Source: Tateyamaria omphalii
GTDB taxonomy: Bacteria; Pseudomonadota; Alphaproteobacteria; Rhodobacterales; Rhodobacteraceae
NCBI RefSeq assembly: GCF_014651375.1
Contig: NZ_BMWT01000005.1
Span: 1-64,000, forward strand
Direction: 5' to 3'
Length of the DNA: 64,000 nucleotides
Made by a program: the position numbers and the translations under genes. The stretch's first letter is position 1, and each line of letters starts with the position of its first letter. The notes under the pieces were generated by a model. That model did not search any database, had not been told where the DNA came from, and saw only the letters and a list, made by a program, of their open reading frames with translations. Of the stretch, positions 1 to 64,000 are shown piece after piece.

Positions 1-1335
1 ACCGAGTTGCATTTGCCTGATCTGCCGATGCCCGAGTTGCCGGAGATCAAGGGCCCGTGGAACGTGGTGATTACGGGTGTTGGTGGCACCGGTGTTGTGA
101 CCATTGGTGCAGTTATGGCGCAGGCGGCGCATATCGACGGCAAGGGTGCCGGGATGATGGAGATGGCGGGGCTGGCCCAAAAGGGTGGTGCGGTGCATAT
201 CCACTGCCGTTTGGCGAATGATCCGGCCGATATCAGTGCCATTCGTGTGGCGACTGGTGAGTGTGATGCGCTGATTGGCGGTGATCTGGTGGTGAGTGCG
301 GGGGCCAAGACACTTGGCCTGACAAGCGCTGGGCGCACGGGGGCTGTGGTGAACAGTCACGAGATCATCACGGGCGATTTTACGCGGGACACAGAGTTTG
401 CCTTGCCCTCGGACCGGTTGAGCCTTGCCCTTGAGGCGCGGCTGCGGGATCGGGTGGATATGTTTGATGCCTCGGACCTGGCCAAGGCCACGATGGGCGA
501 CAGCATCTTTTCCAACATGATGATCTTTGGCGCTGCTTGGCAGCGGGGCCTGGTGCCGTTGACGCATGACGCCATCGTGGCGGCCATTGATCTGAACGGT
601 GCGGCGGTGGAGCGCAACAAACGCGCCTTTGATATCGGGCGCTGGGCGGTGCTGCATGCCGAAGAAGCGGCGCGCATTGCCGAGCCGAAGGTGATCCAGT
701 TGCCGAAGTCGCTGGAGGAGAAGATCGCCTTCCGTGCGGAGCATTTGGTGAAGTATCAGTCCAAGCGCTTGGCCAAGCGCTATCGCAAGTTGGTCGACGG
801 TATTGAGGAGGTCGCTGTGAAAGAGGCGGTGGCCAAGGGCTATCACAAGCTGCTGGCCTACAAGGACGAATACGAGGTGGCCCGCCTGCATCTGGAAACA
901 GAAGCCAAGGCACGGGAGCAGTTTGAGGGCGACTTCACCATGAAATTCCACCTGGCCCCACCGATGCTTTCGAAGGATGGCCCGGATGGGCGGCCTGTGA
1001 AGAAGGAATACGGGCCGGGCATGATGCGCAACTTCCGTCTGCTGGCCAAGTTGAAAGGTCTGCGGGGGACACCGCTTGACATCTTTGGGCGGACCGAGGA
1101 GCGGCGGATGGAGCGCGCGCTGGTCAAGCAGTATGAGGCCGATATAAAGGCCGTGCTGCCCAAGCTGGATGATGGCACCCGCGATGCAATTGTAGCGCTG
1201 GCTGCGCTTCCGCTCGACATTCGGGGCTTTGGTCCGGTCAAGCAGACGAACGAAGCAAAAGCAGCTAAGCGGCGCGAGGAGTTGTTGTCTGTCATCCGGA
1301 CAGGGGGACCCAGTCAGGCCAAAGCCGCTGAGTGA
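1..1335 (+). CDS. Indolepyruvate ferredoxin oxidoreductase, C-terminal part (5' end outside window)
   Basis: This is the C-terminal 444 residues of a large 2-oxoacid:ferredoxin oxidoreductase that oxidatively decarboxylates indolepyruvate and related aryl-pyruvates to acyl-CoA in the cytoplasm. The reading frame is open to the first base, so the start lies upstream; family members are usually about 1,100 residues or more. Visible here is the gamma-type domain, beginning near residue 19 with VVITGVGGTGVVTIGAV, followed by AGLAQKGG and a basic C-terminal domain typical of the fused alphaproteobacterial enzyme. The thiamine-diphosphate and ferredoxin domains should lie upstream. Family assignment is firm from these motifs; the exact substrate is inferred. 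Confidence 0.88.
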   Translation, partial: TELHLPDLPMPELPEIKGPWNVVITGVGGTGVVTIGAVMAQAAHIDGKGAGMMEMAGLAQKGGAVHIHCRLANDPADISAIRVATGECDALIGGDLVVSAGAKTLGLTSAGRTGAVVNSHEIITGDFTRDTEFALPSDRLSLALEARLRDRVDMFDASDLAKATMGDSIFSNMMIFGAAWQRGLVPLTHDAIVAAIDLNGAAVERNKRAFDIGRWAVLHAEEAARIAEPKVIQLPKSLEEKIAFRAEHLVKYQSKRLAKRYRKLVDGIEEVAVKEAVAKGYHKLLAYKDEYEVARLHLETEAKAREQFEGDFTMKFHLAPPMLSKDGPDGRPVKKEYGPGMMRNFRLLAKLKGLRGTPLDIFGRTEERRMERALVKQYEADIKAVLPKLDDGTRDAIVALAALPLDIRGFGPVKQTNEAKAAKRREELLSVIRTGGPSQAKAAE

Positions 1336-1422
1336 TCGCGTCACACCTGCGTCATATGGGCTAGGCAGGATTGCGCTCAGCCCGTAAAACGGGTTGCTAG
1401 AACCGTCATCAGGCAAAGCACT

Positions 1423-2307
1423 ATGCCCAACCGTCAGCAACGCGAGATCACGCGCGAGATCAGCTATTCCCACTCGGCCGAGACCAAGGGTGGGCGCGCC
1501 TTGATCCGTATCCTTGAGAACACGACCGGGCGTCTGCGGTTGATCAAGCGGGCGCAGGGCTACGAACACGAGGTCGCGGCGGGCCGTGATTTCTGGGCCG
1601 TCATGGTCGAGCGTTATGGGCTGACGCTGAATGTGGTTGCGGGCAGTTTGAACAACATCCCACGGGACAAGCCGCTGATCCTGATTGCGAACCACCCCTA
1701 TGGCATTCTGGATGGGCTAATGATGGGCCATATCCTGTCGACCATCCGGGGTGATTTTCGCATCATGGCAAACTCGGTCTTCAAGAAGGCCGAGGAGCTG
1801 AACAAGGTTCTGCTGCCCATCAGCTTTGATGACACGCGGGAGGCGATGGCGCTGAACGTGGCGACCCGCAAGGAAGCGTTGCGCTATCTTGGCGATGGCG
1901 GTGCCATTGGCATCTTTCCCGGCGGGACTGTCAGCACGGCGGCCAAGCCGTTCTCAAGACCTATGGACCCCGGTTGGCGCAGTTTCACCGCCCGCATGGT
2001 GGCGAAATCTGATGCGACTGTTGTACCGCTGTACTTCGATGGTCACACAAGTCGGTTGTTCCAGATCGCAAGCCACCTGCACAACACGCTGCGCCTTGGC
2101 CTGCTGATCAAAGAGTTCAAGAAGCGGGTGGATACGCCCGTGGATGTGGTGATTGGGGACCCCATCGGCAGGGATGTGCTCAACCCCATGGCGGGGGAGC
2201 CGAAACAGATGATGGAATTCCTGCGCAAAGCCACGTATGAGCTGAACCCGAACCCGGTGAAGGTGTTTGACCTGGGATATGAGTTCGAAGAGCGGCACCG
2301 CACGTAA
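1423..2307 (+). CDS. Lysophospholipid acyltransferase family protein (PlsC-like)
   Basis: A 294-residue protein of the glycerolipid acyltransferase superfamily, expected to move an acyl chain to a lysophospholipid or related lyso-lipid at the inner membrane. The catalytic NHxxxxD box is NHPYGILD near residues 89-96, and the FPGG segment near 165 occupies the place of the usual EGTR block. It follows the oxidoreductase by 87 bases and precedes murI by 18 bases, so it may be transcribed with murI. Roseobacters use such enzymes for phospholipids and for amino-lipids; nothing in the sequence separates these. The start ATG is the first in frame. Confidence 0.8.
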   Translation: MPNRQQREITREISYSHSAETKGGRALIRILENTTGRLRLIKRAQGYEHEVAAGRDFWAVMVERYGLTLNVVAGSLNNIPRDKPLILIANHPYGILDGLMMGHILSTIRGDFRIMANSVFKKAEELNKVLLPISFDDTREAMALNVATRKEALRYLGDGGAIGIFPGGTVSTAAKPFSRPMDPGWRSFTARMVAKSDATVVPLYFDGHTSRLFQIASHLHNTLRLGLLIKEFKKRVDTPVDVVIGDPIGRDVLNPMAGEPKQMMEFLRKATYELNPNPVKVFDLGYEFEERHRT

Positions 2308-2325
2308 GGCCGCAAGAGGCGTAAG

Positions 2326-3135
2326 ATGGCAGTTGGTATTTTCGATTCCGGTTTGGGCGGTTTGACCGTGCTGGACGCTGCGCAAAAGCGGCTTCCGGAT
2401 GTTGATTTCATCTATCTGGCCGACAGCGCCAACGCGCCTTATGGCGTGCGGACTGCCGATGACATCTTTGGCCTGACTTGTGCCGCTGTGCAGCGCCTGT
2501 TTGATGCGGGATGCAATCTTGTCATTCTGGCGTGCAACACGGCCTCTGCAGCGGCCCTGCGGCGGATGCAGGAGGGGTGGGTGCCCGAGGACAAGCGCGT
2601 CCTTGGCGTGTTCGTCCCCATGATCGAGGCGCTGACGGAGCGGCAATGGGGCGACAACTCGCCCCCGCGCGAGGTCGGTGTGCAGCATGTGGCGCTCTTT
2701 GCGACGCCTGCGACCGTGGCGAGCCGTGCGTTTCAAAGGGAGCTGGCGTTTCGCGCCATTGGCGTTGATGTCGAAGCGCAAGCATGTGGCGGTGTTGTCG
2801 ATGCGATTGAAGACGGTGATATGATCCTTGCCGATGCGCTGGTGCGATCCCACGTCGATGCGCTGAAGCGCAAAATGCCCCACCCGCAGGCGGCCATTCT
2901 GGGATGCACACACTATCCGCTGATGCAGGATGAGTTTCAGGATGCGCTGGGCGCGGATGTGGCCGTGTATTCGCAAGCCGGTCTGGTGGGCGAAAGCCTC
3001 GCCGACTATCTGCAGCGCCACCCTGACAAGATGGGCAGCGGGACGCCGGGATATCTGACCACGGGCAATCCCAAGACTGTCAGCCAGCGTGCCACGCAGT
3101 TCTTGCGACGACAGATCACGTTTGAAGCCGCTTGA
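2326..3135 (+). CDS. murI: Glutamate racemase
   Basis: A 269-residue cofactor-independent racemase that makes D-glutamate for peptidoglycan in the cytoplasm. The N-terminal [12 protein letters not shown] signature is present. The two catalytic cysteines are in ACNTASA (Cys70) and GCTHYPL (Cys194), each with its expected surroundings, and length is normal for MurI. The gene starts 18 bases after the acyltransferase and ends 27 bases before argC, so the three probably form one transcription unit. Nothing is missing or odd. Confidence 0.95.
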
Positions 3136-3162
3136 TCTGACCCTTTATCCAAGAAGACCGAC

Positions 3163-4191
3163 ATGACCTATAACATCGCTATTCTGGGCGCTTCCGGCTA
3201 TACGGGCGCTGAATTGATCCGGCTGATTGCCGGGCACTCCTCTATTGAAATCAAGGCTTTGGGCGCGTTCTCTAAAGCGGGGCAAACCGTTGCGCAGGTG
3301 TATCCGCATCTGCGCCATCTGGACCTGCCCACCATGGTGGCCTTTGACCAGATTGACTGGATGGGCATTGATCTGTGTTTTTGCGCGTTGCCGCACAAGA
3401 CCAGCCAGGAGGTGATCTCGGGCCTGCCACGGGACTTGCGGATTGTGGACCTGAGTGCTGATTTCCGGCTGCGGGATCCCGAGGAATACCAGAAATGGTA
3501 TGGAAATCCGCACAGCGCAGTCGAGATGCAGGGTGAGGCAGTCTATGGCCTGACCGAGTTTTATCGGGATGAGATTGCGGGTGCGCGTCTGGTGGCTGGC
3601 ACCGGCTGCAACGCGGCCACAGGGCAGTTTGCGTTGCGGCCATTGATCGCGGCTGGCGTGATCGATCTGGATGACATCATTCTCGATTTGAAAGCAGCCG
3701 TGTCTGGCGCCGGGCGGGCGCTGAAGGAAAACCTGCTGCATGCTGAGCTGAGCGAAGGGTATCATGCCTATGCCACGGGCGGGTCACACCGGCATCTTGG
3801 GGAGTTTGATCAGGAGTTTTCCAAGGTCGCGGGGCGGGACGTTCACATCCAGTTCCAGCCGCATTTGATCCCTGCAAACCGGGGCATTCTGGGCACGGCC
3901 TATGTCAAAGGCGAGGCGCAGGCCGTTTATGACACGCTGGCAGCGGCTTATGAGGCGGAACCGTTCATCGAAGTGTTGCCTATGGGCGAGGTGCCCAGCA
4001 CCCGGCATGTGCGCGGATCGAACTTTTGTCATATAGGCGTCGCGGCGGATCGGTTGCCCGGGCGGACCGTGGTTGTGGCTGCCCTCGATAATTTGACCAA
4101 GGGATCGTCAGGGCAGGCGTTGCAAAATGCCAATCTGATGTTAGGTATTTCGGAGGTCGAGGGGCTGTTGATGGCCCCGCTGTTTCCGTAG
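3163..4191 (+). CDS. argC: N-acetyl-gamma-glutamyl-phosphate reductase
   Basis: A 342-residue NADPH-dependent enzyme of arginine biosynthesis that reduces N-acetylglutamyl phosphate to the semialdehyde. The Rossmann start [15 protein letters not shown] is at residues 7-21. The expected active-site cysteine is Cys149 in GTGCNAATG; this replaces the more common PGCYPTA context, but the surrounding fold signatures ([25 protein letters not shown]) all fit ArgC. It is the last gene before a strong palindrome and then ccmE. The assignment is firm; the variant cysteine context is probably lineage-typical. Confidence 0.93.
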
Positions 4192-4198
4192 CGGGCTG

Positions 4199-4220
4199 AG
4201 ATTTTTCGTACGAAAAATCT
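4199..4220. repeat. Perfect 22-bp palindrome between argC and ccmE
   Basis: The arm AGATTTTTCGT is followed directly by its exact reverse complement, giving a perfect palindrome centred on CGTACG. It begins 8 bases after the argC stop and ends 17 bases before ccmE. The A+T content of the arms contrasts with the flanks. As RNA it could fold as a hairpin with a T-rich 5' arm; as DNA it could be an operator or a dispersed palindrome. I saw no second copy in this window. Confidence 0.75.
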
Positions 4221-4237
4221 GGGCTGGAGTCGCAAAG

Positions 4238-4681
4238 ATGAAGAGCCTGAAAAAGCAGCGCCGAATCCAGATCATCGCCCTTGCGGCGGTGGCTCTGACA
4301 GTGTCGACGGTACTGATCGGCTACGCCATGCGCGATGGGATCAACTTCTTCCGCGCACCCAGCCAGATCATTGCGGAGCCTCCCGGTCCGACCGAGGTGT
4401 TCCGCATTGGTGGACTGGTGGCCGAGGGGTCACTGGTGCGCGGTCAGGGCGAGTCGATTCGCTTTGAGGTGACGGATGGCGGCGCAACAGTGCCCGTCGT
4501 GTTCACCGGCGTGCTACCCGATCTTTTCGAAGAGAACCAGGGCATGGTTGGCACCGGCTCATACATCAACGGTGTTTTTGAAGCCTCTGAAATTCTTGCC
4601 AAACATGACGAGACATATATGCCTGCTGAGGTGGTGGACGCGCTTAAGGAGCAGGGCGTCTACAAGGAGCCCGACACCTAG
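4238..4681 (+). CDS. ccmE: Cytochrome c maturation haem chaperone CcmE
   Basis: A 147-residue, membrane-anchored periplasmic protein that binds haem covalently and hands it to apocytochrome c through the CcmF/CcmH complex. A basic N-terminus is followed by one transmembrane helix (about residues 11-30) and an OB-fold domain. The haem ligand His123 lies in the HDETY motif with Tyr127. The gene is followed not by ccmF but by two lysis genes, then ccmF and ccmH. Length and motifs are typical. Confidence 0.95.
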   Translation: MKSLKKQRRIQIIALAAVALTVSTVLIGYAMRDGINFFRAPSQIIAEPPGPTEVFRIGGLVAEGSLVRGQGESIRFEVTDGGATVPVVFTGVLPDLFEENQGMVGTGSYINGVFEASEILAKHDETYMPAEVVDALKEQGVYKEPDT

Positions 4682-4691
4682 CGTGCGCTCA

Positions 4692-4709
4692 GGTTAAAGC
4701 CCATTAACC
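4692..4709. promoter_or_regulatory. Inverted repeat GGTTAA-N6-TTAACC, CtrA-like, before the endolysin gene
   Basis: The arms GGTTAA and TTAACC are exact reverse complements 6 bases apart, between ccmE and the endolysin gene, 47 bases before its start. CtrA sites in alphaproteobacteria are TTAA-N7-TTAAC, with a TTAACC half-site reported in Rhodobacterales; here the spacing is N6 rather than N7. CtrA is known to be needed for GTA lysis gene expression in Rhodobacter capsulatus. The inverted repeat is seen; the regulator is inferred. Confidence 0.45.
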
Positions 4710-4756
4710 AGCATCACAGCAGTCTTCCCATCACATCTTGTGGGAAAGGCTGACTG

Positions 4757-5368
4757 ATGCAGAATGTCCGAGACATTGCAGAAGAGATCGTGGGTCGCGA
4801 GGGCGGCTTTGTGAATGATCCGGATGATCCGGGTGGTGCGACGAAGTTTGGCGTGACGATCCACACGATGGAGCGGTTGGGTTTGGACCTCGACCGCGAT
4901 GGCGATGTGGACGTGCGCGACGTGCGCCGTCTCAGCCGTGCGCAAGCGGTGGATATTTTCATCACGCACTACTTCGAGCGGCCAAGAATTGCGGCTTTGC
5001 CGGAACCGTTGCACGCCTCCGTCTTTGACATGTATGTCAACGCGGGTGCCAATGCGATCAAGATCCTGCAGCGTTTGCTGAACACCATGGGGCATACCGT
5101 TGTAGTCGATGGGGCGTTGGGACCACAAAGCATCGCGGCCACGCGCGCTGCATACGACGCGGCACCTGATCATCTGGTTGATGCCTACGGGATTGCGCGG
5201 CGCAACTATTACTTCCGCATCGCTGACAATCGGCCGGCCAGCCGCAAATACGCGCGCAGCCGTGCCGGTGGGAAGGGCGGCTGGATCAAGCGGGCCGAGG
5301 AGTTCATCACGCCGCGCTTTCATCTGACGGACACACAGTTTCGGGAAAGGGTCGCGGCATGGGGTTGA
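4757..5368 (+). CDS. Endolysin (GH108 N-acetylmuramidase), probable GTA lysis enzyme
   Basis: A 203-residue glycoside hydrolase family 108 protein with a C-terminal peptidoglycan-binding part. The family signature EGGFVNDPDDPGGATKFGVT is at residues 15-34, with Glu15 as the presumed catalytic acid. The segment from about residue 117 (DGALGPQSI) resembles the peptidoglycan-binding region of this family. No signal peptide is visible, as expected for an enzyme released through a holin. The start overlaps nothing; the end overlaps the holin gene by 10 bases. In R. capsulatus the RcGTA endolysin and holin are likewise a small cassette separate from the main GTA cluster, which suggests this role here. 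Confidence 0.85.
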   Translation: MQNVRDIAEEIVGREGGFVNDPDDPGGATKFGVTIHTMERLGLDLDRDGDVDVRDVRRLSRAQAVDIFITHYFERPRIAALPEPLHASVFDMYVNAGANAIKILQRLLNTMGHTVVVDGALGPQSIAATRAAYDAAPDHLVDAYGIARRNYYFRIADNRPASRKYARSRAGGKGGWIKRAEEFITPRFHLTDTQFRERVAAWG

Positions 5369-5931
5369 TGCAAGGGCTGTTTGCACTGCTGTTCGGCGGT
5401 GATCGCAATGTGGTGAAGGACACGGTCGAGGTGTTCCGCGAGAATGCCGAGGCCGGATCGGCGCGGGCCCATGAGGTTCAAATTCAGGCGATGCGCGAGC
5501 TCGGGGCTGAGTTTGCCGTGCCGCGCGTGGCGTGGTTTGACCGCGTGATGGACGGGATCAATCGTTTGCCGCGTCCGGCGCTGGCTTTGGGGACCCTGGG
5601 CTTGTTCGTCTCGGCCATGGTGGCGCCTTTGTGGTTTGCGGAACGTATGCAGGGAATTGCGTTGGTGCCTGAACCGCTGTGGTGGCTGTTGGGTGTGATC
5701 GTGTCCTTTTACTTTGGCGCGCGCCATCAGGTGAAAGCGCAGCAGTTTCAGCGCGAGATCGTGCATACGATGGCACATGTGCCGCAGGTGATGGAGAATG
5801 TCGCTGCCCTGCGAAAGATGCGCCATTACGGAATTGGGGCGGCGGCCACGGATGGGGATGCGCGGTTGACTGTTGTGTCACTGGCCCAGGGAGAGAATGC
5901 GGCACTGGACGAGTGGCGTGCTGCGGCGTGA
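5359..5931 (+). CDS. GTA-type holin (3TM holin family)
   Basis: A 190-residue membrane protein that would open the inner membrane for the endolysin. Hydrophobic helices lie at about residues 72-93 and 104-121, and an N-terminal amphipathic stretch (GLMQGLFALLFGG) may be a third. The segment INRLPRPALALGTLGLF and EPLWWLLGVIVSFYFGARHQ match what I recall of the holin family used in GTA release. It overlaps the endolysin gene by 10 bases, implying translational coupling. No other phage or GTA gene is adjacent, which fits a detached lysis cassette better than a prophage remnant. Confidence 0.8.
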   Translation: MGLMQGLFALLFGGDRNVVKDTVEVFRENAEAGSARAHEVQIQAMRELGAEFAVPRVAWFDRVMDGINRLPRPALALGTLGLFVSAMVAPLWFAERMQGIALVPEPLWWLLGVIVSFYFGARHQVKAQQFQREIVHTMAHVPQVMENVAALRKMRHYGIGAAATDGDARLTVVSLAQGENAALDEWRAAA

Positions 5932-5962
5932 TCCAAAGGCCGCTGCGCGACAACATTTTTCA

Positions 5963-6013
5963 GGGGCTCTGCCCCCGCCTTCGGCGTCCCCGTGGTACTT
6001 TTGATCAGAAGAA
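5963..6013 (+). repeat. Dispersed terminator-like element, copy A
   Basis: A GGGGCTCTGCCCCC hairpin is followed by a C-rich spacer, then GTGGTACTTTTGATCAGAAGAA. The same order of parts occurs near 41962-42006 (GTGGTATTTTCGGTCAGAAGAA) and, more diverged, near 18866-18913. This copy fills the gap between the holin gene and ccmF and could end transcription of the lysis cassette. Similar elements are common in roseobacter genomes as I recall. Confidence 0.6.
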
Positions 6014-6094
6014 ACCGCGTTTCTGGCGATGTCGTGATGCGACATAAACGGCAGGGGCATTGGCGGGGTGATCCGGGCGGCATATAACAGTGCC

Positions 6095-8053
6095 ATGATT
6101 ACAGAGCTCGGTCACTTCGCCCTCGTCCTCGCCTTTTTGATAGCCATTGTTCAGGCTGTTGTCCCGCTGCTTGGCGCATGGCGCCGGGATGCGCGCTGGA
6201 TGGCCGTTGCGGAACCTGCGGCGTCGGCCCAGTTCCTGCTGATCGCCTTTTCCTTTGCGGCGCTGATGTGGGCGTTCATTGTCTCGGATTTCTCTTTACG
6301 GCTGGTGGTTTTGAACAGTCATTCGGCTAAGCCGATGCTCTATAAAATCTCGGGCACATGGGGCAACCACGAAGGGTCCATGCTGCTTTGGGTGCTGATC
6401 GTGGCGCTGTTCGGGGCCATGGCTGCGTGGTTCGGGGAAAATTTGCCACCCACATTGCGCGCACGGGTTCTGGCGGTGCAGGGGGCCATTGGCGTGGCCT
6501 TTCTGGCCTTTATCCTTTTCACATCGAACCCTTTTCTGCGCTTGGCTGTGCCACCCTTTGACGGCCAGGACTTGAACCCGCTGTTGCAGGACCCCGGTTT
6601 GGCGTTCCATCCGCCGTTCCTTTACCTGGGCTATGTTGGGCTGAGCATGGCCTTTTCCTTTGCCGTCGCAGCCCTGATCGAGGGCCGCGTGGATGCGGCG
6701 TGGGGCCGCTGGGTGCGGCCCTGGACGCTGGCGGCCTGGGTCTTCCTGACCATCGGAATCGCGTTGGGGTCTTGGTGGGCCTATTATGAGCTGGGCTGGG
6801 GCGGATTCTGGTTCTGGGACCCGGTCGAGAATGCGTCGTTCATGCCGTGGCTGCTGGCGGCAGCGCTGCTGCATTCGGCCATCGTGGTTGAGAAACGCGA
6901 GAGCCTGAAATCATGGACCATCTTGCTTGCCATCCTCGCCTTTGGGTTTTCGTTGATCGGCACATTTATCGTGCGGTCTGGTTTGCTGACCTCGGTGCAC
7001 GCCTTTGCCAATGATCCTGAGCGTGGCGTGTTCATCCTGATGATCATGGGCTTTTTCATGGGCGGGGCGTTGCTGTTGTTTGCCTTGCGCGCAGGTGCGA
7101 TGGAGGCGCGGGGCGTGTTTGGGATGGTCAGTCGCGAAAGTGCACTGATCGCCAACAACCTCTTGCTGGCCGTGAGTTGCTTTGTGGTCTTCGTGGGCAC
7201 GATGTGGCCGTTGGTGGCCGAGATGTTCTTTGACCGGAAGTTGAGCGTCGGTCCGCCTTTCTTCAACATGGCCTTTACGCCGTTCATGGTGATCCTTGGT
7301 TTGATCCTGCCGATCGGGGCTATGATCCCGTGGAAGCGGGGGCAGATTTCGAAAGCGGTGCGACCGCTGCGCTATGTCTTTGTGTTGGCCTTGGCCTTTG
7401 GCGGATTGGCCTGGGCGATGAACACGGGCAAGCCGTTGACCGGCCCACTGGGTGCGTTCCTTGGCGCGTGGCTGGTGATGGGCGCGATGGTCGACGTTGC
7501 GTCCCGGACCGGGAAGACGTTTGACTTTGGTCGGCTCTGGCGCTTGCCGCGGGCGGATTGGGGCAAGACGGTGGCCCATGCTGGCCTGGGTGTCACGATG
7601 ATTGGTGTTGCGGGGCTGACGGCTTGGCAAACCGAAGACATCCGCGTGGCCCAGATCGGCGAGCAATTCAATGTCGGCGGATATGACCTGACCCTTGACG
7701 CGGTCGAGGATGTGGAAGGGCCGAACTACCTGTCCACGATGGCTTCGATCACCTTGGCGCGCAATGGGAGCGAAATTGCGCAACTGCACCCGGAAAAACG
7801 TATCTATCCCGTGGCGCAGATGCCCACGACCGAGGCTGGGATCGACTATGATTTGGCCCGTGATGTCTATGTTGTGATTGGCGATGCGCAACAGGGCGGT
7901 GGCTGGGCTGTGCGGACCTATATCAAACCGTTGACCAACTGGATCTGGATCGGCTGTGCACTCATGTCCCTTGGCGGGCTCTTGTCACTGAGCGACCGGC
8001 GCTTCCGTGTGGCTGTTGGCGCGCGCAAGGTGCAAGCGGTGCCTGCAGAATGA
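6095..8053 (+). CDS. ccmF: Cytochrome c haem lyase subunit CcmF
   Basis: A polytopic inner-membrane protein of about 652 residues that takes haem from CcmE and, with CcmH, attaches it to apocytochrome c. The tryptophan-rich WWD-type motif WWAYYELGWGGFWFWDP lies near residues 227-243, and many hydrophobic helices run through the protein. I chose the ATG at 6095, giving MITELGHFAL; an in-frame GTG at 6068 would add nine residues but has no better ribosome binding site. The end overlaps ccmH by 4 bases (ATGA). The 163-base gap upstream holds the dispersed element. Confidence 0.95.
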   Translation: MITELGHFALVLAFLIAIVQAVVPLLGAWRRDARWMAVAEPAASAQFLLIAFSFAALMWAFIVSDFSLRLVVLNSHSAKPMLYKISGTWGNHEGSMLLWVLIVALFGAMAAWFGENLPPTLRARVLAVQGAIGVAFLAFILFTSNPFLRLAVPPFDGQDLNPLLQDPGLAFHPPFLYLGYVGLSMAFSFAVAALIEGRVDAAWGRWVRPWTLAAWVFLTIGIALGSWWAYYELGWGGFWFWDPVENASFMPWLLAAALLHSAIVVEKRESLKSWTILLAILAFGFSLIGTFIVRSGLLTSVHAFANDPERGVFILMIMGFFMGGALLLFALRAGAMEARGVFGMVSRESALIANNLLLAVSCFVVFVGTMWPLVAEMFFDRKLSVGPPFFNMAFTPFMVILGLILPIGAMIPWKRGQISKAVRPLRYVFVLALAFGGLAWAMNTGKPLTGPLGAFLGAWLVMGAMVDVASRTGKTFDFGRLWRLPRADWGKTVAHAGLGVTMIGVAGLTAWQTEDIRVAQIGEQFNVGGYDLTLDAVEDVEGPNYLSTMASITLARNGSEIAQLHPEKRIYPVAQMPTTEAGIDYDLARDVYVVIGDAQQGGGWAVRTYIKPLTNWIWIGCALMSLGGLLSLSDRRFRVAVGARKVQAVPAE

Positions 8054-8505
8054 AACGGCTTGTTGTTCTGTTCTGGGTGCTTTTGACCACCGCCGCTCTC
8101 GCACTTGATCCATCAGAAATGCTTGAAGACCCCGAGCAAGAGGCGCGTGCCCGTGCTTTAGATCATGCGTTGCGTTGCGTGGTGTGTCAGTCCGAGTCCG
8201 TTGCATGGTCGAATGCGCAATGGGCCGTTGATGCGCGGCAGGTCATTCGCGAGCAGGTGGCGGCAGGGCAAAGCAACGCACAGATCGTTGATTTCTTTGT
8301 CGAACGCTATGGAGAGTTCGTTTTGATGACGCCCCGCACATCGGGGTCCAACTGGATGTTGTGGGCCGCTGGGCCGCTGATGTTCCTGTTGGCGGCCGGC
8401 ATTGGCTTTGGTTACTTGCGCGGGCGCAGTCGTGTACCTGTCACGACAGACGCCGGGTTGAACGATGAGGAAACCCGTCGCTTGCGCGAGATTATGGACG
8501 AGTAA
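8050..8505 (+). CDS. ccmH: Cytochrome c maturation protein CcmH
   Basis: A 151-residue thiol-redox protein of the periplasm that keeps apocytochrome c cysteines reduced for haem ligation. It has an N-terminal signal peptide (MKRLVVLFWVLLTTAALA), the LRCVVCQ motif with Cys43 and Cys46, and a C-terminal membrane helix at about residues 107-126. The gene is translationally coupled to ccmF. This is the short CcmH form without the TPR extension. Confidence 0.95.
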   Translation: MKRLVVLFWVLLTTAALALDPSEMLEDPEQEARARALDHALRCVVCQSESVAWSNAQWAVDARQVIREQVAAGQSNAQIVDFFVERYGEFVLMTPRTSGSNWMLWAAGPLMFLLAAGIGFGYLRGRSRVPVTTDAGLNDEETRRLREIMDE

Positions 8506-8574
8506 CGGCGCGTCGGGGCTTTTCTAAACTGATCGGTTTGATATTGAGGATCGGAACCTGAAGGGACACCGGCC

Positions 8575-9351
8575 ATGAACTACGAGACGCTCACCTATGA
8601 AATGGAAGATGGCGCAGCGATCATCACGCTGAACCGGCCGGACGTGATGAATGCGTTGACGACGCAGATGCGGGCAGAGATCGAGGTGGCCGTGACCCAT
8701 GCGGGCAAAACAGCACGCGTTGTCGTGTTGACCGGTGCAGGGCGTGCTTTCTGCTCGGGCCAGGATTTGGGGGATCGCGCCAATGCGTCCAACCTCGATC
8801 TGGAGCGCACATTGCGCGACGAATACACGCCGATGTTGAATGCGATTGTTGATTGCCCCGTGCCGACGGTCGCCGTGGTCAATGGTGCGGCTGCCGGGGC
8901 AGGGGCAAACCTTGCGTTGGCATGCGATGTGGTGATCGCGTCGGAGAGTGCGTATTTCCTGCAAGCCTTTACCCGGATTGGCCTGATCCCGGATGCCGGT
9001 GGAACCTATGTGCTACCGCGCACGATGGGCATGGCCAAGGCCATTGGCACCGCATTGTTTGCCGAAAAGATCACGGCCCGCCAAGCGGACGCTTGGGGCA
9101 TGATCTGGGAAGCCGTTGCGGATGAGGGATTCGATGATCACTGGAAAGCGCGTGTCGCGCATCTGGCGAATGGTCCGACCAAAGCCTTTGCAGCCGCCAA
9201 GCGCGTGATACGTGAAAGCTGGAGCAACGACCTTGAGGCGCAGATGGCATCTGAGGCGTCCGAGCAGGGCGATTGTGGCCAAAGCCGCGACTTCCGCGAA
9301 GGCGTGCTCGCTTTTGTCGAGAAGCGGAAACCGAGCTTCGAAGGACGCTGA
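8575..9351 (+). CDS. Enoyl-CoA hydratase/isomerase, PaaG-like
   Basis: A 258-residue crotonase-fold enzyme. The oxyanion-hole segments AFCSGQDLGD (about 58-67) and GAAAGAGANLALA (104-116) and an acidic residue in IPDAGGTYVLPR (Asp140) are present. The IPDAGGT stretch and WGMIWE closely resemble PaaG, the epoxyphenylacetyl-CoA isomerase of phenylacetate breakdown. No other paa gene is nearby, so its role in that pathway is inferred. It stands alone after ccmH and ends in a hairpin terminator. Confidence 0.82.
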   Translation: MNYETLTYEMEDGAAIITLNRPDVMNALTTQMRAEIEVAVTHAGKTARVVVLTGAGRAFCSGQDLGDRANASNLDLERTLRDEYTPMLNAIVDCPVPTVAVVNGAAAGAGANLALACDVVIASESAYFLQAFTRIGLIPDAGGTYVLPRTMGMAKAIGTALFAEKITARQADAWGMIWEAVADEGFDDHWKARVAHLANGPTKAFAAAKRVIRESWSNDLEAQMASEASEQGDCGQSRDFREGVLAFVEKRKPSFEGR

Positions 9352-9367
9352 TCCAGGCTGGATCAGC
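9347..9367. terminator. Hairpin terminator shared by convergent genes
   Basis: GCTGATCCA-GGC-TGGATCAGC is a perfect 9-bp stem with a 3-base loop, followed on the plus strand by ATCTTTCTT. It overlaps the stop codon of the PaaG-like gene and lies 12 bases from the end of the RTX gene on the other strand, so it may serve both. Confidence 0.75.
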
Positions 9368-9378
9368 ATCTTTCTTGG

Positions 9379-10416
9379 TCAGACTGTCGTATTGGGGTCC
9401 AAAACCGGGATCGGGATGCCGGAGATAAAGGCGATATCGTCTGTCGACAGCAATCCCGCCGCTCCGGATACAACAGTGACGGGCTGACCATTCAGGGCGA
9501 CAATGGCGTCATCTCCGGCCGTAAGCACCGAAATATTCGCCGCTACCGGCGCTTCTGGATCAGCCAGCACAAAGATGAAGTCTTCTCCAGGGACGTAGTC
9601 TGTTATGGTGCTTGGACCCTGATCCCCTGACAGCGCGTCAGCGAAAATCCCAAATTCATCCTCGCCGGCACCGCCGGTTGCGATGTCTCCGCTCCCGAGG
9701 AGCAAGGCGTCATTTCCGTCGCCGCCGCTGAGGGTATCAGCGGCGTTGTCTTCGGCATTGGGTTCTTCGAGAATATTGTCGTCGATCCCTCCAAGCCCCG
9801 CGGCCTGGACGAAACTCAACGTGCCGTCCCGCAAGCCAGCCAAATCGGAGGGGGACAGGTCGATGAGTGACAAGTCACCACCCATAATCAAGTCATTGCC
9901 GCCGCCGCCTTCGAGAGAGTCCGCGCCTGCGCCCCCGACAAGGGTATCCTCTCCGAACCCGGCCAAGGCCGTGTCGGAGCCATCCCCACCTTCCAGCCAA
10001 TCCCTGCCGAGACTACCGGTCAGCCGGTCATCGCCACCGCGTCCTTGGGCAAAGTCGTCGCCTTGACCACCGGCAATGGTGTCATCCCCTGCGCCGCCAA
10101 CGATCACATCATCATCCGCCTGACCCAAGAGACGGTCGTCGCCAGCGTCGCCTTCGATCAGGTCGTTCCCAACGCCGCCTTCGATTGTGTCCGAGGAGTC
10201 TGCGCCGCTGATTGTGTCTTCGCCTTCGCCGCCGATCAGAAGGTCGGTGCCTTCTGTGCCGTCGATGGTTTCCCCATCTTCTGTACCGGCGACTTCCACG
10301 CCTTCGGGTTCTGCGACCGCGTCAGCTTCGTTTGTGTCGCCGTCATCATCATCGTCCACGATACTGACGATCAGCCCGATGCCCAGTAGAGTTAGAAGAG
10401 TTAAGCCAATTACCAT
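9379..10416 (-). CDS. RTX (haemolysin-type calcium-binding) repeat protein with N-terminal membrane helix
   Basis: A 345-residue acidic protein. Residues 2-19 form a hydrophobic helix (VIGLTLLTLLGIGLIVSI), followed by DDDDDGD and then runs of GGxGxDxI nonapeptides from about residue 50 to 185, such as GGAGDDTIAGGQGDD, which bind calcium in a beta-roll. A second short cluster (LSGGDGNDALLLGSG) lies near 232-246. The C-terminal 80 residues resemble the tail of many roseobacter RTX proteins. The membrane helix at the start is unusual for a type I secreted protein. An AT-rich stretch and a G-rich ribosome binding site precede the ATG. Confidence 0.85.
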   Translation of the reverse strand: MVIGLTLLTLLGIGLIVSIVDDDDDGDTNEADAVAEPEGVEVAGTEDGETIDGTEGTDLLIGGEGEDTISGADSSDTIEGGVGNDLIEGDAGDDRLLGQADDDVIVGGAGDDTIAGGQGDDFAQGRGGDDRLTGSLGRDWLEGGDGSDTALAGFGEDTLVGGAGADSLEGGGGNDLIMGGDLSLIDLSPSDLAGLRDGTLSFVQAAGLGGIDDNILEEPNAEDNAADTLSGGDGNDALLLGSGDIATGGAGEDEFGIFADALSGDQGPSTITDYVPGEDFIFVLADPEAPVAANISVLTAGDDAIVALNGQPVTVVSGAAGLLSTDDIAFISGIPIPVLDPNTTV

Positions 10417-10534
10417 AACAACACCCCCCAGTGTTTTAGGATAATTGGAACGTTCAAACGGTGTCTGTCAAGCAACCGGAGGTATTGTTGATCGCAGGGA
10501 AACGATTTCACCAAACCAGTTGAATTGAAAAGGA

Positions 10535-10559
10535 AAAGCCCCGCACTGGGCGGGGCTTT
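10535..10559 (-). terminator. Rho-independent terminator of gltA
   Basis: AAAGCCCCGC-ACTGG-GCGGGGCTTT forms a 10-bp stem with a 5-base loop just after the gltA stop codon. On the minus strand it runs into TTTTCCTTTTC, a broken T tract. Confidence 0.88.
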
Positions 10560-10566
10560 GGTCGGG

Positions 10567-11862
10567 TTAGCGGCTTTCGATATCGACGTAGTCGCGGGAT
10601 GTTTCGCCCAGATACAACTGACGCGGGCGCCCGATCTTGTTTTGCGGATCGGCGATCATTTCCTTCCACTGCGAAATCCATCCCACGGTGCGGGACATCG
10701 CGAAAATCGGTGTGAACATGGAGGTCGGGAAGCCCATCGCTTCGAGGATGATTCCCGAATAGAAATCAACGTTCGGGAACAGTTTCTTCTCGGCGAAATA
10801 CGGATCTTCCAGCGCCTGTTTTTCCAGTTCCTTGGCGACCTGAAGGATCGGGTTGTTGTCCACACCAAGCAGTTCCAGCACTTCGTCTGCGGATTGCTTC
10901 ATCACCGTCGCGCGCGGATCGAAGTTCTTGTAGACGCGGTGGCCAAAGCCCATCAGGCGGAACGGATCATCCTTGTCCTTGGCACGGGCGATAAATTCGG
11001 GGATGTGGTCGACGCTGCCGATTTCCTTGAGCATTTCCAGACATGCCTGGTTTGCGCCACCGTGGGCAGGACCCCAGAGGCAGGCAATGCCCGCGGCGAT
11101 ACATGCGAACGGGTTCGCGCCCGAGGACGACGCCAGACGCACGGTCGAGGTCGACGCGTTCTGTTCGTGATCGGCATGCAGGGTAAAGATGCGATCCATC
11201 GCGCGGCTCAGGATCGGGTTCACCTCGTAATCCTCCGCCGGGACGGCAAAGCACATGCGCAGGAAGTTCGACGCATAGTCCAGATCGTTGCGCGGATAGA
11301 TGAAGGGCTGCCCGATCGAGAATTTGTAAGCCCAAGCCGCAATCGTTGGCATCTTGGCGATCAGGCGGATCGAGGCGACCTCGCGCTGGTGTTCGTCGTG
11401 GATGTCTGTCGAGTCGTGGTAGAAGGCGGACATCGCGCCGACCACGCCGGTCATGATTGCCATCGGGTGCGCGTCACGACGGAAGCCACGATAGAAATAC
11501 TGCATCTGTTCGTGCAGCATGGTGTGGTTTGTCACTAGGCTTTCGAATTCTTCCAATTGGGCGGCGGACGGCAGTTCACCGTAAAGCAGCAGGTAGCACA
11601 CTTCGAGATAGTGGGATTTGCCTGCGAGTTGGTCGATTGGGTATCCGCGGTGCAGCAGAACGCCTTTGCCACCATCGATAAAGGTGATGGTGCTGTCGCA
11701 GCTGGCGGTCGAGGTAAAGCCAGGGTCGTATGTAAACACACCCGCCTGACCGTAGAGTTTGCGGATGTCCAACACATCGGGGCCGGCGGTGGGCGAGTGG
11801 ATGGGCAGGTCGAAGCTGTCTTCACCAATTGTCAGGGTTGCGGATTTTTGGGTATCGGCCAT
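10567..11862 (-). CDS. gltA: Citrate synthase
   Basis: A 431-residue type II (hexameric) citrate synthase that condenses acetyl-CoA with oxaloacetate at the entry of the TCA cycle. Expected motifs are visible: the N-terminal beta-rich region to about residue 60, the oxaloacetate site in [13 protein letters not shown], the active-site [14 protein letters not shown] and the C-terminal GRPRQLYLG. Length is that of the Gram-negative NADH-sensitive type. It is monocistronic, with gltX 104 bases upstream on the same strand and a strong terminator downstream. Confidence 0.96.
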
Positions 11863-11966
11863 CAGGGTCGTTCCTTTCGTCGCGTGGCGGGCACGCCCGC
11901 CTGGGGCCGCGGTCGACCCGCGTGCCCATCGTTAGACTGCGCACCATGAACGATTGATGAACCTCG

Positions 11967-13367
11967 TCAGGCGGCAGCATCCTCAAGCCTGGCAAGGGTT
12001 TCGTCACGCCCCAGCACCAGCATCATGTCAAAGACCGAAGGCGTTACGGCCCGACCCGCAAGGGCGGCCCGCAAGGGGCCTGCCAGCTTGCCGAATTTCG
12101 TGTCCTGCGACGCAGCAAAATCGTTCAGGACCGCCTCCAAACTGTCACGGGACCAAGTAACGGTTTGCAGCTGCGGCGTCAATTGCGACAGTATACTACG
12201 GGATACCGTATCAAGCGCTTTTGATGCCTTTTCATCCGGTGCGATTGGGCGATCTGTTAGAACAAAGTGCGCTTTTTCAAGCAGTTCTGGCAAGGTCTTG
12301 GCTCGTTCCTTGACGTAGGGCAATGCATTCAGAAGCCCATCTTTCTGTGATTGTTTCAGAGGTTTCTTGTCTGCGGCCTGCAAATAACTCTCAATTTCTT
12401 GCTGCAATGCAGCGTCTTGGGACTGCGCAATGTGCTGTCCGCTGAGGTTTTCCAGCTTCTTTACGTCAAAACGGGCAGGGCTTTTCCCGATGCCGCCAAG
12501 ATCAAACCAGTCTTTTGCCTGCGCATCTGTAAAGAACTCGTCATCGCCGTGGCTCCACCCCAGACGCGCGAGGTAATTGCGCATACCGGCGGCAGGATAG
12601 CCCATAACCTGGTATTCCTGAGCCCCCAGCGCACCGTGCCGTTTCGACAGTTTTTTGCCGTCCGGTCCGTGGATGAGGGGGATGTGTGCCCACACCGGGA
12701 CATCCCAACCCATGGCATTATAGATCATCATTTGTCGCGCAGCGTTGTTCAGATGATCGTCGCCGCGGATCACGTGTGTAACGCCCATGTCGTGGTCGTC
12801 CACCACAACGGCAAGCATGTAGACAGGTGTGCCGTCCCCGCGCAGCAGAACCATGTCGTCCAACTGGTCGTTCCGAATGGTCACATCGCCTTGCACTTCG
12901 TCATGGATCACGGTGGTGCCTTCCTGCGGCGCTTTGATCCGAACAACGAACGGTGCATCAGGGTGTGTGACAGGATCAGCGTCGCGCCAGGGTGAGCGGA
13001 AGAGGGTCGATTTGCCCTCGGCCCGCGCGGCATCGCGGAAGGCTGCAATCTCTTCCTGGGTCGAGAAGCATTTGTACGCTTTGCCTTCTGCCAGCAGCTG
13101 ATGTGCGACCTCTGCATGGCGGTCAGCGCGTGCGAACTGGCTGATCACCTCGCCATCATGGTCCAAGCCCAGCCAAGCCATCCCATCGAGGATCGCCTGT
13201 GTCGCTTCGGGGGTCGAACGCGCGCGGTCGGTGTCTTCGATCCGGAGCAGGAAGGTGCCGCCACGCCCACGTGCGAACAGCCAGTTGAACAGCGCCGTGC
13301 GTGCCCCGCCGATGTGAAGGAACCCCGTGGGTGAAGGGGCAAAGCGGGTGACGACGGGTTGGGACAT
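11967..13367 (-). CDS. gltX: Glutamyl-tRNA synthetase
   Basis: A 466-residue class I aminoacyl-tRNA synthetase. The HIGH-type signature is [13 protein letters not shown] at residues 17-29 and the KMSKS-type loop is KKLSKRHG near 242-249. The C-terminal helical cage for the anticodon follows. It is divergent from comEC with an 80-base gap. Alphaproteobacteria often have two GltX-like proteins, one charging tRNA-Gln as well; the sequence alone does not tell which this is. Confidence 0.95.
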
Positions 13368-13447
13368 GGTGTGCGTTTACCTTTGTTTAACCACGGTGGG
13401 TCTACGGTTTGCGCTCCTGATACTCACCATGGGCGAGAGGGGCAAGC

Positions 13448-15529
13448 ATGGGGCATGGCCTGGGATTTCGCCACGTGATGCTGATCCAGCGCGGCCACCT
13501 GTTTGGATGGTGCCCGGTTGGACTGGCCTGTGGGATCGCGCTGTTTTTCGGGCTGCGGTTTGAGCCATCGGTGGTGTTGATCCAGAGTGTCGGGGTGGCG
13601 GGGGCCGGTGCTGCGTTTCTGTCCCGGCGCATTGGCGAGGTGATGTCGCCTGCGTTCGTGTTCCTGACAATGATTGCTTTTGGCTTTGTCCTGGCCGGAT
13701 GGCGGGCGCATTCGGTGGCGGGGCCGGTGCTGGACTGGCGCTATTACGGACCGGTGGAGGGGCGCATTGTCGGTATGGATCGCAGCGCATCCGATGCCGT
13801 GCGCCTGACCCTTGATCACGTCAAACTGGACCGCGTCGCGCCGTTCGAAACGCCAACGCGGGTGCGCATTTCATTGCATGACAAATCTGATCTGGGCGTG
13901 ACTCCGGAACCGGGTTTGCGGATCATGACAACGGCGCATCTTGGGCTGCCGGGTGGCCCGGTGGAGCCGGGAGGTTTTGATTTCCAACGACATGCCTGGT
14001 TTGCCGAGTTGGGCGCTGTGGGCTACACCCGTGTGCCCATACTTGCCGTCAGCATGGCCGAGTTCGACCTGCGCCAGACCGTCTTCCGTCTCCGCATGAA
14101 CGTTTCGACCCATGTTCGTGCGGTCCTGCCCGGGGATGTGGGTGGGTTTGCCGCGGCTGTGACCACGGGCGATCGCAGTGGGATCAGCCAGGATGCCTTG
14201 CAGGACCTGCGCGCGTCGAACACGGCTCATTTGCTGGCAATCTCGGGTCTGCATATGGGCCTGCTGTCGGGTTTTGTGTTCGGTCTGCTGCGCCTGCTGT
14301 TTGCCCTGATCCCCCGCATCGCACTGTATTGGCCGGCTCGAAAAATGGCGGCTGTGGGCGCCCTGATCGCGGCCTCTGTCTATCTTGCGTTGTCAGGAGG
14401 CAACGTCGCGACAGAGCGGGCCTTTGTCATGGTGGCCGTTGCTCTGTGCGCGGTCCTTGTCAACCGGCGTGCCCTGAGCCTGCGGGCGGTGGCCATGGCC
14501 GCCCTGATTGTTCTGACATTGCGGCCGGAGGCATTGATGGGCCCCGGATTCCAGATGTCATTTGCCGCCACCACCGCGCTTGTCGCCGTCTTTGGCTGGA
14601 TCCGTGATCTTGATTGGTCGTTGGGGCCGAAATGGCTGCAGCCAGTTTTGGGGGTCGTGATCTCTTCAGCCGTTGCAGGGCTTGCAACCGCACCGATTGG
14701 TGCCGCGCATTTCAACACGATGGCGCATTATGGGCTGATCGCGAACCTCGCAAGTGTGCCGCTGATGGGGACACTTGTGATCCCGGCGGCGGTTCTGGCG
14801 CTGGTACTGGCACCTGTTGGCCTTGACGGCATTGGTTTGTGGCTGATGGGGCTGGGGTTGCGTTGGATTCTATGGGTTGCCGATGCCGTGTCCGGGTTGG
14901 ACGGGGCGCAAGGCTATGTGGCCGGACCGGGTCCTGTCGTGTTGCCGCTGATGGCCTTGGGCATGCTCTTTGTGATCCTGTGGCAGGGGCGTGTGCGCTT
15001 TGCTGGGGTGGCTGCCGTCGCTGTGGCCTTTCTGCTGTGGCAAACGGGATCGCGCCCGCATGTGCTTGTGGCCGATACAGGCGGCATCGTGGGCCTCATG
15101 ACCGATGAAGGGCGCGCCTTGAGCAAAGCCAAGGGGGCGGGCTTTATCGCGCGCAACTGGTTGGAAAACGATGGCGAAGGGATTGATCAGGCGGACGCTG
15201 CCGCACGCTGGACACAGGGGAGCGGCCCTCGGATCGTCCACCTGAGTGGCAAACGTGCAGCGGCGGGATTTTCAGGCTGCGTGAAAGGGGACATTGTCGT
15301 TAGCAACACGAAGCTGGCTGACGCTGCTAACCTTCCCTGTCTTGTGCTGTCCCCGCCTATTTTGCGGCGCACGGGCGCGATTGCCTTTGTGGAAACTGGG
15401 AACGGCCTGCGAATTAGGACAGCGCGTGACGTTGCTGGGGATCGGATGTGGTCGGGCTGGACGAAAACGCCACCACCTGAACTGACAAGGCGTGTCGACA
15501 ACAATTGGGCGGTTGCGGAAAACAAGTAA
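13448..15529 (+). CDS. comEC: ComEC/Rec2 competence DNA channel
   Basis: A 693-residue polytopic membrane protein of the ComEC/Rec2 family, which moves single-stranded DNA across the inner membrane. An N-terminal hydrophobic region and DUF4131-like OB-fold region precede the competence domain, with the typical LLAISGLHMGLLSGF near residues 259-273 and several helices to about residue 530. The C-terminal part is a degenerate metallo-beta-lactamase-like domain without a clear HxHxDH motif. In R. capsulatus comEC is needed to take up DNA delivered by GTA particles. A TTAACC half-site lies 56 bases upstream of the start. Confidence 0.9.
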   Translation: MGHGLGFRHVMLIQRGHLFGWCPVGLACGIALFFGLRFEPSVVLIQSVGVAGAGAAFLSRRIGEVMSPAFVFLTMIAFGFVLAGWRAHSVAGPVLDWRYYGPVEGRIVGMDRSASDAVRLTLDHVKLDRVAPFETPTRVRISLHDKSDLGVTPEPGLRIMTTAHLGLPGGPVEPGGFDFQRHAWFAELGAVGYTRVPILAVSMAEFDLRQTVFRLRMNVSTHVRAVLPGDVGGFAAAVTTGDRSGISQDALQDLRASNTAHLLAISGLHMGLLSGFVFGLLRLLFALIPRIALYWPARKMAAVGALIAASVYLALSGGNVATERAFVMVAVALCAVLVNRRALSLRAVAMAALIVLTLRPEALMGPGFQMSFAATTALVAVFGWIRDLDWSLGPKWLQPVLGVVISSAVAGLATAPIGAAHFNTMAHYGLIANLASVPLMGTLVIPAAVLALVLAPVGLDGIGLWLMGLGLRWILWVADAVSGLDGAQGYVAGPGPVVLPLMALGMLFVILWQGRVRFAGVAAVAVAFLLWQTGSRPHVLVADTGGIVGLMTDEGRALSKAKGAGFIARNWLENDGEGIDQADAAARWTQGSGPRIVHLSGKRAAAGFSGCVKGDIVVSNTKLADAANLPCLVLSPPILRRTGAIAFVETGNGLRIRTARDVAGDRMWSGWTKTPPPELTRRVDNNWAVAENK

Positions 15530-15548
15530 GGCGGACCACTGGTCCGCC
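15530..15548. terminator. Hairpin after comEC
   Basis: GGCGGACCA and TGGTCCGCC form a 9-bp stem around one base, starting 1 base after the comEC stop codon. There is no T tract, so it may act as a 3' end stabiliser or need Rho. Confidence 0.55.
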
Positions 15549-15586
15549 CTGTGACATACATTCTGTGCGATGATCGCAATGAGTAA

Positions 15587-15605
15587 GGCGCACGTGTCGT
15601 GCGCC
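15587..15605 (-). terminator. Hairpin after lexA
   Basis: GGCGCACG-TGT-CGTGCGCC is a perfect 8-bp stem 5 bases beyond the lexA stop codon (minus strand). The following bases on that strand contain only a weak T run. Confidence 0.55.
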
Positions 15606-15610
15606 CATGT

Positions 15611-16309
15611 TCAATAGGTGCGGATCAAACCAACGAGACGCCCTTGCACCTTAACCTGTCCGACAGGGAGAACACGTGTCTCGTAGGCTGGATTTGCTGC
15701 TTCAAGCGCAATCGTATCACCCTTGCGCATATAGCGCTTCAGCGTCGCCTCGTGGTCTTCGACAAGCGCCACGACAATGTCGCCGTTATCGGCTGACGAT
15801 GTTTCGCGGATGACCACGACATCGCCGTCATTGATGCCGGCATCGATCATCGAGTCGCCCTTGACCTCAAGCGCATAATGATCGCCTTGTCCCGACAGCA
15901 TCTGTCCGGGCACAGCCACAGAGTGCGAGACCTCGGAAATGGCAGAGATTGGAACCCCGGCGGCAATCCGACCCATAACAGGCAAGCTTATAGCGTCGGC
16001 GGTCTCAACGGGGCGGGCAGCCGCCGGGGGAGGCGCGTCAGGTTTGTCGCCATCAATCACGCGCGGCTGGAAGCCACTTGGGGCGCCACCCAGGCTTTCG
16101 GGCAGGCGCACGACTTCGATGGCACGGGCGCGATGCGCGAGCCGACGGATAAAGCCACGCTCCTCAAGCGCTGTAATCAGCCGGTGGATGCCCGATTTCG
16201 AGCGCAAATCCAGCGCCTCTTTCATCTCGTCAAAGCTGGGGGGAACCCCGTCACGCTGCACCCGTTTGTGAATGAATTCGAGCAGATCCAGCTGCTTTTT
16301 CGTCAACAC
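15611..16309 (-). CDS. lexA: LexA repressor, SOS regulator
   Basis: A 232-residue repressor of the SOS regulon that self-cleaves when RecA filaments form. The winged helix DNA-binding domain spans residues 1-65. The cleavage site is Ala117-Gly118 in RIAAGVP, and the catalytic pair is Ser153 in GDSMID and Lys191 in TLKRY. It lies at the end of the minus-strand trpG-to-moeA gene run but has its own LexA-type box 34 bases upstream, so autoregulation is expected. A Pro/Ala-rich hinge (about 89-105) is a little long, as usual in alphaproteobacteria. Confidence 0.96.
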
Positions 16310-16342
16310 TGTTCGTCCTCCAAGCCCATTTTGTTTGGGTTT

Positions 16343-16357
16343 GTTCTACGGACGTTC
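16343..16357 (-). promoter_or_regulatory. LexA-binding (SOS) box of lexA
   Basis: GTTC-TACGGAC-GTTC matches the GTTC-N7-GTTC direct-repeat consensus of Rhodobacter and relatives. It sits between moeA and lexA, 34 bases upstream of the lexA start, the expected position for autoregulation. Confidence 0.9.
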
Positions 16358-16375
16358 CCCTTTTGTGTCAACGGG

Positions 16376-17551
16376 TCAGGTCAAATCGACTACATCCACC
16401 AGTTCACCAGAGCCACGGGGTGGGTCATTGGGGGCGCGCACGATCAGGGCATTTGCATTGGCCAGCACACTCAACAATGAACTGTCCTGCAGCCCTGCAT
16501 CCTCGACCGCGCCATTTCGGACCCGCCCACGCATGTAGTGTTCACGTGGGCCATTCGCGGTAAGGGGTGCTCCGAGCGGCATTTGGTGGCGGGGGGCGGG
16601 GGCCCGGCCCAATCCTTGCATTGCGCGGATCATTGGGGTCAAGAAAACTGTGCCACAGACCATGGCGGAGACGGGGTTTCCCGGAAGACCAATCATGGGC
16701 GTGCCGTGCAACCGTCCCGCCATCAGAGGTTTGCCCGGGCGCATCGCGACCTTGTAGAAACTGCGCTCCATACCCAACTCGCCTGCAACATGGCCGACAA
16801 GGTCATGATCGCCGACCGATGCGCCACCGATCGTGACGATCAGATCGGCGCCTTGCGCCAAGCTGAACACAGTTGTCAGGGACGCAGCACTGTCACGCGC
16901 AATGGGCAAGAGGCGGGGCACAGCCCCAAGTCGCCGAAGCATTGCAGACAGGCCAAACGTGTTCGATGCGATAATCTGATCCGGGCCGGGGTCTTCGCCC
17001 GGCATGACCAGCTCGTCCCCTGTTGCGATCAACGCCACGACTGGTGCGCGTCGCACAGGAACCTGTGGCACATTCATCGACGCCAAAAGGGCAATGTCAG
17101 CCGGGGTAAGGATGCGGGGCGCGTCGAGCGTATCCCCTTCGGCAAAGTCGATGCCAGCGGGACGGATGTTGTCTTTTGTACCAGGATCGTCCGTGATCGT
17201 GATCAGATTACCGCTGCGTGTGACGTCTTCCTGGATGACAACCTTGTCTGCCCCCTCGGGCACTGGCGCGCCGGTAAAGATGCGCACGGCTTGACCCGCG
17301 CCGACTGTCCCGGCCCATCCATGCCCTGCGGCGGCTTCACCCACCACTTTGAACTGCGCGTGTAGATCGGCCTCGACCGCTTTGAGCGCGTAGCCATCCA
17401 TCGACGATGCGGCAAAGGGCGGCTGGGTGCGCCGCGAGGCGACAGGTTCAGTCAGAACCCGACCATCCGCTTCAAGAAGGGGCACATGTTCGACCGGCAT
17501 TTCGTCCGCAAGTCCGAACAGGTTTTCAAGCGCTTGGCTGACGGTGATCAT
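16376..17551 (-). CDS. moeA: Molybdopterin molybdenumtransferase
   Basis: A 391-residue enzyme that inserts molybdate into adenylylated molybdopterin. The N-terminal motif [15 protein letters not shown] near residues 43-57, the domain motif TGDEL and [11 protein letters not shown] (about 240-250), and the conserved [11 protein letters not shown] near 296-306 all fit MoeA. The gene start overlaps the moaC stop by 4 bases, so the two are translationally coupled. lexA follows after 66 bases. Confidence 0.94.
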
Positions 17552-18021
17552 GGCGCCTCGTAACGCCCGGACTTTCCGCCATCTTTCAGAACGACGCGCA
17601 GACCGCCGATTTCCATGCCTTTGTCGACCGCTTTGGCCATGTCGTAGACGGTAAGGGCGGTGGTGGAGGCTGCGGTCAGCGCTTCCATCTCGACCCCGGT
17701 TTGGCCGGTTGTCTTGACGGTTGCCGTGATACGTAGCCCCGGCAGGTCAGCGTCAGGGGTCAGATCGACGGACACCTTGGTTATGGGCAGGGGGTGGCAC
17801 AGGGGGATCAGATCCGCGGTGCGCTTGGCCCCCATGATCCCAGCAAGGCGTGCAACACCAATGACATCACCTTTTTTGGCCCGACCTTCGGTAATGATAT
17901 CAAAGGTTTCCGACCTCATCTTCACCCATGTCTCGGCCACGGCGATGCGGTCAGTGACATCCTTGTCCGACACATCGACCATATGTGCCGCACCTTGATC
18001 GTCGAAATGCGTCAGTGCCAT
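17548..18021 (-). CDS. moaC: Cyclic pyranopterin monophosphate synthase
   Basis: A 157-residue enzyme of molybdenum cofactor synthesis that converts the MoaA product to cyclic pyranopterin monophosphate. The motifs [15 protein letters not shown] at the start, LCHPLPI, and GVEMEALTA in the C-terminal half are those of MoaC. It overlaps moeA by 4 bases and trpC by 1 base (TAATG), joining tryptophan and cofactor genes in one run. Confidence 0.95.
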
Positions 18022-18836
18022 TACATGCCCCCTCCGGCAGTGAGTGGGTTGGCAAGCAATGTCCGCGTGGCTGTGGCCACATCGTCTTGCCGCATCAGGC
18101 TTTCGCCGATCAGGAAGGTGCGTGCGCCATACATGGCAAGGTCAGCGAGGTCGGCCGGTGTATTGAGCCCACTTTCGGCCACGATGGTCCGGTCGGCTGG
18201 CACCTGTTTGGACAGGGTGCGGGTGGTGTCGAGCGTTACCTCAAATGTCTTGAGATTGCGATTGTTGATGCCCATGAGCGGGCTTTTCAGAGCCGCAGCG
18301 CGGTCAAGCTCTTCCGCATCGTGCACTTCCAGCAGTACATCCATGCCCCATTCGAACGCTGCTTCTTCCAGCTCGTGGGCCTGTGCATCACTAACGGACG
18401 CCATGATGATCAGGATGCAATCGGCCCCAAGCGCGCGCGCCTCGGCCACCTGATAAGTGTCGTACATGAAATCCTTGCGCAAAGCGGGCAGGGTGCAGGC
18501 GTCGCGGGCTTGTGTCAGGAACTCTTTGGCGCCCTGAAAACTTGGGCTGTCCGTCAGCACCGACAGGCATGTGGCGCCGCCGTCTTCGTAGGCCCTGGCG
18601 AGCGCCGCCGGATCGAAATCCGCCCTGATCAGCCCTTTGGATGGGCTGGCTTTCTTGATCTCCGCAATAAGGCCGTAAGCTTCACGGTTCGCAACCTGCA
18701 AGGCATTTGCAAACGGGCGCACAGGTGACGCTTCGCGTGCCTCGGCTTCTACGGCTTCAAGTGGTTTGGATGCCTTGTCGGCCGCCACTTCTTCCAGCTT
18801 GTAGGCTTTGATTTTATCGAGGATCGTATCTGTCAT
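18021..18836 (-). CDS. trpC: Indole-3-glycerol phosphate synthase
   Basis: A 271-residue TIM-barrel enzyme making indole-3-glycerol phosphate from CdRP. I chose the ATG at 18836 ([17 protein letters not shown]); the open frame runs 168 bases further upstream but that part falls in the repeat element and has no family similarity. Signature [12 protein letters not shown] and the later [10 protein letters not shown] are present. The gap to trpD holds dispersed element copy C. Confidence 0.95.
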
Positions 18837-18865
18837 CTGTTGCGCTTTTTTCTGGCGGAGGGACC

Positions 18866-18913
18866 GAGGGGCCAGCCCCTCGTGCTCCCCGGAGTTTATC
18901 TGGCAAGATGAAA
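18866..18913 (+). repeat. Dispersed terminator-like element, copy C, inside the trp run
   Basis: A GAGGGGCCAGCCCCTC hairpin, then CGTGCTCCCCGGAGTTTATC and TGGCAAGATGAA. The arrangement matches copies A and B, with a diverged tail. It occupies most of the 82-base gap between trpD and trpC and may lower expression of the genes after trpD. Confidence 0.5.
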
Positions 18914-18918
18914 GAGCT

Positions 18919-19935
18919 TCAACCCGCTTGCGTGATCTGTGCGACCTTCCGGATTTTGTCGCGTGCCGCGCCGCTGTCGATGCTTTCGGTGGCGCAGGCG
19001 ACACCTTCCTTCAGGTCTGTGACGGTGCCAGCAACCTTGAGCGCGGCGGCGGAGTTCAGAAGGACAGCGTCGCGATAAGCGCCGGGCGCCCCGTCCAGCA
19101 GGGCCGCGAACGATTTGGCATTCTCTTCTGGCGTGCCGCCGACAATGGCCTCAAATGGATGGGTGGGCAGCCCTGCTTCTTCCGGGTGCACTTCAAAATC
19201 GGTGACTGTGCCGTCGGCTAGGGCAGAGACCCAGGACACGCCTGTGATCGTCAGTTCATCCGTGCCATCAGAGCCATGAACCAGCCAAGCGGAGGTGGAG
19301 CCGAGCTGGCCAAGTGTCTCGGCCATGGGCCGGATCAGGTCCCGCGAAAACGCCCCTGTCAGCTGCTTCTTGACGCCAGCAGGATTGGTTAGGGGCCCAA
19401 GGATATTGAAGATTGTGCGTGTTCCAAGTTCAGCCCGTGTTGGCATCACGTGAGCGGTGGCAGGGTGGTGCATCGGGGCCATCATGAAACCGATACCTGC
19501 GCCCTTGATTGCCTTTTCGACCACGTCAGAGCCAACCATAACGTTGATACCCATCTGGGTCAGGGCGTCCGCTGCCCCGGACTTGGAGCTGAGGTTCCGA
19601 TTGCCGTGTTTGGCGACCGTCACGCCTGCGCCTGCCACGACGAATGCCGTGGCCGTCGAGATGTTCAAGGTGCCCTTGCCATCCCCACCTGTGCCCACGA
19701 TGTCCATGGCGCCAGCAGGCGCGTTAACCGCATTGCACTTGGCGCGCATGACGGCTGCAGCCGCGGCATACTCATCAACGGTTTCGCCGCGCGTCCGCAA
19801 GGCCATGAGCAAGCCGCCGATCTGGCTGGGCGTTGCTTCGCCATCAAAGAGGATCTGGAAAGCTGTTTCGGCCTGATCGCGTGTCAGGGGACCGTTTGCC
19901 GCCGCATCAATGAGCGGTTTCAGTGCGTCACTCAT
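18919..19935 (-). CDS. trpD: Anthranilate phosphoribosyltransferase
   Basis: A 338-residue enzyme that joins anthranilate to PRPP, the second step of tryptophan synthesis. The PRPP loop is [14 protein letters not shown] (about residues 81-94), followed by [17 protein letters not shown]. The C-terminal alpha/beta domain is intact. It overlaps trpG by 4 bases and is separated from trpC by 82 bases that carry a repeat element. Confidence 0.96.
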
Positions 19936-20513
19936 GCGGCCACCGGCATAAGGTCAAGGAAGTTTTGCAGCATGGCATGCCCGTGTTCCGAGCGGATCGA
20001 TTCCGGGTGGAATTGCACGCCGTGGATCGGCAATTCCTTGTGGGCAAGGCCCATGATCGTGCCGTCTTCGAGTGCGCCGGTGATTTCCAGCTCATCCGGC
20101 AGGCTGTCCCGGTCGACGATCAGCGAATGATAGCGGGTTGCTTCGAACGGGCTTGGCAACCCTTTGAACACCGAATGATTGTCGTGGTGCATGGTGCCCA
20201 TCTTGCCGTGTACGATCTCGTTCGCGCGCACGACTTTACCACCAAAGGCTTGCCCGATGGTCTGATGACCAAGGCATACGCCCATAAGAGGGGTGCGGGT
20301 TTCGGCGGCTGCGGCAGTGAGTGCAAGACAGATACCCGCCTGATCCGGCGTCGCGGGGCCGGGCGAAAGAAGGATACCTTCGGGTTTGAGTGCCATCGCT
20401 TCTTGCACATTCAGTGCGTCGTTGCGGTAGACGTGCACATCCGCGCCCAACGATCCCAAATAGTGGACGAGGTTGTAGGTAAAACTGTCGTAGTTGTCGA
20501 TCAGCAGAAGCAT
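19932..20513 (-). CDS. trpG: Anthranilate synthase component II (glutamine amidotransferase)
   Basis: A 193-residue class I amidotransferase that supplies ammonia to TrpE. Start chosen at [16 protein letters not shown]; the open frame extends 17 codons further without similarity. The catalytic triad is Cys80 in [10 protein letters not shown] with the His and Glu of FHPES. It opens the trpG-trpD-trpC-moaC-moeA run. trpE is 2.7 kb away beyond two unrelated genes. I see no leader peptide with tandem Trp codons upstream. Confidence 0.95.
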
Positions 20514-20681
20514 GGGCGTATTCGATGTTCCAAGGGCGGACGTTGGCCGGTATAGTCGCGCCATACATGTTCAGGGTTGCCGGCCAGCGTCAAGAGGCGG
20601 GGGGCCTTCGAACAGGCACGAAGAGCAGGCTGTGGCACATCGCAAAGCGGGGTCACGGCGGGACAGGCAAAGAGGTCAGAT

Positions 20682-22154
20682 ATGGCACGGGGTTTTCTGA
20701 GCGGCATTTTCTGGGGTGGCGTGGTGAGCGTTGCGGGCGCGGCGGCTCTGTCCATTGCCAGCGACAGCCCGACAGCGCCAGATGCCGTCGTGCGCGCGCC
20801 GCAGGGTGTTGATGCACCGCAGGAAGGCACCGGCGGGACGCCACAGACGCGGGGCGATGCCGATCTGGTCATGGATGGCGACGCGCCACAAATCAACAGT
20901 CCGGAAGCCGATGACCTGACTGCCGCAGAAGCGGCGGGCGCGGATACTCCATCCGTGCCACAGACCGGGCAGGCGGAAGGTTTGGCTGATCCGGCCGAAG
21001 TTGGTGAAGGCGCAACTGTCGCAATAGACACGGATGCGCCGGTGCAGCCCAGCCCGCAAGGTGAAGCGCCGCAAGCGCCTGTGGGTGAGACGGAGTTGTC
21101 CATCTCAACAGATCCCGCGCAGCCACCTGCGCCACAGGTTCCCGATGCGCCAACCGCATTCGCCGAAGATGCTCCGGCAACCCCCGAAGGCACAGACACA
21201 CCGACGACCGAAGCCGCGGCACCGGATGCGCCAGATGCTGCCCCAGCTCCGGACGTTCCTGAGCGGGTCGAGACTCCAGCTGATCCGGAAACACCGCCCG
21301 AACGGTCCGCCGCGCTTCCCTCGGCGCTGGATCCAGCGACTGATAATGGACGGCCCACGATTGGGCGCCCAGCCACGTCTCTTGTCGACCGCGCTCCGAG
21401 TGCGGACGAGCCTCCCGCGGAAACAGACAATGAGGCGAATGACGCGGCGGCGGATGGCCCTCCGATCCAGATTTATGCAGCGCCTTTCGAGAACCCTGAA
21501 AACAAGCCATTGATGTCAATTGTCTTGATTGACGAAGGCGCAGATTTGACTGGTGGCAGCGTTGGCCTCGCCGCATTGCGGAGCTTTCCCTATCCGCTGA
21601 CATTTGCTGTGAATGCGTCACTTGGCGATGCAGCGGAACGTGTAGCTGAGTATCGCGGCGAAGGGTTTGAGGTTGCGGTCCTTCTGGACCTGCCAGCAGG
21701 CGCAACGGCTTCAGATACCGAAGTTACGCTGTCAGCGGCGATAGACGCGGTGCCAGAGGCTGTCGCGGTGATGGAGGGGACGGGCATCGGTTTGCAGGAA
21801 ACACGCGACGCGTCTGACCAGGTCTCTGCCGCTGTTTTGGCCTCTGGCCATGGGCTGATCCTGCAATCCAAGGGCTTGAACACCGCTCAAAAACTGGCCG
21901 TGCGTGAAGGCGTACCAGCAGGGCTGGTGTTCCGTGACTTCGACAGCGCGGGTCAGACACCAACGGTCATCCGCCGGTTTCTGGATCAGGCAGCGTTTCG
22001 TGCGGGTCAGGAAGGCGGTGTGATCATGGTTGGCCGCCTGCGTCCCGACACGATCTCGGCTTTGCTATTGTGGGGGTTGCAGGACCGGGCAGAACGTGTG
22101 GCGCTTGCCCCAGTGTCATCTGTCCTTCAGTTGCTCGCCGAAGAAGTGCAATAG
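20682..22154 (+). CDS. Divergent polysaccharide deacetylase family protein with long acidic linker
   Basis: About 490 residues from the ATG at 20682 (MARGFLSGIFWGGVVSV), which has AGAGG-like bases upstream. One N-terminal membrane helix (about 6-25) is followed by some 240 residues rich in Ala, Pro, Asp and Glu, such as DAPDAAPAPDVPERVETP. The C-terminal 210 residues, from MSIVLIDEGADLTG on, are of the divergent polysaccharide deacetylase (YibQ-like) family; the catalytic metal residues of classical deacetylases are not obvious. It lies divergent from trpG and convergent with the AstE-like gene, 3 bases away. Probably acts in the periplasm on envelope glycans, which is inference. Confidence 0.75.
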   Translation: MARGFLSGIFWGGVVSVAGAAALSIASDSPTAPDAVVRAPQGVDAPQEGTGGTPQTRGDADLVMDGDAPQINSPEADDLTAAEAAGADTPSVPQTGQAEGLADPAEVGEGATVAIDTDAPVQPSPQGEAPQAPVGETELSISTDPAQPPAPQVPDAPTAFAEDAPATPEGTDTPTTEAAAPDAPDAAPAPDVPERVETPADPETPPERSAALPSALDPATDNGRPTIGRPATSLVDRAPSADEPPAETDNEANDAAADGPPIQIYAAPFENPENKPLMSIVLIDEGADLTGGSVGLAALRSFPYPLTFAVNASLGDAAERVAEYRGEGFEVAVLLDLPAGATASDTEVTLSAAIDAVPEAVAVMEGTGIGLQETRDASDQVSAAVLASGHGLILQSKGLNTAQKLAVREGVPAGLVFRDFDSAGQTPTVIRRFLDQAAFRAGQEGGVIMVGRLRPDTISALLLWGLQDRAERVALAPVSSVLQLLAEEVQ

Positions 22155-22157
22155 GGC

Positions 22158-23198
22158 TCAGATAATCTCATCTTCGTCAAAGAGCGGGTCGGCTTCCAGT
22201 TGGGCTGTCATCGCTTCAACCGTGTCTTCATCTGCCGTGGGACTTATCTCGGCCAGATGAAATACCGCGTCCCCCTCGTTCACGACGGGCAGAACGGCGC
22301 GTCCGATGAGTATTCCAGACGACGGGGCGATAAGTTCGGTTTCCGTGGACCCAGCCGGGTCGGAAATGGCCGCCAAAACCTCGTTTTCCTCGACAACGTC
22401 GCCCTCGGCGCGAAAGGTACGCAGCAGGCCGCCGGAGGGCGCGCGCAACCACGTAGAGCTATTGCAGGTCAGAGATGGGGTGCGTGGGTGCGCAATACCC
22501 TTTGCGGCCAACATGTCCTGATCCCGCATCACGCGGAGGATGCCCGCGACGCCAGCGCGCACTGAAAACTCATCAAACCGCAGACCTTCACCTGCTTCAT
22601 AAAGCAAAACGGGTGTCCCGCGCTCTGCCGCTTCGCCACGCAATGATCCCTCGCGCAGGGAGGACGTCAGAATGACTGGTGCACCAAAGCTGCGCGCCAT
22701 GGTCGCGGTGATCTGGTCGCCAGGCGTAATGCGGATTTGAGGCAGGTTGGTACGATGAACGGCAGCGGAATGCAGGTCGATGCCGAAATCGCACCGTAGA
22801 ACCACATCATTCAGAAAGATATGCGCCAGCCGCGACCCAAGGGACCCGCTTGCGCTGCCGGGAAAGCAACGGTTCAGATCGCGGCGGTCTGGCAGATAGC
22901 GGGATCGCGCCAGAAAGCCGAAGGCGTTCACGATCGGGACAACCAGCAATGTGCCACGCAGCTTGTCGAGCTGTGGTGTGCGCAGAAGGCGGCGCGCAAT
23001 TTCCACACCGATCACCTCGTCCCCATGGACAGCAGCGCTGACAAACATGGTGGGACCGGGGCGTTTCCCGTGCAAAACCTCGACCCGTAGCGAAACAGGT
23101 GTGTGGTCGGGCAAGTCTGACACGGGCAGGGCCACGGATGCCCGACTGCCGGGGGCGACATTGATGTCACCCAGTTGGAACGCTCCGCGTGGCATCAA
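22158..23198 (-). CDS. Succinylglutamate desuccinylase/aspartoacylase-family zinc hydrolase
   Basis: A 346-residue protein of the AstE/AspA branch of zinc carboxypeptidases. The zinc-binding HGDE is in SAAVHGDEVIG (about residues 54-64), with a later IDLHSA supplying the second histidine and a YEAGEG segment the general-acid glutamate. The C-terminal 100 residues form a biotinyl-like beta domain (APSGGLLRTFRAEGDVV). Such proteins cleave N-acyl amino acids; the true substrate cannot be read from the sequence. It ends 3 bases from the convergent deacetylase-like gene. Confidence 0.83.
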   Translation of the reverse strand: MMPRGAFQLGDINVAPGSRASVALPVSDLPDHTPVSLRVEVLHGKRPGPTMFVSAAVHGDEVIGVEIARRLLRTPQLDKLRGTLLVVPIVNAFGFLARSRYLPDRRDLNRCFPGSASGSLGSRLAHIFLNDVVLRCDFGIDLHSAAVHRTNLPQIRITPGDQITATMARSFGAPVILTSSLREGSLRGEAAERGTPVLLYEAGEGLRFDEFSVRAGVAGILRVMRDQDMLAAKGIAHPRTPSLTCNSSTWLRAPSGGLLRTFRAEGDVVEENEVLAAISDPAGSTETELIAPSSGILIGRAVLPVVNEGDAVFHLAEISPTADEDTVEAMTAQLEADPLFDEDEII

Positions 23199-23228
23199 CT
23201 TTGGCCCACTAACACGTCTGTCTGTGTG

Positions 23229-24737
23229 TCACTGGTTGCCGCCGCCAAAGCGCGCGGCGTCTGCAGCCGCCCGCCGAATGGCACCAGATTTGTGCACTGT
23301 TTCCATGAACTCCGCCTCGGGGTCGCTGTCATAGACAACGCCGCCTCCAGCTTGGATGTACAGCTTTTGGTCCTGAACAACGGCTGTCCGCAGGGCGATG
23401 CACATGTCCATGTCGCCACCCGCACTGAAGTATCCTACGCCGCCGCCATACACACCGCGCTTTTCCGGCTCCAACTCGTCGATGATTTCCATCGCCCTGA
23501 CCTTTGGCGCGCCAGATACGGTGCCAGCGGGCATCCCGGCAAAGAAGGCGTCAAGCGCGTCTTTTCCCTCGGCCAGTTCACCCACGACGTTCGAGACGAT
23601 GTGCATCACGTGGCTGTAGCGTTCGACGATGAACTCCTCAGTCGGTCGGACGGTGCCAATCTTGGCCACACGGCCCACATCGTTGCGGCCGAGATCCAAT
23701 AGCATCAGATGCTCTGCCAGCTCTTTCTTGTCGGCCAGCAGATCGGCTTCCAGTTCCTTGTCCTTTTCGGGTGTGTCCCCGCGGGGACGGGTGCCTGCAA
23801 TCGGGCGGATCGTAACCTCGTTGCCGAACACACGAACCAGGATTTCGGGGCTTGCACCCACGACCTGAAACCCACCGAAGTTGAAGTAGAACATGAAAGG
23901 TGACGGGTTCGTGCGCCGGAGCGACCGGTAGAGTGCGAAGGGTGGCTCCCGGAACTCCTGCGTCCAACGTTGTGCCGGTACGACCTGAAAGATGTCGCCC
24001 GCTTTGATGTAGTCGCGCGCCTTTTCGACAGCGGCCTTGTAGGCATCCTTGGTGAAGTTCGACACCGGTTCGGCTTGCGGGCTTGCGTCCCCCAGATCAC
24101 GGGTTTCAACCGGCATTGCGCGTTCAAGGTCGCGGACGGCGTCCATCACCCGTTCTGCGGCCTGAGCATAGGCGGCGCGCGCCGATTGGCCATCGCTGAC
24201 CCATGCAGGCGAGACGACAGTGACCTCACCCTTTACACCATCAAGAACGGCAACGACCGACGGGCGCAGCATCAGCGCATCTGGCAAGCCAAGCGGGTCG
24301 GGGTTGATGTCTGGAAGGCGTTCAACCAGCCGGATCATGTCATAACCCAAGTAGCCGAACAGGCCCGCGGCAGCTTGTGGCAGATTATCGGGCAGGTCGA
24401 TGCGGCTTTCTTCGATCAGGGCGCGCAGTGCATCAAGCGGGTTGCCCTCCAGCGGCTCGAACGCATCTGCATCATAGCGGGCCATGCGGTTGATCGAGGA
24501 GGCTTCGCCGTCACATCGCCATATCAGATCAGGTTTCATCCCAATGATCGAGTATCGACCACGCACCTCACCGCCGGTGACGGACTCAAGTACAAACGCA
24601 TCTTTCTGAGCACCCGTCAGCTTCAGCATCAGGGACACGGGCGTGTCCAGGTCTGCCGCAAGCCGGGTGTAAACCACTTGGTTCTGGCCTTCCGCATAGG
24701 CTGCGGCAAAGCTGTCAAAATCGGGAACGAGTGCCAT
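23229..24737 (-). CDS. trpE: Anthranilate synthase component I
   Basis: A 502-residue chorismate-utilising enzyme making anthranilate with TrpG. The N-terminal regulatory region has AFVLESVTGG, part of the tryptophan feedback site. The chorismate domain has FQVVPAQRW, IAGTRPRG, DLGRNDVGRV and SGAPKVRAMEII in the expected order. Its ATG overlaps the stop of the ppiD-like gene (TGATG), so trpE is translated together with a folding factor rather than with the other trp genes. Confidence 0.96.
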   Translation of the reverse strand: MALVPDFDSFAAAYAEGQNQVVYTRLAADLDTPVSLMLKLTGAQKDAFVLESVTGGEVRGRYSIIGMKPDLIWRCDGEASSINRMARYDADAFEPLEGNPLDALRALIEESRIDLPDNLPQAAAGLFGYLGYDMIRLVERLPDINPDPLGLPDALMLRPSVVAVLDGVKGEVTVVSPAWVSDGQSARAAYAQAAERVMDAVRDLERAMPVETRDLGDASPQAEPVSNFTKDAYKAAVEKARDYIKAGDIFQVVPAQRWTQEFREPPFALYRSLRRTNPSPFMFYFNFGGFQVVGASPEILVRVFGNEVTIRPIAGTRPRGDTPEKDKELEADLLADKKELAEHLMLLDLGRNDVGRVAKIGTVRPTEEFIVERYSHVMHIVSNVVGELAEGKDALDAFFAGMPAGTVSGAPKVRAMEIIDELEPEKRGVYGGGVGYFSAGGDMDMCIALRTAVVQDQKLYIQAGGGVVYDSDPEAEFMETVHKSGAIRRAAADAARFGGGNQ

Positions 24738-26584
24738 CAGGGGAAGTTCACGTGCACGGCGTCCAACGCCTGCTGGTTGATTTGCGTCCCTGCACGCAGC
24801 ACAACGTCTTCGCCGAAGATGTTGAAGATTTCACTGGCGAGAAGTTGGCCCATCTCGGCGCTGAGCGCTTCTGTTTCGGCCTGCACTTCCGGCGTGTCAG
24901 TGGTCTCGTTGACCGCATCAAGTCGGACAACCAGCACTGCGCCATAGCCCGAGATAATGCGCACGTCGCCGGGTTCCATTTCAAACACGGCAGGCATGAA
25001 TGCGGGGGGCGTGCCCTGTACGAACGCGCTGCGGTCCAGATCGGTTTCGACGATAGAATCCAAGGATTGGCTGGCAAAGCTTTCGCCTGCTTCCAATGCA
25101 GGCAGCAGGGCTTCGGCCTTTTCGGTTAACCTGTTTTCCGTTTGCTCCGCTTCCCAGTTGCCTTGAACGTTCAGCTTCGCTTCCTCAAACGGGGCAGGGC
25201 GCGGCGGCAGGAGGTCGTCCATCCGCATGGCGACGATACCGCCATCGTCCAGCTGGACGATTTCCGGGAAGTCGTCTTGGGTCAGTTCCACAGCGGCATC
25301 GCGGAAGCCATCATAGGCTGCAATTCCGTCGCCCATGACCGGGAACCAGTCAATGGTACCCAGCTGCATGTCGGTTTCGGAATCCAATTCTTCGAGCGTT
25401 GCGCCGCCTGCCAGCAGGTTGTCGAACTCTTCGGCCAGAACTGCGACCTGCCGCCGTGCGGCGTCCAGGGCCAGTTCCTGCCGCAGTTGTGGCTCGGCAT
25501 CCTCAAAGCTGATGATCTGAGCAGGCAGGACGCCGTTCACGCGAAACAGCGCCGGGCCAAGCGATGAGGGAAGGGGACCAACGACATCGCCAACCTCGGC
25601 GTTGAAAACAGCCTCGCCTGCGGCATCCAGTTCAAGACGGTTTACGTCACCCATGTCGACATCGGCCAGTTCCAACCCGCGCTCTGTCACCAGCGCTTCG
25701 AATGTTGTGCCGTCCACCTCAAGCTGCGCGGCGGCGCGTTCAGCGGCATCCGCATCAAGATAGACCAGACGCTCAACAAGGCGCCGTTCGGGACGGTTGT
25801 ATTGATCTGCCCGCGCGTCGTATTCGGCGCGCAGGGTGCTTTCCTCGACCTCCATTGAGTCCAGGATCATGTCGGGCAGCAGAGCGGCATAGGTGATGCG
25901 CTTGGTTTCGGGCAGTTCGTAGTCGTCAAGGTTGTCTTCGTAATACGCGCGCAAAACCTCGTCCGAGGGTGTGGGCAGTGCCGTTTCAAGATCAGCCTGA
26001 CCCAAACGCACCCATGTGAAGTCGCGTGTTTCGCCAAGAAAGGAGACCAGCGTGCGGGCGTATGTTTCGGGCATGCTGACACCTGAAACGATGGCACCCT
26101 GCAGGATCGAACGAGATACTTCCTCGCGCAGTTGATTTTCGAATTCGGATTCGCTGGTGCCTTGGTTGTCCAAGGTGAACCGGTAGGCATCGCGGTCAAA
26201 CGAACCATCAAGGCCGCGGAACGCCGGAATGTTCAGGATTTCGTCGCGGATTGTTTCGTCACCAACGCTCAGGCCCATTTCGCCTGCTTCATGGTCCAGC
26301 GCGCGGGCGCGGACCAGACGGGCCAGAACAGCCTGATCCAGACCAATGGCTTGGGCACGGGCAAAGGTCAGGGGCGCGCCTGTTTGCTGGCCAACTGCCT
26401 GCATCTCGCGTTGCAGCGTGTTTGCATAGGTTTGGACGTCGATATGCTTGTCGCCGACCTTGCCCACGGTGCGGATTGTGCCCCCCAGACCATCAAGGCC
26501 AAAGCCAAGGCTGAGGCCCACAAACAAGAGGCCCAGAAGGATCCAAACGGCGATTTTCGAGATGGATGTGTTGCTCTTGGCCAT
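24737..26584 (-). CDS. PpiD-like periplasmic peptidyl-prolyl isomerase/chaperone
   Basis: A 615-residue protein with one N-terminal membrane helix (about 11-29, ISKIAVWILLGLLFVGLSL), a SurA-type chaperone domain from about 35 to 190, and a poorly conserved parvulin-type middle part. This layout is that of PpiD, the membrane-anchored chaperone near the Sec translocon that helps outer-membrane proteins leave the membrane. Alphaproteobacterial members often lack an active isomerase site, and I see no clear parvulin motif. Start ATG has normal spacing; coupled to trpE. Confidence 0.83.
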   Translation of the reverse strand: MAKSNTSISKIAVWILLGLLFVGLSLGFGLDGLGGTIRTVGKVGDKHIDVQTYANTLQREMQAVGQQTGAPLTFARAQAIGLDQAVLARLVRARALDHEAGEMGLSVGDETIRDEILNIPAFRGLDGSFDRDAYRFTLDNQGTSESEFENQLREEVSRSILQGAIVSGVSMPETYARTLVSFLGETRDFTWVRLGQADLETALPTPSDEVLRAYYEDNLDDYELPETKRITYAALLPDMILDSMEVEESTLRAEYDARADQYNRPERRLVERLVYLDADAAERAAAQLEVDGTTFEALVTERGLELADVDMGDVNRLELDAAGEAVFNAEVGDVVGPLPSSLGPALFRVNGVLPAQIISFEDAEPQLRQELALDAARRQVAVLAEEFDNLLAGGATLEELDSETDMQLGTIDWFPVMGDGIAAYDGFRDAAVELTQDDFPEIVQLDDGGIVAMRMDDLLPPRPAPFEEAKLNVQGNWEAEQTENRLTEKAEALLPALEAGESFASQSLDSIVETDLDRSAFVQGTPPAFMPAVFEMEPGDVRIISGYGAVLVVRLDAVNETTDTPEVQAETEALSAEMGQLLASEIFNIFGEDVVLRAGTQINQQALDAVHVNFP

Positions 26585-26660
26585 GTGCGCCTTCTAACGG
26601 GTGTCGTTGCGGTTGAGGATGTCTAGCGGCACTGCCTGAGACGGGCAAGAGCCGTTGGAT

Positions 26661-27836
26661 TCAAAGGCTCAGCGCTGACAGCCTTGTGTAGAGGTCACTA
26701 ATGCCGCTGGCGTCAAGGTTAGCAAAGGCAATGCGCAATTGCTGGCGTCCTTCAGAGGCACCTTCGGGCCAAAACATTGTGCCCGGCAGGCACAGGATAC
26801 CGGGATCTTGCACCAGTTTCGGGGCAAGGTCGGCTGACGACATGTCAAACGGGTGCTTCATGTAGGCGAAATAGGCACCCAGCCCCATGAGCTCCCACCC
26901 TTTGTCTGCCAGCACGGGAAGTCCATCGGTAATGGCCTTGCGCCGCGCGAGGATTTCGTCGCGTTCCCCCGCGACCCAGTCACCAAGGTTTTCCAGCCCC
27001 CAAAGAGCGGCGTACTGTCCGATCTGCCCCGGACAGATCGCAACGGTGTCGAGGAACTTTTCAGCCTCAGCCAACCGCGCCGAGGATGTCACCAATGCAC
27101 CGACCCGGTGGCCGGTCAGGCGGTATGTCTTGGAAAACGAATAGAGATGGATGAACGTATTCTCCCATCCATCCTGTTGGAACAGGGCATGCGGCGCACC
27201 GCTGCGACTGTCGAAGTCGCGATAGGTTTCATCAACGATTAGGGCGATCCCGCGCGCCTTTGCCAGTTCGAAGAAGGCGAGCACGAGGTTATCGGGGTAC
27301 TCAACGCCTGCCGGGTTGTTTGGCGTGACCAATGCAATGGCGCGCGTCCGGTCGGTGATCAGGGCGTCGGCGGCCGCGACATCCGGCAGCATACCGTCGC
27401 CCACGGGCAGCGGTGCAGAGGTGACGCCAGTCATATCCAGCCACATTTTATGGTTGAAATACCATGGGGTTGGCAGGATAACTTCATCCCCTTCCTCGCA
27501 CAGCGTTGCGATTGCTGATGCAAAGGCTTGATTGCAGCCGGATGTGATCGCGACATTGGCTGCGCTCGTGTTCGCTCCGTAGTGGCGATTGATCTGCTCT
27601 GACAATCCTGCACGCAGGGCCGCCATGCCCAGAACCGGACCGTAGAGATGCGCATCATCTTTGGTGAGCGCCGCATCTGCCATCGCTTGGCGCAGCGCGT
27701 CGGGAGGAGGATCAACCGGCGCCGCTTGGCTGACGTTGATCAGCGGACGGTCTTCGGGGAAGGTGACGCCCTCGATCCAGCGCCGCGCCTCCATCACCGG
27801 AGGGGCGAATGTGGAAGCGGTGCGTGTCGTGGTCAT
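26661..27836 (-). CDS. Class I/II pyridoxal-phosphate aminotransferase
   Basis: A 391-residue fold-type I aminotransferase. The PLP lysine is in YSFSKTYRLTGHRVG and the substrate-binding NPAG is in VTPNNPAGVEYPDN. The aspartate of the cofactor ring is in VDETYRDFD. Substrate is not clear; similar roseobacter genes are annotated only as aminotransferases. It stands 66 bases downstream of gpt on the same strand and may share its transcript. Confidence 0.85.
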   Translation of the reverse strand: MTTTRTASTFAPPVMEARRWIEGVTFPEDRPLINVSQAAPVDPPPDALRQAMADAALTKDDAHLYGPVLGMAALRAGLSEQINRHYGANTSAANVAITSGCNQAFASAIATLCEEGDEVILPTPWYFNHKMWLDMTGVTSAPLPVGDGMLPDVAAADALITDRTRAIALVTPNNPAGVEYPDNLVLAFFELAKARGIALIVDETYRDFDSRSGAPHALFQQDGWENTFIHLYSFSKTYRLTGHRVGALVTSSARLAEAEKFLDTVAICPGQIGQYAALWGLENLGDWVAGERDEILARRKAITDGLPVLADKGWELMGLGAYFAYMKHPFDMSSADLAPKLVQDPGILCLPGTMFWPEGASEGRQQLRIAFANLDASGISDLYTRLSALSL

Positions 27837-27902
27837 GTGAGTGCTCGTTTTGAAAGCGCCGGAACCTCCGGCGGTCGTTTGGCGGGCCCGGTGCGTGCGT
27901 TC

Positions 27903-28406
27903 TCAGTCGGTGCCGCGGTAAGGCTCGACATATTGCAGGGCCATATCCCAGGGGAAGAAGATCCACGTGTCCTGGCTGACGCCTGTGATGAACGTATCGA
28001 CCATCGGTTCGCCCTTGGGCTTGGCATAGACGGTGGCAAAATGCGCTTTGGGGTATAGTTCGCGTACCACCTCAAGCGTGCGGCCAGAATCGACCAGATC
28101 GTCGATCACCAAGATACCCGTGCCGTCGCCCATCAGTTCGGCGTCAGGTGCCTTGAGCACTTCAACCTCGCCCTGGCTTTGGTGGTGGTAGGATTTGACG
28201 CTGATCGTATCCACGGTGCGAATGTCCAACTCGCGGCTGACGATCATGGCCGGTGCCATGCCGCCCCGCGTAATCGCCACGACGGCCCGCCACGCGCCTT
28301 CATCCGGTCCTTGCCCATCAAGGCGCCACGCCAGCGCCCGGCTGTCGCGGTGGATTTGATCCCAGCTGATGTGGAACCCTTTTTCATGGGGGAGGCGGTC
28401 TGCCAT
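27903..28406 (-). CDS. gpt: Xanthine-guanine phosphoribosyltransferase
   Basis: A 167-residue purine salvage enzyme that attaches PRPP to xanthine or guanine. The PRPP motif is [13 protein letters not shown] and the ends [10 protein letters not shown] and PWDM match the E. coli Gpt pattern. It follows the LysE-type gene by 3 bases and thus belongs to the fabI-lysE-gpt run. Length is slightly more than E. coli Gpt because of an N-terminal extension. Confidence 0.92.
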
Positions 28407-28409
28407 TGT

Positions 28410-29018
28410 TTACTTCTCCAGGATCAGGCGCACGCCAAGCGCGCCTAGCAGTGTGGCCGCGATGCGGTCGAAAACAGGTTTGAGGCTGACATAACCGCGT
28501 CGAATGTGCGGTGTGCTGAGCGCAAGGGCGAGAAGCGTGTAGAACGCCAGTTCAAGCAGCCAGTGATTCAACACGATCGCAGCAATATCTGCTGGTGCGA
28601 GCCCTTTAGGAAAAACAACGACAATCACGGCGGCCGCAAACAGCATCGACTTCGGATTGCCCAGGTTCAAGAGCATTCCTGACAATACTGCCTGTCCGCG
28701 TGGCCTCGGTGCATCGCCAAGCTCGTCACGTGCATGTCGCCATGTTTGGATCGCAATCCATATCAGGTAGAGCGCCCCACCGATCTTGAGCGCGGTATAG
28801 GTCCAAGGAAAGAGTGTAAAGACAGCCTCAAGACCCAATAGCGCTGCCATCGTCCACATCGCGGCAGCGGTGCCGAGACCAACACCGGTCGCAATGCCAG
28901 CCGCGCGACCGCCTGTTACGGTCGCCTTGGTGATAAACAACATGGCCGCACCGGGAGAAAGCAGCGCAGCCAAAAGGACCGTATTGAAAGCTATTAGTTC
29001 TGCCAGCGTCAGGCTCAT
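28410..29018 (-). CDS. LysE-family amino acid exporter
   Basis: A 202-residue inner-membrane protein with six predicted helices, of the LysE/RhtB family that exports amino acids or their derivatives. The N-terminal LLAALLSPGAAMLFITKATVTGG resembles the family signature region. Placed 3 bases after fabI and 3 bases before gpt. Substrate unknown. Confidence 0.85.
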   Translation of the reverse strand: MSLTLAELIAFNTVLLAALLSPGAAMLFITKATVTGGRAAGIATGVGLGTAAAMWTMAALLGLEAVFTLFPWTYTALKIGGALYLIWIAIQTWRHARDELGDAPRPRGQAVLSGMLLNLGNPKSMLFAAAVIVVVFPKGLAPADIAAIVLNHWLLELAFYTLLALALSTPHIRRGYVSLKPVFDRIAATLLGALGVRLILEK

Positions 29019-29021
29019 CCG

Positions 29022-29840
29022 TTACCCTTTTTCAATGTCTGGGGCGTCGACGGCCTTCATGCCGACCACATGGTATCCAGCATCAACGTGCAGGTTTTCG
29101 CCCGTCGTGCCAGACCCCAGATCGCTGAGCAGGAACAGTGCGGATTTGCCAACATCGTCGATGGTTACGTTGCGGCGCAGCGGCGAGTTGTATTCGTTCC
29201 ACTTCATGATGTAGCGGAAATCACCGATGCCGGAGGCGGCCAGGGTCTTGATTGGGCCGGCGCTGATTGCGTTGACGCGAATGTTGTCCTTGCCCAGATC
29301 CTCGGCCAGATATTTGACCGATGCCTCGAGTGCGGCCTTGGCGACACCCATGACATTGTAGTGCGGCATGACCTGTTCGGCGCCGTAATAGGTGAGGGTC
29401 AGCGCGCTACCACCATCGGTCATCATCTTTTCAGCCCGCTGCATCACGGCAGTGAACGAATAGACCGAGATATCCATGGTCAGCGCGAAATTGCCGCGGC
29501 TGGTATCAACGTAGCGCCCACGCAACTCATTCTTGTCCGAGAAGCCAATGGCGTGGACGATGAAGTCCAACGTGCCCCAGCGATCCTTGAGTGCCTCGAA
29601 AAGAGCATCAATCGAGGTTTCGTCGCCGACATCGCACGGAAGGACGATATCGCTGCCCAACTGCGCCGCCAGAGGATCGACGCGTTTCTTGAGCGCATCC
29701 CCTTGATACGAGAACGCAAGTTCCGCGCCAGCATCGGCCAGGGTCCGTGCAATTCCCCATGCGATGGATTTGTCATTGGCGAGACCCATGATCAGACCCC
29801 GCTTGCCCGTCATCAAATTGCTCGCCATGTCACTGCCCAT
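29022..29840 (-). CDS. fabI: Enoyl-[acyl-carrier-protein] reductase (NADH)
   Basis: A 272-residue short-chain dehydrogenase of fatty acid elongation that reduces enoyl-ACP. The NAD-binding start GLANDKSIAWGIA and the catalytic segment with Tyr in PHYNVMGVAKAALE are typical of FabI. I placed the start at MGSDMASNLM because GAGGGACGG lies just upstream; ATGs at 29852 and 29828 are alternatives. It is divergent from pdxH. FabI is the triclosan and isoniazid-class target. Confidence 0.93.
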   Translation of the reverse strand: MGSDMASNLMTGKRGLIMGLANDKSIAWGIARTLADAGAELAFSYQGDALKKRVDPLAAQLGSDIVLPCDVGDETSIDALFEALKDRWGTLDFIVHAIGFSDKNELRGRYVDTSRGNFALTMDISVYSFTAVMQRAEKMMTDGGSALTLTYYGAEQVMPHYNVMGVAKAALEASVKYLAEDLGKDNIRVNAISAGPIKTLAASGIGDFRYIMKWNEYNSPLRRNVTIDDVGKSALFLLSDLGSGTTGENLHVDAGYHVVGMKAVDAPDIEKG

Positions 29841-29973
29841 ACCGTCCCTCATTGTCGGCTTTGTGTCTGGCGGTCAGCTTTAGGCCATTGCCCCAGACGC
29901 ATCAAGAGAGGGGCGGCAGTTGAACCTGCCAGCGTCGAAGGTTAGCTGTTTGAAAACTGGACAGGAGGCTGAC

Positions 29974-30579
29974 ATGACAGATCGAGCGGGCAAATTCGCT
30001 GGCGAAAATCCCTTTGATATTGTCCGCGCGTGGATGAGCGATGCCGAAGGCACAGAGATGAACGACCCAAACGCCATTGCACTGAGCACTGTCGATGCCG
30101 ACGGCCTGCCCAATGTCCGCATGGTCTTGCTGAAAGAAGTCGAAGATGATGCCTTTGTCTTCTACACGAATTACACCAGCGCGAAGGCTGCGGAACTGGA
30201 CCACGCGGGCAAGGCTGCCTTTGTGATGCATTGGAAGTCGCTGCGGCGGCAAGTACGGGTGCGCGGTATTGTCGAGAAAGAAGAGGGAGCGAAGGCTGAC
30301 GCCTATTATGCATCCCGTTCACTTAAATCGCGCCTTGGGGCATGGGCGTCAGACCAAAGCGCGCCGCTGGACAGCCGTGCCGCGCTGATGGCTACGGTGG
30401 CCAAGGTCACGGCGCAGCACGGCACCAGTCCTTCCCGCCCACCGTTTTGGGGCGGCTACAGGATCGTGCCGGTCGAGATAGAATTCTGGGCAGACGGCGC
30501 CTTCCGGTTACATGATCGTTTCTGCTGGCGACGTGAAAAACCCGGCTCTGCATGGCAAGTGACGCGCCTAAGTCCGTGA
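29974..30579 (+). CDS. pdxH: Pyridoxamine 5'-phosphate oxidase
   Basis: A 201-residue FMN enzyme that makes pyridoxal 5'-phosphate. The start ATG at 29974 follows an excellent AGGAGG site; the longer open frame from 29920 is not supported. Motifs [20 protein letters not shown] and the C-terminal [15 protein letters not shown]...RLHDR are family signatures. The enzyme supplies PLP for aminotransferases such as the two in this window. Confidence 0.95.
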
Positions 30580-30598
30580 ATTTCACGTAGCGTGAAAT
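30580..30598. terminator. Hairpin after pdxH
   Basis: ATTTCACG-TAG-CGTGAAAT is a perfect 8-bp stem with a 3-base loop beginning right after the pdxH stop codon. It has no T tract; it could also be an operator for the cold-shock gene that follows. Confidence 0.45.
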
Positions 30599-30627
30599 GT
30601 AAACATCTGAATTTATAGCGGTAATTC

Positions 30628-31236
30628 ATGCTTGAATTCAGAGGTCAAAATGGCGCAAGTCTTGGTATGCGGCATAATGCACTCATAGAAAGACAAGTCT
30701 TGTCAGAACACAGTCAAGATACGGATGTGGTCACCGGGACCGTGAAGTGGTTCGACCCTGTGAAAGGGTTCGGTTTCATTGTGGCCAATTCCGACGGTCC
30801 CGACATTTTGCTGCACGTAAATGTGTTGCGAAATTTTGGTCAGTCGTCCGTCGCGGACGGGGCCAAGGTCAATGTGCGCGTACAGCGTACGGAACGCGGC
30901 GTTCAAGCCGTTGAAGTCAAGTCTATAACGCCTCCAGACCATACGGATTCGTCCTCCCTTAATGATCTGGCTGAAATGGACCAGCATGACGTGTCAGAGG
31001 CGCCCTTGCAGCCGGGACGCGTGAAATGGTTCGATAAGGGTAAGGGATTCGGTTTTGCCAATGTGTTTGGCAGTTCCGAAGATGTGTTCTTGCATGTGGA
31101 AGTCTTGCGCCGCTCCGGCCTGTCGGACCTTCAGCCTGGCGAAGCTCTTGCGTTGCGTGTGATTGACGGAAAACGGGGTCACATGGCGGCGGAAGTGCTG
31201 GCATGGGAAGCTGCGCTGGCAAAAAAGGACCGTTGA
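30628..31236 (+). CDS. Tandem cold-shock domain protein
   Basis: Up to 202 residues with two cold-shock domains: the first has GTVKWFDPVKGFGFI with a later ILLHVNVLR, the second GRVKWFDKGKGFGFA with VFLHVEVLR. Each carries the RNP1-like and RNP2-like nucleic-acid-binding motifs. The start is uncertain: the ATG at 30628, the ATG at 30667 and a TTG at 30700 are all in frame and none has a convincing ribosome binding site. The leader has several short inverted repeats (30623-30638, 30693-30705) as expected for a structured cold-shock mRNA. A DUF192 gene follows after 2 bases. Confidence 0.9.
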   Translation: MLEFRGQNGASLGMRHNALIERQVLSEHSQDTDVVTGTVKWFDPVKGFGFIVANSDGPDILLHVNVLRNFGQSSVADGAKVNVRVQRTERGVQAVEVKSITPPDHTDSSSLNDLAEMDQHDVSEAPLQPGRVKWFDKGKGFGFANVFGSSEDVFLHVEVLRRSGLSDLQPGEALALRVIDGKRGHMAAEVLAWEAALAKKDR

Positions 31237-31238
31237 CG

Positions 31239-31712
31239 ATGCACCGCTCGTGCCATCGGGCGTTCTTTGCACTGGTTTTCTGTTTTTTTGCGCAAGCAGT
31301 TGCAGCAAAGTGCAATGACGCGACGGTTTGGCTTCGGGGTGAGTTCGGTTCGGCCCGGTTTAACGTTGAGATCGCCGATACCAATCGAGAGCGGGCCATT
31401 GGGCTGATGAACCGACCGTCCATGGCTGCGAGCGAAGGGATGCTTTTCGTCTACCCCCGGCCTCAACCATTGTCGTTCTGGATGAGAAACACCCTGATCT
31501 CGCTTGATATGCTGTTCCTTGATCCGACCGGAACCGTAACCAAGATTCATCACGAGGCCGTCCCACTGGATGAAACACCGATTCCCGGTGGGGACGGACT
31601 CACTCACGTTCTCGAAATCAATGGCGGGCTGGCCCGTATGATGGGGATTCAAGAGGGGACGCAGATGCGACACCCCAGCTTTGATCAAGATATCGCTGTT
31701 TGGCCCTGTTGA
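31239..31712 (+). CDS. DUF192 family secreted protein
   Basis: A 157-residue protein with a signal peptide (HRAFFALVFCFFAQAVA) and a DUF192 domain, recognisable by RAIGLMNRPSM, GMLFVYPRPQPLSFWMRNTLISLDMLF and LEINGG. The function of the domain is not established. Start at 31239, 2 bases after the cold-shock gene, giving a probable two-gene operon before the tRNA. Confidence 0.85.
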   Translation: MHRSCHRAFFALVFCFFAQAVAAKCNDATVWLRGEFGSARFNVEIADTNRERAIGLMNRPSMAASEGMLFVYPRPQPLSFWMRNTLISLDMLFLDPTGTVTKIHHEAVPLDETPIPGGDGLTHVLEINGGLARMMGIQEGTQMRHPSFDQDIAVWPC

Positions 31713-31767
31713 TTGCACGCTTTGGGCTTTTCAATTGCGTCGGCCCCGTCTAAGACAGCGCCACGGT

Positions 31768-31844
31768 CGGAGCGTGGCGCAGCCTGGTAGCGCACCTGTT
31801 TTGGGTACAGGGGGTCGGAGGTTCGAATCCTCTCGCTCCGACCA
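31768..31844 (+). tRNA. tRNA-Pro (UGG)
   Basis: A 77-base cloverleaf with acceptor stem CGGAGCG/CGCTCCG, discriminator A and an encoded CCA end. The anticodon stem is CCTGT/ACAGG and the anticodon TGG is at 31802-31804. The T arm has GGTTCGAATCC. All parts are intact. Confidence 0.97.
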
Positions 31845-31851
31845 TTTCCAC

Positions 31852-32307
31852 CTAGTTTGATGCAATGCCGCCTGTTGCGACGAGCAGTTGGTCCATCAAT
31901 TGATCGAGCGCTGGTTGCTTGATGTAGATGCGCCGTGGATTGCCTGATTTTTGCACAACTTCGGCAAAGTAGGACAATTCCACAACAATATCGCCATCAG
32001 TCTTGTCCGTTTCCTTTTGAACGACAAGTGTTGGCGCTTCGAGAGCACCATCATATTGCAGGACAAGAAATGCTGCCACGTCTGGTGGCGGCAGAATTCG
32101 GCATTGGATGACAGAACGCGATACAACCCGCAAATTGTCACCCGGAGCGTCACAGGACGAACGGAACGCTTCATCGAGCTGCGCGGGATTCGCGGCAAAT
32201 GTCGCGCGACGAACAGGCAGGTCTTGTTCGTCAGTCACTACTCTTTCTACATATTGTGGTGCGCAGGCGCTGAGTGCGACCGCGAAACAAGCTATGATTG
32301 GTCGCAT
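31852..32307 (-). CDS. Small lipoprotein of unknown function
   Basis: A 151-residue protein starting at MRPIIACFAVALSACAPQ, with a lipobox LSAC (Cys15), so a lipid-anchored envelope protein. The rest has no domain I recognise; it contains two further cysteines (SSCDAPGDN and VIQCRILPP) that could form a disulphide. It converges on the tRNA gene, 7 bases away. The upstream ATG of the open frame at 32346 would spoil the signal sequence. Confidence 0.7.
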   Translation of the reverse strand: MRPIIACFAVALSACAPQYVERVVTDEQDLPVRRATFAANPAQLDEAFRSSCDAPGDNLRVVSRSVIQCRILPPPDVAAFLVLQYDGALEAPTLVVQKETDKTDGDIVVELSYFAEVVQKSGNPRRIYIKQPALDQLMDQLLVATGGIASN

Positions 32308-32391
32308 TTTGTGGGCCTCTGCTCCGGGATGTGTCGACCTGACCACATTTTCCGCAGCGCGGCAAAACCTTTCTTTGGTCGCGCGCCTTTA

Positions 32392-32422
32392 CTGTGGATA
32401 ACTTCACGTGAAGCATCCACAG
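32392..32422. promoter_or_regulatory. DnaA-box inverted repeat in the nrdJ leader region
   Basis: TGTGGATAA (a perfect DnaA box, 32393-32401) faces CATCCACAG across a perfect 12-bp palindrome CTTCACGTGAAG (32402-32413). The outer arms CTGTGGAT and ATCCACAG are exact reverse complements. It lies between the lipoprotein gene and nrdJ, about 410 bases before nrdJ. DnaA regulates ribonucleotide reductase genes in E. coli. Confidence 0.5.
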
Positions 32423-32605
32423 GTTGGACTAAGTAAGCCGATTGGTTCGAGTTTTTCAGATGAGTGCCGTGGACGAAATTTGGCCGATACAACCTCTCGT
32501 TAACGAAGTGAATCGCAAGCCGTGCCGACGCGCAAAACCGGCCTCTCCGGTCAAGAAAAAAGATGTCAAAAAACTTTTAAAATGTCGTTGACGTGAACCC
32601 TCTGA

Positions 32606-32652
32606 ATACGTCAGTTTGTGTGGGCCGGGTGGTTCACCACAATATTTAGTGG
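32606..32652 (+). promoter_or_regulatory. NrdR-type box pair before nrdJ
   Basis: CCACAATATTTAGTGG at 32637-32652 matches the NrdR box consensus ACACWATATATWGTGT at 13 of 16 positions. A weaker copy, ATACGTCAGTTTGTGT at 32606-32621, lies exactly 31 bases upstream, the usual spacing of paired NrdR sites. NrdR represses ribonucleotide reductase genes when dATP is high. Confidence 0.7.
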
Positions 32653-32831
32653 TCAACACTATGGGCGAAGCGCCGGGCACGAGGGACAGGGGAACACCGT
32701 ATCATCAGCGGATTTTGCAGCCACACATCAGTGTCTGCGGGGTGGTTCAGTGACTTTGTGCCGGCATAAACACGGGGCCCTGCAACGTCAGGCGCACCTT
32801 TCGGAACACCAGCTGGGAATGAGGCAGCGCG

Positions 32832-35800
32832 ATGAAGATTGAAAGACAGTTCACTAAAGCCGGTCAGGATGCGTATGCGGCGCTTAATTTCGTGACGACA
32901 ACGTCCGAGATCCGCAATCCGGATGGGACTGTGGTGTTCCGGTTGGACGAGGTCGAGGTTCCGAATTCGTGGAGCCAAGTGGCCAGCGACGTCATCGCAC
33001 AAAAATACTTCCGCAAGGCCGGCGTGCCGTCCAAGCTGCAGAAGGTTGAAGAAAAGGACGTTCCTGAGTTTCTGTGGCGGTCTGAAGCAGCCGATGGCGC
33101 CATAATGGGCGGCGAAACGTCGTCCAAGCAAGTCTTTGACCGCTTGGCCGGTGCATGGGCGTATTGGGGCTGGAAGGGTGGTTACTTCACGACCGAGGAA
33201 GATGCGCGCGCTTATTATGACGAAATGCGCCACATGCTGGCAACACAACGCGCCGCACCGAACAGCCCACAATGGTTTAACACGGGCCTGCACTGGGCCT
33301 ACGGCATCGACGGACCGGCCCAGGGTCACCATTATGTCGACTACAAGACTGGCAAACTGACCAAATCCAAGTCTTCCTACGAACACCCGCAGCCGCATGC
33401 TTGCTTTATCCAATCGGTCGAAGATGACCTGGTGAACGATGGCGGCATCATGGACCTGTGGGTCCGCGAGGCGCGCCTGTTTAAATACGGTTCGGGCACC
33501 GGCACCAACTTCTCCAGTCTGCGCGCAGCGGGCGAGAGCCTTTCTGGCGGCGGCAAGTCTTCAGGCCTGATGGGTTTCCTCAAGATCGGTGACCGTGCAG
33601 CGGGGGCAATCAAGTCGGGTGGAACCACCCGTCGTGCCGCCAAGATGGTGATTGTCGATGCCGACCACCCGGATATCGAAGACTTCATCAACTGGAAGGT
33701 AATCGAAGAGCAAAAAGTGGCGTCGATTGTCGCCGGGTCCAAGATGCACGAAGAGAAGCTGAACGGCATCTTTGAAGCCATCGGCACATGGGATGGCGCC
33801 GAAGCAGACGCTTATGATCCCAAGAAAAACAACGCGTTGAAGGATGCAGTGAAAGCAGCCAAAAAGGTTGCGATCCCCGAGACTTACATCAAGCGGGTGC
33901 TGGACTACGCCAAGCAGGGTCACACCAGCATTGAATTCCCCACATACGACACGGACTGGGACAGCGAGGCCTACAGCTCGGTTTCGGGCCAGAACTCGAA
34001 CAACTCGATCCGAGTGACCAACGCGTTCCTGACAGCGGTCGAGAAGGACGCTGATTGGGAACTGATCAATCGCGTTGATGGGTCGATCACCAAGACCGTC
34101 AGAGCGCGCGACTTGTGGGAGCAGGTGGGCCATGCGGCATGGGCCTGTGCCGACCCGGGCATTCAGTACCACGACACGGTCAACGACTGGCATACATGCC
34201 CTGAGGACGGGCAAATCCGGGGCTCGAACCCATGTTCAGAGTACATGTTCCTGGACGATACGGCCTGCAACCTGGCTTCGATGAACCTGTTGACCTTCCT
34301 GAAAGATGGTAAATTCCAAGTCGAAGAGTACATGCACGCGTCCCGCCTGTGGACTGTAACGCTGGAAATCTCGGTCATGATGGCGCAGTTTCCTTCGAAG
34401 GAAATCGCGCAGCGCTCCTATGACTTCCGCACGCTGGGTTTGGGCTATGCCAACATTGGCGGCCTGCTGATGAACATGGGCCACGGTTACGACAGTGACG
34501 AGGGCCGTGCGCTCTGCGGTGCGCTGACTGCGATCATGACCGGCGTATCCTATGCCACTTCAGCCGAGATGGCAGGCGAACTTGGCCCATTCCCTGGTTA
34601 CCAAAAGAACGCTGACCACATGCTGCGTGTCATGCGCAACCACCGCAATGCCGCCTATGGCGCGACCGAAGGCTACGAGAAGCTGGCGGTGAAACCTGTC
34701 GCTCTCGACCACGCCAACTGCCCAGATCCACGCCTGATCGACGTAGCCATGGGCACATGGGATGAAGCGCTGAAACTGGGCGAGGCACATGGCTACCGGA
34801 ACGCGCAATCCACAGTTATCGCGCCCACCGGTACCATCGGTCTGGTCATGGACTGCGACACTACGGGGATCGAGCCGGACTTTGCCCTGGTAAAGTTCAA
34901 AAAGCTGGCTGGTGGCGGTTACTTCAAAATCATCAACCGCTCAGTGCCTGCGGCGCTGGAGAACCTCGGCTATGGCTCGGCCCAGATCGAAGAGATCATC
35001 AGCTATGCCGTGGGTCATGGGTCAATTGGCAACGCTCCGGCAATTAACCACACGACGCTGACCGGTCACGGCTTTGGTGCCAATGAGCTGGCTAAGGTGG
35101 ACGCCGCGCTGGAAAGCGCCTTCGACATCCGCTTTGTCTTCAACCAGTGGACGCTGGGCGAAGAGTTCTGCACCGGTGTGTTGGGCATCCCAGCTGAAAA
35201 GCTGAACGATCCAACCTTTGATCTGCTCAAGTCGTTGGGCTTCTCCAAGGCTGATATCGACGCTGCAAACGACCATGTTTGCGGAACGATGACGCTGGAA
35301 GGGGCGCCACACCTGAAGGAAGAACACTACCACATCTTCGACTGCGCCAATCCGTGCGGCAAGAAAGGCAAGCGTTTCCTGAGTGTTGACAGCCACATCA
35401 CTATGATGGCCGCAGCGCAGTCGTTCATCTCTGGTGCGATCTCCAAAACGATCAACATGCCCAACGATGCGACCATCGAGGACTGCCAACGCGCTTACGA
35501 GTTGTCTTGGTCGCTTGGGGTAAAGGCAAACGCGCTTTACCGCGACGGCTCGAAACTCTCGCAACCTCTGGCCGCAGCGCTGGTCGAGGATGACGAGGAC
35601 GCGCAGGAGGTTCTGGAAAGCGGAGCACCCGCAGAGAAAGCCGCCGTTCTCGCCGAGAAGATTGTTGAGAAGATCGTTGTGAAGGAGATTGTGAAGTCTC
35701 ACCGCGAAAAGATGCCTCAGCGCCGCAAGGGTTACACTCAGAAAGCCATCGTTGGCGGCCACAAGGTCTATTTGCGGACGGGCGAGTATGAAGACGGCAA

Positions 35801-36491
35801 TCTGGGTGAGATCTTCATCGATATGCACAAGGAAGGTGCTGGCTTCCGGGCAATGATGAACAACTTTGCCATCGCCGTGTCCGTCGGTTTGCAATACGGT
35901 GTTCCGCTGGAAGAGTTCGTGGATGCATTCACCTTCACCAAGTTCGAACCTGCGGGCATGGTTCAAGGCAATGACAGTATCAAGAACGCGACGTCGATCC
36001 TTGACTACGTGTTCCGCGAACTGGCCGTGTCCTACCTTGACCGTACGGACCTGGCGCACGTGAAACCCGAGGGTGCGACCTTTGACGACATCGGTCGCGG
36101 CGAAGAAGAGGGCGTGTCCAACGTCTCTGAGCTGTCCGAGACTGCCGCGTCAAAGTCCCTGGAAGTGCTGAAGCAAATCAGCTCCACCGGTTATCTGCGC
36201 AAGCGTCTGCCCCAGGATCTGGTGGTGCTGCAGGGCGGCATGGCGGAAGAGGTCACAATGGACGCAGAGGTCGCCTTGCAGACGCTTGTGCCCGAAGTGG
36301 CAGTGAACGGTGCGGCATCTGTGTCGACCACGACCGTCACGGCGGCCACCACCACCATGGATGCGCGCACCAAGGCCAAGATGCAGGGTTACGAAGGCGA
36401 AGCCTGCGGCGAATGCGGCAACTACACGCTGGTGCGCAACGGCACCTGCATGAAGTGCAACACCTGCGGCGCAACGTCTGGGTGTAGCTAA
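32832..36491 (+). CDS. nrdJ: Adenosylcobalamin-dependent ribonucleoside-diphosphate reductase (class II)
   Basis: A 1,219-residue class II ribonucleotide reductase, which makes deoxyribonucleotides without needing oxygen or a metal radical subunit. Catalytic-barrel motifs include [37 protein letters not shown] [13 protein letters not shown] and [21 protein letters not shown]. The tail has a cysteine-rich zinc module from CGECGNY to CNTCG and SGCS. No intein or frameshift. The gene has a long leader of more than 450 bases with NrdR and DnaA type sites, and a strong terminator 200 bases after the stop. Confidence 0.96.
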
Positions 36492-36691
36492 GAGTTACGC
36501 ACCCCGGGGAAGGGGCGCGAGGGGGCCGGGCTGGCTGGACCGGTCTGGCTCCCGACGAGACGGGTGGGGCGGTACTTGAAGTCCTTCCCACCTTCACACG
36601 GGGCGGGTGCGCTCGCCCCCGACGACGTTCAGGCCGCAGGCAGAAAAGTACCGGGCGGTTAACATATTGAGCCTGAACGGCGAAACTCACA
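36492..36691 (+). other. 3' region of nrdJ, no gene seen
   Basis: G+C-rich stretch between the nrdJ stop and its terminator with no coding sequence I can support. It holds an 8-bp inverted repeat GTTCAGGC (36627-36634) and GCCTGAAC (36671-36678) enclosing 36 bases, so the RNA 3' end may be structured. Confidence 0.4.
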
Positions 36692-36716
36692 GGGGGGCCT
36701 TTTGGTCCCCCTTTTT
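36692..36716 (+). terminator. Rho-independent terminator downstream of nrdJ
   Basis: GGGGGGCC-TTTT-GGTCCCCC forms an 8-bp stem (one G-U pair) followed by TTTTT. It is well placed to end nrdJ transcription. Confidence 0.85.
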
Positions 36717-36794
36717 CTGTTGAGGCGGTGGTGTTCTCTTTGCTGCGCAAATTCGCCCAGCCACCGCCCGCGAAGGGAGCGGCCAGTCTTGTGG

Positions 36795-37262
36795 TTATTC
36801 TGCTAGGAGAAGCCGCAGTTTTGCACGTGCACGAGAGAGGCGGGACATAACAGTCCCCAAGGGCAGATCCGTTGCTTTTGCCAGGGCAAGGGGTGAAGTC
36901 TCCCCTGCAATAAGGAGTTCCATCAACTCGCGCTGTGGTTTGGGCAACTTCGCAATTGCGGCAAGGGTGTCCGCACAATCCAGACGTAACAAGGCTTCTG
37001 GTTCGGTCAGGGCGTGTTCTTCCTCCAGTTTTTCAGTGGCAAGCAGCCGAAAACCGTTGCGCGCCCGGTTTGACAAGGTGCGCATTGCATAAGAAGGCAT
37101 GTTCTCGATCCGATGACCGTCGTTCAGGCGCTGACACAGGCTGAGCAACGTGTCCTGCACAAGGTCTTCTGCCTCGGCGCTTTCATCTGTCAGCCTCTGT
37201 GCACGCTGCTCTAACACAGGGATGAGTGGCACAAGACGGAGAAGTTTTTTGGCCTGTTTCAT
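36795..37262 (-). CDS. ECF-type RNA polymerase sigma factor
   Basis: A 155-residue sigma-70 family regulator of the small ECF class. Region 2 (about 21-75) contains DESAEAEDLVQDTLLSL and SYAMRTLSNRARNGFR; region 4 (about 95-150) contains KPQRELMELLIAGE and a helix-turn-helix with LPLGTVMSRLSRARAKLR. The start is ATG 37262 (MKQAKKLLRL); an upstream extension in the open frame is not sigma-like. No anti-sigma gene is adjacent. It is divergent from an EF-hand gene, a plausible regulated partner. Confidence 0.87.
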   Translation of the reverse strand: MKQAKKLLRLVPLIPVLEQRAQRLTDESAEAEDLVQDTLLSLCQRLNDGHRIENMPSYAMRTLSNRARNGFRLLATEKLEEEHALTEPEALLRLDCADTLAAIAKLPKPQRELMELLIAGETSPLALAKATDLPLGTVMSRLSRARAKLRLLLAE

Positions 37263-37500
37263 GGCCGCGAAGCTGATCTTTCTGTCTCCGCTTGAATAGC
37301 CCGGGGGTTTTCGCCGATTGGGTTTGCCCCCTCTTTTTGGGCAGCACGCCGCGCATGGCAATCGCCGGGATCGGCAGGCGCTTGCGCGGTTGGAAGGGGT
37401 GAAGCCGGGAAGGGGGTGCAGTCCCGAAATTTGTGCTCATGTACATCAAGGGCGCCGGAAACAGGCCCCTGAAACAACCAAACTCGATAGGAGTTCACTA

Positions 37501-37749
37501 ATGACCAAGATTGCTTCTCTGACTTTCGTAGCAGCGCTCACCATCCCGGCCTTTGCAGTGGCCGAAGGTGCAGCGGAGCTCGATACGAATGGGGATGGCG
37601 TGCTGACCATCGACGAAGTGCAAGCAAGCTTTCCCGACGTAACCTCGGATGTTTTCACCGCGATGGATCTGAACGCCGATGGCGCTCTGGATGCAGATGA
37701 AGTGGCCGCCGCGCAAGAAGCGGGCCTGATGCCACCCACAGACGGTTAA
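37501..37749 (+). CDS. Small periplasmic EF-hand protein
   Basis: An 82-residue protein with a signal peptide (MTKIASLTFVAALTIPAFAVA) and two canonical EF-hand loops, DTNGDGVLTIDE (28-39) and DLNADGALDADE (56-67), so it should bind calcium outside the inner membrane. A clear ribosome binding site ATAGGAG lies 7 bases before the ATG. A strong terminator follows. It is divergent from the ECF sigma factor gene with 238 bases between, where the sigma-dependent promoter could lie. Confidence 0.87.
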   Translation: MTKIASLTFVAALTIPAFAVAEGAAELDTNGDGVLTIDEVQASFPDVTSDVFTAMDLNADGALDADEVAAAQEAGLMPPTDG

Positions 37750-37805
37750 CCCGAACACCCGACTTTTGCCGCGTGTCATTGTCCGCGTGGTAAAGGGTGG
37801 GGGTG

Positions 37806-37846
37806 TGAGGTCCGGTCTCCCCCCAGGGGCCGGGCCTCATTTTTTT
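37806..37846 (+). terminator. Rho-independent terminator of the EF-hand gene
   Basis: TGAGGTCCGG pairs with CCGGGCCTCA (one G-U pair) across a C-rich loop, followed by seven T. It lies 57 bases after the stop codon. Confidence 0.88.
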
Positions 37847-38198
37847 GTGTGAAGAGTGGCTGGGTTGGATTCGGCTGCGGATTCACCTTGTTTTCATGAA
37901 GATGAAGGCCAGCAGCAGGGTGTCACCCCCCGTGCAGCATCCGTGCACCCCCTGTACACCCCCAACGGACGGTCGGCGTGAGGTTAACGCAACGTGCGGT
38001 GATGTAGGATGTTTCGCCTCCGGATTTTCGGAAACACCTGAAGTTCGCCTGACAGCGGCGCGATTATTGGGTTTGTCGAGATCTGAGCCCGCAATGGCCA
38101 TGTCACGGCTGTTTGCGGACCGACCCTTCGGGGAGGACTTTTTGAAACAGGGAAGAGGGACCGCTTTTGTAAGGCGGTGCCCGCTCTCTATTTTTGGG
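37847..38198. other. Non-coding stretch between EF-hand terminator and mttB homologue
   Basis: About 350 bases in which overlapping open frames on both strands look like chance; none has a ribosome binding site or recognisable protein. A weak hairpin ACCGC (38160-38164) with GCGGT (38174-38178) may be the 3' end of the minus-strand mttB transcript. I see no RNA gene or repeat. Confidence 0.45.
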
Positions 38199-39746
38199 TC
38201 AACTGCTTGGCAGATGGATGTTGAACGTGTCGCGAATGTCCGCATCAAGGGCAAAGTCGAGGGCTGCAGCTGGACGGCTGGCGAGAATTTCCAGCTTGCG
38301 CGCCGCCGCTTTTTCCAAAAGGTCCGGCTTGCCCAGTTCGACCCATTCCTTGGGCGAGGTGCGGTCGCCGAAGGTCGGATAGACGCAGTCCGATTGCATA
38401 CGCGATAGTGTCTGTTCGGTTCCAAGGTAGTGACCGGGACCTTCCATGCATACCTTTGCCATCTGGTCGAGAGCCAGTGTTTCGTCCGTCACTTCGATCC
38501 CGCGGGTGCAACGCAGGGCCTGTCCGATGATATCGTCGCCGAGGATCAGGCTTTCGTGGCAGAAGCCCAGAAGCGATGCGTGCATGCCCGCAGCTTCGTA
38601 GACCATGTTCAATCCCGAGATGCCCGCCATGACATTCGAACACATCTGTTCCCACCCGGCCTGCATGTCGGGCAGCTTGCTGTCTGTCGCCCCGGCCGCA
38701 GCACCGCCGGGAAGGTCATAGAACCGGTGCATCTGGGCGCATCCGGCGGACAGCAATGCTTGTTCACCTGATCCGATGGACATCGCGCCTGTGCGCAGAT
38801 CAAGACCGAATGGCCATGTGCCGAAGATGGCTGGGGCGCCGGGTTTGACCGCGTTGACATAGACGAGGCCCGCGAGGCACTCGGCCACAGCCTGCACGAT
38901 GGCGCCTGCGATGGTTGAGGGGGCAGTGGCGCCGCTCATCCCCGCAGAGAGAAGCAGAACGGGCAGCCCGGCCTTGATGCATTCCTCCATCACCTGGCAG
39001 CTTTCGGAGGCGAACTTCATCGGTGGCACGACGAAGCAGTTCGTATTTGAGACGAAGGGGCGTGCGCGCCAGGCGTCTTCCCCGCCCGCAATCATGTGCA
39101 GCATTTCGACCGCAGGCGCCACGCAATGCGGTTCGGAAAAGCTGGTGCCGATATGTTTGGTTGTGCCGGAGACGCAGGCGTAGACCGAGTTGTACTCCAT
39201 CTCGACCGTGTCGGGGATGTCACGACAGATCATAGGCCGTTGGCAGAAATGAATATTGTCGAGCACGTCGCATATGCGCGCTGCGTCGTGCAGGTCCTGG
39301 ACTGTGCTGTCGCGGTAGTTCTGGCCATCGATATCCACCATGTGCACAGCCGCACCAGCCGTGCCGTAGTGAACGCGGGAGCCGCTAAGATCGAGGTCAT
39401 GCTTGCCGTCGCGGCTGCACAGGGTGATCGACCTGTTTGCCTTTGCAATGGTGTCTTCGACAAGTGCGCGCGGGAAGCGGATGCGCCCGTCGTCGCCCAG
39501 GATTGCGCCCGCACTGGTCAGGTATTCTACGCCGGACGGCGGCGCATCGGCGAGGCCGATGGTTTCGAGAGCGTCCAGTGCAGCCGTGTGGATGCGCTGA
39601 ACCTCTGAGTCGGTCAGTGGATTGTAGCGGCCACCCTCAAGGCCGGGGCGCACGGGGCGCAGATGGTCGGGGAGGGCGGTGGCGCGCGCAGCACGGCGTG
39701 CGGCCCGGCCGCCAGAGCGAGAGGGGGTTTGGTCGTTCATTTTCAT
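38199..39746 (-). CDS. MttB-family (trimethylamine methyltransferase-like) protein without pyrrolysine
   Basis: A 515-residue TIM-barrel protein of the trimethylamine methyltransferase superfamily, which passes a methyl group from a quaternary or tertiary amine to a corrinoid protein. The frame is continuous without an in-frame amber codon, so it is a non-pyrrolysine member; relatives act on glycine betaine and similar compounds. Segments such as YGTAGAAVHMVD and FGTWPFGLDLRTGAMSIGSG are typical. No corrinoid protein gene is next to it. The second ATG at 39740 is an alternative start. Confidence 0.83.
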   Translation of the reverse strand: MKMNDQTPSRSGGRAARRAARATALPDHLRPVRPGLEGGRYNPLTDSEVQRIHTAALDALETIGLADAPPSGVEYLTSAGAILGDDGRIRFPRALVEDTIAKANRSITLCSRDGKHDLDLSGSRVHYGTAGAAVHMVDIDGQNYRDSTVQDLHDAARICDVLDNIHFCQRPMICRDIPDTVEMEYNSVYACVSGTTKHIGTSFSEPHCVAPAVEMLHMIAGGEDAWRARPFVSNTNCFVVPPMKFASESCQVMEECIKAGLPVLLLSAGMSGATAPSTIAGAIVQAVAECLAGLVYVNAVKPGAPAIFGTWPFGLDLRTGAMSIGSGEQALLSAGCAQMHRFYDLPGGAAAGATDSKLPDMQAGWEQMCSNVMAGISGLNMVYEAAGMHASLLGFCHESLILGDDIIGQALRCTRGIEVTDETLALDQMAKVCMEGPGHYLGTEQTLSRMQSDCVYPTFGDRTSPKEWVELGKPDLLEKAAARKLEILASRPAAALDFALDADIRDTFNIHLPSS

Positions 39747-40131
39747 AGTCCATGGGCAAGTGTGCGATGTATCGAGTGCGGTCAGATCACACCAATACTG
39801 GTCGCCCGCGCGCGGCCCTGCCGCGTTCGGCCCCGATGGTCCGTGCCACCAGTGAAATCTTGCTAAAGGTGCCCTGCACGACGTGCGACTCCCCTGTCAC
39901 CTTTGTTTCAACATGTCACGCTTCGTCACGCTGACGTGCGAAACGTCGCTTGTCTTGTCTGTTTGCGACATGTTGCGCGCGGCTTGTTGCTGCAACTTGG
40001 CATGGATTTGGGCGGTCTGATGCGCAGTCACAGCACTATAAGCGCTGGGGGCTGGAACTGTGCCGCGTCATCCACAGTTGTGTACGGGGCGGCGCGTGAT
40101 CGCGTTGTGCCACGAAAAAAGGAGCAGACTT
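39747..40131. other. Divergent intergenic region upstream of mttB homologue and outer-membrane protein
   Basis: 385 bases without a supportable gene. It contains a perfect 9-bp inverted repeat, CAACATGTC at 39909-39917 and GACATGTTG at 39967-39975, 49 bases apart. TCATCCACA at about 40070 is one base off a DnaA box. It must hold the promoters of both flanking genes. Confidence 0.45.
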
Positions 40132-40719
40132 ATGAAGATGCGCATTTTTGCGATTGGGTTGGCAACGGCCCTGGCAAGCCCGGCTCTGGCTGGCAGCCTT
40201 GAGCCCCCGGCACCCGAACCTGTGGCGCCTGTACCCCCGCCTCCCGCGCCGGTGCAATCGTTTGGCGGCGACTGGACGGGTGGTTATGCCGGTTTGCAGT
40301 TGGGTTATGGCGACGTCGATGGATCTGGCGCTGCGGATGGTGACGACATTCTATACGGTGCGCATGTCGGGTACCGCTACGATTTCGGGACGTTCGTCCT
40401 GGGTGGTGAGCTTGACTATGATTTCGCCGACATCGACCTGAATGGGGCTGCGGATGTCGACAGTGTCGCCCGCCTGAAACTGCAGGCAGGGTACGATTTT
40501 GGTCGGACGCTGGGCTATTTCACCGCGGGTGTTGCTGATTTGGATACGTCGATCGGTTCAGAGACCGGTGAGTTCTATGGTATCGGCGTGGCCTACCAGA
40601 TCAACGATCGCTACACTGTCGGGGCCGAGCTCTTGGAGCACAGCTTTGACGATATTGGAGGCACGGGCGTCGAGGCAGATGCCACGACCTTGACCGTGCG
40701 CGGTTCGATCCGCTTCTGA
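40132..40719 (+). CDS. Outer-membrane beta-barrel protein
   Basis: A 195-residue protein with a signal peptide (MKMRIFAIGLATALASPALA), a Pro-rich linker (about 22-42) and eight or so alternating beta strands such as DWTGGYAGLQLGYGDV, ending in the aromatic TVRGSIRF expected of an outer-membrane barrel recognised by BamA. It resembles the OmpA-like/opacity porin family; function is not specified. Good AGGAGCAG site upstream of the ATG at 40132. Confidence 0.83.
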   Translation: MKMRIFAIGLATALASPALAGSLEPPAPEPVAPVPPPPAPVQSFGGDWTGGYAGLQLGYGDVDGSGAADGDDILYGAHVGYRYDFGTFVLGGELDYDFADIDLNGAADVDSVARLKLQAGYDFGRTLGYFTAGVADLDTSIGSETGEFYGIGVAYQINDRYTVGAELLEHSFDDIGGTGVEADATTLTVRGSIRF

Positions 40720-40721
40720 TC

Positions 40722-41894
40722 TCAGGCTGCGCGCGCTTCGGCAAATGTCGTGAGCGTGCGCAGTGCCTGTTCAAAGTCGGCGTCGTCAATTGTCATGGCG
40801 ACCCGAACGTGGCCGGCGGCGGCTTGTCCAAAGCTTTCGCCGGGCATCACCGCGATATGGTGCTCGTCCAGAAGGGCGTTGGCAAAGTCGTCGCCTGTCA
40901 TCCCAGTCGCACGGATATCAAGCATCAGGTACATAGCCCCTTGGGCCGGGATCAGGCCAATGGTGTTCTGGCCGGACAAGACGTGCTGCGCGATGGCGCG
41001 GCGGCGTTTGAACGGTGCGGCGATCTCTGTTTCGAAGTCAGGGCCCTGATCCAGTGCGAAGACCGAGGCGTCCTGGATGAACCCGGGCACGCCATAGGTC
41101 GTGTGCGTGGCGAAGGTGATCAGGTGCGCAATCACATTTTCCGGCCCGATCACCCAGCCGCAGCGTGAGCCAGTCATGGCGTGGCTTTTGGACATGGAAC
41201 CAACAACCAGAGTGCGCTCTGCCATGTCGAGCAGGGAGCGGGGTGAGAAATGTTCGCCCTCCCAAACTTGCGTGTCATAGACTTCGTCCGAGATCAGCCA
41301 GAGGTCGTTGTCGATGCACACCTGTGCGATCCCGTCGAGCGTGGAGCGGGAATAGACCGTGCCCGTCGGGTTGTTGGGGGAGTTGATCAGCAGACTTTTG
41401 GCGTTTGTGGCATGCGCGGCGATGTCTGAAGCGCGGGGCTGGAAGGCGTCTTCGGCCCGGGTCTGGATCGCGTGGGGGATTGCGGAAACCCCGCGGATCG
41501 TGCCGGGATAGGTGGCGTAGTACGGGTCAAGGTAAAGCGCCGTGTCGCCGGGATCGCAGGCCGCGGCGTGGGCGGCAAAGAGGGCCGATTGCCCTCCCGG
41601 GGTAATCAGGACGTTGTCGCGGGTTGTGGCAACGCCTGTCCGTTCCGTGGTTCGTTTTGCCACGGTGTCGCGCAATGTGTCCGTGCCCGGGACCATCGCG
41701 TAGCCGGTGTGCCCGCCAAGCGCGCTTTTGTGCATGTCCTGCAGGATCGGGGCGGCTGTGCGAATGTCGTGTTCGCCGATTGTCAGTTCGGTCACGGGGG
41801 TGCCGTTCGCGATCATCTTGCGGGCCTTGATGAACACGTCCCAACCATCTGATCCGCCGCCTGTCAGCGTTTGCATACGTTGGGAGAGGTTCAT
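40722..41894 (-). CDS. Pyridoxal-phosphate-dependent aminotransferase
   Basis: A 390-residue fold-type I aminotransferase starting at MNLSQRMQTL. The PLP lysine is in GSMSKSHAMTGSRCGW, the aspartate in ISDEVYDTQVW, and the NNPTG motif in SPNNPTGTVYS. It converges on the outer-membrane protein gene, 2 bases away. The specific substrate is not clear. A repeat element copy lies beyond its 5' end. Confidence 0.85.
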   Translation of the reverse strand: MNLSQRMQTLTGGGSDGWDVFIKARKMIANGTPVTELTIGEHDIRTAAPILQDMHKSALGGHTGYAMVPGTDTLRDTVAKRTTERTGVATTRDNVLITPGGQSALFAAHAAACDPGDTALYLDPYYATYPGTIRGVSAIPHAIQTRAEDAFQPRASDIAAHATNAKSLLINSPNNPTGTVYSRSTLDGIAQVCIDNDLWLISDEVYDTQVWEGEHFSPRSLLDMAERTLVVGSMSKSHAMTGSRCGWVIGPENVIAHLITFATHTTYGVPGFIQDASVFALDQGPDFETEIAAPFKRRRAIAQHVLSGQNTIGLIPAQGAMYLMLDIRATGMTGDDFANALLDEHHIAVMPGESFGQAAAGHVRVAMTIDDADFEQALRTLTTFAEARAA

Positions 41895-41961
41895 GTTTGG
41901 CTCCTTGGCATGTGTTGGCGCCAAGGGGTCAGAGGGGGCGGGGGATGTCAACACATGGACT

Positions 41962-42006
41962 GGGGGCCAGCCCCCACGCCCCCGTGGTATTTTCGGTCAG
42001 AAGAAG
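41962..42006 (+). repeat. Dispersed terminator-like element, copy B
   Basis: GGGGGCCAGCCCCC hairpin followed by a C-rich spacer and GTGGTATTTTCGGTCAGAAGAA. It ends at the 3' end of the YjbR-like gene on the minus strand and lies upstream of the aminotransferase gene. It is the closest match to copy A. Confidence 0.6.
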
Positions 42007-42007
42007 A

Positions 42008-42364
42008 TCAGGTGTTGTCCTGCCATGCGGCAAGTTCGGCTTGGGCCTTCTTGGGCAGGCTGTTGCGGATGATACCGTAGGAAGTGTAGATGCGATCTTG
42101 CAGGGCGTCTACGCCGGGGTGATCGAAGGGGATGCGGACCCAAGAGCGGTGGAAGTATTTCGCTTTTTCGGCGGCTCCGATCTCGATCAGGAACTGAGCG
42201 TTTTCCGGGTCGGCGGTTTTGACCGAAATCTCATCAAGCGCGTGGCCGTAGCAGGCAAACATCTTGTCGCCGACTTTCCACGCCTCAAGCCCGCCGTCGG
42301 CGCTGGAGTGATACCAAGCGCCGGGCAGGGCGGCGCAGATGCGGTTTGCGTCATCAAGTGTCAT
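42008..42364 (-). CDS. MmcQ/YjbR-family protein
   Basis: A 118-residue protein of the MmcQ/YjbR family, small CyaY-fold proteins with DNA-binding proposed but no settled role. Typical parts are the N-terminal AALPGAWYHSS, GDKMFACYG, and the C-terminal HPGVDALQDRIYTSYGIIRNSLPKK. It stands alone. Confidence 0.83.
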   Translation of the reverse strand: MTLDDANRICAALPGAWYHSSADGGLEAWKVGDKMFACYGHALDEISVKTADPENAQFLIEIGAAEKAKYFHRSWVRIPFDHPGVDALQDRIYTSYGIIRNSLPKKAQAELAAWQDNT

Positions 42365-42577
42365 GGTCCGACTGTGCCGGGGCCAGTGCGCTGAAACAAG
42401 GGTTGACCGGTGTCACCCCTGCGCGCTACTGACAGTTTATGACCCGGACCATCTGCATCATTTGCTGCATTATCTGCTGATTTCTTCGGCGGGCCGGTTC
42501 TTTGTTTCCATGACAGATCAGAATTGCTAGGCCCGCGCCAACCCTGCGCCCGAATTCATGCCTTGCGAGACCCTGCC

Positions 42578-44089
42578 ATGACGATCCAGCTTCATAACAC
42601 TGCGACCCGCCGGAAAGAGGTGTTCAAGCCTCTCGATCCCGACAATGTGCGCATGTATGTCTGCGGCCCCACGGTCTATGACCGCGCGCATCTGGGCAAT
42701 GCGCGACCCGTGCTTGTGTTTGATGTTTTGTTCCGGCTGCTGCGCCATGTTTATGGCGAAGATGCAGTGACTTACGTGCGGAACTTCACGGACGTGGATG
42801 ACAAGATCAACGCAACCGCACTTGCGCGGAAAGAGGCGGGTGCCGAGGGGACGCTGGAAGAGCTGATCCGTGAACGGACCGAGGAGACAATTCGTTGGTA
42901 TCACGCCGATATGGACGAGCTCGACGCGTTGCGTCCGGCTCTAAAGGGGCAAGTGACCGACGAAGCCGCGCCCCGTGCCACGCGATACATCGAAGAGATG
43001 AAGGAAATGATTTCGGAGCTAATAGCAAAGGATTTTGCATATGTTGTAGCGGCGACCATAGGGCACAATTCCAGAGCGCAGTATGTCTATCTGGATAGTA
43101 ATCGGGTTCCATCTCACGCCTTTCTTTCTGTTGACGCTCTCGAAAACCGCGATGATGGCCTGGCATATGGAGATCTGTCTGGCAGAACACTGGAAGACAT
43201 GGTCGCAGGGTCACGAGCTGAAATAGGTGAGGGTAAACGAAACCCGATGGACTCGGTTTTGTGGAAACCTTCGACTATTGAGCAGCCCGGCTGGGAAAGC
43301 GACTGGGGGTTTGGCAGACCGGGTTGGCATATCGAATGCTCGGCCATGTCTAGGAAGCTGTTGGGGCGGCAATTCGATATCCACGGTGGAGGGTTGGATT
43401 TGCTCTTCCCTCATCACGAAAACGAGCGCGCGCAGTGCAGAGCCTGTGATGGTGAAGATGCGTCCGCGCAAGTTTGGATGCACAACGAGATGCTGCAGGT
43501 CGAGGGCAAGAAGATGTCCAAGTCTCTGGGCAACTTCTTTACCGTACGGGACCTTTTGGATCAGCATGTGCCGGGGGACGTGATACGCTTCGTGATGTTG
43601 TCGACGCATTATCGGAAGCCGATGGATTGGACCCAGAAGAAGCGGGCCGAGGCGGAAGACACGCTGCACAGATGGTACCATTCGTTAGATCGTATTGGCT
43701 CTCAAGACTTGCCCGTTGAAGTGATTGAAGCATTGAAAGATGATTTGAACACACCGGGCGCTATTGCGGTGCTGCATAAATACTATCGCGAGGGAAACCT
43801 GACCGCATTGCTCGGAGGAATGAAGCTATTGGGCATTCCGGGGCCACTAGAAAGCAAATGGTGGCAAGAAGTTTGGGCTGGCGACCCGCACACCGACGAA
43901 TTGCATATCTGGACGGCGAGGCTGTTGGCTGCTCGCAAGGAGGCGATGGAAACGAAAGACTTTTCCGCCGTTGATGCCATGAAAGCCAGCCTTACCAGGG
44001 CCGGTGTGGAGGTTCGAATGTCAAAGGCTGGCGTCGAGCTGGTTCCTGCTGCGGGCTTCGATCCCTCAAAACTGGAGGGGCTGGAATGA
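42578..44089 (+). CDS. cysS: Cysteinyl-tRNA synthetase (mosaic composition)
   Basis: A 503-residue class I synthetase. The zinc and HIGH region is [17 protein letters not shown], the other zinc ligands are in ECSAMS and HHENE, and KKMSKSLGN is the KMSKS loop. The first 140 codons have the high-GC usage of neighbours; from about 42930 to the end codons such as CTA, ATA and AGA appear often and GC drops (two counted 60-base lines are 45-47 percent against 57 percent near the start). A divergent segment at about residues 154-190 lengthens the protein relative to typical roseobacter forms. Start at ATG 42578. Confidence 0.94.
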
Positions 44090-44115
44090 TCTGCTCCGAA
44101 CACAGGCCAGACCTC

Positions 44116-44210
44116 GACCGCGGGTGGGGGGGTAGCCCCCGCGTCGTGCGTCAGCACGCCTTTGGCGTGACGGGGCAGTCGGGGGCTGGCCGTGACGCTC
44201 GCGCCACGGC
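44116..44210 (+). other. Stacked hairpins between cysS and cimA
   Basis: After a G-rich/C-rich hairpin (44121-44143), CGTGC-GTCA-GCACG (44145-44158) and CACGCC-TTT-GGCGTG (44155-44169) share bases and cannot both form. A third stem GCCGTG/CACGGC (44189-44210) precedes the cimA start. It could be a terminator zone or an attenuator; I see no leader peptide. Confidence 0.4.
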
Positions 44211-44237
44211 TGGAGCAGAGAAGATTGGGGACGTGTT

Positions 44238-45854
44238 GTGACCAAAGATCGCCTCTATCTTTTCGACACCACGTTGCGCGATGGGCAGCAGACCCAAGGC
44301 GTGCAATTCTCGACCCCTGAAAAGCACCAGATTGCGCAAGCGCTGGATACTCTTGGCATTGACTACATCGAAGGCGGCTGGCCGGGCGCCAACCCGACCG
44401 ACAGCGCGTTTTTCGAGGACGCGCCCAAGACCAGCGCCACTTTCACCGCCTTTGGTATGACCAAGCGGGCTGGGATCAGTGCCGAGAATGATGATGTCCT
44501 GGCGGCCGTCCTGAATGCCGGGACGCCAGCCGTCTGTCTGGTGGGCAAGACCCACGATTTCCATGTGGAAAAGGCCCTTAGCATCTCTTTGGCCGAGAAT
44601 ACGGACAACATCGCGCACACCTTTGCCCATTTGGTCGCCAACGGGCGCGAGGCGATCTTTGACGCCGAGCACTTCTTTGATGGCTACAAGAGCAACCCGG
44701 ACTATGCGCTTGAGGCGATCCACGCTGCCTATGACGCAGGTGCGCGGTGGATTGCGCTCTGTGACACCAATGGCGGGACGCTGCCGCATGACATCCATGC
44801 CATCACCAAGGCGGTGATTGCCTCGGGCATCGATGGAAACCGTCTGGGCATTCACACCCACAATGACACCGAAAACGCTGTGGCCGGGTCGCTGGCCGCC
44901 GTCGATGCGGGTGCGCGGCAAATCCAAGGCACGCTCAATGGGCTGGGCGAGCGGTGTGGGAATGCGAACCTGACGTCGATCATCCCGATCCTGCTGTTGA
45001 AAGAGCCCTATGCCAGCCAATTCGAGACAGGTGTGTCGATGGACGCACTGGCGGGACTGACGCGGACAAGCCGGATGCTAGATGATATTCTGAACCGGGT
45101 GCCGCAGAAGCAGGCGGCCTTTGTCGGGGCCTCTGCCTTTGCGCACAAGGCCGGGCTGCACGCATCGGCCATTCTGAAGGACCCGACCACCTATGAGCAT
45201 GTGGCACCGGACACGGTGGGCAATGCGCGTATCATTCCGATGTCGAACCAGGCGGGGCAGTCGAACCTGCGCAAGCGCTTGGCCGAGATGGGGCTGGATG
45301 TGCCTGCGAAAGACCCGGCCTTGCCGCGCATTCTGGATCGGATCAAGGCGCGCGAGGATGCCGGATATTCCTATGACACCGCGCAGGCGTCGTTCGAGCT
45401 GCTGGCGCGGGATGAGTTGGGCTTGTTGCCGGAATTCTTCGAGGTGAAGCGCTACCGCGTGACCATTGAGCGCCGCAAGAACAAGCGGGACCGGATGGTG
45501 TCCTTGTCCGAAGCAGTTGTCGTGGTGAAGGTCGATGGGAAGAAGATGTTGTCCGTGTCGGAATCCATGGATGAGCTTGGGACTGACCGAGGCCCCGTGA
45601 ATGCGCTTGCCAAGGCGCTGGCGAAGGATTTGGGCCGGTATCAGAAGAATGTCGAGGATATACGTCTGGTCGATTTCAAGGTGCGGATCACGCAAGGCGG
45701 GACCGAGGCCGTGACCCGGGTCATCATCGACAGTGAGGACGGACAGGGGCGGCGATGGTCGACCGTGGGTGTGTCAGCGAACATAGTTGATGCGTCGTTT
45801 GAGGCGCTGTTGGATGCGATCCGGTGGAAGCTGGTACGGGACGGTGCGGAATGA
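44238..45854 (+). CDS. cimA: Citramalate synthase
   Basis: A 538-residue enzyme that condenses pyruvate and acetyl-CoA to (R)-citramalate, giving a threonine-independent route to isoleucine. The catalytic start is FDTTLRDGQQTQGV (about residues 9-22), the metal-binding HTHND is near 211, and the C-terminal LeuA-type allosteric domain is complete. It lacks the long variations of homocitrate synthase. Starts with GTG. The stop overlaps the next gene by 4 bases (ATGA), starting a three-gene coupled run. Confidence 0.9.
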   Translation: MTKDRLYLFDTTLRDGQQTQGVQFSTPEKHQIAQALDTLGIDYIEGGWPGANPTDSAFFEDAPKTSATFTAFGMTKRAGISAENDDVLAAVLNAGTPAVCLVGKTHDFHVEKALSISLAENTDNIAHTFAHLVANGREAIFDAEHFFDGYKSNPDYALEAIHAAYDAGARWIALCDTNGGTLPHDIHAITKAVIASGIDGNRLGIHTHNDTENAVAGSLAAVDAGARQIQGTLNGLGERCGNANLTSIIPILLLKEPYASQFETGVSMDALAGLTRTSRMLDDILNRVPQKQAAFVGASAFAHKAGLHASAILKDPTTYEHVAPDTVGNARIIPMSNQAGQSNLRKRLAEMGLDVPAKDPALPRILDRIKAREDAGYSYDTAQASFELLARDELGLLPEFFEVKRYRVTIERRKNKRDRMVSLSEAVVVVKVDGKKMLSVSESMDELGTDRGPVNALAKALAKDLGRYQKNVEDIRLVDFKVRITQGGTEAVTRVIIDSEDGQGRRWSTVGVSANIVDASFEALLDAIRWKLVRDGAE

Positions 45855-46576
45855 CGCCTGAACAATGGTCCGCTTTTCTGGAGGTCCACAAGGACCTGCC
45901 GCGCGAAGGGCCGGGTGCGCCGGAGGACGTGCATTGGGCCTTGGGTCGGATCGGTATGTCCGGCGCGGTTGACGTGTTTGACGCGGGCTGCGCGACAGGG
46001 GGCGACACTGTCACCTTGGCGCAAGCTTTGCCCGAGGCGCGGATCAGGGCGGTTGATACGACAGAACCGTTCGTGGCCCATGCACAAGCGCGTCTTGCGC
46101 CGTTCGGGGACCGTGTGCGTGTTGAGCTTGGCAGTATGGCCGAGCCGGGTGGGACCTATGACCTGATCTGGTGTGCCGGGGCGCTGTATTTTCTGGGCGT
46201 GACCGAGGGGCTGACCCTGTGGCGTGATGCGTTGAAACCTGGGGGGCATGTCGCTTTTTCCGAACCGGTTGCTTTGGGGCCCTTGTCGACCGACGCAACG
46301 GCGTTTTGGGAAGAGTACCCGCAGATCACCGATCTTGCCGGGATAGAGGCGCGTGTGTCTGCCGCTGGTTACCGGGTGCTGGACCATCGCATGATCGTGG
46401 GTGCGCCCTGGCTGGCCTATTATGATCCGATGCAGGCCCGGATTGACCATTTGCACACGATCAACACCGATCCAGCGGTCACTGAAGCCATGGGCGCATG
46501 CCAGCGCGAGATTGATCTGTGGCATGCGGCGAAGGACGAGATCGCCTATGCCCTGTTGATCGTGGCCCCGGAATGA
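45851..46576 (+). CDS. SAM-dependent methyltransferase
   Basis: A 241-residue class I methyltransferase. Motif I is FDAGCATGGDT near residues 42-52, followed by an acidic residue in RAVDTTE and a post-motif DLIWCAGAL. Substrate unknown. It is translationally coupled to cimA upstream and to the phytoene-synthase-like gene downstream (both ATGA overlaps). Confidence 0.82.
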   Translation: MTPEQWSAFLEVHKDLPREGPGAPEDVHWALGRIGMSGAVDVFDAGCATGGDTVTLAQALPEARIRAVDTTEPFVAHAQARLAPFGDRVRVELGSMAEPGGTYDLIWCAGALYFLGVTEGLTLWRDALKPGGHVAFSEPVALGPLSTDATAFWEEYPQITDLAGIEARVSAAGYRVLDHRMIVGAPWLAYYDPMQARIDHLHTINTDPAVTEAMGACQREIDLWHAAKDEIAYALLIVAPE

Positions 46577-47337
46577 GCCTGCCCACGGAGGTCATCCCCT
46601 GCGCGCGGATTGTCGAACAGGGGGATCCTGATCGATTTCGGACGGTGATGGCGGCGCCGGTGTCGGCGCGCGCAGTGCTGTTCCCGCTCTATGCTCTGAA
46701 TGTCGAGGTGTCGCGCGCGCCTTGGGTCACGCAAGAGGCAATGATTGCCGAGATGCGTCTGCAATGGTGGCGGGATGCGCTGGAGGAAATCGCAGAGGGT
46801 CGACAGGTGCGCAAGCATGAGGTCACGAAACCCTTGGCGGACGTACTGACGGCGGGCATGGCGCGGCGGCTGGACGAAAGTGTCGCGGCGCGGCGCTGGG
46901 ATATGTACCGCGACACGTTCGAAGATGAGGCGCATTTTGATCGTTACCTGGATCAGACGGCTGGTCACCTGATGTGGACCGCGGCCGAGTGTCTTGGAGC
47001 ACCGCCTGATCAGGAAGCTGCGGTGCGGTCTGTTGCTTTGGCCGCTGGGCTTGTCGCGTTTTTGCGGGCGGTTCCCAAGCTGGAAGAGGCGGGGCGTATT
47101 CCATTGCTTGATGGCACACATGATGGTGTTGCCGCGTTGGCGCGGCGCATCAGGATGCGCCTTACGGCTCCGCGATTGCCCACGTCAGCGCGTGCTGCGC
47201 TTTGGCCTGCAATTGGCGCCCGGTCGCTCTTGGATCAGATCGTGCGTGATCCCGCGCTCGTCGGGGAGGGCCGCGTGCCGACCGCGGCACCTTGGCGGTT
47301 GAGTTTCAGTGCTGTGACGGGCCGTGCGATGTTGTAG
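46573..47337 (+). CDS. Squalene/phytoene synthase-like protein lacking the Asp-rich motifs
   Basis: A 254-residue all-helical protein of the squalene/phytoene synthase superfamily, with the RLQWWRDAL segment typical of the branch related to NDUFAF6, a respiratory complex I assembly factor. The two metal-binding aspartate clusters of true synthases are absent: the first position reads YALNVEVSR and the second RAVPKLEEAG. So it is probably not a terpene synthase. A palindromic element (47143-47165) lies inside the gene and encodes RRIRMRL. Confidence 0.72.
   Translation: MSLPTEVIPCARIVEQGDPDRFRTVMAAPVSARAVLFPLYALNVEVSRAPWVTQEAMIAEMRLQWWRDALEEIAEGRQVRKHEVTKPLADVLTAGMARRLDESVAARRWDMYRDTFEDEAHFDRYLDQTAGHLMWTAAECLGAPPDQEAAVRSVALAAGLVAFLRAVPKLEEAGRIPLLDGTHDGVAALARRIRMRLTAPRLPTSARAALWPAIGARSLLDQIVRDPALVGEGRVPTAAPWRLSFSAVTGRAML
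47143..47165. repeat. 23-bp palindromic element, intragenic copy
   Basis: CGGCGCATC-AG-GATGCGCC followed by TTAC, a perfect 8-bp stem with 2-base loop. The same 23 bases recur at 47347-47369. This copy is in frame within the phytoene-synthase-like gene. Confidence 0.85.
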
Positions 47338-47346
47338 CCCGCGGGT

Positions 47347-47369
47347 CGGCGCATCAGGATGCGCCTTAC
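47347..47369. repeat. 23-bp palindromic element, intergenic copy
   Basis: Exact copy of 47143-47165, lying 10 bases after the phytoene-synthase-like stop and containing the stop codon of the MFS gene on the minus strand. It may act as a bidirectional terminator. Confidence 0.85.
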
Positions 47370-48589
47370 ACGGCGATGGCACGTTTCCGCATCACGAGCC
47401 AGATGAGCGATCCGCCTGCCAGGACAAGGAAAGGCACCATTGCGATATTTACGGCTGCCCAACCTTCGACCGGGTCACCGCCTGCACAGTTCATCAACCC
47501 GCCCGAGGCCAGCGATGCGAGGGTAACGCCGCCAAAGACGATCAGGTCGTTCACGCCCTGCATACGCCCCCGTTCCTGTGTGGAGTGAGCGCCGGCCAAC
47601 ATAGTGGTGGCCCCAATAAAGCCAAAGTTCCAACCCAGCCCAAGGAAGAACAGTGCCCAATAGAAATTGGCAAGGTCGACGCCCTGAAGCGCGATGACAC
47701 CCGCCACGCCGAGGATCGCAAGGCCAAGACCCATGATCCACTCGACCCCGAAGCGTGAGATCAGGTGACCCGTGAAGAAGGATGGAGCGAACATGGCAAG
47801 GACGTGCACTGTGACGACGTTTGCAGCGTCCGGTTCGGTGAATCCACAACCCACAACGGCCAGCGGCGTGGAGGTCATCACGAGGTTCATCAGCGCATAG
47901 GATACAGCGGCGCAGATGACAGCGACGGCGATGCGGGGGTCGCGCAACAATTCGCTGCGCGAGCGTCCCGCGCCTTCGGTTGCCGAGGGTGGTGCCGGTT
48001 TGGGAATGTCGAGGAACAGGAACAGCACCATGCCCATAAGGTTGAAGCCCATGGCGACCCAGTAGATCGGAATATAGCGCGCGACCGTGGCATCCGCCGT
48101 GCCTGCAGTGACATAGCCCACAACCTGCGGTCCAATGATCGCAGACAGCAGACCGCCCGCCATAACATAGGAGATTGCTTTGGGGCGGAACGCGTCCGAG
48201 GCTGTGTCGGCGGCAGCGAAACGATAGAAGCCCTGCGCCGACATATAGATGCCCGTCATGTAGCTGCCCGCGAGAAACAGCCAGAAGCTGTCGATGCTCA
48301 GTGCCCAGACCCCGATGGCTGCACCGGCCAAGCCGCCAAGTGCACCGAGGATGAACCCTGTCCTACGTCCAAAGCGTTGCATGACGTTCGATAGCCATGG
48401 GGCCGTGGTCATCGATCCAAATACGATCAGCGAAATCGGCAGCGTCGCCAGACAGGCGTAAGGGGTCAGCTGTTGTCCAGCCAGACCAGCCACCACGAAC
48501 ATCATGGTGATCTGGCTGCCAAGAAACGCCTGTGCCGCGACCAGGACGGCCACGTTGCGCTTGGCGCGGGTGTCATCAACGTAGGTCAT
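47366..48589 (-). CDS. MFS transporter
   Basis: A 407-residue major facilitator superfamily transporter with about 12 membrane helices. The loop between helices 2 and 3 has SNVMQRFGRRTGFILG, a degenerate form of the MFS signature with GRR. Substrate is not evident. Its stop codon falls in the 23-bp palindrome. cobK starts divergently, 91 bases away. Confidence 0.85.
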   Translation of the reverse strand: MTYVDDTRAKRNVAVLVAAQAFLGSQITMMFVVAGLAGQQLTPYACLATLPISLIVFGSMTTAPWLSNVMQRFGRRTGFILGALGGLAGAAIGVWALSIDSFWLFLAGSYMTGIYMSAQGFYRFAAADTASDAFRPKAISYVMAGGLLSAIIGPQVVGYVTAGTADATVARYIPIYWVAMGFNLMGMVLFLFLDIPKPAPPSATEGAGRSRSELLRDPRIAVAVICAAVSYALMNLVMTSTPLAVVGCGFTEPDAANVVTVHVLAMFAPSFFTGHLISRFGVEWIMGLGLAILGVAGVIALQGVDLANFYWALFFLGLGWNFGFIGATTMLAGAHSTQERGRMQGVNDLIVFGGVTLASLASGGLMNCAGGDPVEGWAAVNIAMVPFLVLAGGSLIWLVMRKRAIAV

Positions 48590-48680
48590 GTTTGCTGGCT
48601 ATCCCCGGGCGCGCCCAGCGGCAAGTGCGCGATTAAGCACAGGTGGTTGCGCACCGGTGACATGGGGCTAGGGTGGCGGC

Positions 48681-49364
48681 ATGAAACGGGTCCTAGTTCT
48701 GGGTGGGTCGGCCGTTACCGAACCTGCAGTGCGCGCCTTGCAAGCAGCGGGGCATGAGGTGCAGGTCTACTGGTCGCGGGCGCCCATGGTGGCTGATCTG
48801 CCTTGTTCGGCGACATTGCGGGCAGGCGTGCAGTCTGCCGAGGCAATTGTCGATGCTACACATCCCTTTGACGAAACACTTCGGGCGATCTCCGCGCGCT
48901 TGTCGCCAGATGTGCCACGGGTGCGCGTTGGCCGTGGCGCGTGGGTACCGGACGCAGAGGATCAATGGCAGCAGGTCGACACTCTGGCGCAGGCGGTGGC
49001 AGCCTTGCCGTCGGGTGCGCGTGTCTTTGCGGCTTCGGGTCGGGACAGTGCCGAGGTGCTGGTCCACCATGACGGCCCGGTGTTCTTGCGCCAATTGCAC
49101 CGTCATGATGACCCTGCGCCGGAGGGCTGTACCTATGTTTTTGGCGATGGCCCGTTTGATGCCGCGCAAGAGGCGGCATTGTTCAAGGAGCTGAAAATTG
49201 ACGTTGTGCTGGCGCGAAACACGGGCGGAAAGCGTGCGTTTCCGAAGATTGCAGCCGCGCGGTTGCTTGGATTGCCAGTGGTCCTGATTGCACAGCCCGG
49301 TACTGGGGCCGTGACCTTGATGAGCGACACGGGCGCGCTGCTGGCTTGGGTGGATCACCTGTGA
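48681..49364 (+). CDS. cobK: Cobalt-precorrin-6A reductase
   Basis: A 227-residue enzyme of cobalamin synthesis that reduces precorrin-6A with NADPH. The motifs VLGGSAVTEPAVRAL at the start, VDATHPFDETL, and DVVLARNTGGKRAFPKI fit CobK. It stands apart from other cob genes in this window but fits the need for B12 by NrdJ. Stop overlaps the next gene by 4 bases (GTGA). Confidence 0.9.
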   Translation: MKRVLVLGGSAVTEPAVRALQAAGHEVQVYWSRAPMVADLPCSATLRAGVQSAEAIVDATHPFDETLRAISARLSPDVPRVRVGRGAWVPDAEDQWQQVDTLAQAVAALPSGARVFAASGRDSAEVLVHHDGPVFLRQLHRHDDPAPEGCTYVFGDGPFDAAQEAALFKELKIDVVLARNTGGKRAFPKIAAARLLGLPVVLIAQPGTGAVTLMSDTGALLAWVDHL

Positions 49365-49990
49365 CGGGACGCCTTATAGAAAGCGATGCAGATGTGGCCG
49401 AAGGCGCTGCATGGTTGGCCACGCAGCATCCCGCTCTGGCGCAGGCGCTTGAGGTGGCAGGCCCTTTGCCTTTGCGGCGACGGCCAGACGGATTTGCCGC
49501 GCTTCTTAATGCGATCATAGGCCAACAGGTGAGTACCGCATCGGCCAATGCGATCTGGGCGCGGATGCAGGAGGGCGGGCTGGTCGCACCCGCGCCGGTG
49601 ATTGCGGCGGGCGAGGGCGGATTGCGAGCTGCCGGGTTGAGCCGTCAGAAGATTGCCTATGCCCTTGCCCTGGCTGAAGCCGGGATCGATTACGACGCGT
49701 TGCGCCACGCACCGGATTCAGACGTCATTGCAACCCTCACTGCGGTGAAGGGCATTGGGGTCTGGACGGCCGAGATCTATGCCATGTTTGCGCTTGGCCG
49801 GGCGGATGTCTTTGCCCCGGGTGATCTGGCCTTGCAGGAGGCGGCGCGCCTCATCTTTGACCTGCCCGACCGACCCAAGGAAAAGGCGCTGCGTCAAATG
49901 GCTGAAGAGTGGTCACCATGGCGGGCGGTTGCTGCCCGACTGTTCTTCACCTACTACCGGGTCGCAAAGGGCCGAGAGGGGATCACATGA
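49361..49990 (+). CDS. DNA-3-methyladenine glycosylase II (AlkA-like)
   Basis: A 209-residue HhH-GPD DNA glycosylase that removes alkylated bases. The helix-hairpin-helix is LTAVKGIGVWTAEIY and the catalytic aspartate is in FAPGDLALQ. It is the short form without the N-terminal beta domain of E. coli AlkA. GTG start coupled to cobK; its stop overlaps the next gene (ATGA). Confidence 0.87.
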   Translation: MTGRLIESDADVAEGAAWLATQHPALAQALEVAGPLPLRRRPDGFAALLNAIIGQQVSTASANAIWARMQEGGLVAPAPVIAAGEGGLRAAGLSRQKIAYALALAEAGIDYDALRHAPDSDVIATLTAVKGIGVWTAEIYAMFALGRADVFAPGDLALQEAARLIFDLPDRPKEKALRQMAEEWSPWRAVAARLFFTYYRVAKGREGIT

Positions 49991-50652
49991 CACGGGTGTT
50001 GCAGGCAGGGCGGGTTGAGCCCGCATCAGGAGAGTTGCGGTCGATCGTTGTGTTCCTGCATGGCTACGGAGCAAACGGTGCGGACCTGTTGGGATTGGCC
50101 GATCCGCTAAGTGAACATTTGCCGGATACGCTGTTTGTGGCACCTGATGCGCCTGAGGCCATTCCGGGCTATCCCGGTGGCTACCAGTGGTTTCCGATCC
50201 CATGGATTGACGGATCGTCGGAAGAAGAGGCCGAGCGAGGGCTGAATGCCGCCGCCGAGGACCTGAACGCATTTCTTGATGCCCTGATGGTGGATGAGGA
50301 TGTGCTGCCGGAACAGGTTGTCCTGTTTGGCTTTTCCCAAGGTACGATGATGTCCCTGCACGTGGCCCCGCGGCGAGAAGACCCGGTGGCTGGTATCGTT
50401 GCCTTCTCCGGTCGCTTGCTGAACCCCGAGGTGCTGGCGGACGAGGTTGTCAGCCGCCCACCTGTCTTGCTGATCCACGGGGATCAGGATGATGTGGTGC
50501 CACCGCAATCCTTGCCGCAGGCTGCTGAGGCGCTGCAAGAGGCTGGGTGGAAGGACGTTTATGCGCACGTCATGAAAGGCACCGCGCATGGAATTGCACC
50601 GGATGGGCTGAGCGTTGCGTTGGCCTTTATGCGGGACAAGCTGGGCTTGTGA
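49987..50652 (+). CDS. Alpha/beta hydrolase (carboxylesterase/phospholipase type)
   Basis: A 221-residue hydrolase of the YpfH/carboxylesterase family. The oxyanion motif is FLHGYGANGADL near residues 23-34, the nucleophile Ser is in FGFSQGTMM (about 115-123), and the Asp and His of the triad are in LIHGDQDDVVP and GTAHGI. It is coupled to the glycosylase gene upstream and to a secreted protein gene downstream by 4-base overlaps. Confidence 0.85.
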   Translation: MTRVLQAGRVEPASGELRSIVVFLHGYGANGADLLGLADPLSEHLPDTLFVAPDAPEAIPGYPGGYQWFPIPWIDGSSEEEAERGLNAAAEDLNAFLDALMVDEDVLPEQVVLFGFSQGTMMSLHVAPRREDPVAGIVAFSGRLLNPEVLADEVVSRPPVLLIHGDQDDVVPPQSLPQAAEALQEAGWKDVYAHVMKGTAHGIAPDGLSVALAFMRDKLGL

Positions 50653-51233
50653 GCCGCCTCGCTTTTTGCGCCGCTTTGGTCTGTGCCATGGCATTGCCGT
50701 CAACGCCGGCTGCGGCCCAATCTTCCGATGCAGATTCCGTGTCTGCCGCTCCGCTGACAATTGTGGTGGATGGCGATGCACTGCCGACGTTGGAGCGTGA
50801 TCTGTATGCGCTGGATGCCGGGGTGGGGGCCTTTGATGCCGAGGCTGAACCGCTCTCTATGCTCGATGTGGATGCCTATATCTGGGTGATTGACCGGCGC
50901 GATACGTTTGTGCCGGACAGAGATCACATTTTCTCCGACTCGTTGCGCCGGATGTTTGCAGACCAACCGGGCGACGCGGAAACAGCGCTGGAATGGAGTG
51001 TGTTGCGTTTGGTGGATGATCGGGATGGCCGCATTCATTCTGTGCGCCTTGTTTTGGCCTATGCTCATGGGCTGAGACGCTATCCGGACCTTTGCGTTGC
51101 AGTTGGGGTGCGGGATGTCGTTCAATCTATAGATGTAGAAGATGATGACGATGGGGCCAATGATCCGTTCCAAGGTATGGAGCGGTGCCGGGCTGAAGGA
51201 TGGACCACGCCGCGGGACGCTGTTGGGAAGTAA
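50649..51233 (+). CDS. Secreted protein of unknown function
   Basis: A 194-residue protein with GTG start and a signal peptide (SRLAFCAALVCAMALPSTPAAAQ). The mature part is acidic, with two cysteines, DLC and ERCRAEG, and no domain I recognise. It is last in the four-gene overlapping run that begins with cobK. Longer open frames upstream would disrupt the overlap pattern. Confidence 0.65.
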   Translation: MSRLAFCAALVCAMALPSTPAAAQSSDADSVSAAPLTIVVDGDALPTLERDLYALDAGVGAFDAEAEPLSMLDVDAYIWVIDRRDTFVPDRDHIFSDSLRRMFADQPGDAETALEWSVLRLVDDRDGRIHSVRLVLAYAHGLRRYPDLCVAVGVRDVVQSIDVEDDDDGANDPFQGMERCRAEGWTTPRDAVGK

Positions 51234-51262
51234 GTGCTGCCTACTGCTTTGGCGCACAAAAA

Positions 51263-51280
51263 TCGTCACATCTCTGTCAC
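51263..51280 (+). promoter_or_regulatory. PHO-box-like direct repeat before the HNH gene
   Basis: TCGTCAC-ATCT-CTGTCAC is a pair of heptamers 11 bases apart, like the PhoB consensus CTGTCAT-N4-CTGTCAT. It lies 147 bases before the HNH gene. Confidence 0.35.
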
Positions 51281-51427
51281 CAATCCGTTCTATTGCGGCT
51301 GCGACATCTCGTGGTGCGCATGGCACTTGCAACGTGCTTTCCACAAGATATAGTCACCACATAAAGCCGGGGCGGGATCCCCGCTCTGGTGCCACAACGG
51401 GCAGACAGGGCGAGGACGGAGTCACGC

Positions 51428-52012
51428 ATGGACGGCGATTTCAGAACGGAATTCACACGCAGCCCGTCTGCGTTGAAACAGCACCCGGCGTTGGTGCTGA
51501 ATGCGGACTACAGGCCGCTTAGTTACTATCCTTTGTCCCTGTGGCCCTGGCAGGAGGCGATCAAGGCGGCCTGGCTGGATCGGGTGGACATCGTGGCCGA
51601 GTATGATGAGGTCGTTCGGTCCCCAAGTACCGAGATCCGAATACCCTCTGTCGTGGTTCTGAAAGACTATGTGAAACCTCAAAAGCGCGTGGCCTTCACG
51701 CGCTTTAATTTATTTTTGAGGGATGAATTTAGGTGCCAGTATTGCGGAGCCAAGGGCGATCTGACCTTTGACCATGTGGTGCCACGTGCGAGCGGAGGCG
51801 TGACAAGCTGGCAGAACGTTGTGGCGGCCTGCAGCCCCTGCAACCTGCGCAAGGGCTCCAAGCCGTTGCACCGCACCGGTATGGCCCTGCGCAAGCCACC
51901 CCGCCAGCCGGGCGCGGAGGAGCTGCGCAACATGGGGCGGAAGTTTCCACCAAACCACCTGCATGAAAGCTGGATGGATTTTCTGTACTGGGATGCGGAA
52001 CTGGAGGCATAG
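51428..52012 (+). CDS. HNH endonuclease family protein
   Basis: A 194-residue protein with an HNH motif in CQYCGAKGDLTFDHVVPRAS and NVVAACSPCNLRKG, and two CxxC pairs that hold a zinc. It lacks a restriction-system partner; this type is a widespread single-copy alphaproteobacterial protein whose role is unclear. Start ATG at 51428 follows GGAGTCACGC. Confidence 0.85.
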   Translation: MDGDFRTEFTRSPSALKQHPALVLNADYRPLSYYPLSLWPWQEAIKAAWLDRVDIVAEYDEVVRSPSTEIRIPSVVVLKDYVKPQKRVAFTRFNLFLRDEFRCQYCGAKGDLTFDHVVPRASGGVTSWQNVVAACSPCNLRKGSKPLHRTGMALRKPPRQPGAEELRNMGRKFPPNHLHESWMDFLYWDAELEA

Positions 52013-52096
52013 GAAAGCAACCGCACTGCGGAGCCTTCACGTGCTCGTGAACTGTGACCCCATGCGTCGGCGTACGAACTGGGGCATGGTTCGGCT

Positions 52097-52654
52097 ATGC
52101 GTCCGATCATTGTCTGTCTTTTAGCTATGTTTTCCACCCAACCTGCGGGCGCTCAAATCTTGCAGGGGAAGATCATTCAGCAAATCGGCTCTGGTCAGTT
52201 CGTGCTGTTGGACACGGATGTGCCGTTCGCCGTCGGTGCAGACACGTTCGACGATGACAACCTCTATGGTTTTGACGAAGACCAGAACATCACGTTGGTC
52301 GAACCCATTCGGGTCGACATCGGCAACGAACAGGGGTGGATACCTGCAGGCACAATCGTTGCAAGCCACTATGTGTTCTTTGACAGCCTGTCCGGCATTC
52401 ATACAGGCTACGTCGATTTTGATGCGCCGATCCTTGGGGTCGCGGCGTTTCAGGGTACGATGGCGGCAACGGATTTTCTGGCAAATACCGGCGTAACTTA
52501 TCTGAGCACCGAGTTACGGGGTTTAGAGCAGGGCGACTATGTCTGGATAGATGAGAACCTGCCCAGTCGATTATGGGTTTACTGGGCGGGATCATCACCG
52601 GGCGACTATGTCCGCGTCTTCACCGAGGAATCAAAAGGCGCGCTGCTGATGTAG
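52097..52654 (+). CDS. Secreted hypothetical protein
   Basis: A 185-residue protein with a signal peptide (MRPIIVCLLAMFSTQPAGA) and an acidic, beta-rich mature part with Gly and Asp turns. I do not recognise a domain, and it has no cysteine in the mature part. It lies 84 bases after the HNH gene on the same strand and converges on xthA, 21 bases away. Confidence 0.65.
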   Translation: MRPIIVCLLAMFSTQPAGAQILQGKIIQQIGSGQFVLLDTDVPFAVGADTFDDDNLYGFDEDQNITLVEPIRVDIGNEQGWIPAGTIVASHYVFFDSLSGIHTGYVDFDAPILGVAAFQGTMAATDFLANTGVTYLSTELRGLEQGDYVWIDENLPSRLWVYWAGSSPGDYVRVFTEESKGALLM

Positions 52655-52675
52655 GGTGCTGATGGTGCCCCGTCG

Positions 52676-53458
52676 TCAGGCGACCAGATCGACCCATACC
52701 GGCACATGGTCCGACGGTTTTTCTTCGCCCCGCACGGCCTTGTCGATCTGGCAGTCCGTCATCAGGTCGGCACAGTTCGGGCTGAGCAGGAAGTGATCGA
52801 TGCGAATGCCGTCATCCTTGTTCCATGCACCTGCCTGGTAATCCCAGAATGAATAATGTCCCGGCACAAGGCTGCGTACGCGGAAGGCTTCGGTCAGCCC
52901 CAGATTCTGTAAGCGCCGGAAGGCTGTGCGGCTTTCAAGTCGGAACAACGCGTCGTCGCGCCAAGCATCTGGTCGCTTTGCATCTTCGGCCTGCGGAATG
53001 ATGTTGTAGTCACCGGCCATGAGAAAGGGCGTTTCTTCGGCCAGAAGCGCGATCGCCCTTTGGCGCAGCCGTTCCATCCACGCCAGCTTGTAGTCATATT
53101 TCGGTCCGGGCACAGGATTGCCATTGGGCAGGTACAGGCCACACAGACGCACCGCCTGAGTGTCACCCATGACCGTCGCCTCAATATAACGGGCCTGTTC
53201 GTCCTCATCGTCGCCGGGCAGGCCACGTGTTACGTCCTCAAGTGGCAGCTTCGACAGGATGGCCACCCCGTTGAATGACTTCTGGCCGTGTGTTTCGACG
53301 TTGTAGCCCCGATCCTCAAACAGCTCGCGGGGGAAGTTTTCATCAATCGACTTGATTTCTTGCAACAGCACAACATCCGGATTTGCCGCATCCAACCAGC
53401 GCGGCAGAGCTTCGATACGGGCTTTGATGCCGTTGATGTTGAAGGTGGCGATTTTCAT
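52676..53458 (-). CDS. xthA: Exodeoxyribonuclease III
   Basis: A 260-residue AP endonuclease/3' exonuclease of base excision repair. The catalytic motifs are MKIATFNINGIKAR, LLQEIKS with the metal-binding glutamate, GDYNIIPQ and the C-terminal PSDHVPV. Start at 53458 (MKIATFNINGIKAR). It shares its upstream region with the repeat-protein gene; a LexA-type site lies 191 bases before its start. Confidence 0.95.
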   Translation of the reverse strand: MKIATFNINGIKARIEALPRWLDAANPDVVLLQEIKSIDENFPRELFEDRGYNVETHGQKSFNGVAILSKLPLEDVTRGLPGDDEDEQARYIEATVMGDTQAVRLCGLYLPNGNPVPGPKYDYKLAWMERLRQRAIALLAEETPFLMAGDYNIIPQAEDAKRPDAWRDDALFRLESRTAFRRLQNLGLTEAFRVRSLVPGHYSFWDYQAGAWNKDDGIRIDHFLLSPNCADLMTDCQIDKAVRGEEKPSDHVPVWVDLVA

Positions 53459-53547
53459 AATAGTCCCCGTTTTGACCGCTTCGTTTGTCTCGCGCATCCG
53501 AGGGCTTTGGGCAAGACCCCAAGGCCGGGCGCGGCAAGTGTCGCAAA

Positions 53548-53563
53548 TTAACTATTTCTTAAC
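53548..53563. promoter_or_regulatory. CtrA-binding site (perfect TTAA-N7-TTAAC)
   Basis: TTAA-CTATTTC-TTAAC is an exact match to the alphaproteobacterial CtrA consensus. It lies 90 bases before xthA and 257 bases before the repeat-protein gene. Confidence 0.7.
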
Positions 53564-53631
53564 TAATCGATTCGGGCTAGTGTCGGGGAATTGCAAGCTG
53601 CAATACAGGAAAATCACAGCAAAAACAGGGC

Positions 53632-53640
53632 TGTGGATAA
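53632..53640 (+). promoter_or_regulatory. DnaA box 1
   Basis: TGTGGATAA, the exact complement of the TTATCCACA DnaA box. It ends 8 bases before the LexA-type site. Confidence 0.6.
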
Positions 53641-53648
53641 GAAAATTT

Positions 53649-53663
53649 GTTCCAAAAATGTTC
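53649..53663. promoter_or_regulatory. LexA/SOS-type box in the repeat-protein promoter region
   Basis: GTTC-CAAAAAT-GTTC matches GTTC-N7-GTTC, the same motif as at lexA in this window. It lies 157 bases before the repeat-protein start. Confidence 0.75.
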
Positions 53664-53708
53664 TGGGTTGAAGCCGGGGGCGTGCAAGCGCTTCTATGCT
53701 TTTCCTTA

Positions 53709-53717
53709 TGTGGATAA
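53709..53717 (+). promoter_or_regulatory. DnaA box 2
   Basis: A second exact TGTGGATAA in the same orientation, 77 bases after the first, in an AT-rich stretch before the repeat-protein gene. Confidence 0.6.
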
Positions 53718-53819
53718 CCTTCGGGCAACTCTCCTTTAGCAAGAATTTTCCTTTTGAAAATCGCCTTTAACGGGCAACGCTTTGGTCACCACAACCAAAA
53801 GATGAAAGGGGAAGCTGCT

Positions 53820-54161
53820 ATGACGGCTCAACGCAAAACACAATTCGTTCTGGACACCGCTTCGATCAGTGGTCTGCATTCCGGGGAAGGGGTCGAAATG
53901 TTCTCGACCAGCAGTGCGCCGATGGCGCGGGACACTCTGATGGGCGACGGCGTTCATATGTTCTCGACCAGCAGCGCACCGTCTGCGGGGAATGTGATTG
54001 CCGGTGACGGGGTCGAGATGTTTTCAACAAGCAGCGCACCGGTTGCGCGCGAAACGGTGGCTGGCGACGGTGTCGAGCTGTTTTCGACCAGCAGTACGCC
54101 GGCGCAGACAGGTGCAGTCATGCAGGGTGAGCTGACAAATCTGTTCTCGTCAGGGTCCTGA
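53820..54161 (+). CDS. Tandem 20-residue repeat protein (FSTSS repeats)
   Basis: A 113-residue protein I do not recognise. A 21-residue leader (MTAQRKTQFVLDTASISGLH) is followed by four repeats of exactly 20 residues, each of the form GDGVEMFSTSSAP plus 7 variable residues, at 53883-54122, then a partial fifth (QGELTNLFSSGS). The pattern of leader plus uniform cores recalls multi-core peptide precursors, but no modification enzyme of a known class (YcaO, ATP-grasp, lanthionine) is nearby. No signal peptide or cysteine is present. A ribosome binding site GAAAGGGG precedes the ATG. The partner gene starts 47 bases later. Confidence 0.8.
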   Translation: MTAQRKTQFVLDTASISGLHSGEGVEMFSTSSAPMARDTLMGDGVHMFSTSSAPSAGNVIAGDGVEMFSTSSAPVARETVAGDGVELFSTSSTPAQTGAVMQGELTNLFSSGS

Positions 54162-54208
54162 CCGCGGGCGGCGGGACGACACGACAACAGACAAAGGGGT
54201 ACAAAAAC

Positions 54209-55264
54209 ATGTCAAATGTCATTGAACTGAACGTCCCGCCGCGCCGACAGCGCCTGACCGAACGGGCAGGTGGATTGATCGATCTTTTTGCAACGCACCG
54301 CAGGCACCCGGATGATGTGTTCTGGCTGAAAGAAAATGCCGAGCTTCTAGGCATTCTGGAATGTACCGGCACGGAAATCGATGCGGACGCGTTGTTACCC
54401 CATGGGGACTTTTACAAAGGGCTGTCCGAACGGCTGCAGTTCTTTCCACAATACTATCGCTTCCTGTTGTCCATCGGCATGGACCTGGAAGACCTGGGAC
54501 TGCCGGGAACGCAGATGGAAAGCCTGTGTCAGTGGGTTGCGCGCCAACGCTTGCCGGAGGCAGAGCTGAGTGATTTGCAACGGGCGGAGGCGCGGCGCCT
54601 GTTGGCGCGTCGCGGTGTCAATTGTAGCGCCGCTGATCCCGGGTTGGATGACCGCCTGCGCGGGTTCATTGCCCGGCCCGAAACATTTGCGCTGCCCAAC
54701 AAGAAGGCCGCCTACGAGCTGACGCATATCGTTTTTTATTTGTCCGAGTACGGGCGCCGCGATCCATGTCTGGATGCGGCAACCCTGCAAAGCCTCGAAT
54801 ATTTAGGGATTCTGGCCTATCTGGATCAGAACATCGACTTGCTGGCCGAGGTCTGTGTCGCATTGCGGCAGGCTGGAAAGGCACCGAGTGCCATCTGGGT
54901 GGAAGCGGTGCGCCGGTCCATGTCCGGCTTCCGGATTGTAGAAGACCTATCCGGGACAGCATCAGACGATTATCACGAATACCTTGTGGCGTCCTGGGCG
55001 GTGCAGGTTCTTGGCTTGGAGGGCACGGGATGCCCGCTGCCCGAAGGGCGGGCTGTCTTTCAGCCAAGCGCCCAACATCCCAGCGCATTGCGTCCGGTCT
55101 CTGCGGCTTTGCTTGCCGCATCCGAGATGCGCAGCTGCGATTGGGGGCACATGTGTGACTATGTTTTTGATCTGCTGGATGACGATGCCGGACTGGTCTT
55201 GGAAACGACCATTGCGTCGACCACTCAGTTTCAGCCTTTTTTCGAACTGTTCGCGCGCGCCTGA
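54209..55264 (+). CDS. Conserved-looking helical protein of unknown function, partner of the repeat protein
   Basis: A 351-residue, mostly helical soluble protein I do not recognise. A central segment YELTHIVFYLSEYG (169-182) followed by DQNIDLLAE (206-214) resembles a helix-bundle motif I have seen in other proteins of unknown function, where the histidine and acidic residues look functional. Cysteines are at 52, 107, 139, 187 and 216, with more near the end. No ATP-binding or radical-SAM motif. It begins with AGGGG upstream, is codirectional with the repeat protein, and ends 3 bases from the convergent erpA-like gene. Same operon as the repeat protein is inferred. Confidence 0.75.
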   Translation: MSNVIELNVPPRRQRLTERAGGLIDLFATHRRHPDDVFWLKENAELLGILECTGTEIDADALLPHGDFYKGLSERLQFFPQYYRFLLSIGMDLEDLGLPGTQMESLCQWVARQRLPEAELSDLQRAEARRLLARRGVNCSAADPGLDDRLRGFIARPETFALPNKKAAYELTHIVFYLSEYGRRDPCLDAATLQSLEYLGILAYLDQNIDLLAEVCVALRQAGKAPSAIWVEAVRRSMSGFRIVEDLSGTASDDYHEYLVASWAVQVLGLEGTGCPLPEGRAVFQPSAQHPSALRPVSAALLAASEMRSCDWGHMCDYVFDLLDDDAGLVLETTIASTTQFQPFFELFARA

Positions 55265-55267
55265 GGG

Positions 55268-55591
55268 CTACATCGAGAAAGACGTGCCACAGCCGCAAGA
55301 ACTGGTGGCATTGGGATTCTCGATCACGAAACGTGCGCCGATCAACTCTTCGGAAAAGTCGATGACCGCGTTTGCAAGGAAGGGCAGGCTAATGCTGTCT
55401 ACGACAACCTTTTGTCCCGCGCCTTCCAAAACAAGGTCGTCATCCTTGGGGTCGTCCAGCGCAATCTCGTATTGGAAGCCGGAACACCCTCCACCTTCGA
55501 CGGCGACACGCAGGGCTTGTCCCTGATCGGCTGCGCCGATCTCGGCCAAGCGCTCAAAAGCGCGTTCGGTGACTTTGGGTGGCAATTGCAT
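55268..55591 (-). CDS. A-type iron-sulfur carrier (ErpA/IscA family)
   Basis: A 107-residue carrier that delivers Fe-S clusters to target proteins. The three conserved cysteines are in GGGCSGFQYE and SSCGCGTSF. It resembles ErpA and IscA equally in this short form; the neighbours give no choice. Divergent from dgt. Confidence 0.88.
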   Translation of the reverse strand: MQLPPKVTERAFERLAEIGAADQGQALRVAVEGGGCSGFQYEIALDDPKDDDLVLEGAGQKVVVDSISLPFLANAVIDFSEELIGARFVIENPNATSSCGCGTSFSM

Positions 55592-55671
55592 CGCATCTGC
55601 TCCGGACGGTTTTCATCGTTCTGCGTCTGCAATATATGCCCGACAGGAACAGGCGACAAGGATCACCGGAC

Positions 55672-56805
55672 ATGCCAGCCGCGTACGCTTCTGATCCTGA
55701 CCGCGCCCGCGGACGGCGTTGGCCGGAAGAAGAGATGTCATTCCGCTCGCCGTTCCAGCGCGATCGGGACAGGATCATTCATGCCTCGGCCTTTCGGAGG
55801 CTCAAACACAAGACGCAGGTTTTTGTGGAGCACGAGGGGGACTATTACCGCACACGGCTGACCCATTCGATAGAAGTGGCGCAGGTTGCACGCACCATCG
55901 CGGGGGCGCTGGGTTTGAACGATTGCCTGACCGAGGCTGTGGCGCTGGCCCACGATTTGGGGCATCCGCCCTTTGGCCATACGGGTGAGGATGCACTGCA
56001 GTCACTCATGGCCCCCTATGGCGGTTTCGATCACAACGCGCAGGCCATCAAGATTGTGACGCGGCTGGAATGTCACTATGCCGATTTCGATGGGTTGAAC
56101 CTCACCTGGGAAGCCCTTGAAGGCATTGCGAAACATAATGGTCCAGTCACCGGTGACTTGCCCTATGCACTGGCGGAGTATGACGCAGAACACGACCTAG
56201 AACTTGGCACACATGCGAGTGCGGAAGCGCAGGTTGCGGCACTGTCCGATGATATCGCCTACAACAACCATGATCTGCATGACGGTCTCCGCGCCGGGTT
56301 GTTTGCAGAGGCTGACATTTGCGATCTGCCGATGATCGGTCCGGCCTTTGCCGAGGTGGATGTGCTGTATCCTGACCTTGACCCAATGCGGCGCAGGCAC
56401 GAGGGGCTGCGCCGCGTCTTTGCTGCCATGGTCACGGATGTTGTCGAAACTTCGCGCAGTTTATTGGCCGAAAGCGGTGCCCAATCGGTCGAGGATATCC
56501 GCCATTTGGGTCGGCCCGTCATCCGGTTTTCAGATGCGCTTTGGGCCGATCTCAAACAAATCCGGTCATTCCTGTTCACCAACATGTATCGCGCCCCATC
56601 TGTGATGGTGGAGCGTGAACGCGTGACCTGCATCGTAAACGACCTGTTCCCGCTGTTCCTGTCCAAGCCTGATCTTCTGCCCGCGGAATGGCGCCGCAAC
56701 GTGGATGCGCGGGACGAGGTTGCGCTGGCCCGCAGCGTGTCGGACTATATCTCCGGCATGACAGACCGATTTGCACTGCAGGAACATGCCCGGCTGATCG
56801 GGTAG
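55672..56805 (+). CDS. dgt: dGTPase-like dNTP triphosphohydrolase
   Basis: A 377-residue HD-domain enzyme that removes triphosphate from deoxynucleotides. The HD motif is in AHDLGHPPFGHTGEDAL, with the earlier RLTHSIEVAQVAR supplying the first histidine. Start taken as MPAAYASDPD; an ATG 36 bases upstream is possible. It is the type 2 subfamily common in alphaproteobacteria. argS follows after 60 bases. Confidence 0.9.
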   Translation: MPAAYASDPDRARGRRWPEEEMSFRSPFQRDRDRIIHASAFRRLKHKTQVFVEHEGDYYRTRLTHSIEVAQVARTIAGALGLNDCLTEAVALAHDLGHPPFGHTGEDALQSLMAPYGGFDHNAQAIKIVTRLECHYADFDGLNLTWEALEGIAKHNGPVTGDLPYALAEYDAEHDLELGTHASAEAQVAALSDDIAYNNHDLHDGLRAGLFAEADICDLPMIGPAFAEVDVLYPDLDPMRRRHEGLRRVFAAMVTDVVETSRSLLAESGAQSVEDIRHLGRPVIRFSDALWADLKQIRSFLFTNMYRAPSVMVERERVTCIVNDLFPLFLSKPDLLPAEWRRNVDARDEVALARSVSDYISGMTDRFALQEHARLIG

Positions 56806-56865
56806 TCATGCTTGACGCTTGGGGTGCGCGTGATACACCCCGCGCATCTAATGAATAGGCCCCCC

Positions 56866-58608
56866 ATGAACCTCTTTGCCGATATCCGCGCCCTTGTGCT
56901 GACCAACCTTGCTGCCATGGCCGAGGCGGGCGAACTGCCTGCCGATTTGGCGACAAACAATGTTGCGGTCGAACCACCACGCGATGCCGCGCATGGTGAC
57001 ATGGCCACCAATGCCGCGATGGTTCTGGCCAAGCCCGCGAAGATGAAGCCGCGCGACATTGCTGAAGCGCTGGCAAAGCGTCTGGCAGAAGATGATCGCA
57101 TCACCAGCGCAGAAGTGGCTGGGCCGGGGTTTCTGAACCTGCGGCTTGCACCGTCGGTCTGGCAGAGGGTCGTTGCCGCTGTATTGCGAGCTGGCACGGA
57201 CTATGGCCGGTCTGATTTGGGAGCGGGGCAAAAGGTCAATGTCGAATACGTGTCCGCCAACCCGACAGGGCCGCTGCATGTGGGTCACACGCGGGGGGCT
57301 GTGTTTGGGGACGCGCTGGCCTCGCTGCTGGACTTCGCAGGCCACGATGTCACGCGCGAATACTACATCAATGATGGCGGCGCGCAGGTCGATGTGCTCG
57401 CCCGGTCTGTCTACCTCCGCTATCTCGAAGCGCACGGGCAAGAGGTTGCGTTCGAGGATGGCACATATCCCGGCGACTACCTGATCGGGGTTGGTGAAGC
57501 GCTCAAGGAGAAGGTCGGCGATGCCTTTGTCGGCAAGGGCGAACAGTTCTGGCTGGCTGAGGTGCGGGAGTTCGCGACCGAGGCCATGATGGACCTGATC
57601 CGTGACGATCTGACCGCACTTGGCGTGGAAATGGATGTCTTTTATTCCGAAAAGTCGCTCTACGGCACAGGCCGGATCGAGGCGGCGTTGGATGATCTGC
57701 GGGGCAAAGGACTGATCTACGAAGGCGTCCTTGAACCGCCCAAAGGCAAAAAGCCCGAAGATTGGGAGCCACGCGAGCAAACCCTGTTCAAGTCCACAGA
57801 TCATGGCGATGACGTGGATCGTCCCGTGATGAAGTCCGACGGGTCCTGGACCTATTTTGCGCCAGACATCGCTTATCATTATGATAAGGTACAGCGTGGC
57901 TTTGACGCGCTGATCGACGTCTTTGGTGCGGATCACGGCGGCTACGTCAAGCGGATGAAAGCGGCGGTCAGCGCGCTGTCGGATGGCAAGGTGCCGCTCG
58001 ACATCAAGCTGACGCAGCTGGTGAAGTTGTTCAAGAACGGGCAGGAATTCAAGATGTCCAAGCGGGCAGGGACCTTTGTGACCCTGCGCGACGTGGTGGA
58101 CGAGGTTGGCCCCGACGTGACCCGCTTCATGATGCTGACGCGCAAGAACGATGCGATGTTCGACTTCGATCTGGATGCGGCGCTTGAGCAGTCCAAGGAA
58201 AACCCGGTGTTTTATGTGCAGTACGCACATGCGCGGGTGAAGTCAGTTCTGCGCAAGGCGACCGAGGCCGGTATCGTGGTGGATGATGCAACACTTGCAG
58301 CGTCTGACCTGTCCAAGCTGGATCACGAGGCGGAACTGGCCCTTGCGGCCAAGTTGGCGGAATGGCCACGGCTTGTTGAAACCGCTGCACGGACGAATGA
58401 GCCGCACCGGATTGCCTTCTACCTCTATGACCTTGCGGGTGTGTTCCACGGGCTGTGGAACCGGGGGAATGACCTGCCCGAATTGCGCTTTCTGCAGGAT
58501 GATCCCGCAACCTCCCAGTCAAAAATCGCGCTCGCGCGCGCCTCCGCCGTTGTAATTGCAGCGGGCCTTGGTATTCTTGGGGTGAAACCAGCCGAAGAGC
58601 TGCGTTAA
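56866..58608 (+). CDS. argS: Arginyl-tRNA synthetase
   Basis: A 580-residue class I synthetase. The HIGH motif is [14 protein letters not shown] (about 139-152) and, unlike many ArgRS, a KMSKR motif is visible in [13 protein letters not shown]. An N-terminal Arg-tRNA D-loop-binding domain and a C-terminal anticodon domain are complete. Start chosen at [10 protein letters not shown], 18 codons inside the longest frame. Confidence 0.95.
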
Positions 58609-58720
58609 CGTCCCGCCGATAGGGGCAAACAGGCACATATCCCAAGGCGCGCCACCGGGCGGGCACAACCAACAAGATGACTTGCGCGGGCATGTATCCG
58701 TGCGGGCAACGAGGCTACAG

Positions 58721-59713
58721 ATGGCAGATATGCACTATTCCCACGACATGGGTCACGGGGGCTATGACACGCACCAGGATGCGTCAATGCCGCCTTCAAA
58801 CATGTTGAAAAACCTCACGAATTTCGCAGGCGCTGCTGTTTCTCTGGCGCTGATCGCGGGTGTGTCGGTCTGGGGCTACAAGCTGGTGATGCGGGATGTG
58901 TCGGGCATTCCGGTTGTTCGTGCAGCCGAAGGTGAGATGCGTGTGCGTCCCGAGAACCCGGGTGGCCAACTGGCTCGGAACACGGGCCTTGCCGTGAACG
59001 AAGTGGCCGCTGCAGGCGAAGCGTCTGGTCCAGTGGATCAGGTCACATTGGCGCCGCGTCCTGTCGACCTGACTGAAGAAGATCAGCCGATCCCCGCTCA
59101 AACGGTGGCGCCTGTGCAACAGCCCGAACCGTTGAACGTGGCAGCCAGCCTCGAGGCCGCTCCGGTCGATGTGGCGACCGCGCTGGACGGGGGCGATATT
59201 GACGATTTGGTCAGACAACTCACGACCGGCGCCGAAACCATTGAGGCAGACGCAGCCGAAGTGGAGCCGGTGCTGGCCAGTGTAACAACCGCTGATCTGC
59301 CGGAGACCCCAACGCCAGTCCCCGCCGTTGTGAAGGGGCCTGGGCCGAAGGAATCCAAGCGGCCCCAATTGCGCCCAGCCTCGGCGCCGCGCACCGTAGT
59401 GGCTGCGACCGCACCACGTACAGAGCCGCAGACCAGCGACCTTGATCCCACCGCGGTCCCCGCCGGCACCCGGTTGGTGCAGCTTGGTGCGTACGACAGC
59501 CCAGAGGTGGCGCGCTCGGAGTGGGACAAGATGCAGGGGCGCTTTGGTGATCTCTTGCGGGGCAAGGACAGGATTGTGCAACAGGCGCAATCGGGCGGTC
59601 GCACGTTCTACCGTCTGCGTGCTCACGGCTTTGCTGACCTGAGCGATGCCCGTCGCTTCTGTTCGGCCCTCGTCGCCGAAGGCGCGGACTGCATTCCGGT
59701 GGTCACACGATGA
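58721..59713 (+). CDS. SPOR-domain inner-membrane protein
   Basis: A 330-residue protein with an N-terminal cytoplasmic tail rich in His and Gly, one membrane helix (about 33-54) and a long Ala/Pro/Glu periplasmic linker, ending in a SPOR domain (about 250-330) that should bind denuded septal peptidoglycan. It overlaps nagZ by 4 bases, so the two are coupled, consistent with a role in cell-wall turnover at division. Confidence 0.85.
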   Translation: MADMHYSHDMGHGGYDTHQDASMPPSNMLKNLTNFAGAAVSLALIAGVSVWGYKLVMRDVSGIPVVRAAEGEMRVRPENPGGQLARNTGLAVNEVAAAGEASGPVDQVTLAPRPVDLTEEDQPIPAQTVAPVQQPEPLNVAASLEAAPVDVATALDGGDIDDLVRQLTTGAETIEADAAEVEPVLASVTTADLPETPTPVPAVVKGPGPKESKRPQLRPASAPRTVVAATAPRTEPQTSDLDPTAVPAGTRLVQLGAYDSPEVARSEWDKMQGRFGDLLRGKDRIVQQAQSGGRTFYRLRAHGFADLSDARRFCSALVAEGADCIPVVTR

Positions 59714-60711
59714 GCAATTTTGGCGCAACCATCCTCGATGCGGATGGGTTGCGTCTGACCAAGGATGAAAAGGCATTCTTTCGCGATGCCGACCCGTTCG
59801 GATTCATCCTCTTTGCCCGGAATATCGACACACCCGATCAGGTCTATGGCCTGTGCTCCGAGTTCCGCGATGCGGTTGGGCGCGAAGCAATTATCACCAT
59901 TGATCAAGAGGGCGGGCGCGTTCAGCGCATGCGCGGCCCAACTTGGACCGAATGGTCGCCGCCACTGGATTTTGTGCAAGCTGCTGGTGATGATGCTGAG
60001 CGCGCTATGTATCTGCGTTACAGGCACATAGCGCATGAACTTAAAGAGCTGACAATCGACAGCAATTGCGCCCCAATGGTTGATCTTGTGGTCAAGGAAA
60101 CCCACGATTTCCTGCGCAATCGCTGCTACGGAACTTCTCCGGGCGACATTGCTGCCTTGGGCCGCGCTGCAGCGCAGGGCCACTTGGACGGCGGAGTTCT
60201 TCCTGTGGTGAAGCACATGCCCGGGCATGGTCGCACCGATCTCGACAGCCACTATGATCTGCCGCGCGTGGACGTGAGCCTCGACGCCCTGCGCGAGACG
60301 GATTTCGCTCCGTTCCGGGCGCTCAATGACCTGCCCATGGGGATGACGGCGCATGTTGTCTACGAGGCCGTGGACGACACAGCTGCAACGCTTTCGGCCG
60401 ATACGATGGCCCTGATCCGCAATGATATTGGCTTTGACGGGCTGATCATGACGGATGACATCGGGATGAAGGCGCTGAACGGCACGCCCGATCAGAGTGC
60501 GCGTTGTGCGTTGGATGCGGGCTGCGATGTGGTTTTGCACTGCAATGCGCCCCTGGCCGACCGTATAGCTTCCGCCAATGCAGCCGGTCACATGACGGAC
60601 GCTGCCCAAACACGGGCCGACGCTGCCCTGGCAGCGCGTCAAACCCCCGCCGACATTGACATTGCCGAGCTCAACGCCGAACTTGAGGCGCTTTTGAGCG
60701 GGGCAGGTTAA
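59710..60711 (+). CDS. nagZ: Beta-N-acetylhexosaminidase NagZ (GH3)
   Basis: A 333-residue cytoplasmic enzyme that removes GlcNAc from recycled muropeptides. The family motif KHMPGHGRTDLDSH is at about 175-188, and the nucleophile aspartate in IMTDDIGMKAL (about 249-259). The protein is the single-domain bacterial type. Coupled to the SPOR gene upstream; scpA starts 10 bases after. Confidence 0.93.
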   Translation: MSNFGATILDADGLRLTKDEKAFFRDADPFGFILFARNIDTPDQVYGLCSEFRDAVGREAIITIDQEGGRVQRMRGPTWTEWSPPLDFVQAAGDDAERAMYLRYRHIAHELKELTIDSNCAPMVDLVVKETHDFLRNRCYGTSPGDIAALGRAAAQGHLDGGVLPVVKHMPGHGRTDLDSHYDLPRVDVSLDALRETDFAPFRALNDLPMGMTAHVVYEAVDDTAATLSADTMALIRNDIGFDGLIMTDDIGMKALNGTPDQSARCALDAGCDVVLHCNAPLADRIASANAAGHMTDAAQTRADAALAARQTPADIDIAELNAELEALLSGAG

Positions 60712-60721
60712 AGCGTGGGGC

Positions 60722-61525
60722 ATGGCTGAAGATACATTCGAGGAAGACCGCATTTCGGTCGCCGACCGCCTCGCGGCGGAGGCGCTGATTGTCGATGTCG
60801 ACGGCTTTGAAGGGCCGCTTGACCTGCTTCTGACGCTCAGCCGTACCCAGAAGGTTGATCTGCGCAAAATCTCTGTGCTTCAGCTCGCGCGCCAGTATCT
60901 TGCCTTTGTCGAGAAGGCAAAGCAGCTGCGGCTGGAACTGGCCGCAGATTACCTGGTGATGGCCGCTTGGCTTGCGTTCCTGAAGTCTCGTCTGCTCTTG
61001 CCGCCTGATCCGACGGAAGAGGGGCCATCGGGCGAGGAACTGGCCGCTCATCTGGCCTTCCAGCTTGAACGCCTGCAGGCCATGCGCGACTCTGCCGCCC
61101 GACTGATGGCGCGCGATCAGTTGGGGCGCGATTTCTTTGCCCGGGGTCAGTCCGAAATGGTGACACGGGTGCGCAAGGTAACGTACACCGCCACGTTGCT
61201 GGACTTGATGCAGGGCTATGCCCGTATCCGCACGCGCGACGAATTCCGGCCATTTGTCATGGACCGCGACGCCGTATTCACCATGGAACAGGCGCTGGAC
61301 CGGATGCGCGGCCTTATCGGCTTTGCCGGTGATTGGACCGACATCCTGTCCTATCTGCCCGAGGGCTGGGAAATGGATCCGGCCAAACGCCGATCCGCGA
61401 CCGCCGCCACCTTTGCCGCCAGCCTTGAGCTGGTGAAGGAAGGGCACCTGGAAATCCGCCAGTCCGAGACATTCGCGCCGATTCAGCTGCGCAAGAGAGA
61501 TGAGCAACGTGACAGAAGCAACTGA
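60722..61525 (+). CDS. scpA: Segregation and condensation protein A (kleisin)
   Basis: A 267-residue kleisin of the SMC-ScpAB condensin that organises the chromosome. The signature FEGPLDLLLTLSRTQKVDLRKIS is in the N-terminal third, and the C-terminal winged helix is present. ATG directly follows nagZ by 10 bases; the end overlaps scpB by 26 bases. Confidence 0.94.
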   Translation: MAEDTFEEDRISVADRLAAEALIVDVDGFEGPLDLLLTLSRTQKVDLRKISVLQLARQYLAFVEKAKQLRLELAADYLVMAAWLAFLKSRLLLPPDPTEEGPSGEELAAHLAFQLERLQAMRDSAARLMARDQLGRDFFARGQSEMVTRVRKVTYTATLLDLMQGYARIRTRDEFRPFVMDRDAVFTMEQALDRMRGLIGFAGDWTDILSYLPEGWEMDPAKRRSATAATFAASLELVKEGHLEIRQSETFAPIQLRKRDEQRDRSN

Positions 61526-62162
61526 AGAACAAGAAGAAAGCCTGTTCGAAGCACCCCCCATGGCTGAACAGGAACGGATGGTCGAAGCAATCCTCTTTGC
61601 GACAGCTGAGCCCATCAGCACACGCGAATTGGAAGCGCGTATGCCGCACGGGTGTGACGCTGCCGAAGCACTGGTGTATTTGCGCAAGCGCTACGAGGGG
61701 CGTGGTGTGCAGGTGATGAAGGTTGGAGATGCCTGGGCCATCCGAACGGCGGCAGACCTTGGTTTCTTGATGCAGAAGGAAACGGTCGAGACGCGCAAAC
61801 TGTCGCGCGCGGCTATCGAAACGCTGGCTATCATCGCCTACCACCAGCCCGTGACAAGGGCCGAGATCGAAGAAATTCGCGGCGTCAGTGTGAGCCGAGG
61901 CACGGTTGACCAGTTGCTGGAACTGGAATGGATCCGCTTCGGGCGCCGCAAGATGACACCTGGGCGACCGGTGACATTTGTGGTCACGCAATCCTTCCTT
62001 GATCATTTTGGATTGGAAAACGCCCGCGATCTGCCGGGGCTCAAGGAACTGCGTGCTGCAGGGTTGCTGGAAAACCGGCCTCCACCCGGCACGCTTCCGG
62101 GGCCGGAAACCGACCCGGAGGATGAAAGCGAAGAGGGTCAGTCAGAGCTGTTTGAAGACTGA
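61500..62162 (+). CDS. scpB: Segregation and condensation protein B
   Basis: A 220-residue partner of ScpA, with two winged-helix domains. Visible motifs are VEAILFATAEPIS, ETLAIIAYHQPVTRAEIEEIRGVS and the later FVVTQSFLDHFGL. The C-terminal acidic tail is longer than in some species. Overlaps scpA by 26 bases. Confidence 0.93.
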   Translation: MSNVTEATEEQEESLFEAPPMAEQERMVEAILFATAEPISTRELEARMPHGCDAAEALVYLRKRYEGRGVQVMKVGDAWAIRTAADLGFLMQKETVETRKLSRAAIETLAIIAYHQPVTRAEIEEIRGVSVSRGTVDQLLELEWIRFGRRKMTPGRPVTFVVTQSFLDHFGLENARDLPGLKELRAAGLLENRPPPGTLPGPETDPEDESEEGQSELFED

Positions 62163-62233
62163 GCAAGAATTGGTCTGAAATTCGGCGTATTTGTCGCTAT
62201 ATTTGACCAGAGTGAACAGGGCGGAGCAGTCCC

Positions 62234-62473
62234 ATGAATGCAAATCAGATCATCAACATGATCATGCGCATCATCATGCGCAAAGCGATCAACAAGGGGA
62301 TCGATGCGGGTATCAACCGCGCGACGCGTGGCCGACAGCAGCCTCCTCCTCCCCCTCAGCAGCCGCAACTTGAGGATCATGATGGGCCGACGCAGGCTCA
62401 AATTCGGGAACAACGCCGGGCAAGGCGTGCAGCCCGTCAAGCACGGCAAGCGGCTAAAGCTGATCGAAAATAG
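62234..62473 (+). CDS. Small basic protein of unknown function
   Basis: A 79-residue protein with an amphipathic, Met/Ile-rich N-terminus (MNANQIINMIMRIIMRKA), a Pro/Gln-rich middle and a very basic Arg/Ala tail. I know no function; similar short proteins follow scpB in roseobacters as I recall. It has an AGGGCGGAGC site upstream of the ATG. Confidence 0.65.
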   Translation: MNANQIINMIMRIIMRKAINKGIDAGINRATRGRQQPPPPPQQPQLEDHDGPTQAQIREQRRARRAARQARQAAKADRK

Positions 62474-62576
62474 CCTGACAGCGGTCTCAAAACGCATGAA
62501 AGGTGGGGAAAACCACCGTTGATTGCATGAATTCGGTGCCGTAGCGTAACCTTCATTGTTCTGGGGGGAACGTATT

Positions 62577-63809
62577 ATGGCACATAGTAAGCCCAGTCTT
62601 TTTGTATCTTCTGTTTCATTGGGCGTCACAGTCATCGGGCTGTACGTGATATTCGTTCTGTTCGTCACGATTGGCTTTGGCAGCTACATCTATCGCACCG
62701 CCTGGCAGGCGGAGCCGGTCACACAAGTTGCGACGCAGGAAAGCCGGGCGTTGGTCTCGGATATCGACAATCTGCTGTTCATCATCAAACGCGAGCAGGA
62801 TTTGGAACGCGCAAAGACGAGTGTGACGCAGAATATTCAAATCCACGCGGCCAAGATGTCCGATATAGAAGCGCGACACAGCAGATCATTTGGAGCGATC
62901 GCGGTTGCCAAATCCGCCTTGCGGGCCGAGGTGGACGCAACGCTTGGCAAGCTGTCCGAGTATCAATTTGTATTGGCTGGGCCACAGCGGCTTGTCTACG
63001 ACGCGACCCTAGAAACCTTGCACATGACTGTTTCCACGGCGCAGCCAACCCTGCGGGCCAAGACGGCGGAATTGCAATTGCGGGCCTTGATGCGAACACT
63101 GGGTGATGGGCTTGAGAAAAGCGATGTCGATCTGGATACGACGGACAGATACACAATCCTTCATGATGAGACCTTTGTAACGCTGGATCTTTTGTCTGAC
63201 GCGGTTGAAACGGCAAACAGCGCATCCCTTGTTATCAAAGCCGAGAAGGAGGCGATGCAGGCCCAGATCGACGAATTGCGAGCGCGTTGGACCGGCCACA
63301 ACAATCAAATCCTCGCATTGCAGGAAACGCTAGGGCCGGGGGATCCTGCACGGGCACGTCTGTCGGCGTTGTCCCTGAATTTCCCGATCTTTCCCGATAT
63401 CCTGATGCGCTTTGTCAGCTTTCCAACCATCTTCCTGACGCTGATCGTAACCATCGCATCGGGGGGCTTGGGCACGGTCGTGGCCTTTTCCCGCCGCTAC
63501 TATTCGTCAAAACATGCCGACACGCTGACCTTGTCGCGGCTGTTTGTGAACGTGGGCGAGGGGATTGCCGCAGCCATTGCCATCTTCCTCTTTTCCGGCG
63601 CTGGTATGTTGGCGTTGACGCAGGGCAGTGGGCCGGCAAACGATGTCGAACTCACCCCTTACACGGTGGCCTTCATCGCATTTCTGTCGGGTTTCATGGC
63701 AGAAGATGCCTTTGCTTCAATCCAATCGGCGGGCAAACGTATCTTCAAACCGGACCCACCCGCATCGCAGAACAGTGAAGGCGCCACGCCGGCTGCGGAA
63801 GGCGGCTAA
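62577..63809 (+). CDS. Membrane protein with a coiled-coil region
   Basis: A 410-residue protein with one N-terminal membrane helix (about 10-36), a long helical, probably coiled-coil region (about 55-270) rich in Lys, Glu and Leu, and three C-terminal helices near 278-305, 327-347 and 363-383. I do not recognise a family. The ATG at 62577 follows a strong GGGGGGAA site. Its stop overlaps the stop of dcd on the other strand by 3 bases. Confidence 0.72.
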   Translation: MAHSKPSLFVSSVSLGVTVIGLYVIFVLFVTIGFGSYIYRTAWQAEPVTQVATQESRALVSDIDNLLFIIKREQDLERAKTSVTQNIQIHAAKMSDIEARHSRSFGAIAVAKSALRAEVDATLGKLSEYQFVLAGPQRLVYDATLETLHMTVSTAQPTLRAKTAELQLRALMRTLGDGLEKSDVDLDTTDRYTILHDETFVTLDLLSDAVETANSASLVIKAEKEAMQAQIDELRARWTGHNNQILALQETLGPGDPARARLSALSLNFPIFPDILMRFVSFPTIFLTLIVTIASGGLGTVVAFSRRYYSSKHADTLTLSRLFVNVGEGIAAAIAIFLFSGAGMLALTQGSGPANDVELTPYTVAFIAFLSGFMAEDAFASIQSAGKRIFKPDPPASQNSEGATPAAEGG

Positions 63810-64000
63810 CCGTTTGGCGCTGCAAAGTGCTTGGACAGTTTCAGTCCCTGACCCTGGTAGTTCGATGCAATGCCCGCGCCATAAAGCTGCGTGGGCTGCG
63901 CTGCCATCCGTTCGTAAATCAGGCGACCGACAATCTGGCCATGCTCAAGTACAAATGGGGCCTCGTGACAGCGCACTTCCAGTACGCCCCGTGATCCGGT
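63806..64000 (-). CDS. dcd: dCTP deaminase (3' end only)
   Basis: The last 64 residues of a dCTP deaminase on the minus strand, cut by the window edge. Reading from the edge, GSRGVLEVRCHEAP, FVLEHGQIVGRLIYERM and NYQGQGLKLSKHF fit the C-terminal part of the alphaproteobacterial Dcd. It deaminates dCTP to dUTP for thymidylate synthesis. Overlaps the stop of the coiled-coil membrane protein. Confidence 0.82.
   Translation of the reverse strand, partial: TGSRGVLEVRCHEAPFVLEHGQIVGRLIYERMAAQPTQLYGAGIASNYQGQGLKLSKHFAAPNG

Follow-up and report, generated by a model that had tools for sequence, protein, structure and literature searches.

The window analysed here is a 64,000-nucleotide stretch of Tateyamaria omphalii DNA (GCF_014651375.1, contig NZ_BMWT01000005.1, positions 1-64,000, forward strand), in which a 361-base intergenic region separates the start of xthA from the start of a divergent gene for a repetitive peptide. 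The xthA gene (exodeoxyribonuclease III; 52676..53458, minus strand) was recognized by TIGR00195 (235 bits, cut-off 182.55) and by Pfam Exo_endo_phos; a 185-residue ORF adjoining it at 52097-52654 had no Pfam or NCBIfam match. The repeat-peptide gene (53820..54161, plus strand) encodes 113 amino acids, with an MTAQRK... leader, four FSTSS units and a C-terminal FSSGS, and is followed by a gene for a DUF6902 protein (54209..55264, plus strand), a putative peptide-modifying enzyme related to DUF6895. A sequence-only reading of the intergenic region had listed several regulatory motifs, and all of its strings are present, exact, where it placed them: a CtrA-type site, TTAACTATTTCTTAAC (53548..53563, plus strand), a small inverted repeat, ATTGCA-AGC-TGCAAT (53590..53604), a first DnaA box, TGTGGATAA (53632..53640, plus strand), a LexA-type GTTC-N7-GTTC match, GTTCCAAAAATGTTC (53649..53663, plus strand), and a second DnaA box (53709..53717, plus strand) in the same orientation as the first and 77 bp after it. 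String searching and alignment added a GATTC at 53569..53573 (plus strand), a GANTC site of the CcrM methylation type that was absent from that reading. Alignment also revealed, by eye, a conserved block at 53765..53812 (plus strand) that comprises the leader and ribosome-binding region of the repeat gene. This block is of the type GCAA-CG-T...GGG-ATC-CAAC by eye and is possibly a hairpin, and a TTTGGG...CCCAAA hairpin ahead of the ribosome-binding site was likewise seen by eye in the alignment. An Rfam scan of the region returned one match, which was below threshold and on the opposite strand, and a known RNA leader was rejected.

To place this unit among its relatives, we compared 97 loci, consisting of the window, the best 80 of 307 named relatives' loci and 16 further loci taken from the lower part of the DUF6902 family list plus a few from above it; choosing the best of the named loci under-samples divergent members. 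In most of the 97 loci, xthA lies upstream of the unit, and genes for an iron-sulphur A-type protein, an HD phosphohydrolase (presumably dgt) and argS lie downstream. A repeat gene precedes the DUF6902 gene in 96 loci, 95 of which were found by script with at least two units and one (L201) by eye; the script found no repeat precursor in the divergent locus L196. An EamA-type permease gene lies 3′ of DUF6902 on the same strand in 56 of the 97 loci, that is, in 56 of the 80 outside Tateyamaria and in none of the 17 Tateyamaria loci, and Pfam assigned the permease to EamA in all four cases tested. DUF6902 itself is patchily distributed: it was carried by 69 of 248 sampled Rhodobacteraceae genomes and exceeded its cut-off in 3 of 289 genomes drawn from the class, all three of them Rhodobacteraceae.

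The repeat protein of the window had only sub-threshold matches in Pfam and none in NCBIfam. Precursors contain 2 to 17 units, although these copy numbers are minima in several loci because the locus begins inside the repeat gene; in one locus (L165) the gene runs into masked letters, and another (L206) has two MMCCS units, neither of them anchored by a spacer. Requiring at least three spacer-anchored units excluded 8 of 95 precursors and left 87, with 590 units. Within a precursor, identity at core positions +2 to +5 was.98,.93,.91 and.95, whereas between precursors it was.41,.70,.38 and.54. The modal pentapeptide came in 27 versions, among them FSSGS, FTSGS, FTSWS, FSTSS, FTSGL and FTTSM. 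Sixty-seven of the 87 precursors were uniform and 20 were mixed, including that of the window, with its four FSTSS and one FSSGS, and one (L186) that is mixed only through a stray anchor. Between units, pN/pS was 0.15 at positions +2 to +5 and 0.43 at positions -5 to -1, with pS of 0.53 and 0.62, respectively; these values exclude the anchored G and F, and with both included they become 0.12 and 0.39. The cores are therefore old copies that have been kept alike. Close relatives can differ in every copy of the core: locus L137 encodes FTSGS seven times and L138 encodes FSSGS six times, using differing codons, and yet the two DUF6902 genes share 90.8% identity. An MTAQRK-type leader motif was found by script in 70 of 95 precursors, and, depending on the rule used, 73 to 75 of the 95 end exactly at a core. 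Thus, with at least two core units in 95 of the 97 loci, the gene has the form of a ribosomal precursor with a putative leader and core, as expected of a RiPP.

The DUF6902 protein of the window matched its own profile (PF21843) at 500.4 bits, against a Pfam gathering threshold of 27, and also matched the DUF6895 profile (PF21836) at 85 bits, against a cut-off of 23.8. Its conserved motifs are H173 and Y255-H256. A structure model of the protein (pLDDT 93.7) gave no Foldseek match at E<=0.001; a second look pointed to neighbours of the alpha/alpha-toroid type. LanC-type cyclases were not among the 50 structural matches listed, which proves nothing, and a sequence search of the PDB gave a single chance match (E 1.2). 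Outside Rhodobacteraceae, two DUF6895 genes exceeded the cut-off and two further matches fell below it; by eye, DUF6895 genes outside the family carry look-alikes of H173 and Y255-H256. Near each of the two genes over the cut-off lies a small ORF that contains the motif L-x-G-[PR]-W-[YF]. One of these genes (L274:2119-7714) is accompanied by a one-core small ORF, an MFS transporter, an O-methyltransferase and a papain-like C70/C39-type peptidase, and looks like another RiPP-type cluster; the other (L275:5952-7916) adjoins a small ORF with two copies of G-x-E-L-x-G-P-W-[YF]. A title by Shi et al. (ACS Catal. 2026) reportedly names a DUF6895-family epimerase of a lasso-peptide pathway. DUF6902, which adjoins the precursor gene and matches DUF6895, is a candidate for the dedicated modifying enzyme of the unit.

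Next, we asked how far the motifs of the intergenic region exceed chance. The CtrA-type string occurs once in the 64-kb window, compared with 0.05 expected, and TGTGGATAA three times, compared with 0.21 expected. GTTC-N7-GTTC occurs five times against 2.02 expected, a count reached in 7 of 100 shuffles, which places the LexA type at chance level. A single match to the CtrA type or the DnaA box means little, because raw genome counts do not clearly exceed controls: TTAA-N7-TTAAC was found 26 times, compared with 32 for the reversed pattern, and TGTGGATAA 29 times, barely above the 26 of its reversed-pattern control. It is the pairing that stands out. The two DnaA boxes are the only two copies of TGTGGATAA less than 600 bp from one another in the 4.75-Mb genome, where 0.017 pairs within 100 bp would be expected. 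GANTC is scarce in the window (56 found, 254 expected), and the control region between xthA and the repeat gene holds one.

We then aligned 20 orthologous intergenic regions of 344-374 bp, 19 of them from Tateyamaria. By eye, most of them preserve the CtrA site and both DnaA boxes amid diverged surroundings, and GATTCG is aligned in 19 of the 20; the LexA spacing appears only in L001, L002 and L009, and the small inverted repeat is kept at most in the closest relatives. For a family-wide comparison we used 87 loci and, in each, the 420 bases counted from the xthA start, leaving out the 10 of the 97 with no usable xthA start. At least one exact TGTGGATAA was present in 64 of these 87 regions and two or more in 38, whereas shuffled regions gave a mean of 0.19 regions (maximum 2). 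With up to one mismatch allowed, 75 regions had at least one box, 66 had two or more and 12 had none. A pair of boxes, defined as lying on the same strand 50-90 bp apart with three mismatches or fewer in total, was found in 67 regions, at a spacing of 75-77 bp in 51, 52-54 bp in 12, and 66 or 87-88 bp in four. The consensus boxes are thus conserved in position across the family. They are also concentrated here: the upstream regions (360 nt each, 31.3 kb in total) contain 104 exact boxes, or 3.3 per kb, and the remaining 982 kb of the loci contain 8, or 0.008 per kb. A GANTC precedes box 1 by 10-110 nt in all 17 Tateyamaria regions and in 49 of the 50 other box-pair regions, compared with shuffle means of 5.3 and 15.7, respectively. 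GANTC density was 7.1 per kb in the upstream regions, 0.8 in the rest of the loci and 1.2 in 207 other intergenic gaps delimited by a crude ORF rule. The steps between the spacings of 53, 66, 76 and 87 bp are very roughly equal to whole turns of the helix, an arrangement compatible with contact between proteins across a loop, but this is a guess. In several members of the 52-54 bp group (L161, L165, L172, L173, L181, L182, L186), box 1 is directly preceded by a further, inverted box of the DnaA type, and the group shows TTAAC repeats beyond box 2.

The other motifs behave differently. TTAA-N7-TTAA was present in 23 of the 87 regions (shuffle mean 0.72, maximum 5), comprising 14 of 17 in Tateyamaria and 9 of 70 elsewhere, the latter at different positions. 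GTTC-N7-GTTC was found in only 3 of 87 (shuffle mean 1.28, maximum 5); the LexA-type site of the window is therefore judged a chance match, and a LexA (SOS) promoter was rejected. The sequence-only reading had thus found a real control region. Its DnaA pair is well above chance, its CtrA-type site is above chance mainly within the genus, and its LexA-type site and inverted repeat are not. That replication and cell-cycle motifs meet here and accompany the downstream unit is borne out by their recurrence across the family, with the conserved GANTC adding weight, whereas on SOS the reading was wrong. The interest of the region lies in what it governs.

Between xthA and the repeat-peptide gene with its DUF6902 neighbour, then, lie a conserved pair of consensus DnaA boxes, an upstream GANTC and, in the genus, a CtrA-type site. 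It is moderately probable, in our estimation, that the intergenic region acts as promoter and regulatory region for a RiPP-like multi-core operon driven by the replication and cell cycle, and the spacing of 75-77 or 52-54 bp in 63 of the 67 box-pair regions argues for a promoter. DnaA, CcrM/GcrA and CtrA would set the moment in the cell cycle at which the operon is transcribed, with the methylation state of GANTC, and CtrA in Tateyamaria, acting together with DnaA at the box pair. The repeat protein would be a precursor with a leader at its N terminus and many pentapeptide cores that are almost identical and that DUF6902 may modify, epimerization being the lead candidate; a peptidase would release the cores, and export may fall to the neighbouring EamA permease in many relatives. 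The operon's first gene encodes many copies of a species-specific pentapeptide, which probably give a modified peptide made in step with the cell cycle. Because the core is uniform within species and different between them, the sequences suggest that the product has a cognate partner, such as a signal receptor, that recognizes it. Against this mechanism count the 12 regions with no box within one mismatch, as well as the lack of boxes in a relocated module (L199) and in the divergent loci L196 and L197.

Uniformity within a species would, however, also be expected of a binding motif, and the repeat protein could be an uncleaved multivalent scaffold or decoy that binds DUF6902 or another partner. 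This alternative would account for two absences: no peptidase was found among the neighbour ORFs scanned with Pfam and NCBIfam, and no exporter adjoins the unit in Tateyamaria. We nonetheless regard it as unlikely, given the precursors that end exactly at a core, the permease adjacent to more than half of the loci, the small peptide ORFs near DUF6895 genes (two cases) and the naming, in a title, of one DUF6895 protein as a lasso-peptide epimerase.

It is also conceivable that the boxes mainly time replication, as a datA/DARS-like site of DnaA titration or reactivation, and that the operon is incidental. Consensus boxes at a fixed spacing with GANTC nearby resemble replication-control DNA, and the relocated module without boxes would fit such a site. 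So would the sole other place in the window's genome where TTAA-N7-TTAAC and TGTGGATAA lie within 100 bp (C7:24484-24520; L084, L108), near a sequence that by eye reads like a plasmid partition (ParA-type) gene. A timing site should, however, persist where the operon is missing, and in relatives taken to lack the unit none of the 25 regions upstream of xthA contained a box, although this is a weak control because in L212, the region read (by eye), the intergenic region is missing along with the module. These 25 regions came from 30 genomes searched for xthA, five of which gave a partial gene or a distant paralogue; non-carriers were defined by having no DUF6902 match in the family survey, for part of them among the matches listed, and one (G019) was picked for absence of the repeat protein. 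Moreover, the boxes are mostly in one orientation, towards the peptide gene, and the region is not oriC. In a one-contig genome (G184), dnaA starts at position 16 and the module lies at 2.57 of 4.32 Mb, which puts it 2.57 Mb from dnaA one way and 1.75 Mb the other; GC skew in 20 samples of this genome was mostly positive and then mostly negative, with a noisy change at about 2.0-2.1 Mb. We therefore hold a titration role to be distinctly improbable.

The sequence-only reading had assigned the downstream unit to a gene transfer agent (GTA) programme controlled by CtrA and LexA. The CtrA-type site in the genus would fit, and there is a precedent in Dinoroseobacter shibae, for which one study predicts sites of both CtrA and LexA at GTA and related genes (PMC6473078). 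But the unit comprises a repeat peptide and DUF6902, joined in relatives by an EamA permease; of its two proteins searched against PHROG, DUF6902 had no match and the repeat protein two weak ones (E about 6e-4), both to PHROGs of unknown function. Its neighbours, xthA, the iron-sulphur A-type gene, the HD phosphohydrolase gene and argS, offered no GTA link. Together with the near absence of LexA-type sites and the patchy occurrence of the unit in the family, this leaves the GTA assignment, for which we found no support, highly improbable. Equally little credence is due to the idea that the whole cluster of motifs is a coincidence: raw genome counts of single motifs do not stand out from controls, but conservation and spacing across the family contradict chance for the DnaA boxes and GANTC, and chance holds for the LexA-type site.

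Returning to the cell-cycle-driven peptide operon, we tentatively consider a bolder version, which we think rather doubtful as a whole: a replication-clocked peptide language of the Rhodobacteraceae in which each species produces its own pentapeptide in many copies from a single precursor, an alpha/alpha-toroid enzyme related to DUF6895 alters it (for example, by introducing a D-residue), a permease carries it out of the cell, and its production is fixed to one point of the cell cycle by DnaA, CcrM and CtrA. A further element of this version, that the change of core in all copies between close relatives is a pheromone-like switch, is a possibility to which we lend about as little confidence.

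The operon can be compared with several known systems. Fungal dikaritins, borosins and the like are multi-core RiPP precursors. The window operon resembles them in having a leader and many copies of one short core with spacers between; it differs in being bacterial, in having a core mostly without Cys and in having an alpha/alpha-toroid-type protein in place of the known maturases. With the lasso-peptide pathway of Shi et al. it shares the match of DUF6902 to the DUF6895 profile, and both DUF6895 genes over the cut-off outside Rhodobacteraceae have a small peptide ORF near them. It departs from that pathway in its multi-core precursor and in that a Pfam scan of nine window ORFs around the operon found no lasso cyclase or B-type protease; epimerization here is a candidate activity. 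Dikaritins and borosins are named as RiPP classes in the abstract of PMC9233826. For the promoter, PMC2877005 describes control by CtrA, DnaA, GcrA and CcrM in Caulobacter and other alphaproteobacteria, with the same vocabulary of DnaA box, GANTC and CtrA site; the window region differs in that it controls a peptide operon, has a pair at a fixed 75-77 or 52-54 bp and consists of predicted sites. The D. shibae study describes a quorum sensing-CtrA-LexA network with predicted CtrA sites at communication as well as GTA genes, and so offers a roseobacter model (PMC6473078), from which the window unit differs in having no LexA conservation, no GTA gene and a peptide instead of an acyl-homoserine lactone.

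Among the matches listed in a search of open-access titles and abstracts on DUF6902, DUF6895, DUF6749, epimerases, RiPPs and multi-core or repeat pheromone precursors, this operon was undescribed. It would add a candidate enzyme family and a multi-core peptide operon present in more than a quarter of the sampled family genomes, with a product that is easy to predict and synthesize because the core is short and variable. The promoter could serve to examine DnaA as a transcription factor outside Caulobacter, and it would connect the state of replication with a possibly secreted, species-specific peptide in marine bacteria. Elsewhere in the otherwise GANTC-poor window, four GANTC sites lie within 107 bases (31544-31650), about 120 bases before a tRNA-Pro gene (31768-31844).
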